A stretch of 36,867 bases of DNA. It comes from Patescibacteria group bacterium. GTDB lineage: Bacteria > Patescibacteriota > Patescibacteriia > 2-12-FULL-60-25. The position numbers and the translations under genes are program-made. Shown here in pieces: positions 1-36,867 of the stretch. The notes beneath the pieces were generated by a model, which was not told the origin of the DNA, searched no databases, and saw nothing but the letters and a program-made list of their open reading frames with translations. Numbering within the stretch: position 1 is the stretch's first letter; the number at the start of each line of letters is the position of its first letter. Where the stretch lies: the NCBI GenBank assembly GCA_018830865.1, contig JAHJRN010000030.1:1-36867 (forward strand). Direction: 5' to 3'.

Positions 1-270
1 CGCAACACCGAGAGCGAGGCGAACATCGCCGAGATGGACACGCTGGGCTACCGCCCCGCGACCCACCTCGAGGCGTACGCCTTCGCCAAGGCAAACCCCG
101 AGCTGCAGCGTCAGTTCTGGATCGTGGCTCTCGGCTCGTCCGCGATGCGCGGTGACCTCCGGGCTGTCGCGGTGCTGAGCAGCGTTTCCGGCAGGCGCGT
201 CCTCGGCTACGTCTGGTTCGACCGCGAGTGGCGCTCCGGCCGCCGGTTCCTGTTCGTTCGTAAGACGTAA
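1..270 (+). CDS. Hypothetical protein, C-terminal part (5' end outside window)
   Basis: The frame is open from base 1 to the TAA at 268-270, so the gene begins before the window; the internal ATG at 34 is probably not the true start. About 89 residues are visible. They include a helical stretch with 'EAYAFAKANPELQ' and a 'FWIVALGSS' strand, then basic beta-strand-like sequence ending 'RFLFVRKT'. I recall similar short proteins in Patescibacteria genomes, but I cannot assign a function. A strong intrinsic terminator follows about 75 bp downstream, so this is the last gene of its transcript. Confidence 0.6.
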   Translation, partial: RNTESEANIAEMDTLGYRPATHLEAYAFAKANPELQRQFWIVALGSSAMRGDLRAVAVLSSVSGRRVLGYVWFDREWRSGRRFLFVRKT

Positions 271-344
271 CGATATGGTGTACCGGATTTGGGCATGATT
301 CATCACGCCCCTACGACGGAGGGCCGGCGCTTGGGTCGGCTCCT

Positions 345-378
345 ACTGCCTCGGTTTCTTTCCCGGGGCGGTTTTTTT
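345..378 (+). terminator. Intrinsic terminator after the first gene
   Basis: Bases 345-354 pair with 363-372 to form a 10-bp stem (two G-U pairs) around an 8-nt T/C-rich loop. Seven T residues follow at 372-378. It separates the upstream unknown gene from greA. Confidence 0.8.
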
Positions 379-412
379 GTTCTTGCTTCTTACTTCTTCC
401 TTCTCCCGTATC

Positions 413-442
413 TTGACACCCATCCGCGTCTTGGAGTAGCTT
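413..442 (+). promoter_or_regulatory. Candidate sigma-70 promoter of greA
   Basis: A perfect TTGACA lies at 413-418 and a weak -10 (TAGCTT) at 437-442, spacing 18. It sits just after the upstream terminator. The predicted leader before greA is about 70 nt and has a GCGCGC inverted repeat (about 453-477). Confidence 0.5.
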
Positions 443-519
443 GGATGCAAAGAGTCATCGCGCGCTGGACATCGAGTCGGCGCGCATTTCATTGAAACAG
501 CGAATGCTGTCATCCCTGT

Positions 520-987
520 ATGGTCGACAAGATCCAGTACGTGAGCCAAGAAGGTCTCGACAAGCTCAAGGCAGAACATCAAGAGCTTAAGTCCGTCCGG
601 CGCAAGGAAGCGGTCGTGAAGATCGAGACCGCGAAGGCGCTCGGCGACCTGTCCGAGAATGCGGACTATCATGAAGCGAAGAACGAGCTCGCGTTCATCG
701 ACGGCCGCATCCAGGAGATCGAGGGGATTCTCAAGAACGTCTCCATCATCGAGGGGGGCGGCGGTTCATCGACGTCGGTGCACATCGGTTCGACCATCGA
801 GGTCGAATCGCGCGGGACGCATAAGTCGTACCGCATCGTCGGGTCCAATGAGGCGGATCCGACGCAAGGCCTCATCTCCAACGAATCGCCGCTCGGTGCC
901 GCGTTTCTCGGCCATGCCGTAGGCGACGACGTGGAGGTCTCGACGCCGGCTGGCACGCAGACGTATCGGATCGTGTCCGTGTCGTGA
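520..987 (+). CDS. greA: Transcription elongation factor GreA
   Basis: A 155-aa protein of typical GreA length. The N-terminal half (about residues 1-75) is the antiparallel coiled coil that enters the RNA polymerase secondary channel. Its tip carries 'GDLSENADYHEAK', with the acidic Asp and Glu that hold the catalytic Mg for cleavage of backtracked transcripts. The C-terminal half (about 80-155) is the FKBP-like domain with 'GSNEADPTQGLISNESPLGAAFLG'-type sequence. The gene stands alone between a terminator and the lysS promoter. No clear Shine-Dalgarno precedes the ATG. A second Gre-type gene lies at 27752; this copy is closer to standard GreA in its start and length. Confidence 0.95.
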   Translation: MVDKIQYVSQEGLDKLKAEHQELKSVRRKEAVVKIETAKALGDLSENADYHEAKNELAFIDGRIQEIEGILKNVSIIEGGGGSSTSVHIGSTIEVESRGTHKSYRIVGSNEADPTQGLISNESPLGAAFLGHAVGDDVEVSTPAGTQTYRIVSVS

Positions 988-1001
988 TGGACATATCACC
1001 C

Positions 1002-1030
1002 TTGACCCGTTTACGAACACGGAGTACCGT
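1002..1030 (+). promoter_or_regulatory. Promoter of the lysS operon
   Basis: TTGACC at 1002-1007 and TACCGT at 1025-1030 are separated by exactly 17 bp. The -10 ends 11 nt before the lysS ATG, so the predicted leader is only about 4 nt and has no Shine-Dalgarno sequence. Confidence 0.65.
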
Positions 1031-1041
1031 GCAGACAACCT

Positions 1042-2583
1042 ATGCCCGTTCCGAACGAAGCGGAAGTGAGGCGCGAGAAACTTCGCGCGCTTGAAGATGC
1101 CGGCATCCGTCCGTATCCCACGGCCTCGCATCGGGATACGACGTGTGGCGATGCCCTCGCGCGTTTCGACGAGTGGTCCGCCGCGGAGAAATGCGTGACC
1201 CTTGCGGGCCGCCTCATGACGACGCGCGTGCACGGCGGACTTATCTTCGCGGACCTGGTCGACGCGACCGGCAAGCTCCAGATCCTCGTGAAGCAGGATA
1301 TCGTGAGCGACGAGGCGTTCGGAATATTCTGCGACCGCATCGATCCCGGCGACATCATCGAAGCGACCGGCACGCTGTTCGAGACGAAACGAGGGGAAAA
1401 GACGTTGCAGGTCTCGTCATGGGCCATCCTCGCGAAGGCCCTACTTCCGTTGCCCGAAAAATGGCACGGCCTGTCTGACCAGGAACTCCGGTATCGGCAT
1501 CGCGAACTCGACCTCATCGCGAATCCGGAAGTACGCGAGACGTTCCGCAAGCGTTCGCAGGTCATCCGTTCACTCCGCCGCGCGCTCGAGGACGAGGGGT
1601 TCGAGGAAGTCGAGACGCCCATCCTCCAAGCCATCCCGGGGGGCGCGACGGCACGGCCATTCGTGACGCACCACAATGCACTCGACATGGACCTGTACCT
1701 TCGCATCGCGCCGGAGCTCTACCTGAAGCGCCTCATCGTGGGCGGCTACGAGAGGGTATTCGAGATCGGGAGGCAGTTCCGCAATGAAGGCATGGATTGG
1801 TCACACAATCCGGAATTCACGTCGTGCGAGTTCTATTGGGCGTATCAGGACGCGGAGGGACTCATGACGTTCACCGAGTCGCTCCTCGCACGCGTCATCA
1901 TGGAGGTGAACGGTTCCCTCATCGTGAAGAATGGCGAACAGACGATCGATTTCACTGCGCCATGGCCGCGCATCCCGTTCCGCGACGCCATCAAGGACGC
2001 ATGCGGCATCGATATCGCGGGCATCACGAAAAAGGATCTCCTCGCCAAGATGAAGAAGCTCGGCATCGAGGTCGAGGACGAAGGCGCGGGTCTCGGGAAG
2101 CTGTTCGACGAGCTGTACAAGGATCTCATCCAGTCGAAGCAAACGAGTCCCGCGTTCATCACCGACTATCCCATCGAAATGGAACCGCTCGCGAAGCGGT
2201 GCGAGGGCGATACCTGTTTCGTCCAGCGCTTCCAGCTCCTCGCGGCCGGCCGGGAATTGCTAAAGGCCTATGCGGAGCTGAACGATCCCGTCGATCAGTT
2301 GCAGCGGTTCACGGCGCAGGAGAAGCTCCGCAAGGAAGGGGACGTAGAGGCGCAGCACATCGATATGGCGTTCGTGGAGGCGCTGGAACACGGCATGCCG
2401 CCGACGGCGGGGTGGGGGATGGGCATCGATCGGTTTGTCGCCCTCATCGCGGACGTACGGAGCGTGAAGGACGTCATCCTGTTCCCGACCATGCGCCCGA
2501 CAGGTCAAGTCGAGAAGACGATGGAAGAAATCCGGGTCGCCCCGGTCAAGGCGAAAGGGAAGATTGCTTCTACGAAACGATAA
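1042..2583 (+). CDS. lysS: Lysyl-tRNA synthetase, class II
   Basis: This 513-aa enzyme attaches lysine to tRNA-Lys using ATP. An N-terminal OB-fold anticodon-binding domain (about residues 50-150) precedes the class II catalytic core. Core signatures are 'GGATARPFVTHHNALD', motif 2 'FRNEGMDWSHNPEFTSCEFY' and motif 3 'GWGMGIDRFVALI' near the C terminus. Length matches bacterial LysS (about 500 aa). A basic Lys/Ala-rich tail ends the protein. It is the first gene of a closely packed run with the nucleotidyltransferase (8-bp gap), serS, alr and ftsQ. The start is set by the -10 element 11 nt upstream and the absence of any better ATG. Confidence 0.97.
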   Translation: MPVPNEAEVRREKLRALEDAGIRPYPTASHRDTTCGDALARFDEWSAAEKCVTLAGRLMTTRVHGGLIFADLVDATGKLQILVKQDIVSDEAFGIFCDRIDPGDIIEATGTLFETKRGEKTLQVSSWAILAKALLPLPEKWHGLSDQELRYRHRELDLIANPEVRETFRKRSQVIRSLRRALEDEGFEEVETPILQAIPGGATARPFVTHHNALDMDLYLRIAPELYLKRLIVGGYERVFEIGRQFRNEGMDWSHNPEFTSCEFYWAYQDAEGLMTFTESLLARVIMEVNGSLIVKNGEQTIDFTAPWPRIPFRDAIKDACGIDIAGITKKDLLAKMKKLGIEVEDEGAGLGKLFDELYKDLIQSKQTSPAFITDYPIEMEPLAKRCEGDTCFVQRFQLLAAGRELLKAYAELNDPVDQLQRFTAQEKLRKEGDVEAQHIDMAFVEALEHGMPPTAGWGMGIDRFVALIADVRSVKDVILFPTMRPTGQVEKTMEEIRVAPVKAKGKIASTKR

Positions 2584-2591
2584 CGCGAATT

Positions 2592-3056
2592 ATGTCAGCG
2601 ATAACGGTGATGTGCTTCGGCACCTTCGACGGCCTCCACCCCGGTCATGAGGATTATTTTCGACAAGCGCACGAGCAGGGCGATAAGGTCGTGGTTATCG
2701 TCGCGCGTGACAGCACGGTCGTCGACGTGAAGGGGGACCTCCCGTCGACGAACGAGACGGATCGTCTACAGGTAATTCAGGAACATCCGCTCGTGGACGA
2801 GGCCATGCTCGGTAACTTGGACGACAAGTTCCGCATCATCGAGGAGATTCAACCGGATATCATCTGCCTCGGCTATGATCAGGAATCGTTCACGGACATG
2901 CTTGATGTCGAACTGACGCGGCGAGGGCTCGCCATATCGATTATCCGTTGTCATCCGTATTTTCCGGACACGTATAAGTCATCGCTTCTTCGTGGCGCAC
3001 GCGTAACGGATGCTGATTTCGCCGAGGAAACCGAAGAGGAGGGGATTCCGCTCTGA
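2592..3056 (+). CDS. Cytidylyltransferase-like nucleotidyltransferase (RibL/GCT type)
   Basis: A 154-aa protein of the HxGH nucleotidylyltransferase superfamily. The N terminus has 'FGTFDGLHPGHEDYF', which contains the HPGH nucleotide-binding motif. A later 'PDTYKSSLLR' segment near residues 125-135 fits the position of the second phosphate-binding motif. Relatives include glycerol-3-phosphate cytidylyltransferase and the archaeal FAD synthetase RibL; the sequence alone does not decide the substrate. The last 15 residues are acidic. It is co-transcribed with lysS and serS: 8 bp after lysS and 1 bp before serS. The frame is open further upstream, inside lysS, but that part is shadow; the ATG at 2592 is the natural start. 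Confidence 0.8.
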   Translation: MSAITVMCFGTFDGLHPGHEDYFRQAHEQGDKVVVIVARDSTVVDVKGDLPSTNETDRLQVIQEHPLVDEAMLGNLDDKFRIIEEIQPDIICLGYDQESFTDMLDVELTRRGLAISIIRCHPYFPDTYKSSLLRGARVTDADFAEETEEEGIPL

Positions 3057-3057
3057 T

Positions 3058-4326
3058 ATGCTCGATTCAAAGTTCATCCGCGACCATGCGGACGAGGTGA
3101 AGCGGAACTGCCTTCGACGCAACGCGAACGTCGATGTCGACGCGTTCCTCCGTATGGACGAGGAGCGTCGGAATCTCATCCAGGCCGTCGAAGGCATGCG
3201 CGCCGAACGGAACGCGGTCGCGGACTCTATGAAGTCAGTGGATGCATCGGGGCGTAGCGCGCTCATCGAGAGGGGGAAGTCCCTCAAGGAGTCCATCGCT
3301 GCGAAGGAGACGGCCTTGTCCGATATCGAGAGGTCCTGGAAGGATTTCCTATATCGCATACCGAACATGACGCATCCGGACGTTCCGGAGGGCGCCTCGG
3401 ATGAGGAGAACGTAGAAATTCGGACCGTAGGGACCGTAGGGAAAATCAAGGATCCGTTGAATCATGTCCAGATCGCGGAGAAGCACGATCTGATCGATTT
3501 CAGTCGAGGTGCCAAGGTCGCTGGCGCAAAGTTCTATTTTTTGAAGGGGAAACTAATGCTCCTGGAGCAGGCACTCGTCCGTTTCGCCTTGGACCGGTTG
3601 GTTCGCGAGGGGTTCACGCCCATGACGACACCGGATGTCGCGAAGGACGAGATCCTGATCGGGACAGGTTTCATGCCGCGCGGGCATGAAACACAAATGT
3701 ATTCATTGGAGAATTCGGATCTATCCCTCATCGGGACCGCGGAAATTCCACTTGGGGGGTATCATGCCGGCGAAATTTTGGACGAATCCGCGTTGCCGTT
3801 GCTGTACGCCGGCCTCTCCCACTGTTTTCGGACCGAAGCCGGCGCCTACGGTCGCGAGTCCTATGGCCTATATCGCGTCCATCAGTTCACGAAGGTCGAG
3901 ATGTTCGCGTATGCCGCACCGGACCAATCGGACGCGTTGCTCGAGCGGATGCAACATACGAGCGAAGACCTGTTCACGGAGCTCGGTATTCCGTTCCGTG
4001 TCGTGGAGATCTGCACCGGAGATTTCGGGAATCCGCACTACCGCAAGTACGATATCGAGGCATGGATGTGGGGGAAGGGCGACGGAAAGGGGGGATGGGG
4101 AGAGGTGACGTCCGCGTCCAACTGTTCGGACTATCAGGCACGTCGCCTCCAGATTCGCATGCGCCGGAAGGACGGTTCTGTCGAGATGGTCCATACGCTC
4201 AACAATACCGCCATCGCGACGTCGCGTGCGCTGATCGTGCTCTTGGAGAACCATCAGAACGAGGACGGCTCCGTGACCGTTCCGGACGCCTTGGTGCCCT
4301 TCTGCGGGTTTGATAGAATCGGTTGA
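3058..4326 (+). CDS. serS: Seryl-tRNA synthetase
   Basis: A 422-aa class II synthetase that charges tRNA-Ser (and tRNA-Sec if present). The first ~110 residues form the long coiled-coil arm that grips the tRNA variable loop. The catalytic core shows 'GTAEIPLGGYH' (serine pocket), motif 2 'FRTEAGAYGRESYGLYRVHQF' in part, and motif 3 'NNTAIATSRALIVLLENHQN'. I chose ATG 3058 rather than the in-frame upstream codon at 3010 because 3058 begins the conserved 'MLDSKFIRDHADEV' and lies 1 bp after the preceding stop. The TGA overlaps the alr ATG by one base, which implies translational coupling. Confidence 0.97.
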   Translation: MLDSKFIRDHADEVKRNCLRRNANVDVDAFLRMDEERRNLIQAVEGMRAERNAVADSMKSVDASGRSALIERGKSLKESIAAKETALSDIERSWKDFLYRIPNMTHPDVPEGASDEENVEIRTVGTVGKIKDPLNHVQIAEKHDLIDFSRGAKVAGAKFYFLKGKLMLLEQALVRFALDRLVREGFTPMTTPDVAKDEILIGTGFMPRGHETQMYSLENSDLSLIGTAEIPLGGYHAGEILDESALPLLYAGLSHCFRTEAGAYGRESYGLYRVHQFTKVEMFAYAAPDQSDALLERMQHTSEDLFTELGIPFRVVEICTGDFGNPHYRKYDIEAWMWGKGDGKGGWGEVTSASNCSDYQARRLQIRMRRKDGSVEMVHTLNNTAIATSRALIVLLENHQNEDGSVTVPDALVPFCGFDRIG

Positions 4327-5498
4327 TGGAACAGCTCGCGTCGAAGACATGGGTCGAGATCTCACGCTCGGCCATTTCGGGCAACATCAAGGCATTCCGT
4401 TCGCATGTCGGGAGCGGCGCGTCGCTTATGGCTGTCGTCAAATCGAACGCGTACGGGCACGGGCTCGTTCAGGTCGCGGACGTCGCGCAGAGGGCAGGCG
4501 CATCATGGCTTGGTGTCGACAGCGTCGATGAAGGCATCATGTTGCGAGAAAACGGCATAACCAAGAAGATTCTCGTCCTTGGATATACACTCGCCGATCG
4601 CGTCGCGGACTGTGTCGGGCACGACCTGTCGTTCATGGTGTCCTCCATGGAGACCGTACGGGCAATCGCGGCGTTGAAGCTCCCGCGCGTCGGACCGCAT
4701 GCCTCGCGACGGAGACGTGCGGCACATGTCCATGTGAAGGTCGATACCGGCACGACGCGTCAAGGCGTGATGGGCGACGACCTCCTTCGTCTGACGCGGG
4801 CGCTCAAAGGGACACCCGGCACGCTCATCGAGGGCGTAGCGACGCATTACGCGAACATCGAGGATACGACGGACGGCTCGTATGCGGAGCTTCAGCTCAA
4901 GCGGTTTCATGACGCGCTCGCATCATTGCGGGACGACGGAATCGATCCACCGATACGTCACACAGCATGCAGCGCCGCCGCCATCCTGTATCCGGATACG
5001 CATTTCAATCTCGTTCGTCTCGGCGTCTCGATGTACGGTCTCTGGCCATCGAAGGAGACGCATGCCGTCGCGACACGTGAAGGCCGTCTTCTTGACCTCC
5101 GACCCGTAATGACATGGAAGACCGTCGTCGCGCAGATCAAGCACGTGAAGAAGGGGACACCTATCAGCTACGGGCTGACGGAGCGGGTCAGTCGTGCATC
5201 CACACTTGCGCTCATCCCCGTCGGGTATTGGGATGGGTATGACCGCGGGCTCTCATCCACAGGCGTCGTCCTCATCCGCGGAAGGAGATGCAAGGTCATG
5301 GGGCGCATCTGCATGAACATGTTCGTGGTCGACGCGACGGATGTCCCTGGCATACGTGTCGAGGACGAGGTCGTGCTGCTCGGAACACAGAAGCGTGAAA
5401 GCATCACGGCGGATGACATTGCATCAAAGATTAGTTCAATCAATTATGAGGTCGTGACACGCGTGAACCCGCTGATTCCTCGCGTCCTCGTTAGGTAG
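4326..5498 (+). CDS. alr: Alanine racemase
   Basis: A 390-aa PLP enzyme that interconverts L- and D-alanine for peptidoglycan. The N-terminal TIM barrel carries 'AVVKSNAYGHG', with Lys39 as the PLP lysine. The C-terminal beta domain carries 'TPISYGLTERVSRASTLAL', with Tyr282 as the second catalytic base, and 'GRICMNMFVVDATDV'. The usual Asp after 'GRICM' is Asn here, a small deviation. The ATG at 4326 shares its A with the serS stop (TGATG); an in-frame TTG at 4323 is less likely. It lies 4 bp before the FtsQ-like gene, which links cell-wall precursor synthesis with division. The presence of alr implies that the organism makes its own murein. Confidence 0.95.
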   Translation: MEQLASKTWVEISRSAISGNIKAFRSHVGSGASLMAVVKSNAYGHGLVQVADVAQRAGASWLGVDSVDEGIMLRENGITKKILVLGYTLADRVADCVGHDLSFMVSSMETVRAIAALKLPRVGPHASRRRRAAHVHVKVDTGTTRQGVMGDDLLRLTRALKGTPGTLIEGVATHYANIEDTTDGSYAELQLKRFHDALASLRDDGIDPPIRHTACSAAAILYPDTHFNLVRLGVSMYGLWPSKETHAVATREGRLLDLRPVMTWKTVVAQIKHVKKGTPISYGLTERVSRASTLALIPVGYWDGYDRGLSSTGVVLIRGRRCKVMGRICMNMFVVDATDVPGIRVEDEVVLLGTQKRESITADDIASKISSINYEVVTRVNPLIPRVLVR

Positions 5499-5502
5499 AT
5501 AT

Positions 5503-6342
5503 ATGGAGTACCCCCAGCCCGAGAGGGGAATGTACAGCTCGAAGCGCCTCGTCCAACAGAAATCGAGCCACACGTTCGTCATCGCCCTCGTGATGGCGTT
5601 CGCCGTCATAGGATGGGCGTGGTTCTTTTTTTCTTCCGGATTCTGGAACATCGCTGAAGTGGACATCGAGGGTCTTCGCTCATTGGAGAGGGGAGAGGTG
5701 CTCGAGGAGACCTACCGAATCATCGATACCAGGGGATGGAGACCGTGGAGTACGAGGAATCTACTGATGATGGATACGATGAAGCTTGGAATCGCATTGA
5801 AAGAGCGGTTGTTCATTGAAGACGTGGTTGTGGATAAGTCGTATCCAGATGTTTTACGACTCTTGATTAAAGAGCGTCAGAGGAGTGTGGTCTTAGTGTC
5901 GAATGATCAGTACGTCAATATAGATGCCTCCGGTATCGTCACAGATAATGTCGAGGGAGACTCTCTGCGCGCATCACAGGACCGTGTCGCCGCCCGCGCG
6001 TTCGCTGACGAAATCCATTCGCTTGTCATCGTTATGCAAACCGCGGATCCGTTAGCTCCTGGATTCAAGGTCGCTGAGGCCGAGGACGTCAGGCGTTGGA
6101 TGGATGTCGCAAGGGCTTTGGTCCTAGGGGGCCTTAAAATTCGTTTTATGAAGATTCAGACCCCTCAGGCATCCTTGGGACGCTTTGTGAGCGAACGAGG
6201 CTACGATATCTATGTAGACCTAAAAATGCCCGTAGAGCCTCAGATAGCGACGTATCAGGCATATATGCGGTCTCAGCCTGATGAATCGCAGATTAAGGAG
6301 CATATGGATATTCGTATATCTGGACAGGTCATCATCAAATAG
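5503..6342 (+). CDS. ftsQ: FtsQ/DivIB-like cell division protein (POTRA)
   Basis: A 279-aa single-pass membrane protein. A basic cytoplasmic N terminus is followed by one hydrophobic helix (about residues 25-48). Then comes a POTRA-like start 'FWNIAEVDIEGLRSLERGEVL' and a segment resembling the FtsQ beta domain ('VVDKSYPDVLRLLIKERQR', 'YVNIDASGIVTDN'). Family members link the FtsBL complex to the divisome. It is the last gene of the lysS-alr run, 4 bp after alr. From about codon 90 on, base use is clearly more AT-rich than in its neighbours, and this continues into the gap after the gene. The FtsQ assignment rests on topology, motifs and the alr neighbour. Confidence 0.75.
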   Translation: MEYPQPERGMYSSKRLVQQKSSHTFVIALVMAFAVIGWAWFFFSSGFWNIAEVDIEGLRSLERGEVLEETYRIIDTRGWRPWSTRNLLMMDTMKLGIALKERLFIEDVVVDKSYPDVLRLLIKERQRSVVLVSNDQYVNIDASGIVTDNVEGDSLRASQDRVAARAFADEIHSLVIVMQTADPLAPGFKVAEAEDVRRWMDVARALVLGGLKIRFMKIQTPQASLGRFVSERGYDIYVDLKMPVEPQIATYQAYMRSQPDESQIKEHMDIRISGQVIIK

Positions 6343-6770
6343 AGGATTTATTGGGGTTTGGTGCGCAAGAAAGCTAAGAGATCGGCGTTTTGAGGTATGC
6401 CAGATACCCCGAATTGGCTAAAAAGCTTCTAAAGGGTTATTTGAAGTACCCCATGTGTCTCATAAGGTATATTGTGCGACGCATAGTATTTTTAGACTCA
6501 GAGCCCCGTTTAACTCCCCTTCCCCACCGTATAAAATCGAAATTTTCGATCGTCGTCTTTTTGTACCTACGTAGTTACTACCCCGTAACGTACCTACGAA
6601 ACGTTTCTTCCTATGCCGCCCTTCGTCCGTTTCGCCCGTTACATTCGAGTGTATCGTGACTTTGACACGTCTGTGTACAGTGACAGAATTGCCTATCCCC
6701 TCTTGTTGGCTAAGTTTAGCTAAAAATATTAAGATTGTTTATGTTTTGACATGATATATGTCTGTTATTC
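6343..6770. other. AT-rich intergenic region without a convincing gene
   Basis: About 430 bp of lower GC than the rest. An 89-codon frame (6390-6659) has no start context and no protein-like composition. Visible elements are a perfect palindrome ATCGAAA-T-TTTCGAT near 6534, a GTTAC/GTAAC hairpin with a repeated GTACCTACG near 6564-6600, and two isolated TTGACA hexamers (6662-6667, 6746-6751) without good -10 partners. I see no tRNA or known RNA signature. Confidence 0.5.
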
Positions 6771-6799
6771 TTGACAAAAAGGCAAAAATGTGATATTGT
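6771..6799 (+). promoter_or_regulatory. Strong sigma-70 promoter before a structured transcript
   Basis: TTGACA at 6771-6776 and TATTGT at 6794-6799 with a 17-bp, A-rich spacer. The predicted start is near 6806. It is one of the two best -35/-10 pairs in the window; the other is at 16168-16196. No long gene follows directly, and the transcript first runs through two strong hairpins. Confidence 0.75.
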
Positions 6800-6868
6800 A
6801 CACATCGAGTGCTTCAAAATAGTCGAATCGTAGTTGATACCAAAAAGTGGCACGTTTACAAAGGATTT

Positions 6869-6940
6869 CGACCTGAAGAACGGAGCGGGCGTTTCCGTTC
6901 GTCAGGTCGGACTTTCTCCGCCATCCGTCAGTTCGGCGGA
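6869..6940 (+). other. Two strong consecutive RNA hairpins (leader or small RNA)
   Basis: Bases 6869-6884 pair with 6894-6909: 15 of 16 positions, one A/G mismatch, 9-nt loop. Bases 6917-6922 (TCCGCC) pair with 6935-6940 (GGCGGA). Both lie about 60-135 nt after the predicted start of the 6771 promoter. No T-run follows, so neither is a simple terminator. They could be a regulatory leader of the ORF at 6969 or part of a non-coding RNA. Confidence 0.55.
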
Positions 6941-6968
6941 TCGTGCGAGGAAGTCAGAGAGACGGTCA

Positions 6969-7244
6969 ATGAAAAGATTTACGGTCAGCGCTGGTGGATT
7001 CCGGGTCGTCTCGAATAGGCCCTCCATCATCCTCATCGTCGCCGATGCGATGAGGGGCAAAGGTCTCCGACCCGAAGTCGAGGGATGTTCGTCAGCGGAG
7101 CTCTGCACCGACCCTCCGTCCTGGGGCGCGTTGATGCGGACCAGGGGAGAGACGGTCGTGATGGAGAGCCCGGACATTCCGCCCTTCATCATCTCGAAAA
7201 TCGTGACCGGAGATATGTCGGTCGTCGGTTTCCTCGTCCCGTAG
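6969..7244 (+). CDS. Hypothetical 91-aa protein
   Basis: ATG 6969 to TAG 7244 gives 91 residues beginning 'MKRFTVSAGGFRVV' and ending 'TGDMSVVGFLVP'. The composition is balanced, with a hydrophobic strand near residues 20-27. The frame is open upstream to a TTG at 6834, but that part overlaps the strong hairpins and reads poorly. Only a weak purine stretch (GAGAGA) precedes the ATG. The stop codon lies in the 3-nt loop of a perfect 7-bp hairpin (7235-7241 with 7245-7251). I do not recognise the protein. The alternative is that 6806-7293 is a non-coding RNA. Confidence 0.4.
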   Translation: MKRFTVSAGGFRVVSNRPSIILIVADAMRGKGLRPEVEGCSSAELCTDPPSWGALMRTRGETVVMESPDIPPFIISKIVTGDMSVVGFLVP

Positions 7245-7262
7245 CGGGACGCCCGGCCACTT

Positions 7263-7293
7263 GAGCCGCCGGGATACCAAAGGGCTCTTTTTT
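7263..7293 (+). terminator. Probable intrinsic terminator of the 6771 transcript
   Basis: GAGCC (7263-7267) pairs with GGCTC (7283-7287) and six T residues follow (7288-7293). The 15-nt loop is long, so the call is moderate. A second hairpin (CCCGGC at 7252 with GCCGGG) overlaps it. Confidence 0.45.
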
Positions 7294-7294
7294 C

Positions 7295-7981
7295 TTATCC
7301 TTTCACTGGCGGATCAGGCGGAATGATGTTGATGTCCCACCAGGCCTTGATGCTGGATGCGAGATCACGCGCCCAGAAATACGTGTTGCGTCGATAGACG
7401 TGGCGGTCTGCCGTGACGCCGATGGCGTCGATGCCGAACGCGTTGCAGAGATACAACGCGCGTCCAAGATGGAACCGTTGCGTCACGACAACGGCCGTTT
7501 CGATATGCAGGACCTGGGCCGCGCGTTTACAACTCTCATAGGTCCGGTATCCCCTGTCGTCGACGATAATATGCTCCCACGGCACGTCCGCCGTCGTCAG
7601 ATGGTCCCGCATCGAGGCAATCTCATTCACATGAAATCGTCCATCGTCGCCCGTGATGAGGATGCGGTCCACCGTACCGTTGCGGTAGAGGTCGAGGCCC
7701 GTGTCGAGGCGGTCGCGTAGGGCGTCGGACGGCGTGCCATCCGGGAGGATAGAGGCGCCGAGGACGATGGCGACGTCCGCGGACGGGACCGAGGTGACGT
7801 TCGGGGCGAAGATGCGGCCCGCATACGTCAGTTGCACCTGCGCGAGGATGACCGCAAGGATGGCGAGCGACACGAACACGACGCCAAGTGCGACGAAGAC
7901 GGTCTTCAATAGGACTCCTCGGCGACGGGTGGTTGTCGCCGCGATATCCGTCGGAATCACGTCTTGAAGCTCGTCGTTCAT
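7295..7981 (-). CDS. DUF218 (SanA/YdcF-like) membrane-anchored protein
   Basis: A 228-aa protein with a cytoplasmic N terminus (about 25 aa), one transmembrane helix (about residues 26-50) and a DUF218 domain outside the membrane. Family motifs seen are 'ADVAIVLGASILPDGTPS', 'ILITGDDG', 'MRDHLTTADVPWEHIIVDDRGYRTYESCKRA' in part, and 'VVVTQRFHLGRALYLCNAFG'. SanA-type members are linked to envelope barrier function and vancomycin tolerance; the biochemistry is not settled. Its ATG overlaps the rmuC stop by 4 bp (ATGA), so the two are translated from one message. Confidence 0.85.
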   Translation of the reverse strand: MNDELQDVIPTDIAATTTRRRGVLLKTVFVALGVVFVSLAILAVILAQVQLTYAGRIFAPNVTSVPSADVAIVLGASILPDGTPSDALRDRLDTGLDLYRNGTVDRILITGDDGRFHVNEIASMRDHLTTADVPWEHIIVDDRGYRTYESCKRAAQVLHIETAVVVTQRFHLGRALYLCNAFGIDAIGVTADRHVYRRNTYFWARDLASSIKAWWDINIIPPDPPVKG

Positions 7982-9027
7982 GCGTCTGTGGCCGGTTTAT
8001 CGATTTGGAGGGGTTCATACCCATCCGATGCGCCCGTCAGCTTCAGAACATCCTTGTCGATCTTGGCGAATTCCTTGTCCGCGAAGTTGTATTTGTTTAC
8101 GACGGTCGCGAGGTTGGAGCCCAAACCCTTGAAATGCGTCTCGTACGCCGCCAGGTGTTTCCCAAGCTCCCCGACCCGTTTGATGACCTCTACGGCTTGT
8201 TCCTCGATCTGGAGCGCGCGTAGGCCCTGCAGGACGGTCTGGAGATATGCGAGGAACGAGGTCGGTGACACCACGAGCACATGGTACTTGGCCGCGGCGC
8301 GCTGGATGATGTTCTCGGTGTCTTCTGTCACGGCACCGATCTTATTGACGAGCAGGTCATAGTAGATGGCTTCGTGCGGGATGAACATGAACGCGAAGTC
8401 CATAGTACTCTCGTTCGGGCGGATGTATTTGGATGTCTCCTTCACGCGTTCCTTCAGGTCGTTCACGAAGAGCTTCTCGAGCCTGTCGCGTTCCGTTGCA
8501 TTTTCCTCGACGGCGAGGCGGTTGTAGTTCTCGAGCGAGAACTTGGAGTCGATGGGCACGATCTTGTCCTTGACGAAGACTACGGCGTCCACGATTTCCC
8601 CATCCGCGAACCGATACTGCATCTGGAAGCTCTCCGGCGGCATGACGTTCTTGAGGAGCGTTTCGAGGAAGTACTCGCCCAGCACTCCGCGTTGCTTGGG
8701 GTTCTTGAGCATCTGCTGGAGTTTCTGCAGCTCGTTCGTTTCAGTCAAGACCTGTCGAGAGATTTCCTCGACCTTGGTCATGCGCTCGGTCACGTCCCGC
8801 ACGAGGCCTGACGAGGTGGCGAAGCTTTGGCGCACGGCCTGGTTCGTCTCGCCCATCCTATCCCCCAACTCCTTCTGGAGCTGGGCCATTTGGTTCTGCA
8901 GGAGCTGGAGCGAGCCCGTGTCGTGGCCCGACCCGGACGTCAGCTTCCGCACCGAGACCGCGAGATACGCGACTCCTGCCACGAGGGCGATTCCGAGGAA
9001 AATAAGGAGGAGATTGAGGGGTTCCAT
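7978..9027 (-). CDS. rmuC: DNA recombination protein RmuC homologue
   Basis: A 349-aa protein with an N-terminal membrane helix (residues 5-24), a coiled coil rich in Gln and Glu (about 35-110) and the RmuC nuclease-like core. Core signatures include 'RGVLGEYFLETLLKNVMP', 'VPIDSKFSLENYNRL' and 'FAFMFIPHEAIYYDLL'. RmuC is thought to limit inversions at inverted repeats, and its core belongs to the PD-(D/E)XK group. An extended -10-like TGATAAGGT ends 9 nt before the ATG, so the leader is very short. It is followed in operon by the DUF218 gene. Confidence 0.92.
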   Translation of the reverse strand: MEPLNLLLIFLGIALVAGVAYLAVSVRKLTSGSGHDTGSLQLLQNQMAQLQKELGDRMGETNQAVRQSFATSSGLVRDVTERMTKVEEISRQVLTETNELQKLQQMLKNPKQRGVLGEYFLETLLKNVMPPESFQMQYRFADGEIVDAVVFVKDKIVPIDSKFSLENYNRLAVEENATERDRLEKLFVNDLKERVKETSKYIRPNESTMDFAFMFIPHEAIYYDLLVNKIGAVTEDTENIIQRAAAKYHVLVVSPTSFLAYLQTVLQGLRALQIEEQAVEVIKRVGELGKHLAAYETHFKGLGSNLATVVNKYNFADKEFAKIDKDVLKLTGASDGYEPLQIDKPATDA

Positions 9028-9130
9028 AACCCCAGAACCTTATCACATTCTTCCCCTCTTGACGCGACCCCACTTCCCTTCACGAAACGCGCTTGCTACT
9101 TTTTCGGGTGCAAGATTATCCACACAACCT

Positions 9131-9388
9131 ATGACACAACAAATGTCCGACGAATGGGGCGACGGCGGTACGCAGACCGAAGAGGATTTGAATGCTCTCG
9201 GGGTTTCCGTGAAGGTTGCCGGGGAGGAGGACGATCTCGATGAGTCGGAAGACCTCGAGAAGGATGAGGATACGGTCGTCGCCCCTTCGATCGAGGACGA
9301 GGAGGAACCACTCGATGGTCTCGCACGGCTCGAAATGCTCGAGAAGACCCTCGAGGTGGATCCGATTGACCTTGGCGAGGAGGAGTAG
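9131..9388 (+). CDS. Small acidic hypothetical protein
   Basis: An 85-aa protein that starts 'MTQQMSDEWGDGG'. About a third of its residues are Asp or Glu, and it ends 'DPIDLGEEE'. It is probably soluble and partly disordered. A short helix-forming segment ('LARLEMLEKTLEV') near residues 63-76 may be the only ordered part. An extended -10-like TGCTACTTT lies about 28 nt upstream; no Shine-Dalgarno is seen. A longer frame upstream is the antisense of rmuC. I do not recognise a family. Confidence 0.65.
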   Translation: MTQQMSDEWGDGGTQTEEDLNALGVSVKVAGEEDDLDESEDLEKDEDTVVAPSIEDEEEPLDGLARLEMLEKTLEVDPIDLGEEE

Positions 9389-9454
9389 ACGACGGACGTC
9401 GCAGTTGACATCCGCACCGCTCACGGCGTAAGACTCTTCACGAGGAGGTTGTTC

Positions 9455-9858
9455 ATGTTCCTCGTGATTTCCAGGGCTCAGTTGACTTGGGAGGAAGCCG
9501 TGGACAGGTTCCTCTCCAGTAAGACGGGTCAGGCCATGACCCACGATTTCGATGCAGAGATGCTGAAGACCCTCCGGTCCGTGCTCACGGCCCTGATTCT
9601 TCCGCCGCACGACGCGCCAGCCGTGACGTGTCGTGCCATCGCGAATCATGCTGGGGGCTCATTCAAGCCCGTCTCGAAAGAGGTTCTTTCCAAGAGGAGT
9701 GGGTCCGCTGCGCGGAAACGTTCCGCGTGCGGGTCCGTGCCGCAAATCCAGGCATCTTCGGTGAGGCGTTCGTCCCGTTGCTCTCGGCGCCACGGCCGCG
9801 ACCGTCACAAATCAACGTCGTGGAAATCGCGACGCTCCGCATCAAAGGCGGTTCATGA
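9455..9858 (+). pseudogene. Hypothetical small gene interrupted by an apparent -1 frameshift
   Basis: A perfect AGGAGG (9443-9448) sits 6 nt before ATG 9455. The first ~65 codons look protein-like ('TWEEAVDRFLSSKTG', 'LTALILPPHDAPAV'), but that frame then turns into Arg/Ser-rich shadow. From about 9655 a good protein continues in the -1 frame ('FQEEWVRCAETFRVRVRAAN', 'INVVEIATLRIKGGS') to TGA 9858. The switch coincides with a run of five G (9653-9657). One extra G would restore a single frame of about 135 codons. It may be a true mutation, an assembly error or programmed slippage. A terminator follows at once. Function unknown. Confidence 0.6.
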
Positions 9859-9867
9859 TCGTCTTCC

Positions 9868-9898
9868 CCGCTTCCGTTCCATGGTGGAGCGGTTTTTT
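9868..9898 (+). terminator. Intrinsic terminator after the frameshifted gene
   Basis: CCGCTTCC (9868-9875) pairs with GGAGCGG (9886-9892), leaving one bulged T, and TTTTTT follows (9893-9898). It reaches the 3' end of the convergent gene at 9897. Confidence 0.7.
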
Positions 9899-10523
9899 AT
9901 CGGTTCAGCCGGAATTCCTCGCGGGCTTCCTTGCCCTCCGGAACGAGCGCATGCGTGATGTTCTGCGTGACCATGACGAGAGACGCGGCGATGACTGTCC
10001 ACCAGAGCAGGCCGACGAGGGCCCATCCCCGGCGATACCTCGCACAATAGGCGATAGCCGCGCCGAAACCGAAGACCGGGAGCGAGAACGAGACAATCCA
10101 GTCGTTGCGGTCCATGGACGTCAGGTCCGTGTTCTTGCCGAGGTGGAGAAGTCCGACGAGACGCAGGACCAGCGGAAAAACCATGAGCGTCGCGACGAGG
10201 AGGACGAGCCGCGCGCTGCCCAGCGAGAAGAGGATGTCGGTGATGCGGGTCTCGTCCGCCTTGGTGAGGAGCGAGCGGACCACGAGCGGAAACGAGAAAA
10301 ACGCCACGAGGACGGGCGTGAAGAGCGTCCAGAAGGTCCAGCGTTTCCAGATGTACCAGTACCAGATGGCGGTCGTAGGGTTGGCGACCATCGCTACGCC
10401 CCAGAGGATACGCTGCATACGTGACGCGCGGGGCGTCTGCGTGGCGTGGACGACAGCCCAGATCCAAAAGACGAGGTAGATGCCGACGGAAACGCTAAAC
10501 AGAATCTGCGCAAGGAATCGCAT
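9897..10523 (-). CDS. Multi-pass membrane protein of unknown function
   Basis: A 208-aa protein with about six hydrophobic segments: residues 4-25, 37-55, 62-84, 95-118, 140-158 and 166-188. It starts 'MRFLAQILFSVSVGIYLVFW' and has a Trp/Tyr-rich patch 'AIWYWYIWKRWTFW' that may sit at the membrane surface. It begins 7 bp after the cobA stop, so the two are probably one operon. That position could suggest a role with cobalamin, but no transporter motif (BtuC-like or ECF-type) can be recognised, so this is only context. Confidence 0.65.
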   Translation of the reverse strand: MRFLAQILFSVSVGIYLVFWIWAVVHATQTPRASRMQRILWGVAMVANPTTAIWYWYIWKRWTFWTLFTPVLVAFFSFPLVVRSLLTKADETRITDILFSLGSARLVLLVATLMVFPLVLRLVGLLHLGKNTDLTSMDRNDWIVSFSLPVFGFGAAIAYCARYRRGWALVGLLWWTVIAASLVMVTQNITHALVPEGKEAREEFRLNR

Positions 10524-10530
10524 AGTGACG

Positions 10531-11097
10531 TCAGTAGTCTATCCCCTTTCGGGCAATCGTGCCACGGCTGAAGTAATGGGCTACGGGATGGATTTCGGAG
10601 ATGAGGTCCGCGAGTGCGAGGAACGACCGCGGCGCTTCACGCCCCGTCAGGATGAGCTCGATGTCTGAAGGTCGGGTTTCGAGCACGCGCAGGACGTCCG
10701 GCTCCTCTAGGATCCCGAGCGTCGTCGCGATGTTGATTTCGTCGAGGATGATGATTTCGTGTCGTCTTTCCGCAAAAAGACGCTCGACGAGGCGAAGTCC
10801 CCGTTCCCCTTCCGTTCGGTCTTCACCAGTCACGCCGAAGCGAAAACGACCGGTCCCGCGGTCGATGCGATCGAGGCCGGTGGCGAAAATCTCGATTTCC
10901 GGGATACGTTCCGCTATGATAGCGCGCTCCGAGTAGTCGTTGCCCCCCTTGTCGAACGCGACCATAGCGACATGACGATTGGTCGCGGCGGCGCGCAGGG
11001 CGATACCGAGGGCAGCAGTGGTCTTTCCCTTCCCGTTACCGGTATAGACCTGGACGAATCCCCAGCGTTCTTGACACGGCATGTCATGTTGATGCAT
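10531..11097 (-). CDS. cobA: Cob(I)alamin adenosyltransferase (CobA/BtuR type)
   Basis: A 188-aa enzyme that transfers the adenosyl group of ATP to cob(I)alamin, giving adenosylcobalamin. The N-terminal P-loop 'YTGNGKGKTTAALGIALRAA' and the downstream 'IIILDEINIATTLGIL' are CobA hallmarks, and the length is typical. The frame extends to 11280, but the extra 61 residues overlap the divergent gene and look like shadow. Met at 11097 ('MHQHDMPCQERWGFVQ') fits the family; Met at 11115 is possible. The nearby B12-dependent reductase nrdJ is the obvious consumer of its product. No cobalamin synthesis genes are in the window. Confidence 0.92.
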   Translation of the reverse strand: MHQHDMPCQERWGFVQVYTGNGKGKTTAALGIALRAAATNRHVAMVAFDKGGNDYSERAIIAERIPEIEIFATGLDRIDRGTGRFRFGVTGEDRTEGERGLRLVERLFAERRHEIIILDEINIATTLGILEEPDVLRVLETRPSDIELILTGREAPRSFLALADLISEIHPVAHYFSRGTIARKGIDY

Positions 11098-11131
11098 ACT
11101 TCTGCCTTCGGTCATCTTTTGGAGGAGAATC

Positions 11132-11515
11132 ATGACCCAGAGTGTCCGTCCGTGTCTGCCTTTTTCAGCCGCGCCCGCAAAGACGATTCGATGCTCCACC
11201 CGCACGGTCGCCGCCATGGATTTCAGGTCCGGTCTCGTGCGACATTTTTCCGAGAAGTTCGAGACATCCCTTTCGTTCATCCCGGATCCGGGAGATACGA
11301 GCGTCTATGAGACGATTCGAGCGCACCTTCGCAAGCAGGTGAACGACGACGGCGTCCTCGTCCTCATGATCGACGGCGTTCCCCGCGAGCTCCATGTCGA
11401 GGATGGAGGAGCCGAGTACGTCACGGTTCATCCGAATCGTCCCTTCCCTGCGGCACGTCACTCCGGCACATCGATCAAGGAGAGGCTGATGGATCGTATC
11501 CCCTACGGTTGCTGA
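11132..11515 (+). CDS. Hypothetical 127-aa protein
   Basis: GGAGGAG (11121-11127) lies 4 nt before ATG 11132, one of the few strong Shine-Dalgarno sequences in the window. The first 30 residues are poorly structured. The C-terminal half reads as a small alpha/beta domain ('VYETIRAHLRKQVNDDGVLV', 'MIDGVPRELHVEDGG', 'ERLMDRIPYGC'). It is transcribed divergently from cobA with only about 34 bp between starts, so its promoter must lie within cobA sequence or the reverse. A terminator follows 22 bp after the stop. No family recognised. Confidence 0.6.
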   Translation: MTQSVRPCLPFSAAPAKTIRCSTRTVAAMDFRSGLVRHFSEKFETSLSFIPDPGDTSVYETIRAHLRKQVNDDGVLVLMIDGVPRELHVEDGGAEYVTVHPNRPFPAARHSGTSIKERLMDRIPYGC

Positions 11516-11536
11516 GCCTCCCGCGATTCGTCCTTC

Positions 11537-11563
11537 CCCCGAGACTCCTCGGGGCGTGTTTTT
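11537..11563 (+). terminator. Intrinsic terminator after the 127-aa gene
   Basis: CCCCGAG (11537-11543) pairs with CTCGGGG (11548-11554) over a 4-nt loop. The tail is CGTGTTTTT, with five T at 11559-11563. It lies between convergent genes; the (-) side lacks a T-run, so it serves the (+) gene. Confidence 0.75.
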
Positions 11564-11566
11564 ATC

Positions 11567-14500
11567 CTAGGAACATCCTGCGACCGACCCGCAGTTGAGG
11601 CATTTGTAGCACGCGCCATTTCGAACCATCATGGTCCCGCAGGTGTCGCACGGCGGCGCGTCCGACTGGTTACTGAAGGTCGCTTGGAGCATATTGAGGT
11701 CTGACGTGGCTTCGGACGATGCCGACCCCGATGCGGCCGTCCGGTCGAGTAACGTGGCCTGGCGGGTGTCTGCCTGCGCAACGGAAGTTTCCGTTTCCGG
11801 AGACGGAACGTCCGTATCGATGGACGAGACGGCGCCGCCCTCGATGACGTTGATGCCGAGCGCCTTCCGTTCCTCGGGCGGGAGGAATTTCATGCCCATC
11901 CAGCGGAAGATGTAGTCGATGATGGATTTTGCGACGCGGATGTTGGGGTTCGCGGTGAAGCCGGACGGTTCGAATCGGACATGCGAGAATTTGTTGACGA
12001 GGATCTTGAGCGGCACGCCGTACTGCAGGCCGACCGAGACCGACGTCGAGAACGCATCCATGAGGCCGGAGAGCGTACTCCCCTCTTTGTTCATGGTGAT
12101 GAAGACTTCGCCCGGCACGCCGTCGTCGTACAGACCGACCGTGATGTACCCCTCGTGCGGGCCGATCTGGAACTTGTGTGTGAGCGCCTTGCGTTCGTCC
12201 GGCAGACGGCGACGACGCGGGGCATAGATCGTCTCGGTCACGATCCTGATTTCCGGCTCGGCCTTCGGTGCGTCTTCCTTGTCCGACACGGCCTTCTTGG
12301 TGACAGTGACCGCTTGGGAACGCTTGCACCCGTCGCGGTAGACGGCCACGGCCTTGAGGCCGAGGCGCCACCCCTCCATGTAGACGTCCGTTACCTCGTC
12401 GACGGTCGCGTTACTCGGCATGTTCACCGTTTTCGAGATAGCTCCCGAGAGGAACGGTTGGACTGCGCCCATCATCTTGATGTGGCCCATGTGATGGATG
12501 AACCGTGTCCCCTTGGCCGGCTTGAACGCGCAGTCGAATACGGGGAGGTGTTCTGGCTTCAGGTGCGGGGTACCTTCGATCGTGTCGTTTTCGTCGATGT
12601 AGGCGAGGATATCGCGTGATTCGGCTTCGGTGTAGCCAAGACGATGCAGCGCCTCCGGCACGGTGTGGTTCACGATCTTGATCATGCCGCCGCCCACAAG
12701 CCACTTGTATTTGACGAGCGCGATATCCGGTTCGATGCCTGTGGTGTCGCAGTCCATCAGGAAGGCGATGGTGCCGGTCGGCGCGAGGACCGAGATCTGC
12801 GCGTTGCGGTAGCCGTGCGCCTCCCCGGCCGCAAGCGTCTCGTCCCAGATGGTCCGTGCGCGGTCGAGCAAGTCCGCCGGCACGCCGTCCTCGGCGATGC
12901 GGGTCGCTGCGTCGCGGTGCATATGCATGACGCGAAGCATCGGCTCCTCGTTCTTGGCGTATCCCCGGAATGCGCCGAGCTTCTCCGCGACCGCCGCGGA
13001 TTTTCGGTAGGCCGTGGCGGACATGACCGAAGTGAGGGCTGCTGCCATGTTACGTCCCCCGTCCGAGTCGTACGGAAGTCCCATACTCATGAGGAGCGAG
13101 CCGAGGTTGGCGTAGCCCAAGCCGAGCGGCCGGTACGCATGCGAGTTCTCCTCGATGGCCGGCGTCGGATAGGAGGAGAATCCGATGACGATCTCCTGCG
13201 CCAGAATCATGATGTGGCACGTGTGCTCGAACTGCGCGATGTCGAACGAACCATCGGGACGGCGACACTTCATGAGGTTCACGGACGCGAGATTGCAGGA
13301 CGAATCGTCGAGGAACATGAATTCCGAGCACGGGTTCGACGCGCGGATGCGATCCGTGTTCGGGCAGGTGTGCCAGTCGTTGATGGTCGTGTCGTATTGG
13401 ACGCCGGGGTCGCCGCACTGCCACGCCGCGTCCGAGATCTGTCGCATGACGTCGCGCGCCTTGAGGGTCTCGCACGCCTCGCCGGACGTGATGTACTTCG
13501 TCACATGGTCCCCGTCCGCCTCCACGGCCTTCATGAACGCGTCTGTGAGCCGTACCGAGTTGTTGGCGTTCTGGAACGCGATGGAGGCATATGCCTCGCC
13601 GGTCATGGATCCGTCATAGCCCGCGTCAATGAGCGCGTGGGCCTTCTTCTCCTCCTTCGCCTTGCACCACGTGAATTCGAGGATATCCGGGTGATCGATG
13701 TCGAGCATGACCATCTTGGCCGCGCGCCGCGTCTTGCCGCCGCTCTTGATGACGCCCGCGAACGCGTCGAAGCCGCGCATGAACGAGACGGGGCCGGATG
13801 AGTGACCCGATGATTGGCCGAGCTTCTCCTTGGACGAGCGGAGCGTCGAGAGGTTGGAGCCCGTGCCGGAGCCGTATTTAAAGAGCATGCCCTCCGTGAC
13901 CGCAAGGTTCAGGATGGAGCGCATGTCGTCGTACACCGAATTGATGAAGCAGGCGGAGCACTGCGGCGTCGGGGAGATACCGACGTTGAACCAGACCGGG
14001 CTGTTGAACGCGGCGCGTTGATTCACGAGGATGGACGTCAGTTCCGCCTCGAACGCAGACGCGTCTTTCTCGGCCTGAAAATAGCCCCCGACCTTCCCCC
14101 ACTGTGCGATAGTCTTAGCGACCCGGTCCACCATCTGCTTGACCGAGGATTCTCGCTCCGGCGTGCCGATCCGTCCGCGGAAATACTTGGAGACGACGAT
14201 GTTGGTCGCGGTCTGGCTGAACGATTTCGGGATCTCGACCCCGCGCTGCTCGAAGACCACGTCGCCCTTTTCGTTGGAAATGACGGCATCCCGCTTGTCC
14301 CATTCGATCTCGTCGTACGGATGCGTGCCATCGGTCGTGAAGAGGCGTGGGACTTCGATACCTCGGCCGTAGGTCGGCGTCTCGTGGAGGACACGCGTGC
14401 GCGTTCGGTGCGAGAGGTACTGCTTCGAGACATGCGGGAGGTTCGCGTCGATGAGCGTCACGCCGACTACGTCTCGGACCAGATCCACGCTCGGGACCGT

Positions 14501-14779
14501 ATGGCCGTCGAACATCTGGATGAGGCGCGTCAGTACGTTCTGGGTGACGCGACGGAAGGCCTTCTGCTCGTTCGTGGAGGTCATCCCGACAGACTCGAAC
14601 GCGGCACGGATGGATCGCTCGAGCTTGGCGGGATCGAAATCGTCGATGCGGCCGTCGCGTCTTCGGATGGACTTCACGGAGGTGACGTATTCCCACACGG
14701 CGTTCGCGGCGTTTTTGGCCTCGGCCTTCACGGACGAAGCTTCGTTGTGCGCGACGCTTGAAACAACCGACTCCTTCAT
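11567..14779 (-). CDS. nrdJ: Vitamin B12-dependent ribonucleotide reductase, class II
   Basis: A 1070-aa enzyme that reduces ribonucleotides to deoxyribonucleotides using adenosylcobalamin as radical source, with no oxygen requirement. An ATP-cone (about residues 36-125) at the N terminus gives allosteric control of activity. The barrel holds 'CSACFINSV' (active-site Cys) and 'NPCSEFMFLDDSSCNLASVN' (radical Cys and Glu region), followed by 'APTGTIAFLMDCDTTGIEP'. A zinc-ribbon-like tail 'CDTCGTMMV...CYKCLNCGSVAGC' ends the protein; its cysteines may also re-reduce the active site. No intein is present. It has two upstream NrdR-like boxes and a leader of about 180 nt. The closest cofactor gene is cobA, one gene away. 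Confidence 0.97.
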   Translation of the reverse strand: MKESVVSSVAHNEASSVKAEAKNAANAVWEYVTSVKSIRRRDGRIDDFDPAKLERSIRAAFESVGMTSTNEQKAFRRVTQNVLTRLIQMFDGHTVPSVDLVRDVVGVTLIDANLPHVSKQYLSHRTRTRVLHETPTYGRGIEVPRLFTTDGTHPYDEIEWDKRDAVISNEKGDVVFEQRGVEIPKSFSQTATNIVVSKYFRGRIGTPERESSVKQMVDRVAKTIAQWGKVGGYFQAEKDASAFEAELTSILVNQRAAFNSPVWFNVGISPTPQCSACFINSVYDDMRSILNLAVTEGMLFKYGSGTGSNLSTLRSSKEKLGQSSGHSSGPVSFMRGFDAFAGVIKSGGKTRRAAKMVMLDIDHPDILEFTWCKAKEEKKAHALIDAGYDGSMTGEAYASIAFQNANNSVRLTDAFMKAVEADGDHVTKYITSGEACETLKARDVMRQISDAAWQCGDPGVQYDTTINDWHTCPNTDRIRASNPCSEFMFLDDSSCNLASVNLMKCRRPDGSFDIAQFEHTCHIMILAQEIVIGFSSYPTPAIEENSHAYRPLGLGYANLGSLLMSMGLPYDSDGGRNMAAALTSVMSATAYRKSAAVAEKLGAFRGYAKNEEPMLRVMHMHRDAATRIAEDGVPADLLDRARTIWDETLAAGEAHGYRNAQISVLAPTGTIAFLMDCDTTGIEPDIALVKYKWLVGGGMIKIVNHTVPEALHRLGYTEAESRDILAYIDENDTIEGTPHLKPEHLPVFDCAFKPAKGTRFIHHMGHIKMMGAVQPFLSGAISKTVNMPSNATVDEVTDVYMEGWRLGLKAVAVYRDGCKRSQAVTVTKKAVSDKEDAPKAEPEIRIVTETIYAPRRRRLPDERKALTHKFQIGPHEGYITVGLYDDGVPGEVFITMNKEGSTLSGLMDAFSTSVSVGLQYGVPLKILVNKFSHVRFEPSGFTANPNIRVAKSIIDYIFRWMGMKFLPPEERKALGINVIEGGAVSSIDTDVPSPETETSVAQADTRQATLLDRTAASGSASSEATSDLNMLQATFSNQSDAPPCDTCGTMMVRNGACYKCLNCGSVAGCS

Positions 14780-14838
14780 AGTGGACGGGGTTTAGGATGA
14801 TTGATTTTTTTTCTCGCGCGGTCCCGCGTCCCGAGGTT

Positions 14839-14860
14839 TCGACGAGCGGTAGCTCATCGA
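14839..14860 (-). other. Hairpin in the nrdJ leader
   Basis: Bases 14839-14847 and 14852-14860 form a 9-bp stem (one wobble) with a 4-nt loop, inside the ~180-nt leader between the predicted promoter and nrdJ. No T-run follows on the (-) strand. I find no B12-box sequence in the leader, so a cobalamin riboswitch is not supported. Confidence 0.45.
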
Positions 14861-14938
14861 GGTGCGTGTACCAAGGGGTTTTGTTTCCGATCCGTCCCTA
14901 TTTTGGGGTACGAACAGAAAGGTCGGCTGAACCGTGCG

Positions 14939-14988
14939 ACCACTATATCTTGTGGTCGCTTTCGCAGTATACCACGAGATGTAGTGGT
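14939..14988 (-). promoter_or_regulatory. Pair of NrdR-box-like palindromes around the nrdJ promoter
   Basis: Two palindromes with ACCAC...GTGGT ends lie at 14939-14956 (ACCACTATATCTTGTGGT) and 14971-14988 (ACCACGAGATGTAGTGGT). Their starts are 32 bp apart, about three helical turns. Known NrdR boxes are 16-bp palindromes of ACACTATATMTTGTGT type that occur in phased pairs before RNR genes. A (-) strand -10 (TATACT, 14971-14966) lies in the spacer, so a bound repressor would cover it. nrdR itself is not in the window. Confidence 0.8.
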
Positions 14989-15050
14989 CGCAGGTCCATG
15001 AGATACTCCGACGCTGTGGATAGGATTCGAAAGGACGATTTTGCGGGGAC

Positions 15051-15632
15051 CTAGATGCCGAGGCTGAGGTTGATGGGCGGTTTTACGTTCGGTTCGGGTG
15101 GGGCGATAGGCATCGGGACGTCCTGTTTCTGCCCCATGCGGTCGAAGAACGAGACCTTCCCCTGCTCCATCGCATATTCATACACCTCACGCGTCACCTT
15201 CACGTCTTGGAGGCAGTAGTCGGCGAGTTTTTGTATTTCCCCTTTTCGCCAATACTCCACGGCCATGAGTCCGGTACCGCTCTTGCCGATGCCGAGCGTC
15301 GCATGAGCCACGTCGTCGAGTTTTACCCGGTGACCGATGCGCTTGACGATTTCGGCCATGATGTCGATCGTCGGGAGCTTCATCAGATCGCCCGTGTAGT
15401 ACGACTGCATGCACGGGTAGTCGAAACCAAAAAGGTTGTATCCGATGATGCGGTCCGAACGCTCGAGCCGCGGCCACAGTTTAGCGAGGTCTTCCTCAAG
15501 AAACGTCTCATACGAATCGGTCTCGTAGAAGTAGCAGCCGATGAGCGAGATCTGCAGGAGCTCGGGCGAGTGGCCGCCCACGTCCTGAAAGGTGTTCTGG
15601 GTCTCGATGTCGAGGACGATTTCGGTGCGCAT
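15051..15632 (-). CDS. DEDD-type 3'-5' exonuclease, RNase H-like (YprB/PF13482-like)
   Basis: A 193-aa single-domain nuclease. Exo I is 'VLDIETQNTF' (Asp8, Glu10), Exo II is 'RIIGYNLFGFDYPCMQSYY', and Exo III is 'LADYCLQDVKVTREVYEYA', with the catalytic Asp preceded by Tyr. These four acidic positions define the DnaQ-like fold. The region between ('VKLDDVAHATLGIGKSG') resembles the family-B polymerase/YprB exonuclease layout rather than DNA polymerase III epsilon. The C-terminal 25 residues are Pro-rich. An extended -10 (TGATACATT) ends 12 nt before the ATG. Substrate unknown; a role in repair or replication is inferred from the fold only. Confidence 0.85.
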   Translation of the reverse strand: MRTEIVLDIETQNTFQDVGGHSPELLQISLIGCYFYETDSYETFLEEDLAKLWPRLERSDRIIGYNLFGFDYPCMQSYYTGDLMKLPTIDIMAEIVKRIGHRVKLDDVAHATLGIGKSGTGLMAVEYWRKGEIQKLADYCLQDVKVTREVYEYAMEQGKVSFFDRMGQKQDVPMPIAPPEPNVKPPINLSLGI

Positions 15633-15644
15633 AGAAGCCGCCAG

Positions 15645-15653
15645 AATGTATCA
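15645..15653 (-). promoter_or_regulatory. Extended -10 promoter of the exonuclease gene
   Basis: On the (-) strand TGATACATT spans 15653-15645, 12 nt before the ATG, so the predicted leader is about 5 nt. Confidence 0.5.
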
Positions 15654-15712
15654 CACGGATGCGGACAGATGAAGATGGAGAGGCCTTGACGGCCGCGTGC
15701 CGATACGTCTGC

Positions 15713-15749
15713 AAAAGAAAAGCCCCGCATCGACGAATCGATGCGGGGC
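15713..15749 (-). terminator. Strong intrinsic terminator of the 71-aa gene
   Basis: A perfect 12-bp stem (15722-15733 with 15738-15749) with a 4-nt loop. Read on the (-) strand it is followed by TTTTCTTTT (15721-15713). It lies about 50 bp after the stop of the small membrane protein gene. Confidence 0.9.
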
Positions 15750-15800
15750 ATGACGGACAGACATGTCCGCCGAGGGGTGAGGGGTTGAGGTTGAGACCGA

Positions 15801-16016
15801 CTACTTCTTCTTGGGCTCCAATGCCCGAGAGACCCAGCCGGTGTCGTTCGTCGCCTCGATGGCCTTGTCGAGGGTACCCTCGATGGCATTCGCGGCCTGG
15901 ACGTGAGGCTTCTCCTCGACCGTCCAGTCCCAGGCCATCAGAGCGCCACGGTAGGCGCTGTAGAAGACGAGGGCGAGGAGCGAAAGGACGATGAGCAGTC
16001 CGAAAACGTTTTTCAT
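15801..16016 (-). CDS. Small single-pass membrane protein, unknown
   Basis: A 71-aa protein, 'MKNVFGLLIVLSLLALVFYS' followed by a soluble part 'WTVEEKPHVQAANAIEGTLD' and a tail 'EPKKK'. Residues 4-24 form a membrane helix or uncleaved signal anchor; no lipobox Cys is present. The start at 16016 is set by GGGAG 7 nt upstream; the open frame to 16109 runs into the leader hairpin and is rejected. The unit is unusually well equipped: a near-consensus promoter, a ~145-nt leader with a large hairpin, a Shine-Dalgarno sequence and a strong terminator. That suggests high or regulated expression. Function unknown. Confidence 0.7.
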   Translation of the reverse strand: MKNVFGLLIVLSLLALVFYSAYRGALMAWDWTVEEKPHVQAANAIEGTLDKAIEATNDTGWVSRALEPKKK

Positions 16017-16084
16017 GACATATCTCCCTGTGCCGTCGGTACGTCCAATACGCGGAGGATCCGCGACGTGGAGTTCCCTGTGTG

Positions 16085-16139
16085 TAGAAAACGGCGGGCT
16101 GCAGACCATCCAGAATGGTCTGAAATTCGCCGTGTTCTA
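16085..16139 (-). other. Large three-part hairpin in the leader of the 71-aa gene
   Basis: Three nested stems line up: 16085-16089 with 16135-16139, 16091-16096 with 16128-16133, and 16102-16109 with 16115-16122 (8 perfect bp, 5-nt loop). The whole 55-nt element lies between the promoter and the ribosome-binding site on the (-) strand. It could be a regulatory leader or a stability element. Confidence 0.65.
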
Positions 16140-16167
16140 CGATCTGGGCATTATCAAAGAACGAACA

Positions 16168-16196
16168 AATATAGCACAAAATGGGCCTTTTGTCAA
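16168..16196 (-). promoter_or_regulatory. Near-consensus sigma-70 promoter of the 71-aa gene
   Basis: On the (-) strand, TTGACA (16196-16191), a 17-bp spacer and TATATT (16173-16168). The predicted start is near 16161, giving a leader of about 145 nt. Confidence 0.85.
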
Positions 16197-16286
16197 GGGT
16201 GGAGAGGTTTGGGCGCATAAACCGTGCGCTACTACGGTCGATGGTGCGGGAGGCGCATTGCCATGCTCCGCTACGTTGATCGTGTA

Positions 16287-16307
16287 GGGGCGGATGGCAA
16301 TCCGCCC
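16287..16307. repeat. Short GC-rich inverted repeat
   Basis: GGGCGGAT (16288-16295) and ATCCGCCC (16300-16307) around GGCA. I recall similar 'GGGGCGGATTGC-ATCCGCCC' elements as dispersed repeats in some bacterial genomes. It lies 16 bp after the glycosidase stop and lacks a T-run, so it is not a standard terminator. Confidence 0.4.
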
Positions 16308-16323
16308 TCCGCGGTCGTACGTC

Positions 16324-17394
16324 TCACGGAGACGTGTGCTCGCGGTAGAAGATTTTGGCCTCCTCCCAGAACTCGGGATGTCCTTGTGTCTCTTTCATCC
16401 AATACCACCACTCCACGCCCCAGAAATCGATGGGCGTGATGCCCATCCGTTCCGCGAAGCCGAAGTTCTTCCGCATCTGATCGAGATTCATGGTCGAAAG
16501 CTGGTCGTCGATGGATGTCTCGGTCAACGGATGGTCGCTCCAGGGTTCCATCTGGAATTCGCTGACGTAGATGTCGTGGACGCCGAAGAGCGAGACGAGC
16601 AAGGCTTTGCGCTCGTAGAACCACGACGGGATGAAGATGTAGCGCCACGTGCCGATGAGCGGATTCTTGACCACGCGATAGACGCTTACGCCGAGCGTGT
16701 CGACCGTACGGCCGAAGGTGAGCCAGGCTGAGAGTTCACCTGAGTCTGTGGTGCCGACCGGTCGCGTCGAATCAAGCCGGCGAACGAGGTCGATCTCCTG
16801 CTTGAGGAATCCCATGTCCGGGATGGGGCATTCGCCGTAGAGGAAGTGCGGTTCGTTTTCGACCTGCCAAGCGACGATGGCCGGCGTTTCGCGGTAGCGC
16901 GTCACGAGCGTCTCGATGAAGGCGAGCGTCTTCTGCCGTTGTTCCTCGCGCGGAAGGGCCTTCCACCAGTCAGGCGCCCAGCATTCAGGCCAGCGCGGGA
17001 CCTTCTCCCCTATCGCCAGCACCACGCTGCCGCCCGCATCCGCCACGACGGCGATATCGCGGTCGAGTGGTCCGAAGTCATAGACACCGGGCGTGGGCTC
17101 TACCGTATTCCAGGTCACGGGGATGCGGAAGCGGCGGATGCCGAGATCATCGATGGCGCCTTTCAGCACGGCGTCCGCATCCAGACCGAGGTCGTCTTCC
17201 GCATACGCGCGGCTGAAGGTCATGCCATAGGTCACGCCGGTCGAGACTTTTGGCCAGCCGACGAAGAGGAACGCGGCGAGGAGGAGGATGGCGATGACGA
17301 TCGCCCAGACGAACCATGTGAGGATGGCGAGCATAGGAAGTCGTGTACGTTCCTTGGAGTCTTCAGGCGTGGCGCGCGGGATTTTTCGGATCAT
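16324..17394 (-). CDS. Clan GH-A glycoside hydrolase-like protein, membrane-anchored
   Basis: A 356-aa protein with a basic N terminus, a membrane helix (about residues 22-46) and an extracellular (beta/alpha)8 domain. The strand-4 motif 'AWQVENEPHF' supplies the acid/base Glu181. 'IYVSEFQMEPW' places a likely nucleophile Glu279 at strand 7. The strand-2/3 sequence 'RFRIPVTWNTVEPTPGVYDF' is typical of GH5/GH39/GH42-type enzymes. The exact family and sugar cannot be told. The start at 17394 is 10 bp after the EamA stop; the longer frame upstream is Arg/Ser-rich shadow. It is the last gene of the beta-CASP - EamA - hydrolase operon. Confidence 0.8.
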   Translation of the reverse strand: MIRKIPRATPEDSKERTRLPMLAILTWFVWAIVIAILLLAAFLFVGWPKVSTGVTYGMTFSRAYAEDDLGLDADAVLKGAIDDLGIRRFRIPVTWNTVEPTPGVYDFGPLDRDIAVVADAGGSVVLAIGEKVPRWPECWAPDWWKALPREEQRQKTLAFIETLVTRYRETPAIVAWQVENEPHFLYGECPIPDMGFLKQEIDLVRRLDSTRPVGTTDSGELSAWLTFGRTVDTLGVSVYRVVKNPLIGTWRYIFIPSWFYERKALLVSLFGVHDIYVSEFQMEPWSDHPLTETSIDDQLSTMNLDQMRKNFGFAERMGITPIDFWGVEWWYWMKETQGHPEFWEEAKIFYREHTSP

Positions 17395-17404
17395 AGGGAT
17401 GATG

Positions 17405-18319
17405 TCAGACCACGAGCCAGAGCCCGACGGCCGTGATGATGAGGGCGAGGACCTTGAGGATGGTGGCGCTCCGGTCGAACCTTTCCTTGAGGAGCTGCGG
17501 CGCGCGACGTCGAAGGGCGAACGCCACGATGACGAGGAACGCATATTGGACGGCCTGAAGCGCGTTCACGATGGCGGCACTTCCGCGTGCGACACCGATC
17601 TGCACGAACAGAAAACCGACCGCGCCGAGCGACTGGCCGACTACTGCGAACATGGCGGCGCGCCCGGTCCGTTTCCGGGCTTTCGCGTCCTTCGGTCTGA
17701 TCATGCTCCAGACTTCCCTGCCGGCAATGGGGTCCACGAGTGTGATAAGGATGATGGCGGTCGCAGCCGCGGCGATGCGCGTCGTGATGAATCCGGAGAG
17801 GAACCCAGCGGTGTCGTAGACGGCCTTGCCCGTGACGGTCGCGAGGGCGAAGAGGAACGCGGACAGGACGCCGAAGAGCACGGCATCGCGCGTCGGCTTC
17901 CCCCGTCCACCCGAGGACGACAGGATAATGGTCGCGACGATAAGCAGGGCAAAGCCGATGAGATGACGGAGCGCCAACCGTTCGCCGAGGAACGTCGCAG
18001 TGCCGACGAGCGTCAGGATGGGGATGAGGGACCCGACGATGGGCACGACGCGACTCGCTTCTCCGCGTGCCAGCGCGGCGAAGAACGTATGCAGAGCGAA
18101 GATGAACGTGGCGCCCGAGACGATGGCGACGAGGAGCATAAGTCCCGCTGGCCACGACGGCACCCACGGGATGGCGACGAGGACGAGGCTCGAGAGGATG
18201 CCGACCATGCCGGCGTACGTCGCGCTGCGCTTGAACGCGGTCGAAAGGAGCGCCTTGTCGATGATGAAGGCCGCGCCGTTGGCGAGATGCCCGATGATGG
18301 CGTAGATGAACCAGGTCAT
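17405..18319 (-). CDS. EamA/DMT-family transporter
   Basis: A 304-aa membrane protein with ten hydrophobic segments arranged as two five-helix EamA halves. The first half contains 'ALARGEASRVVPIVGSLIPIL', the typical end-of-repeat signature of the drug/metabolite transporter superfamily, and 'TATFLGERL'. The second has 'GVARGSAAIVNALQAVQYAFL'. Members export or import small metabolites; the substrate is unknown. Its ATG overlaps the stop of the beta-CASP gene by 4 bp (ATGA), and its stop is 10 bp before the glycosidase. The (+) strand frame opposite it (17288-18427) is a Glu/Asp/Arg-rich shadow. Confidence 0.88.
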   Translation of the reverse strand: MTWFIYAIIGHLANGAAFIIDKALLSTAFKRSATYAGMVGILSSLVLVAIPWVPSWPAGLMLLVAIVSGATFIFALHTFFAALARGEASRVVPIVGSLIPILTLVGTATFLGERLALRHLIGFALLIVATIILSSSGGRGKPTRDAVLFGVLSAFLFALATVTGKAVYDTAGFLSGFITTRIAAAATAIILITLVDPIAGREVWSMIRPKDAKARKRTGRAAMFAVVGQSLGAVGFLFVQIGVARGSAAIVNALQAVQYAFLVIVAFALRRRAPQLLKERFDRSATILKVLALIITAVGLWLVV

Positions 18320-19671
18320 AGATCGATGGAATCGGCGAAGCGCGGGACGTCGGCCGGGATGTCGAGGTCCTCGGTGATGCGTGAGGCGAGTGCGGCCGCC
18401 GCGTCCTCTTCCCCATGCGTACAGTAGACATGGCCCGGCAGCTTCTTGGCGGTCTTGAGCCACTCGATAAGCTTCGGCTGGTCCGCATGCGCGCTGAAGG
18501 CGCCGATGGGGATGATGGAAGCCTTGACGTCGATCCGTTCACCGAGCACATCCACACGCTTTTCCCCGGAATACAGCCGTCTCCCGAGCGTACCGCGCGC
18601 CTGATAGCCGATGATGAGCACGGTGTTCCGCTTGTTCCCGAGGTACCGGACGAGGTGATGCTGGATGCGGCCGCCGTTCATCATGCCGGATCCCGCGATG
18701 ATGATCTTGGGCGGATGCGTGCCGTTGATGGCCTTCGACTCCTCCCGCGTCCGTGTCGTCACAAGACCGGGTACGTCGAAGAAGTCGTTGCCCGTGAGGA
18801 CCATCTTCAGCGCCTCCGCGTCGTAGTAGCGCGGGAACCGCTTGATGATCTTCGTGATCTTGATGGCCATCGGGCTGTCGAGGAAGCTGTCGACCTCCGG
18901 GACGAGTCGATGCTCGACGAGGTGATGGAGCTCGTAGAGGAGCTGTTGGGTCCGTTCCACGGCGAACGCCGGGATGATGAGCGTCCCATGACGTTTGATC
19001 GTGTCGACGATGACCGAGCGGAGTCGCGTCTGGCGCGTGGACTCGTCCTCATGGATGCGGTTGCCATAGGTCGACTCGATGACGGCCACGTCGGCCTGCG
19101 CGAGCGGGGCTGTCGGCCGCAGGATGGGGACGTCGTGGTTGCCGAGGTCGCCGGAGAACGCGGCCCGTGGTCCGCCCTTCTCCTCCATCTCGACGAACGC
19201 GCTTCCGAAGATATGACCCGCATCGCGGAACCGGAACGAGAGGTCGCCGATGGTGACCTTGCGGGAATAGTCCACGTTCGTGAAGCGTTCCGTCACGGCT
19301 TCTACGTCCTTCCTGTCGTAGAGTTTGGGTCGGTATTCACGCTTGAACTCGTCCTGCATGATCTGCTCCGCGTCCTCCAAGACGACCGTCGCGATTTCGG
19401 ATGTGGGTGGCGTAGCGTAGATTTTTCCCTTGAAGCGCTCCTTCATGAGCTTCGGGAGACGTCCCACGTGGTCGAGATGTCCGTGTGTCACGATGGCCGC
19501 GTCGACGGTCGAGGGGTCGAACCCGAAATCCTGGAAGTTCTTCGCGTCGGTGAAGGCGGAGCCTTGGAACATGCCGCAATCCACCACGACTCGCGTCCGG
19601 CGCGTCTCGACGAGCATGCAGGAACCCGTGACTTCACGGGTCGCGCCGAAGAACGAAATCCGCATACGCAT
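18316..19671 (-). CDS. Metallo-beta-lactamase/beta-CASP RNA-processing nuclease (CPSF/YSH1-like)
   Basis: A 451-aa protein of the beta-CASP branch (COG1236 type), known for RNA endo/exonucleases. The MBL core holds 'VTHGHLDHVGRLPKL' (HxHxDH motif), 'DAGHIFGSAFVEM', 'FSGDLGNHD' and 'VIESTYGNR'. The beta-CASP insert carries 'IPAFAVERTQQLLYELH' and 'IIIAGSGMMNGGRIQHHL'. The final motifs are 'GYQARGTLGRRL' and 'IGAFSAHADQPKLIEWL', with the C-terminal His. I start at ATG 19671 ('MRMRISFFGATREVTGSC'); the frame upstream overlaps the divergent lipoprotein gene and is shadow. It heads the operon with the EamA transporter and glycosidase, an odd mix with no obvious shared pathway. Confidence 0.92.
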   Translation of the reverse strand: MRMRISFFGATREVTGSCMLVETRRTRVVVDCGMFQGSAFTDAKNFQDFGFDPSTVDAAIVTHGHLDHVGRLPKLMKERFKGKIYATPPTSEIATVVLEDAEQIMQDEFKREYRPKLYDRKDVEAVTERFTNVDYSRKVTIGDLSFRFRDAGHIFGSAFVEMEEKGGPRAAFSGDLGNHDVPILRPTAPLAQADVAVIESTYGNRIHEDESTRQTRLRSVIVDTIKRHGTLIIPAFAVERTQQLLYELHHLVEHRLVPEVDSFLDSPMAIKITKIIKRFPRYYDAEALKMVLTGNDFFDVPGLVTTRTREESKAINGTHPPKIIIAGSGMMNGGRIQHHLVRYLGNKRNTVLIIGYQARGTLGRRLYSGEKRVDVLGERIDVKASIIPIGAFSAHADQPKLIEWLKTAKKLPGHVYCTHGEEDAAAALASRITEDLDIPADVPRFADSIDL

Positions 19672-19704
19672 GGGATTGTAGCATGGATACGGCCCTTCCG
19701 CGTG

Positions 19705-19713
19705 TGGTATGAT
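19705..19713 (+). promoter_or_regulatory. Extended -10 promoter of a leaderless lipoprotein gene
   Basis: TGGTATGAT (19705-19713) ends 7 nt before ATG 19721, so transcription should begin at or next to the start codon. An ATG at 19709 lies within the -10 itself and cannot be the start. Confidence 0.7.
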
Positions 19714-19720
19714 GGTGCAT

Positions 19721-20044
19721 ATGCTACGTATTCCTGCGCGTTTCCTCGGTCTGATGCTCCTCGGCGTCCTGTTCGGCGCAGGATGTCTCCCCGGTCGTGG
19801 AGACAAGACACCCCCCACTTCCCAACCGACACCTGTCGTCGAGAAGCAGGAGGAACCGTCGACGCAGACGGAGCCAAGCGACCCGATCGAAGCCGAGGCG
19901 TATGATGATGCCGCGTTGACGGCCGAGGAGGATCGGCTCTTGGAAGAAGTGGATCGCGCTGGAGCCTTGCATGATGCGGATGTCGGATCTCTGGAGGATT
20001 CCTTCGCGGAAGAAGGCGAGAACGATACGCGATCCATCGATTGA
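19721..20044 (+). CDS. Small lipoprotein, acidic
   Basis: A 107-aa protein. Residues 1-21 are a signal peptide with lipobox 'VLFGAGC', so it should be lipidated and cleaved before Cys. The mature part is Pro/Thr-rich ('PPTSQPTPVVEKQEEPST') and then strongly acidic ('DDAALTAEEDRLLEEVDRAG'), probably an extended linker plus one helix. The start is fixed by the promoter geometry. It lies 7 bp before a second lipoprotein gene, so they form a two-gene unit ending at the 20260 terminator. No function can be read from the sequence. Confidence 0.75.
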   Translation: MLRIPARFLGLMLLGVLFGAGCLPGRGDKTPPTSQPTPVVEKQEEPSTQTEPSDPIEAEAYDDAALTAEEDRLLEEVDRAGALHDADVGSLEDSFAEEGENDTRSID

Positions 20045-20051
20045 TAAATAT

Positions 20052-20255
20052 ATGACATCCCCTTTTCGCCTCCGACATCTTCTTCCATGCCTGGCGCTCG
20101 TCGCCTTCGGTGCCGGATGTTCCCTTCCCTTCGGCGATACAGCCGATTCCGAATCGACCGTGACCGCATCCATGCGTCAGCCGGCTCCTTCGACGTCTCC
20201 GACGGCAGAACCTGTCATTCCACCCGAGGCCGCAAACGTCCCCCGACCGTATTGA
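20052..20255 (+). CDS. Small lipoprotein
   Basis: A 67-aa protein starting 'MTSPFRLRHLLPCLALVAFG'. The lipobox 'FGAGC' precedes the Cys at about residue 23. The mature peptide is only ~45 aa, rich in Ser/Thr/Pro/Ala ('APSTSPTAEPVIPPEAANVP') and likely disordered. An in-frame extension to 19971 overlaps the previous lipoprotein gene and lacks the signal peptide at its start, so ATG 20052 is preferred. The two lipoproteins share the 'FGAGCLP/SLP' junction, which may mean duplication of the signal region. Function unknown. Confidence 0.7.
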   Translation: MTSPFRLRHLLPCLALVAFGAGCSLPFGDTADSESTVTASMRQPAPSTSPTAEPVIPPEAANVPRPY

Positions 20256-20259
20256 CGAA

Positions 20260-20293
20260 AAAAATACGGACCCGCACGGTCCGTATTTTTTTT
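20260..20293. terminator. Bidirectional intrinsic terminator
   Basis: AAAAATACGGACC (20260-20272) pairs with GGTCCGTATTTTT (20278-20290) over a 5-nt loop, with T-runs on both strands. It ends the lipoprotein pair (+) and the convergent membrane protein gene at 20300 (-). Confidence 0.92.
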
Positions 20294-20299
20294 GCTCGT

Positions 20300-21157
20300 T
20301 TATCTCTGTAGGATGGCTTCGGCCCGGATTTTCGCTTCTGCCTGGAGCACCGGCAGGATGTCCGAGAGCACGCTCGATGACCTGACACGGTCCCGACCGT
20401 CTTCCGCATGCTCACGCAACGTCATGTCCCATGAGGGATCGTTCATGTCGTCCGACCATCCGGAGACGTGCGGAAGCGTCTCTTCTCCCTCGTTCAGGTT
20501 CACGGCGACATATCGTGTTGTGGCCCCGTCTGCCTTCAGCTTTCCCTGCCCATCGATGGACCAGGACACGCAATGCGCGTAGGCGAGGGCGTAATGCGAT
20601 GACGTATCGGTCCATGAGGCGGCCTGACGCACGGCGCATGTCGCTAAGGGCGCGTCCGGATACCATTCCTGCAGCGCACGAGTCCTGATGGCGAAGGAGC
20701 GTCCGTCGACCGTAGGTGCGGCCGCAGTCGATCGTTTCTCATCCATGAGACGACGGCACAGGGAACTGGAGCTCGGGTCATGCCATGCGGTGCACTCCTT
20801 GCGCGCGACAAACCCGATGAGCGCCATGTCGGTACGTCGATCGAGGGCGATGATGGCGATGAGGGATGTCTCGAGGATGAGTAGGACGCCGCCGAGGAAG
20901 AGGAGAATGCGGATGGGCGTGTCCGGATGGCCGAGGCATTCCGCGAAATGCGGTTCGAACGGCCAGAGTTTTCCCCGAATCGTTCCTTCCAGCGCAAGGA
21001 CGATCAACGTCGCGAGGATCGCATAGACGAATGGCCAGACGCCATGGAGCCCGAGCATGTCCGTGGCGATGAGGACGATGGGAAACGTCGCGAGCGTCAA
21101 GAACGCCCACACGTTCGGGTGGCCGTTGCCGGAGCGCTTCCGTTGTCCGGTCGACAT
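20300..21157 (-). CDS. Membrane protein with a large extracytoplasmic domain, unknown
   Basis: A 285-aa protein. Three hydrophobic helices lie at about residues 18-36, 40-58 and 84-106; the ~175-residue C-terminal part is soluble and probably outside. That part contains Cys in 'KECTAWHD', 'LCRRLMDEK' and 'ATCAVRQAAS', which could form disulfides, plus 'HYALAYAHCVSWSID' and 'TTRYVAVNLNEGEE'. The start at 21157 follows an extended -10 by 6 nt; the longer frame to 21394 overlaps the neighbouring gene. I do not recognise a family. Confidence 0.7.
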   Translation of the reverse strand: MSTGQRKRSGNGHPNVWAFLTLATFPIVLIATDMLGLHGVWPFVYAILATLIVLALEGTIRGKLWPFEPHFAECLGHPDTPIRILLFLGGVLLILETSLIAIIALDRRTDMALIGFVARKECTAWHDPSSSSLCRRLMDEKRSTAAAPTVDGRSFAIRTRALQEWYPDAPLATCAVRQAASWTDTSSHYALAYAHCVSWSIDGQGKLKADGATTRYVAVNLNEGEETLPHVSGWSDDMNDPSWDMTLREHAEDGRDRVRSSSVLSDILPVLQAEAKIRAEAILQR

Positions 21158-21163
21158 GCCGGA

Positions 21164-21172
21164 AGTATACCA
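21164..21172 (-). promoter_or_regulatory. Extended -10 promoter of a leaderless gene
   Basis: On the (-) strand TGGTATACT (21172-21164) ends 6 nt before the ATG at 21157, so the mRNA should begin at the start codon. Confidence 0.7.
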
Positions 21173-21182
21173 TAGGATGACG

Positions 21183-21207
21183 AAAAGACCCGAAGCGCTC
21201 GGGTCTT
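21183..21207 (-). terminator. Intrinsic terminator of the secreted-protein gene
   Basis: AAGACCCGA (21185-21193) and TCGGGTCTT (21199-21207) form a perfect 9-bp stem. On the (-) strand it ends in a run of four T. It lies 36 bp after the stop at 21244. Confidence 0.75.
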
Positions 21208-21243
21208 CCGTCCATGCTTGGCTGCGGGGACGACAGGAGGGCT

Positions 21244-21798
21244 TCAGCGATTGCCCATGCCGAGTCCCATCCCCATTCTGGCGCTGACGCCTGTTCCAGG
21301 GCCTTGGCCGTTCCCCATCCGCTGGCCGCGTCGTTCGCCCATCCCACCCATCATTGGGAGCAGACGCTCCGGGATGCCGTTCTCCGTCGCCCATTCCTTC
21401 AGGGCGTCGGTCTGGGTCTTGATCGCGGCGTTGCGGTCCGCAACGCTCATGTCACGCAGGCTTTCGTGGAATGCTTGCATCTCAGACAGTTTGTCTAGAA
21501 TGAGATCCTTTTGTACCTGTGTGATCGTACCGTCGGTCACAGCCTGATTAAGCCGCACCGTATGACGTTCGAGCATCCCCGCCTGACGCTGCTCCTGCAT
21601 CTGCTGACGTTCTTCGTCGAACACCTGTCGGACCTCGTCAGCGCTCAGTCCGAAGCGCGTGGCGAGCTTTTCGATGAGGTTCCCGAAGGGCTTCTGCGCT
21701 CCGGTCCCGTTCGACGCCGCATAGGTGACGCCGGCTCCTGCCGCGAGGAGTCCCGCGACCGTGAGGGCCGTCAGTGAAATCGTATAGATCTTCTTCAT
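21244..21798 (-). CDS. Secreted helical protein (DUF2680/Spy-like arrangement)
   Basis: A 184-aa protein with a clear signal peptide ('MKKIYTISLTALTVAGLLAA', cleavage likely after 'TYA'). The mature part is a helical region with 'LSADEVRQVFDEERQQMQEQ' and 'LILDKLSEMQAFHESLRDMS'. It ends in a Met/Gly/Arg-rich tail ('MMGGMGERRGQRMGNGQG'). The layout resembles periplasmic Spy/CpxP-like or YckD (DUF2680) proteins, but the similarity is general. It lies downstream of an ECF sigma factor and a membrane protein on the same strand and may be their regulated output. No Shine-Dalgarno is visible. Confidence 0.7.
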   Translation of the reverse strand: MKKIYTISLTALTVAGLLAAGAGVTYAASNGTGAQKPFGNLIEKLATRFGLSADEVRQVFDEERQQMQEQRQAGMLERHTVRLNQAVTDGTITQVQKDLILDKLSEMQAFHESLRDMSVADRNAAIKTQTDALKEWATENGIPERLLPMMGGMGERRGQRMGNGQGPGTGVSARMGMGLGMGNR

Positions 21799-21868
21799 AG
21801 TGATGTCGTAGATGAGTGAGTGATGGGTACGCGTACACCTGTACTACGCGCAAGGCCGCTCCTATCTC

Positions 21869-22612
21869 TCATCTCGGGACTGGCGCCATCGGGAATGAAG
21901 GATGCGGCGCCATCGGCCTAGGGAACGGTGGATCCCATGGACGGATGTCGCGCGCCGTGAATGTCCCCTTCCCAGTCGCCTCGCCGATCATCTTGATGCG
22001 TCCGCCCGTGACGAGGGACGTCCGGCGACGAATCGTGGCCCTTGAGATGTCCACGTCCCAACGTTCTCCTCCGAGGTCCGTGACCAGGAGCGTCGTTCCT
22101 GTCACGGAGAGAATACGACCCGCGAGCAGGCCGTCGCCCGGACGGGCCCACATGTCCTCCTTCATCACGACCGTCTGCCGGTAGATCGGAACGTGGCGCA
22201 CGAGGTTCGTCTCGATAAGGTCCCCGAGCCCGGCGGCGTACGCGGCGGTGCCGAGGAGCCCCGTGAGGACGACATAGGCGGCGATGATGAGGATGAAGCG
22301 CGTTCGGTAGCCGAACGCCGTCGCGCGGTACGTGTGCTCCGCGATGGCGATGAAGACGACGGCGCAGGCGATCCAGAAGATGGGCGCGGCCCGGACGAGG
22401 GTCCCCAGCCCGAGGCGTGGCACGACGTCCCAATCCATGTCCACTACGCGGACGACGATGACCGCGAATGCGAGTGCCCCGACCGCGAGCGCACACGCCG
22501 CAAGCGCCCAGTAGACGAATTCCCTGGACGCATAGGCAATCTTCGGTTTCGGCTCGATGTCCGCGTTCTTGATGGCCGAGAGGGCGCGGGAGCTGATGTC
22601 TTCATTCGGCAT
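21869..22612 (-). CDS. Membrane protein coupled to the ECF sigma gene; candidate anti-sigma factor
   Basis: A 247-aa protein. The N-terminal ~33 residues are cytoplasmic ('MPNEDISSRALSAIKNADIE'). Membrane helices follow at about 34-58, 72-92 and 103-128. The last ~110 residues form a beta-rich extracytoplasmic domain ('RILSVTGTTLLVTDLGGERW', 'GGRIKMIGEATGKGTFTARD') that looks like a small barrel. Its start overlaps the sigma factor stop by 11 bp, so the two are translationally coupled, as sigma/anti-sigma pairs usually are. No zinc-binding anti-sigma (HxxxCxxC) motif is present, so the anti-sigma role is inferred from position and topology only. Confidence 0.6.
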   Translation of the reverse strand: MPNEDISSRALSAIKNADIEPKPKIAYASREFVYWALAACALAVGALAFAVIVVRVVDMDWDVVPRLGLGTLVRAAPIFWIACAVVFIAIAEHTYRATAFGYRTRFILIIAAYVVLTGLLGTAAYAAGLGDLIETNLVRHVPIYRQTVVMKEDMWARPGDGLLAGRILSVTGTTLLVTDLGGERWDVDISRATIRRRTSLVTGGRIKMIGEATGKGTFTARDIRPWDPPFPRPMAPHPSFPMAPVPR

Positions 22613-23186
22613 AGGTAGTGGGATAGCGTGTGAGATAGGCGTCGCGGAAGATCCTCTTGCCTCGAGCGATCAGGTTCCCGACGGTGTTGATAGGCTTGCG
22701 GAGGATGTCCGCGATGTCGGCATAGGAATGTCCCTCGAGGTATCGGAGCACGAGGACATCGCGGTACTTCACGTCGATGTCCCGGAGCGTCTCCTCGATG
22801 CGCGCGCGATCGATACGGAGGTCGAGGTCCTTCGTGAGGTCCGAGCCGTCGCTCCAGCGGTCCAGGTCCGTCTCCTCGATCGTTCGCGTCGGTCGCACCG
22901 ATCGCTTGCGGATGTCGCTCACGGTCTCGTTGTGCGCGATGCGGTAGATCCAGGACGAGAACGACAGGCGCGGGTCGTAGCCGTTCAGGTTGACGTAGGT
23001 CTTGATGAAGACTTCCTGCAGCACGTCTTCCGCGTCCTCCTTCCGGAATCCGGATATCGCCATGATATAGCGGAGCAGCTTTTGTTCGTACCGCTTCGCC
23101 AGATGCACGAAACACTCGCGGTCACCGAGGGTGTGCCGCACGAGGTCCGCGTCGGACAAGGCATCGAGGTCGACGTTGGGGGGCAT
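22602..23186 (-). CDS. ECF-family RNA polymerase sigma factor
   Basis: A 194-aa sigma-70-type factor with regions 2 and 4 only. Region 2 shows 'AKRYEQKLLRYIMAISGFRK', 'EDAEDVLQEVFIKTYVNLNG' and 'SFSSWIYRIAHNETVSDIRK' (core binding and -10 recognition). Region 4 shows 'IEETLRDIDVKYRDVLVLRY' and the helix-turn-helix 'SYADIADILRKPINTVGNLI'. ECF factors answer envelope or oxidative signals. A perfect -10 (TATAAT) lies 11 nt upstream, so the gene is read by the housekeeping sigma with a ~4-nt leader. It is coupled to the downstream membrane protein. ECF factors are sparse in very small genomes, so this locus is notable. Confidence 0.93.
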   Translation of the reverse strand: MPPNVDLDALSDADLVRHTLGDRECFVHLAKRYEQKLLRYIMAISGFRKEDAEDVLQEVFIKTYVNLNGYDPRLSFSSWIYRIAHNETVSDIRKRSVRPTRTIEETDLDRWSDGSDLTKDLDLRIDRARIEETLRDIDVKYRDVLVLRYLEGHSYADIADILRKPINTVGNLIARGKRIFRDAYLTRYPTTYAE

Positions 23187-23197
23187 GGTCGCACTCT

Positions 23198-23203
23198 ATT
23201 ATA
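23198..23203 (-). promoter_or_regulatory. -10 element of the ECF sigma gene
   Basis: A perfect TATAAT on the (-) strand (23203-23198) ends 11 nt before the ATG. No good -35 is seen, which could mean activator or extended-element use. Confidence 0.55.
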
Positions 23204-23249
23204 CGCATGAATCCCAAGAAATATTGCATGTCTTGGGCGTATGCGTCCG

Positions 23250-24683
23250 TTATGGCCGTACCTCGACCGGGGTGCCGACGTCGGAGAAATGATAGATCCA
23301 CTCCGCGTCCTTCAGCCGCATGTTGATGCATCCATGGCTCATGCGGTAGCCGAAGTTGTTGTGCCAATAGGCGGTATGGATGTAGATGTGCGGAAAGACG
23401 CTGAGGTTCCATTTCACGTCCGGCAGGAAGTAGTTGTCGGGATGGTTCGCGCCGTACGACCAGCGGTAGTCCATGAGGGGAATTTTTTTGAGGACCTCGG
23501 TCGAGCCGAGTGGCGTCGGGTATTTGTAGGTCCCGGTCGAGACGTAGAACGTTCGTGCGACGCGGCCATGCTCATAGGCGGTCAGGCGCTGTTCCGAGAT
23601 GTCGACGACGATCTGCCGTTCGGAGGATGTCGGGCCCGAGACGACCGGCGCTTGCGGGATGATGGCGAGCCCGCGTTCCTGTCCGATTCCGACCGATGCC
23701 ATGGAGAGCGCCCCGCGATACGTCGGGTCATGGACGAGATACACGCCGACCCGTGTCCCGAAGATGTCGAAGATGCGCACCTCGGGCCAGTCGCCGCCAT
23801 TGCGCGCCGTCGCGATCTCGTCGAAGCCGTCATGGTCCATGTCGAACGCCGCGAGCGTGAGGCCGTTCCTCGCGCTTGGATCGAACGCCCGGAATTCCTT
23901 TGCGATGACGCCGGGTCGTTCCGCATAGAACCTCCGGACGACGGGGTCGGTCCAGCTTTCAGGAGCCGCGAGGATGGCCATCCCCTGCGGCGTTCGGACG
24001 AGCGCGACGCTCGTGCCGTCGCGCATGCTCGCATCGAAGGCGAAGAAATCCTGACTGAGATTGGACATGGTCCCGTCCCAGACGCGGATATGCGGACCGC
24101 CGCTCGGCCCCGGGGAGGTGACGATCTCGTCTCTCCCGTCGCCGTTCAGGTCCCCTACCGCGACATGGACGCCGCCCTGGAAGGTCTCCGCATACGCGAA
24201 CGCGTCCTCCTTCAGGACACGGACTCCCCTTGCATCGAAGATACGGACGATAGGTGCCATGCCCGGCCCCGGGGAGGTGACGATCTCGTCTCTCCCGTCG
24301 CCGTTCAGGTCCCCTACCGCGACATGGACGCCGCCCTGGAACGACCACGGATAGGCGAGGAACGCACGGATCTTGGTCCCGTCCGTCTCGAAGATGTTCA
24401 CGTAGGGCTGCGCTCCGGGTCCGGCGCCGACGATGATTTCATCCTGTCCGTCGCCGTCCACGTCCCCTGCCGCGATCGATCCGCCGCCCGTGACGGCGCG
24501 GGGCAGAGCGGCGAACGACGTCCGTTCCGTGAATGATCGGGTCCAGATGCGGACATCGCCCGGACGGGTCATCTCCGGCGGGACGGCGGGATGTGTCGCT
24601 GCATGCCCAGCAGAAGGCGCGACGACAGCCGAGAGCGCAAAAACCGCGGCAATAGCGGATGGCCGTAGGTGTCTAATCGTCAT
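23250..24683 (-). CDS. Secreted FG-GAP/VCBS repeat protein with C-terminal L,D-transpeptidase (YkuD) domain
   Basis: A 477-aa protein. A signal peptide ('SAIAAVFALSAVVAPSAGHA') is followed by FG-GAP-like repeats with calcium-type loops 'DVDGDGQDE', 'DLNGDGRDE' (twice) and 'DMDHDGFDE'. The C-terminal ~140 residues are a YkuD domain: 'RQIVVDISEQRLTAYEHGRV', His436 in 'YIHTAYWHNN' and the catalytic motif 'MSHGCINM' (Cys452). YkuD enzymes make 3-3 peptidoglycan cross-links or attach proteins to murein. The beta-propeller-like repeats may bind a surface ligand. Two repeats are identical over 78 bp of DNA, a recent duplication. An extended -10 ends 6 nt before the ATG. Confidence 0.92.
   Translation of the reverse strand: MTIRHLRPSAIAAVFALSAVVAPSAGHAATHPAVPPEMTRPGDVRIWTRSFTERTSFAALPRAVTGGGSIAAGDVDGDGQDEIIVGAGPGAQPYVNIFETDGTKIRAFLAYPWSFQGGVHVAVGDLNGDGRDEIVTSPGPGMAPIVRIFDARGVRVLKEDAFAYAETFQGGVHVAVGDLNGDGRDEIVTSPGPSGGPHIRVWDGTMSNLSQDFFAFDASMRDGTSVALVRTPQGMAILAAPESWTDPVVRRFYAERPGVIAKEFRAFDPSARNGLTLAAFDMDHDGFDEIATARNGGDWPEVRIFDIFGTRVGVYLVHDPTYRGALSMASVGIGQERGLAIIPQAPVVSGPTSSERQIVVDISEQRLTAYEHGRVARTFYVSTGTYKYPTPLGSTEVLKKIPLMDYRWSYGANHPDNYFLPDVKWNLSVFPHIYIHTAYWHNNFGYRMSHGCINMRLKDAEWIYHFSDVGTPVEVRP
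24105..24182 (-). repeat. 78-bp exact direct repeat, copy 1 (in the FG-GAP gene)
   Basis: Identical to 24264-24341; the two starts are 159 bp (53 codons) apart, one FG-GAP unit. It encodes the 'QGGVHVAVGDLNGDGRDEIV' block. Identity at silent sites points to recent duplication or gene conversion. Confidence 0.9.
24264..24341 (-). repeat. 78-bp exact direct repeat, copy 2 (in the FG-GAP gene)
   Basis: Second copy of the repeat at 24105-24182. Bases just outside both copies differ, so the duplicated unit has begun to diverge at its edges. Confidence 0.9.
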
Positions 24684-24689
24684 GATGGA

Positions 24690-24698
24690 ATCATATCA
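24690..24698 (-). promoter_or_regulatory. Extended -10 promoter of the L,D-transpeptidase gene
   Basis: TGATATGAT on the (-) strand (24698-24690) ends 6 nt before the ATG, predicting a leaderless mRNA. Confidence 0.7.
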
Positions 24699-24712
24699 GC
24701 GTGCCGCAGGGC

Positions 24713-24740
24713 TTGCTAGGCGTGTTCGTTCGTGTAATAG
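24713..24740 (+). promoter_or_regulatory. Candidate promoter of the Pro/Ala/Glu-rich peptide gene
   Basis: TTGCTA (24713-24718) and TAATAG (24735-24740), spacing 16. The predicted leader is about 28 nt. Confidence 0.4.
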
Positions 24741-24774
24741 TCGAACCCTTATCCACCTCACTGCATCGTGCACT

Positions 24775-24918
24775 ATGTCTGATGAACAGCAGGTGACGCC
24801 GAGTGTGCCGGCTCCGACCGACGCGCCCGTCGAGACCCCAGCTCCGGAAGCCCCAGCCCCGGAGGAAGCCCCGGCAGAGACGCCGACGGAACCTTCCGCC
24901 GACGCGCCGCAAGCCTGA
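24775..24918 (+). CDS. Pro/Ala/Glu-rich low-complexity peptide
   Basis: A 47-aa product, 'MSDEQQVTPSVPAPTDAPVE' followed by 'TPAPEAPAPEEAPAETPTEP' repeats. No membrane segment or fold is expected; it is disordered and acidic. The ATG has no Shine-Dalgarno. A hairpin with a short T tract follows, which supports an independent transcript. In-frame sequence upstream overlaps the divergent transpeptidase gene and is shadow. Such peptides are common as unannotated small genes; it could also be a chance frame in GC-rich DNA. Confidence 0.5.
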   Translation: MSDEQQVTPSVPAPTDAPVETPAPEAPAPEEAPAETPTEPSADAPQA

Positions 24919-24932
24919 CGGATGAAATTCCG

Positions 24933-24956
24933 ACCCCCGCGAAACCGCGGGGGTTT
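24933..24956 (+). terminator. Hairpin terminator after the small peptide gene
   Basis: ACCCCCGCG (24933-24941) and CGCGGGGGT (24946-24954) make a perfect 9-bp stem with a 4-nt loop. The T tract is short (TTT, then CGGTTT), so efficiency is uncertain. Confidence 0.6.
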
Positions 24957-24960
24957 CGGT

Positions 24961-24990
24961 TTGCGTGAAGCGGCGACCATGCGCTACTGT
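24961..24990 (+). promoter_or_regulatory. Candidate promoter of the CBS-domain gene
   Basis: TTGCGT (24961-24966) and TACTGT (24985-24990), spacing 18. The predicted leader before ATG 25021 is about 24 nt and C-rich, with no Shine-Dalgarno. Confidence 0.4.
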
Positions 24991-25020
24991 TTCATCAAAT
25001 CCCCTAACCCCCCACACGCT

Positions 25021-25470
25021 ATGAAAGTCCGAGACGTGATGGAGCATCATGTCGTCACGGTCAGGCCTGACGACACCTATGAAGACGTGGCGAAACTGCT
25101 GAACGAGCATCAGGTCAGCGGCGTACCTGTCGTCGACGCCGAGGGCCGCCTTGCAGGGATGGTCTCGGAGAAGGATCTGTATCGGATCCTGTATCCGTTC
25201 TACAGCAGCTACTACGAGCACCCCGTCTCGTACACGGACCTCGAACAGCGCGAAGAGAAAGTGGATGACGTGCGGGCGAAGAAGGTTGAGGTCTTCATGA
25301 CGAAGGACACCATCTCCATCGAGCCGGATGCTCCGGTTATGCGCGCAGGCGGCATCATGCTCGCGAAGCGCATCGCGCGGCTGCCGGTCGTCGAGGACGG
25401 GAAGATCATCGGTCTTGTGTCACGCAGCCGCATCTTCAAGCTTGTGATCAAAGAACAGTTGGGGTTGTAG
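25021..25470 (+). CDS. CBS-domain pair protein
   Basis: A 149-aa protein consisting of one Bateman module. CBS1 is 'VRDVMEHHVVTVRPDDTYED' to 'GVPVVDAEGRLAGMVSEKDL'; CBS2 is 'VEVFMTKDTISIEPDAPVMR' to 'RLPVVEDGKIIGLVSRSRI'. A linker of about 35 residues rich in Tyr, Glu and Lys separates them. CBS pairs sense AMP, ATP or related nucleotides and often control channels or enzymes. A cation antiporter gene lies 50 bp downstream on the same strand, so a regulatory partnership is possible but unproven. I chose ATG 25021; the frame extension to 24922 lies in the terminator region. Confidence 0.92.
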   Translation: MKVRDVMEHHVVTVRPDDTYEDVAKLLNEHQVSGVPVVDAEGRLAGMVSEKDLYRILYPFYSSYYEHPVSYTDLEQREEKVDDVRAKKVEVFMTKDTISIEPDAPVMRAGGIMLAKRIARLPVVEDGKIIGLVSRSRIFKLVIKEQLGL

Positions 25471-25503
25471 GTACCGAACGACGACGGGAAAAGGGATATG
25501 GCG

Positions 25504-25512
25504 TGGTATAAT
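25504..25512 (+). promoter_or_regulatory. Extended -10 promoter of the antiporter gene
   Basis: TGGTATAAT (25504-25512) with a perfect hexamer, ending 8 nt before ATG 25521. ATG 25515 lies only 2 nt after the -10 and would be outside the transcript, so 25521 is preferred. Confidence 0.75.
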
Positions 25513-25520
25513 TCATGTCG

Positions 25521-27191
25521 ATGGACACGTTTTTTGAGATTGGGTTGATTCTTGCGATCGCGACGGCTGTTGCGGTCGTGATGCAACGCTTGCGCCTCCC
25601 GCTCATCCTCGGACATATCCTGACCGGCATCCTCGTCGGTCCGATTGCCTTCGACCTGCTCCGTTCCGCTCAGACCGTCGAGGTGTTTTCCGAATTCGGC
25701 GTGACGGCCCTGCTCTTCATCGTCGGCATCGGATTAAGTCCGCGGGTCATGCGCGACGTGGGTCGTGTGGCGCTCGCGGCTGGTATCGGCCAGATTTTGT
25801 TCACGGTCATCTTCGGCTTCCTGCTCGTGCGGGCGTTCGGCTTTTCCCTCGTCCCGTCGGCCTTCATCGCCGTCGCGTTGACGTTCTCGAGTACCATCAT
25901 CATCTCGAAGCTCCTCTCCGACCGGAACGACCTCGAGAAGCTGTACGGTCGCATCGCCATCGGCTTCCTGCTCGTGCAGGATGTTGCAGCCGTCGTCATC
26001 CTCATCGGCGTTACGTCGTTCGTGGACGCGTCGGGTGCTCCCCTTCCCGAAGCGCTGGCCTCGCTCGTCGCGAAAGCGTGCCTGATGGCCGCAGTGCTTA
26101 TCGTCATGGCACTCTGGATCCTGCCGCGCCTCACGCGCCTGTTCGCGACGTCACAGGAATTCCTATTCATCTTTTCCATCGGCTGGGGCGTCGGCCTTTC
26201 CGCGTTGTTCCATCAGCTCGGTCTCTCCGCGGAGATCGGCGCCCTGGCGGCTGGCGTGACGCTCGCCTCCTCCCCGTTCCATCACGAGATCGCCGCGAAG
26301 ATGAAGATGCTCCGCGATTTCTTCATCGTGATGTTCTTCATCCTCCTCGGCTCCCAACTGTCCGTTTCCGGCGTCGAGGAGGTCATCGTCCCGGCTTTGG
26401 TCCTGTCGTTTTTCGTGCTCGTCGGGAATCCGCTCATCGTCATGGCCATCCTCGGCGTGATGCGGTACACGCGCAAGACCGGATTCTATGCCGGACTCAC
26501 GGTCGCGCAGGTGAGCGAATTCTCCTTCATCCTGCTCCTGCTCGGCGTGACGTCGGGCCTTGTCCCACAGGCCGCGCTGACGCTCCTGACGCTCGTCGCC
26601 ATCATCACCATCGCCGGCTCGTCGCTCATGATCCTGCAGGCGGATCGCATCTACGCGTTCCTCGCGCCCTCGCTCGGCCTCTTCGAACGGGCGTCCGCCG
26701 TCGCCGAACGCCGCCGTCGCGAACGCGTCGATGCCCTGCTCGTCGGCTGCCACCGCGTCGGTCAGGATTTTCTTCGGACGCTCGACCGCATGGACCTGTC
26801 CACGCTCGTCGTGGATTTCGATCCGGTCGTCATCGAACGCCTCAAGAGCGAGGGAATCCGATGTCGGTACGGAGACGCGGGCGACAACGAGTTCCTCGGC
26901 GACCTTGCGTTGGAGAAGCTGAAGGTCGTCGTATCGACGGTCCCGGACTACGATACCAACGAGTTCGTCCTCGCCAAGATTCGTCGCGTGAACGCGAAGG
27001 CCATCATCATCGCGCTTGCGCATACCTCGGCGCAGGCGAAGGCCCTGTATCGCGAGGGCGCGACCTACGTCATCATGCCGCATTATCTCGGCGGGAACGT
27101 CGCGGCCATGCTCGTGGAGCGACTCGGACATGATCCCAAGAAATACGCGGCCCACCGCGCACGACACCTCAAGCATCTTGCGGGGAGATAG
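25521..27191 (+). CDS. CPA2-family cation:proton antiporter with RCK (TrkA-N) domain, KefB/RosB-like
   Basis: A 556-aa membrane protein. Residues ~1-380 hold 12-13 helices of the Na+/H+ exchanger domain. Signatures include 'LPLILGHILTGILVGP', 'EFGVTALLFIVGIGLSP' and 'GRIAIGFLLVQDVAAVVIL', the last with the ion-binding Gln-Asp pair. 'LGLSAEIGALAAGVTLASSP' also fits. Residues ~400-520 form a TrkA-N Rossmann domain: 'DALLVGCHRVGQDFLRTLDR' (the usual GxGxxG is GCHRVG), 'VVDFDPVVIERLKSEG' and 'YGDAGDNEFL'. KefB-like proteins exchange K+ or Na+ for protons under nucleotide control. The start is set by the promoter. It is convergent with the cupin gene, 26 bp away. Confidence 0.93.
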   Translation: MDTFFEIGLILAIATAVAVVMQRLRLPLILGHILTGILVGPIAFDLLRSAQTVEVFSEFGVTALLFIVGIGLSPRVMRDVGRVALAAGIGQILFTVIFGFLLVRAFGFSLVPSAFIAVALTFSSTIIISKLLSDRNDLEKLYGRIAIGFLLVQDVAAVVILIGVTSFVDASGAPLPEALASLVAKACLMAAVLIVMALWILPRLTRLFATSQEFLFIFSIGWGVGLSALFHQLGLSAEIGALAAGVTLASSPFHHEIAAKMKMLRDFFIVMFFILLGSQLSVSGVEEVIVPALVLSFFVLVGNPLIVMAILGVMRYTRKTGFYAGLTVAQVSEFSFILLLLGVTSGLVPQAALTLLTLVAIITIAGSSLMILQADRIYAFLAPSLGLFERASAVAERRRRERVDALLVGCHRVGQDFLRTLDRMDLSTLVVDFDPVVIERLKSEGIRCRYGDAGDNEFLGDLALEKLKVVVSTVPDYDTNEFVLAKIRRVNAKAIIIALAHTSAQAKALYREGATYVIMPHYLGGNVAAMLVERLGHDPKKYAAHRARHLKHLAGR

Positions 27192-27217
27192 CGTCTGTCG
27201 ATTGACCAAGAGGGTCC

Positions 27218-27613
27218 CTATTCCGTCGTCTTCCCGCCGAAGTGTTCCTCGCGGGCCATCGCCTCTTCCTTCGTCGTCCGCACGACGCCGTCCTGATGCT
27301 CCGGTGGCGAATAGACGGTATAGAGCTTCAGGTCGTCCGTCTGCGACGTGTTGACGATGTTGTGCTTCACGCCGGCCGGCACGACGACCGCATCGCCGTC
27401 GCCGAGTGGGTGCTCGATATCGTTCAGGATTGCCTTCCCCTCCCCTTTGTCGACGCGGAGGAACTGGTCGAGCTCATGGATCTCCTCTCCGATGTCCTCG
27501 CCGGGCTTCAGCGACATGAGCACGAGCTGACTGTGCTTGGCCGTGTAGAGGACCTTGCGGAAATCGGTGTTCGCGAGCGTCTCCTGCTCGAGTTTAACGA
27601 CGTAGCCGTTCAT
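27218..27613 (-). CDS. Cupin-fold protein
   Basis: A 131-aa single-domain cupin. The first motif is 'PGEDIGEEIHELDQFLRVDK' (His and Glu as metal ligands) and the second is 'DAVVVPAGVKHNIVNTSQTD' (His ligand). The usual 'HxH' of motif 1 is 'EIHEL'. Such small cupins are often sugar-phosphate isomerases or metal-binding proteins of unknown role ('cupin_2'). The C terminus is charged ('TTKEEAMAREEHF'). It is a single gene, divergent from the greA-like gene with about 140 bp between starts. Function not predictable. Confidence 0.88.
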   Translation of the reverse strand: MNGYVVKLEQETLANTDFRKVLYTAKHSQLVLMSLKPGEDIGEEIHELDQFLRVDKGEGKAILNDIEHPLGDGDAVVVPAGVKHNIVNTSQTDDLKLYTVYSPPEHQDGVVRTTKEEAMAREEHFGGKTTE

Positions 27614-27734
27614 AGATGCGTATCATTGATGAGTAACGGTCTCATTGTATGCGTCTATGCTACGAGGAGGCAAGGACCCTCGCCTCGACGGAACGACGGC
27701 CACGAGGTCGATTGCCCGTCGCATCCCCTCCCGG

Positions 27735-27740
27735 TACGAT
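27735..27740 (+). promoter_or_regulatory. -10 element of the second gre gene
   Basis: TACGAT (27735-27740) ends 11 nt before ATG 27752, giving a leader of about 4 nt. Confidence 0.45.
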
Positions 27741-27751
27741 GGCGACGACCT

Positions 27752-28258
27752 ATGCGCATCCCGACACGAAAATCCCAGCAGCTCCGGGTCCAAGGGGATC
27801 GGGACAACGTCATCTCCGCGTGGAAGCTCCAACGGCTCAAGGACGACCTTATTGATCTCGAGAAACGGCAACGGCCGCTCGTGGTCGAGGATCTGGCCGA
27901 CGCGAGGTCGAAGGGCGACCTGTCCGAGAACGCGGAGTATCAGGACGCGCGCGGAAAACTATCGCGCATGGACAGCCGCATTTTCTCGCTGAAGGAGCGC
28001 ATCAAGAACGCCTCGATCATCGAGGAGGGTGCGGGGCCGGCTGGCCAGGTCCGTATCGGCTCCACGGTCGTCCTGTCCGTCGACGGGCACCAACGCCAGT
28101 ATGCCATCGTCGGCTCGCAGGAGACCGATCCCTCGCGCGGCCGCATCTCCTACCTCTCTCCGCTTGGCGCCGCGCTCATGGGCCAGCACGTCGGCGAAAC
28201 GGTCGTCATCGACACGGGCGACATAAAGACCTCCTACGGCATCGTGGAGGTCCGTTGA
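27752..28258 (+). CDS. GreA/GreB-family transcription factor (second copy)
   Basis: A 168-aa protein with the same two-domain layout as the GreA at 520. A basic N-terminal extension ('MRIPTRKSQQLRVQGDRDNV') precedes the coiled coil. The coiled-coil tip 'KGDLSENAEYQDARGKL' keeps the acidic Asp and Glu needed for transcript cleavage. The C-terminal FKBP-like part has 'VGSQETDPSRGRISYLSPLG'. It is more diverged than the first copy and could be a GreB-like or lineage-specific Gre factor. The start at ATG 27752 is chosen from the -10 position; the longer frame back to 27242 is antisense to the cupin gene. Confidence 0.88.
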   Translation: MRIPTRKSQQLRVQGDRDNVISAWKLQRLKDDLIDLEKRQRPLVVEDLADARSKGDLSENAEYQDARGKLSRMDSRIFSLKERIKNASIIEEGAGPAGQVRIGSTVVLSVDGHQRQYAIVGSQETDPSRGRISYLSPLGAALMGQHVGETVVIDTGDIKTSYGIVEVR

Positions 28259-28273
28259 GTGGCTTGTGGATCG

Positions 28274-28474
28274 TCACGCCTCCTCGGACAGGAACCCGAT
28301 GAGCTTCTTCACGATGTCCTGATGGTGGATTTCGTCGTTCTTGATGTGTTCGACCAGCTCCGCGAAGCCGTTCAGCTTGAATTCCGTCAGCAATTTCCCG
28401 CAGTTCTCCTCGGCGTCCTTCTCGTATATGAGCGCCTGTTCGAGGATGGCGCGCGTCTCGTTCTTGGTCCCCAT
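28274..28474 (-). CDS. Small helical protein resembling half of a ferritin-like domain
   Basis: A 66-aa protein predicted to be two helices. Helix 1 contains 'ALIYEKDAEENCGKLL' (Glu18) and helix 2 contains 'LVEHIKNDEIHHQDIVKKL', with an ExxH motif (Glu48, His51). Glu plus ExxH is the metal-ligand pattern of ferritin-like/rubrerythrin helices. A full domain needs four helices, so a dimer, or pairing with the upstream 68-aa protein, could build the di-metal site. Its ATG is 1 bp after the stop of that gene, so they are co-translated. The homology is suggested by motif and length only. Confidence 0.6.
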   Translation of the reverse strand: MGTKNETRAILEQALIYEKDAEENCGKLLTEFKLNGFAELVEHIKNDEIHHQDIVKKLIGFLSEEA

Positions 28475-28475
28475 A

Positions 28476-28682
28476 TCAGTCTTTGATCGTCTTCAACCGC
28501 TCGAGACCTGCTCGGTGCGAACGGCTCTCGCCGATAAGGGTCGCCAGCAGCTCGCGCGCTTCGTCCTGATGCGTCCCGAACGAATCCAGGAATCCCTCGT
28601 CACGGATGACCTTCATGTAGGTATCGATGAAATGGTCCTCGATGAGGATGCCGCGGTCCACGAGTGAGGTAAGGTCTGGCAT
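28476..28682 (-). CDS. Small helical protein, probable partner of the 66-aa protein
   Basis: A 68-aa protein, also two predicted helices. Helix 1 is 'GILIEDHFIDTYMKVIRDEG' (Glu15) and helix 2 is 'EARELLATLIGESRSHRAGL' (Glu52, His56). The spacing is ExxxH rather than ExxH, so metal binding is less certain than in its neighbour. It begins 'MPDLTSLVDRG'; the in-frame extension to 28766 overlaps the next gene and looks like shadow. Arrangement, size and helix pattern suggest that the two genes arose by duplication or by splitting of one four-helix protein. Confidence 0.6.
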   Translation of the reverse strand: MPDLTSLVDRGILIEDHFIDTYMKVIRDEGFLDSFGTHQDEARELLATLIGESRSHRAGLERLKTIKD

Positions 28683-28740
28683 GGTGTGATGAGGAAATCG
28701 GGTCGTATCGGATGAGACGAATGAAGATGCGGGACAGCGG

Positions 28741-29169
28741 TCACCGTGTATGGTCGACCTTTCCACTATTGATCATCCCAACGGCTTGGGAGAGTCTCTT
28801 CAATGAACTTTTCAGGTCCTGGAGGTTTTGAGCGGAGATATCCGTTTCATTCTCTATGGACTTCAGAAGGGTTAGAATCGGGATGATTGCTTTTCTGGCA
28901 GGTTCCCGGACCGGATGGTTCGGGGCTTCCGCCGGCGTGAGGTCGATAACGGCATGCAGCTCTGCGAGCGGATAGTCCGATTCGAATGAAGAGACCATGG
29001 TCCTGAACTGTTCGACCATCTCTCCTGATTCCTTTCGCAATTCTGGCGGGACGACCTGTTGCGGGGGGTGATCTTTCAACCAAGCTGCGAGTTGTTCCGC
29101 GTGACGTTCTTCGGTTGTCAGCTCCTTTGCCTCCATCGGAGGAGGGGCTTTGGGCATGTGTTCATTCAT
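28741..29169 (-). CDS. Hypothetical 142-aa protein
   Basis: A soluble protein starting 'MNEHMPKAPPPMEAKELTTE'. A Pro-rich N terminus is followed by mostly helical sequence ('RHAEQLAAWLKDHPPQQVVP', 'AIIPILTLLKSIENETDISA', 'NLQDLKSSLKRLSQAVGMIN'). No membrane segment, Cys or catalytic motif is present. GC is lower than in its neighbours. An extended -10 ends 6 nt before the ATG at 29169, which settles the start over the inner Met. It lies just downstream of the cold-shock gene terminator. Family not recognised. Confidence 0.65.
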   Translation of the reverse strand: MNEHMPKAPPPMEAKELTTEERHAEQLAAWLKDHPPQQVVPPELRKESGEMVEQFRTMVSSFESDYPLAELHAVIDLTPAEAPNHPVREPARKAIIPILTLLKSIENETDISAQNLQDLKSSLKRLSQAVGMINSGKVDHTR

Positions 29170-29175
29170 AAATAC

Positions 29176-29184
29176 AATATATCA
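29176..29184 (-). promoter_or_regulatory. Extended -10 promoter of a leaderless gene
   Basis: TGATATATT on the (-) strand (29184-29176) ends 6 nt before the ATG at 29169. The -35 region is poor. Confidence 0.7.
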
Positions 29185-29207
29185 GCATCGATTCGAAAAA
29201 GGAAACT

Positions 29208-29248
29208 TGACACAAAAAGACGAGGCTTAGCCTCGTCTTTTTGTGTCA
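29208..29248. terminator. Perfect 19-bp palindromic terminator after the cold-shock gene
   Basis: Bases 29208-29226 pair perfectly with 29230-29248 over a 3-nt loop (TTA), with A5 and T5 tracts inside the arms. It lies 13 bp after the cold-shock gene stop and can work in both directions. Confidence 0.9.
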
Positions 29249-29261
29249 TTTCTTCGTTCAG

Positions 29262-29459
29262 TTACACCCGCTGGACGTTGACGGCGCGCGGTCCCTTGTC
29301 GGACTGCTCCGTCTCGAACGTGACCGCATCCCCCACCTTGAGTTCCGCGAACATCATGCCGACGAGGGCGGATTCATGGAAGAACACGTCTCCCTCTTGG
29401 CCCTCCGGGGTGATGAACCCGAAGTTCTTCTCCGTCAGTGTCTTAATCGTACCGTTCAT
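29262..29459 (-). CDS. Cold-shock protein (CspA family)
   Basis: A 65-aa OB-fold RNA/DNA-binding protein of typical Csp length. RNP1 is 'KNFGFIT' and RNP2 is 'DVFFHES'; 'LKVGDAVTFETEQSDKGPRA' completes the domain. Cold-shock proteins act as RNA chaperones and antiterminators. The upstream region has a TTGCTGA/TCAGCAA inverted repeat that could be a leader hairpin, as in many csp genes. A strong terminator follows, so the gene is monocistronic. The exact csp subtype cannot be told. Confidence 0.95.
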   Translation of the reverse strand: MNGTIKTLTEKNFGFITPEGQEGDVFFHESALVGMMFAELKVGDAVTFETEQSDKGPRAVNVQRV

Positions 29460-29470
29460 AGTGGCTGGCG

Positions 29471-29491
29471 TTGCTGACGTGATATCAGCAA
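29471..29491 (-). other. Inverted repeat upstream of the cold-shock gene
   Basis: TTGCTGA (29471-29477) and TCAGCAA (29485-29491) form a perfect 7-bp repeat with a 7-nt centre, 11-32 nt before the ATG. It overlaps a possible -10 (TATCAC), so it is either an operator or a leader hairpin. Confidence 0.4.
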
Positions 29492-29585
29492 AATGCGTTT
29501 ATCAAGTACGTAATTCGTACTTCTTGAGCAGGAGTATAGCCCAAAGACGTCTAGAATGGAAGGGCTTACGTCAATCGTGTCGATT

Positions 29586-30065
29586 TCAGCGATTTAAGGC
29601 CCAAAGTGCGGCATTCAGGTAGGTCGCAAAGCTCACCCAGAGGAGATAGGGCACGAGGAGATAGGCAGCCGGTTGAGAGATACGATGGAAGGCGCCGATG
29701 GTCACCGCAATGGCGCACCAGAGCGCGACGATCTCGATGAGGGCCAACAGGGGGGTATGGAAGCCGAAGAACAGGATAGACCAGAGCGTGTTCAGCACAA
29801 GCTGGAGTGCGAAGACCGACAGGGCGATGCGGACGTCTTTCCGCTCCAGTCCTTTTCGCCAGACGAGGAAGGCGGCGATGCCCATGAAGGCGAAGAGCGT
29901 GGTCCAGACCGGTGCGAAGACCCATGAGGGCGGGTTGAGCGCGGGCTTGGCGAGGCTCGCGTACCACGTCGGGATCGAGGGCGTCGTGAAGAGTGAACCG
30001 ATGATGCCCGCGCCTTCGGAGACGATGATGGCGGCGAGGAGTTTGATGATGTCGTTGCGTTTCAT
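29586..30065 (-). CDS. tspO: TspO/MBR family protein
   Basis: A 159-aa membrane protein with five helices. Family hallmarks are seen: 'WYASLAKPALNPPSWVFAPVW' in part, 'TTLFAFMGIAAFLVWRK', 'LVLNTLWSILFFGFHTPLLA' and the C-terminal 'PYLLWVSFATYLNAALWALN'. The Trp/Pro/Asn pattern around the first loop is the ligand site for porphyrins and related molecules. TspO proteins bind or degrade porphyrins and respond to light or oxygen in other bacteria. It is a single gene with its own promoter (TTGCTT-17-TACACT), whose -10 ends 6 nt before the ATG. No tetrapyrrole genes are nearby except cobA, 19 kb away. Confidence 0.95.
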   Translation of the reverse strand: MKRNDIIKLLAAIIVSEGAGIIGSLFTTPSIPTWYASLAKPALNPPSWVFAPVWTTLFAFMGIAAFLVWRKGLERKDVRIALSVFALQLVLNTLWSILFFGFHTPLLALIEIVALWCAIAVTIGAFHRISQPAAYLLVPYLLWVSFATYLNAALWALNR

Positions 30066-30071
30066 GCTTCA

Positions 30072-30100
30072 AGTGTACGTCGTGTCGTTGTTGTAAGCAA
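30072..30100 (-). promoter_or_regulatory. Promoter of tspO
   Basis: On the (-) strand TTGCTT (30100-30095), a 17-bp spacer and TACACT (30077-30072), ending 6 nt before the ATG: a leaderless arrangement with both elements visible. Confidence 0.65.
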
Positions 30101-30128
30101 ACAAAAGAGCGAAGCATCGCTTCGCTCT
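30101..30128 (-). terminator. Intrinsic terminator of the zinc-ribbon protein gene
   Basis: AGAGCGAAGC (30106-30115) and GCTTCGCTCT (30119-30128) form a perfect 10-bp stem. On the (-) strand TTTTGTTTG follows. The T-run overlaps the tspO -35 region. Confidence 0.85.
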
Positions 30129-30144
30129 CCTGTCCGATATCTGA

Positions 30145-30747
30145 TTATTTCTTTTTGTCCTTCTTGGTCGCGACCTTGATCTTAGCGACCTTCTTGGGAA
30201 CTTTCGTTTTCTTGACGGTCTCCTTGGCCTTCACGACCGGTTCGGCGATGACCGCCGGCGCCTCCACGGCTTTCGGTGCGATAGCCTTCAGGATCGCGTC
30301 GAGCTTTGCGTTGATGTTCTTGAACTGGTCCGCGTACTGATCCGTCGTCCGCTTCTCCGGTGCGCCTCCGCCCGTCATGCACGACCGGCAATAGATGGGC
30401 TTCGCGCCCGTCGGCCGGAACGGGACTTCGCAGTCCTGCCTGCACGTGGCACACACGGCGCTGTACATCCGCTTCTCGTCGGACGGGAAGCGTCGCGCAT
30501 CCGAACGCATCGGCCCACGTTGATCCGACTCATCATCCTTCTTGAAGCAGTTCCGGCAGAAGATGGCCCTTCCCGGAAGCGGCTTGAACGGGACTTCGCA
30601 CGGGTCGCCGCATTCGCTGCAGGTTGCCTTGAACATCGGACGATCGTCGCTCCGACCGCCAGAACCCCTGTCCCAGGGCTTCTGCTGACCGAACGACGTA
30701 CTACCTTTCCGACCGCCTGATCGATTGCCTTGGTGGGATTTGTACAT
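30145..30747 (-). CDS. Duplicated zinc-ribbon (CxxC) protein with basic tail
   Basis: A 200-aa protein. Residues 1-37 are Gly/Ser/Arg/Gln-rich and disordered. Two similar zinc ribbons follow: 'MFKATCSECGDPCEVPFKPL' with 'IFCRNCF', and 'MYSAVCATCRQDCEVPFRPT' with 'IYCRSCM'. Each therefore has a CxxC pair, an extra Cys and a second CxxC about 20 residues on. A short helical segment 'YADQFKNINAKLDAILKAIA' and a Lys/Val/Ala-rich tail ('KKTKVPKKVAKIKVATKKDK') end it. The layout suggests a nucleic-acid-binding protein. I recall CxxC-x~20-CxxC proteins as frequent in Patescibacteria; the function is unknown. Confidence 0.75.
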   Translation of the reverse strand: MYKSHQGNRSGGRKGSTSFGQQKPWDRGSGGRSDDRPMFKATCSECGDPCEVPFKPLPGRAIFCRNCFKKDDESDQRGPMRSDARRFPSDEKRMYSAVCATCRQDCEVPFRPTGAKPIYCRSCMTGGGAPEKRTTDQYADQFKNINAKLDAILKAIAPKAVEAPAVIAEPVVKAKETVKKTKVPKKVAKIKVATKKDKKK

Positions 30748-30757
30748 ATTGCCATCC

Positions 30758-30763
30758 TATATA
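30758..30763 (-). promoter_or_regulatory. -10 element of the zinc-ribbon gene
   Basis: TATATA on the (-) strand (30763-30758) ends 10 nt before the ATG. The intervening AGGAT could also act as a weak Shine-Dalgarno if transcription starts further upstream. Confidence 0.4.
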
Positions 30764-30828
30764 CCTCATCTTAGGGAAAAAAGCAAGGGACGGGAGCTGT
30801 TCAATCCCCACCGTTTTCTTGAATTTGC

Positions 30829-30856
30829 AAAAACGCCTCGCCGTGCGGCGAAGCGT
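30829..30856 (-). terminator. Intrinsic terminator of the tRNA gene
   Basis: Bases 30833-30843 pair with 30846-30856 (one mismatch). On the (-) strand GTTTTTG follows (T5 at 30833-30829). It lies 6 nt after the tRNA CCA end. Confidence 0.85.
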
Positions 30857-30862
30857 CTTTTA

Positions 30863-30937
30863 TGGCTCCGAGGGTGGGGATCGAACCCACGACCAAGGGA
30901 TTAACAGTCCCCTGCTCTACCGCTGAGCTACCTCGGA
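30863..30937 (-). tRNA. tRNA-Asn (anticodon GTT)
   Basis: Read on the (-) strand: acceptor stem TCCGAGG/CCTCGGA, D-arm with GTAGCTCAGCGGTAGAGC, and anticodon stem GGGGA/TCCCT around loop CTGTTAA (anticodon GTT). The T-arm is GTGGG-TTCGATC-CCCAC, followed by discriminator G and an encoded CCA (30865-30863). All expected stems pair. It has its own promoter and terminator, so it is a single-tRNA transcript. Confidence 0.97.
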
Positions 30938-30957
30938 ATATCGTACAGAGCCGTCAG

Positions 30958-30986
30958 AATATATCCGAATGAACGGCGTCGGTCAA
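30958..30986 (-). promoter_or_regulatory. Promoter of tRNA-Asn
   Basis: On the (-) strand TTGACC (30986-30981), a 17-bp spacer and TATATT (30963-30958). The predicted start near 30951 lies about 14 nt before the tRNA 5' end. It fits exactly between the permease stop and the tRNA. Confidence 0.8.
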
Positions 30987-30992
30987 GTGCAT

Positions 30993-31811
30993 CTACGTCT
31001 GTTTTTTCCCGACGAGGAGGCTTGCCATGAAGAGGATGAGCGCGGTCAGGACGATGGTGCCGCCGCTCGCGAGGTCCAAGGCCACGGACGCGACGAGGCC
31101 GACGGCGACCGAGACGAGCGAGAAGCCGACCGCGATGACCATGGTCGCGAGGAAACTCCGGCGCAGCTGCATCGCCGCGAGGACCGGGATGACCATGAGC
31201 GCGCCGATGAGCAGGGCGCCGACGATCTGGATGGAAAGCGAGATGGCGAGCGCCGCGAGCGCCATCTGCATCGCGTTGTATACCCGCACGCGGATGCCTC
31301 CGGCGCGCGCGAGGTCCTCGTCGAACGCGATGAGGAACAGACGGCGGTACGTCACCGCGACGAGCATGAGGGCGAGCGTCACGAACCCCGCGAGCACGGC
31401 GACGTTCGTCCAGGTCACGGTCGTGATGCTCCCGAAGAGGTATTGCGTGAAGTTGACGTTCAGCCCCCGTCCCAGTCCCACGAGGATGACCGCGATCGCG
31501 AGCGAGCCGGAGAGGAACAGGGCAAGGACGGATTCGCCGAAGAGTCGGCCGCGCGCGCGGAGTTCCTCGATGCCGATGGACGCCAACACGGAGACCGCCG
31601 CCGCTCCGTAGACGGGGTTCGTGAGTCCGCCGAGGATGCTGGCGGCCACGCCGACGAGCGAGACGTGCGCGAGCGTGTCGGCCATGATGGCGTATCTGCG
31701 GACGACGAGGAACGTGCCGATGACGGGCGCGACCACGCCGATCAGGAGCCCCGCGAGCAGCGCGCGGTGCATGAAGCCGTAGCTGAAGATGTCGAGGACG
31801 TCAGGTGTCAT
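30993..31811 (-). CDS. znuB: Zinc/manganese ABC transporter permease (ZnuB/MntB family)
   Basis: A 272-aa membrane protein of the ABC-3 family with eight or nine helices. Typical segments are 'FMHRALLAGLLIGVVAPVIG', 'VVRRYAIMADTLAHVSLVGV' (the loop that contacts the ATPase) and 'SIQIVGALLIGALMVIPVLA'. It moves Zn2+ or Mn2+ delivered by the binding protein. The start at 31811 ('MTPDVLDIFSYGFM') is chosen because the frame upstream overlaps the ATPase C terminus; the overlap with the ATPase stop is then 11 bp. Metal choice cannot be told from the permease alone. Confidence 0.92.
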   Translation of the reverse strand: MTPDVLDIFSYGFMHRALLAGLLIGVVAPVIGTFLVVRRYAIMADTLAHVSLVGVAASILGGLTNPVYGAAAVSVLASIGIEELRARGRLFGESVLALFLSGSLAIAVILVGLGRGLNVNFTQYLFGSITTVTWTNVAVLAGFVTLALMLVAVTYRRLFLIAFDEDLARAGGIRVRVYNAMQMALAALAISLSIQIVGALLIGALMVIPVLAAMQLRRSFLATMVIAVGFSLVSVAVGLVASVALDLASGGTIVLTALILFMASLLVGKKQT

Positions 31812-32541
31812 GGGTATGGAAATGCTTGGTCCTGCCAGCCGACGTGCCGCGTTCCGAACCGGCATGCATCCCGTCGGGACAGACCATATGGCGGTTCAGG
31901 CAGATGATGTCGCTGGCCTCCTTCTCGATGATGTCCACGTCATGCGTGACGAACAGGATGGTGAGACCCTTCGCGTTGAGGCGTCGCAGCAGGCCGTAGA
32001 AGTCGCGTTGCGCATCCACGTCGACGCCTTCAAACGGTTCATCGAGGAGAAGGATGCGGGCTTCCGCGGCGAGAGCTCTCGCGATGAGGGCCCGCTGCCG
32101 TTGGCCGCCGGAAAGCTCGCGCATGAGGCGATTGGGCAAATCCGCGATGCCCGCATCGTCGAGCGCCTTCTGGACGGCATCGCGGTCGCGTCCCGTGAGG
32201 CTCCGGAATAGGCCGAGCCGCGGCGTCCGGCCGCTTTCCACCACTTCCCTGACCGTGGCCGGGAACGCGGCGGCCCGCGCGGCGGCTTGTTGCGGGACGT
32301 ATCCGATAGAGGCCTTCTTCCTGAACGAATCCGGTGGTTCGCTCTGAATCAGCACCCGACCGGCGTCCGGGACGATTTCGCCGATGATGAGACGTAATAG
32401 CGTGGTTTTCCCTCCCCCGTTCGGTCCGATGATGCCGACGTATTGGCCCGCGTCCACCGTGAACGTGATGTCTTCAAGTACCGGCCGTTCGCCGAAGCCG
32501 AAACGGACGTCTTCGAACCGGATGAGCGGATGGCGTTTCAT
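31801..32541 (-). CDS. znuC: Zinc/manganese ABC transporter ATPase (ZnuC/MntA family)
   Basis: A 246-aa ABC ATPase. Walker A is 'IIGPNGGGKTTLLRLI', the Q-loop is 'IGYVPQQAAA', the signature is 'RELSGGQRQRALIARAL', Walker B is 'ARILLLDEPFEGVD', and the switch His is in 'ILFVTHDVDIIEKEA'. The C-terminal ~30 residues include several His ('KHFHTHDT') and could sense metal. ATG 32541 overlaps the binding-protein stop by 4 bp (ATGA), so it is preferred over 32547. It forms one operon with the substrate-binding protein and permease. Confidence 0.95.
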   Translation of the reverse strand: MKRHPLIRFEDVRFGFGERPVLEDITFTVDAGQYVGIIGPNGGGKTTLLRLIIGEIVPDAGRVLIQSEPPDSFRKKASIGYVPQQAAARAAAFPATVREVVESGRTPRLGLFRSLTGRDRDAVQKALDDAGIADLPNRLMRELSGGQRQRALIARALAAEARILLLDEPFEGVDVDAQRDFYGLLRRLNAKGLTILFVTHDVDIIEKEASDIICLNRHMVCPDGMHAGSERGTSAGRTKHFHTHDT

Positions 32542-33500
32542 CGGCATCTCAAGGCGTCGGTCAGGTTCGAGAGGTTCGCGCGCATGACCGTCAGGTAGGT
32601 CTCCCCGGTCGCGAGTTCGTCTGCCGTGAGTCCACCGATAGGATTCAGTACGAGCGTCCGCGCGCCGGTCTCCGCGGCGAGCGTCTCGGAAAGCTTCGGA
32701 CTCACGAAGGTCTCCGTGAAGACGACGTCGAGCCCCTTCGTACGGATGACGTCCGCGAGCTCCGCGAGGGTTTTGGCCGACGGCTCCTCCACGGGCGAGA
32801 TGCCGCGGACCGCGAGCGAGGTCAAGCCGTAACGCGCGTCGAGATAGCGGAACGCGTCATGCGAGACGACGATCTCATGGAGGTCGCAGGTCGCGAGGCC
32901 GTCGCGGTAGGTCGCATCCAGGTCCTGTAGGTCCGACATCGTCGCGTCCGCGTTCGTCCGATAGGTCGCGGTATGGTCCGGGTCGATGCGGACGAGCGCA
33001 TCTCGGACGAGGGCGGTCGCGTCTTGCATGAATACCAAGTCGAGCCAGACGTGCGGGTCGTCGCCCGCGTCGATGCGCGGCGCCCGTGCGGCGAACGTGA
33101 TGGTCTCGGCCCCTGCCCGCGCGATCTCGGGTTCAATGCGTTCGGCCCAGACGTCGATGCCGTTCCCGTTCAGGAGGAAGAGCCGAGCCCCATGCGCCCC
33201 GACGATGTCCCGCGGGGTCGGTTCGTAGTCATGCGGTTCGGCGCCGGGCGGGGTCACGATCGTGACCTCGACGAGGTCTCCCCCGACGCGTTCCGCGAGA
33301 TACCCCCACGGATAGATGGTCGCGACGACGGGGATGCGTCCTGCGTCCTCCGCCCCGCGTCCCGCGTCTGATAAAGGCGACCAGAAGCCGGCGGAACGGA
33401 GAAGGAAGAAGACGAGCGCGAAGGCGAGGACACCGAAGACGGCGTACGTCACATACACACCTCGCGAGATGCCTTGGGGTTCGGACATAGATTCGGACAT
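32538..33500 (-). CDS. znuA: Zinc/manganese ABC transporter substrate-binding protein (ZnuA/TroA family)
   Basis: A 320-aa protein with an N-terminal membrane helix (about residues 14-35) instead of a lipobox, so it is anchored. The metal ligands fall in 'PPGAEPHDYEPTPRDI' (His), 'DDPHVWLDLVFMQD' (His), 'IVVSHDAFRYLDARYG' (His) and 'VVFTETFVSPKLSETL' (Glu, where many family members have Glu/Asp). There is no long His-rich loop like that of E. coli ZnuA. The start region is a 12-bp tandem duplication offering two ATGs, 33500 and 33488. It lies 3 bp after the rpoD stop, an unusual linkage that implies shared transcription unless a promoter lies inside rpoD. Confidence 0.93.
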   Translation of the reverse strand: MSESMSEPQGISRGVYVTYAVFGVLAFALVFFLLRSAGFWSPLSDAGRGAEDAGRIPVVATIYPWGYLAERVGGDLVEVTIVTPPGAEPHDYEPTPRDIVGAHGARLFLLNGNGIDVWAERIEPEIARAGAETITFAARAPRIDAGDDPHVWLDLVFMQDATALVRDALVRIDPDHTATYRTNADATMSDLQDLDATYRDGLATCDLHEIVVSHDAFRYLDARYGLTSLAVRGISPVEEPSAKTLAELADVIRTKGLDVVFTETFVSPKLSETLAAETGARTLVLNPIGGLTADELATGETYLTVMRANLSNLTDALRCR

Positions 33501-33503
33501 AGA

Positions 33504-34754
<1,251 letters not shown>

Positions 34755-34780
34755 ACGGTCGTCGCGTCCGGAAACGGCAG

Positions 34781-34812
34781 GAGTCCCGCCTCGTCATGCA
34801 GGATGACGGCGG
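34781..34812. repeat. Possible dispersed-repeat fragment between dnaG and rpoD
   Basis: CGTCAT (34792-34797) and ATGACG (34803-34808) form an inverted repeat. On the (-) strand the context reads GTCATCCTGCATGACGAGG, similar in style to the 'TGTCATTCC/TGTCATCCC' family at the end of the window. It may be a degenerate member. Confidence 0.35.
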
Positions 34813-34841
34813 AAGCCACCGGGATCGGACGGAAACGTGAG

Positions 34842-36605
34842 TTACGTATTTAACGATCGGTACTGCGTGAGCAGCTCGTTGATCCGGACGGTATCGCCGG
34901 CGAGTTCCGCCTCACGCATCTCTAGTTCGAGGCGTCGACCTTCCTGCGTCAGGAATTCGTCGCGCAAGGCCGTCGCCGACGTCGTCAACTCCTCCTGGAG
35001 CTTCGACGGGCTCTGGTCCTCGAATTCGCGGTCCGCGAGGATCGCGAGATACTGTGAAATGTCCGAATCGCCTTCTTGGCGCAGAGGATACATCGCGAGG
35101 ATCGATTCCGCAAGGGATTTGAGCTCCGGCCGGATCTCAAGGATGGCCAAGACACGTTCCCGCAGCATCTCCTCCCGCGACTTCTTGGGATGGGGGTCTT
35201 CCGCGCTCGACCGTCCGTCCGTCTGCGGCCGTGAAGGCGCGGTCGCGCTGGTCCTGACGGTCGAAGACGATGCTGAAGTCGTTCGCAAGGCATCGCGCAG
35301 GGCGTCGGCGGAGACGGTCAGGTCCCCCGCGAGGCGTTCGATCCATGCATCACGTTCTACGGCGTCGTGGATGCGGCGCAGTTCCGGCAGGATGGCGCGT
35401 GCGATGGTCTTCTTCCCTTCGGGCGTATGGATATCCTTCCCGCGGAACGCGTTGCGGTACAGCCACTCGACGATAGGGACCGCTCCCGCGATGGCGTCCT
35501 TCCAGAGCGCGACATCCTTGCGGACCGCGTCGTCCGGATCCTTTCCCGCTTCCGGCGCGAGTGTGATGACGCGGATGTCGAAGTCCAGGCCGCGCGCGAG
35601 GTCGAGGCCGCGGATGGTCGCCGCGTTGCCTGCCGCATCCGCGTCGAACGCGATGGCGAGCCGCCGCGTGAACCGTTTGAGGAGCGAGAGCTGTTCGCCG
35701 GTCAGCGCCGTGCCGGACGAGGCGACCACGTTGGTCACGCCGAACTGGTGCGAGGAGACCGCGTCCATGTTACCTTCCACGATGACGGCGAGGTCCTGGC
35801 GCTTGATGTCGCCCTTCGCCTTGTCCAGCCCGTAGAGGATGAGACTTTTTTTGTATACGGACGTCTCCGGCGTGTTCACGTACTTCGCTTCCTGTCGTTT
35901 TTCTGATGAAGGGATTCCTCCGCTCCGCTGCGCTTCGGTCGGAATGACAGGAGGGGGCGTGTCGAGGATGCGACCCGTGAAGCCGACCGGGTTCCCGTGC
36001 ACGTCGCAGATGGTGAACATGAGACGGTCGCGGAACCGGTCGTAGATGCTGCCGCGCTCGGACCTGCCGACGAGGCCGGTCTTCAGCAGTTCCTCCTCGG
36101 TCACGCTCTTCTCCTTCAGCGCGTCGGTCAGGTTCGTCCAGCCGTCCGGCGCGTAGCCGATGCGCCAGAGATCGCCCGTCAGCCCGTCGATGCCCCGTTT
36201 CGCCACGTAGGCGCGTGCGGCCTCGGCGCGCGGGTCCTTGAGGAGGATGGCCCGGAACCATCTCGCCGCGAGGTCGTTCACCTCATGCATCCGTTTCCGT
36301 TCCGTCGTCTTGGTCGGGTCGAACGCCGGCAGCTCCACGCCGGTCTTCTGCGCCAGGAGCTCCAACGCCTCGCGGAATTCCATCCCTTCCATCTTCATCA
36401 CGAAGCTGATGACGTCGCCACCGATGTCGCAGCCGAAACAGTGCCACGACTGCCGCGGCCGGTTGGCATAGAAGCTCGGCGTCTTCTCGTGATGGAACGG
36501 GCACAGGCCCTTGAAGCTACCCGAACCGGCCGGCTTCATCGGTAGGTATTCCTGGACCACGTCCACGATGTCCAGACGGGACTTGACCTCCTCCACGGGT
36601 TCCAT
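34842..36605 (-). CDS. dnaG: DNA primase DnaG, with a repeat-derived insertion
   Basis: A 587-aa primase that makes RNA primers for replication. The zinc-binding domain is 'CPFHHEKTPSF' plus 'WHCFGCDIGGD' (Cys35, His38, Cys56, Cys59). The core has 'GYAPDGWTNLTDAL', 'YDRFRDRLMFTICD' and 'AKYVNTPETSVYKKSLILYG'. The TOPRIM motifs are 'AVIVEGNMDAVSSHQFGV' and 'LAIAFDADAAGNAA'. The C-terminal ~150 residues are the helicase-binding region. About 20 extra residues ('VIPTEAQRSGGIPSSEKRQ') sit between 'GRILD' and 'AKYVNTPE', where E. coli DnaG has about four; their DNA matches the repeat family after the gene. Upstream of the start lies the repeat array; downstream is rpoD. Confidence 0.97.
   Translation of the reverse strand: MEPVEEVKSRLDIVDVVQEYLPMKPAGSGSFKGLCPFHHEKTPSFYANRPRQSWHCFGCDIGGDVISFVMKMEGMEFREALELLAQKTGVELPAFDPTKTTERKRMHEVNDLAARWFRAILLKDPRAEAARAYVAKRGIDGLTGDLWRIGYAPDGWTNLTDALKEKSVTEEELLKTGLVGRSERGSIYDRFRDRLMFTICDVHGNPVGFTGRILDTPPPVIPTEAQRSGGIPSSEKRQEAKYVNTPETSVYKKSLILYGLDKAKGDIKRQDLAVIVEGNMDAVSSHQFGVTNVVASSGTALTGEQLSLLKRFTRRLAIAFDADAAGNAATIRGLDLARGLDFDIRVITLAPEAGKDPDDAVRKDVALWKDAIAGAVPIVEWLYRNAFRGKDIHTPEGKKTIARAILPELRRIHDAVERDAWIERLAGDLTVSADALRDALRTTSASSSTVRTSATAPSRPQTDGRSSAEDPHPKKSREEMLRERVLAILEIRPELKSLAESILAMYPLRQEGDSDISQYLAILADREFEDQSPSKLQEELTTSATALRDEFLTQEGRRLELEMREAELAGDTVRINELLTQYRSLNT
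35908..35952 (-). repeat. Dispersed repeat copy inserted in frame in dnaG
   Basis: On the (-) strand the copy shares CTGTCATTCCGACCGA (16 bp) and the ending GGAGGAA with the 52-bp tandem units at 36691-36846. It encodes about residues 218-233 of DnaG without breaking the frame. Confidence 0.75.
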
Positions 36606-36645
36606 GGCGATACCTTACACGAGAGAGGAAAGAGAAGCGAGACGA

Positions 36646-36676
36646 TGTCATCCCGAGCGAAGCCGAGGGAACCCTT
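36646..36676 (+). repeat. Inverted relative of the 52-bp repeat
   Basis: TGTCATCCCGAGCGAAGCC at 36646 leads to AACCCTT (36670-36676), which is inverted as AAGGGTT at 36687-36693 where the tandem array begins. The family members therefore face each other across about 10 bp. Confidence 0.65.
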
Positions 36677-36690
36677 CAGGCCCATAAAGG

Positions 36691-36867
36691 GTTTCCTCCA
36701 CTCCCTCGTCGGACTCGGTCGGTCGGAATGACAGGGGGAGGGGTTTCCTCCACTCCCTCGTCGGACTCGGTCGGTCGGAATGACAGGGGGAGGGGTTTCC
36801 TCCACTCCCTCGTCGGACTCGGTCGGTCGGAATGACAGGGGGAGGGGTTTCCTCCACTCGTCGCAGA
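36691..36867. repeat. 52-bp tandem repeat array, three full units and a truncated fourth
   Basis: Units start at 36691, 36743, 36795 and 36847. The first three appear identical over 52 bp; the fourth lacks a CCTC and runs to the window edge. Read on the (-) strand each unit contains CTGTCATTCCGACCGA. Because 52 is not a multiple of three, successive units are read in different frames, yet the (-) strand stays open throughout. No spacers separate the units, so it is not a CRISPR array. Confidence 0.92.

Follow-up and report, generated by a model that had tools for sequence, protein, structure and literature searches.

A short segment of the window (the whole stretch of 36,867 nucleotides analyzed here, contig JAHJRN010000030.1 of a Patescibacteria group bacterium) carries two strongly folded hairpins directly before a 91-codon frame, and we read this unit, with moderate confidence, as a short mRNA in which a cis-acting structured 5′ leader precedes the gene for a small protein specific to its lineage. 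The hairpin segment resembles the 3′ part of a large structured RNA in related genomes and so appears to be a genuinely conserved element, not one that arose by chance. An earlier note on this DNA had seen here either a previously undescribed small RNA or the structured leader of a small protein, a proposal supported by covariation with one relative (genome G004) and by the position of the start codon.

Two abutting hairpins in front of a start codon

The module consists of hairpin 1 (6869 to 6909, forward strand; 17 bp) and hairpin 2 (6910 to 6955, forward strand; 46 nt with 19 bp and the motif GAGGA in its 3′ arm), with no unpaired base separating them; both are identified by folding, by their match to a covariance model described below, and by covariation. 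Hairpin 1 is present at the position given in the earlier note, which had counted 16 bp in it, while the second stem placed there at 6917 to 6940 exists but was understated, being part of the full 46-nt hairpin. Together the hairpins span 93 nt, with a folding energy of −53.5 kcal/mol; the 100-nt segment at 6861 has a z score of −6.3 (100 shuffles), which places it in about the lowest 0.5% of 736 test segments taken from both strands with 20 shuffles each, for which that fraction lies below −6.0. Strong structure in the unit is concentrated 5′ of the frame, with the exception of one stretch near 7081 (z = −3.3), and positions 6834 to 6968 are not coding-like by codon-use score; the earlier note had described structure as concentrated in the first third, where coding potential is poor. 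The last pair of the leader lies 13 nt upstream of the start codon of the frame (6969), and no good Shine-Dalgarno sequence was found between hairpin 2 and this ATG.

The succession of promoter, folded leader, and start codon close behind the last hairpin is shared with known structured 5′ leaders (riboswitches, ribosomal-protein leaders, and thermometers), but the unit differs from these in that no Rfam 15 family matched in the window at the gathering score. The one notable match below threshold, an S15 leader over 6702 to 6809 (20.9 bits against a cut-off of 39.5), lies mostly upstream of the predicted transcript, has no rpsO behind it, and was rejected. Elsewhere in the window, a strong inverted repeat occurs at 14935 to 14992 (22 nt, 91%), and the test segment at 14901 has the lowest fold z score of all those tested; a perfect inverted repeat at 29208 to 29248 (20 nt) resembles a bidirectional terminator.

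Compensatory changes in a second genome

We built a single-sequence covariance model of the two hairpins (R1) and ran it on 41 genomes of the family, seven of which had a match at E ≤ 10, the window's own genome (G000) included. The only convincing match besides the window was in G004 (contig C14, positions 59 to 173; 58.5 bits, E = 1.7e-10), the next best among the other genomes reaching 24.9 bits (E = 0.019); the matches in G030, G033, G029, G007, and G025 (E = 0.019 to 7.8) were not accepted. Covariation in relatives, which the earlier note had named as the check on its reading, is found here: when the window is compared with G004, none of the 71 countable cells is unpaired, and both partners have changed in 10 of the 36 pairs. 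On each of these two measures, a single shuffle among 500 scored as high, and slid structures keep 34 to 47%. Because this two-sequence alignment was fitted to a structure drawn from one of its rows, its paired percentage leans, and it is the compensatory changes rather than that percentage that we take as the evidence. The hairpin 2 region is 76% identical over 55 nt, and the linker before hairpin 1 shows no significant similarity (2,311 of 5,000 shuffles as good).

Within 25 nt downstream of hairpin 2, G004 has a strong purine-rich ribosome-binding site and an ATG, the contig ending 58 nt past the module; abutting hairpins directly before a start codon are found in both the window and G004. 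A model of the two module sequences together (R3) matched 4 of 380 genomes of the class at E ≤ 0.1, of which we accepted two, namely, the window's genome and G004. The matches in G007 and G164 were rejected, that in G007 lying inside a DnaJ-like frame and neither locus having a core motif.

The 91-codon frame and its predicted protein

The frame at 6969 to 7244 (forward strand) has a codon score of 0.248; of 260 wrong-frame chunks, 1.9% score at least this high, and of 52 real-gene chunks, 19% score lower. Its GC3 is 0.76. Its codon use looks genuine, and the frame may be translated; the earlier note, which gave the same 91 codons, had called it weak. The stop codon TAG is the loop of a perfect 7-bp hairpin in the predicted fold (7235 to 7251, forward strand), as previously claimed, yet the window has eight such hairpins with 7 bp and a 3-nt loop.

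We read the predicted 91-amino-acid product as a small, lineage-specific protein; no convincing relative was found in 41 family genomes, 380 class genomes, or the genome, viral, phage, and plasmid collections. Among the family genomes, matches were limited to the protein itself and one in G013 that the 96-genome search described below also gave (2 of 41 at E ≤ 0.01), and among the class genomes to the protein itself (1 of 380 at E ≤ 0.001); the genome contig and viral contig collections and the plasmids returned none, the phages returned a single match at an E value of 0.3, and a sequence search of the PDB gave nothing under an E value of 0.1. AlphaFold2, run without an alignment, gave a pLDDT of 35. 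A search of 96 genomes yielded a match at E ≤ 1 in 15, self included, and the non-self places inspected (L022, L023, L024, L025, L030, and L036) were taken as chance. The best of these, L022 (E = 0.00165), falls in a compositionally biased frame of 71 codons that lacks a start codon upstream of the matching part; at L023 and L024, longer genes overlap on the opposite strand, the match at L025 falls inside a gene that reads as KsgA-like from its sequence, and the frame at L036 is broken by a stop. A resemblance to Csx3 (PF09620) was attractive by eye in a multiple alignment; it was not significant in hhalign (E = 0.072), 54 and 2 of 100 shuffles were as good against two profiles, and neither Pfam nor PADLOC gave a Csx3 profile match.

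Promoter and 3′ end of the predicted transcript

The TTGACA-17-TATTGT promoter of the earlier note is present at 6771 to 6799 (forward strand), with 10 of 12 consensus matches and a TG before the −10 element. A half-window consensus scan found 6 sites against 6.2 expected in shuffles, so that a consensus match alone proves little; the TTGACA-17 layout is also seen in the RNAs of five relatives (see below). The whole unit folds at −209 kcal/mol (z = −3.4). The terminator, which the earlier note had called probable, is weak: a T6 run at 7288 to 7293 follows bases that could form a GAGCC/GGCTC stem around a 15-nt loop (feature at 7263 to 7293, forward strand), and a terminator scan reported none in this region. 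Searched as DNA against 57 genomes, the unit recovered short pieces only, many of them covering the promoter.

A large structured RNA in related genomes

In G004, the two-hairpin module ends a structured leader of approximately 600 nt (z = −8.2, 20 shuffles), and a stretch with 73% identity lies in a similar leader in G013 (z = −10.7, 20 shuffles). A covariance model of the core, built from G004 (R2), had matches at E ≤ 0.1 in 9 of the 380 class genomes, and those in G004, G013, G258, G028, and G002 were accepted; the weak matches in G169, G172, G166, and G086 (E = 0.02 to 0.09) were not among these. All five core RNAs contain GTAGTANCGAGTGC and four contain GTCGCTACTAC. Across the five, 92.3% of 155 cells are paired and 18 of 33 pairs are changed on both sides, with none of 500 shuffles as high, and RNAalifold predicted 90 pairs for four of the leaders, 50 of which have changes on both sides. 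Every core RNA also has a purine box (GGAGAGAG or a similar sequence) and, no more than 70 nt downstream, a pyrimidine run with which it could form 7 to 10 bp. Each leader is divergent from a TrmB-type regulator (5/5) and has a TTGACA-17 promoter 371 to 632 nt upstream of the core.

The genes behind the core RNA differ among the loci, being Csx3 and AAA in G028 and G002, an AAA-Csx3 fusion in G258, and DUF3228, a MoxR-type AAA, and VWA in G013. Csx3-AAA is present in 2 of 41 family genomes, both of which have the core RNA (Fisher test, 0.007 on 41 genomes and ∼0.02 by hand on the 24 family genomes in the R2 output). At L189, L191, and L190, the Csx3/AAA genes (split in two loci and fused in one) lie behind the large RNA and its TrmB-type regulator. 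A frame for a 23-residue hydrophobic peptide (positions 2304 to 2375 of L177) follows the G013 leader, behind a third hairpin that is also in G002.

The large RNA is apparently uncatalogued. Rfam gave no credible match to the G004 and G013 leaders at E ≤ 1, scans of viral sequences with core and hairpin patterns gave none, and neither phages nor plasmids matched the G004 leader; a DNA match to phage CRB2 covers 29 nt inside a terminase gene and was dismissed as chance. A literature search for structured RNAs in this group, its coverage mostly excluding subscription journals, returned nothing matching the element. With exceptionally large structured RNAs such as GOLLD, ROOL, OLE, and raiA, the RNA shares a length of several hundred nucleotides, a very stable fold, and a purine-run box able to pair with a downstream pyrimidine run; it differs from them in having no credible Rfam match and in its place between a TrmB-divergent promoter and varying genes.

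The unit as a short form of the large RNA

R2, which describes the core (the GUAGUANCGAGUGC ... CAGUCGCUACUAC stem), finds nothing in the window at E ≤ 10 and nothing in G000 at E ≤ 0.1. Where the RNA is predicted to begin, there is a possible short core stem (CGA-G-UG ... UA-G-UCG; 6806 to 6825, forward strand), in which CGAGTGC and AGTCG stand in the same order as in the inner stem of the core and are paired likewise by the minimum-energy fold. When the 69-nt stretch was shuffled 20,000 times, the CGAGTGC..AGTCG seen at 6806 arose in 2 of the shuffles, a figure for a pattern that was picked after seeing the family. This small stem is a possible remnant of the core stem of the larger RNA, and the window seems to hold a short form made up of promoter, inner stem, two hairpins, and start codon.

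We also entertain, as a speculative and unlikely extension, that this short form is the minimal version of a new Patescibacteria RNA family that has conserved contacts between purine and pyrimidine runs, is driven from a TrmB-divergent promoter, and heads operons of exchanged genes, Csx3-AAA ring nuclease genes included; in that case, the RNA would serve as the invariant sensor of a stress or defense island, and the form at dif would be a stand-alone derivative that has a small effector of its own. Ring nuclease genes of the Crn3 type (Csx3-AAA) follow the core RNA at three of the five loci; the window's genome has none, and the 91-amino-acid protein is not significantly Csx3-like. A covarying RNA family at the head of varying operons, some with Csx3-AAA, would offer a testable entry into regulation or defense in reduced genomes.

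Proposed mechanism and alternative explanations

We propose that a sigma-70-type promoter starts transcription near 6806 and that the first ∼150 nt fold into the small stem and the two end-to-end hairpins (6869 to 6955), which could stack on each other. The hairpins may set ribosome access and message stability, most likely in cis and perhaps by folding and unfolding around the GAGGA of hairpin 2; the simplest options would be occlusion of this GAGGA within the hairpin and protection of the 5′ end. We favor a cis-acting leader because the module precedes start codons in two genera.

That same placement in both genomes bears against a stand-alone structured RNA that acts in trans as a shortened member of the large RNA family, with the frame incidental or minor. 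Such an RNA would fit the very high structure of the large RNAs in G004 and G013, the distance from promoter to core, and a 91-amino-acid protein without relatives, but the coding-like codon use of 6969 to 7244 and the concentration of strong structure before the frame, save near 7081, also argue against it; we consider it the leading alternative, though somewhat unlikely. The unit might instead be a decayed, nonfunctional remnant of a larger RNA-plus-cargo cassette beside dif, in keeping with a genome that has neither a full copy of the core by R2 search nor a Csx3-AAA gene and with the varying content of the stretch between dif and DUF218 among relatives. We find this quite improbable, as the two hairpins have kept all their pairs while their sequence changed, and promoter, frame, and T run stand in order. 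That two hairpins precede an ordinary orphan gene by chance, with a spurious G004 match, is very improbable given the wide gap between that match and the next genome, the identity of the hairpin 2 region, and the ten compensatory pairs, even though the partner is a single genome and structure models can be drawn to hairpin-rich sequence.

A variable stretch next to a dif-like site

The predicted mRNA lies between an upstream FtsQ-like gene (5503 to 6342, forward strand; POTRA_1 at E = 0.0068 and 17.1 bits, below the Pfam cut-off of 23) and a convergent DUF218 (SanA/YdcF-like) gene identified by domain match and family search (7295 to 7981, reverse strand), conserved neighbors present in 36 and 38 of 41 family genomes, respectively. 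The stretches from the left gene toward DUF218 range from 131 to 8,607 bases and differ in content among relatives; the part that matches across the examined gaps is a dif-like 28-mer, GTGTCTCATAA-GGTATA-TTGTGCGACGC (XerC arm, center, and XerD arm; 6455 to 6482, forward strand). It was found on the same strand, with 0 to 8 mismatches, in 33 of 33 examined gaps. These come from the window, from 29 relatives in which a single contig carries both genes, and from 3 that have just the left gene; the remaining 8 of the 41 family genomes were split, had no match, or were left out, the uncounted ones including G009, G016, and G059. Since the dif-like site is conserved beside the unit and the content of the stretch varies, we place the unit in a variable stretch next to this dif-like site.

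The inverted 11-6-11 layout is that of XerCD dif sites such as the one in E. coli. The 28-mer resembles these sites in its layout and inverted arms and differs in that it adjoins the transcript as a neighbor and lies outside it. Its length, inverted arms, noncoding nature, and conserved position agree with the criteria for dif sites in PMC2731167. Within the window, the next best places have 10 to 12 mismatches; the genome itself is a 1.14-Mb draft in 76 contigs. The exact pattern occurs in 26 stretches of the genome contig collection, with one match each, and the titles of 24 of these name Patescibacteria lineages, the other 2 reading only "bacterium." A literature search for dif in this group, again with most subscription journals outside its coverage, returned nothing on the element. 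The dif-like site, conserved family-wide, offers this group a stable landmark that probably marks the chromosome terminus.

Two further features of these stretches were observed. Long inverted repeats and an apparent extra half-dif occur just before dif at L113 (G027), L114 (G012), and L125 (G060), possibly as accessory sites or traces of Xer-using elements. The dif-DUF218 stretches at L101 (G013), L105 (G025), and L125 (G060) encode a common family of ∼137-residue proteins, unrelated to the window's protein, in which the motifs W-L-x-x-L-A-G, K-Y-G-P-D, and P-P-P can be recognized by eye.
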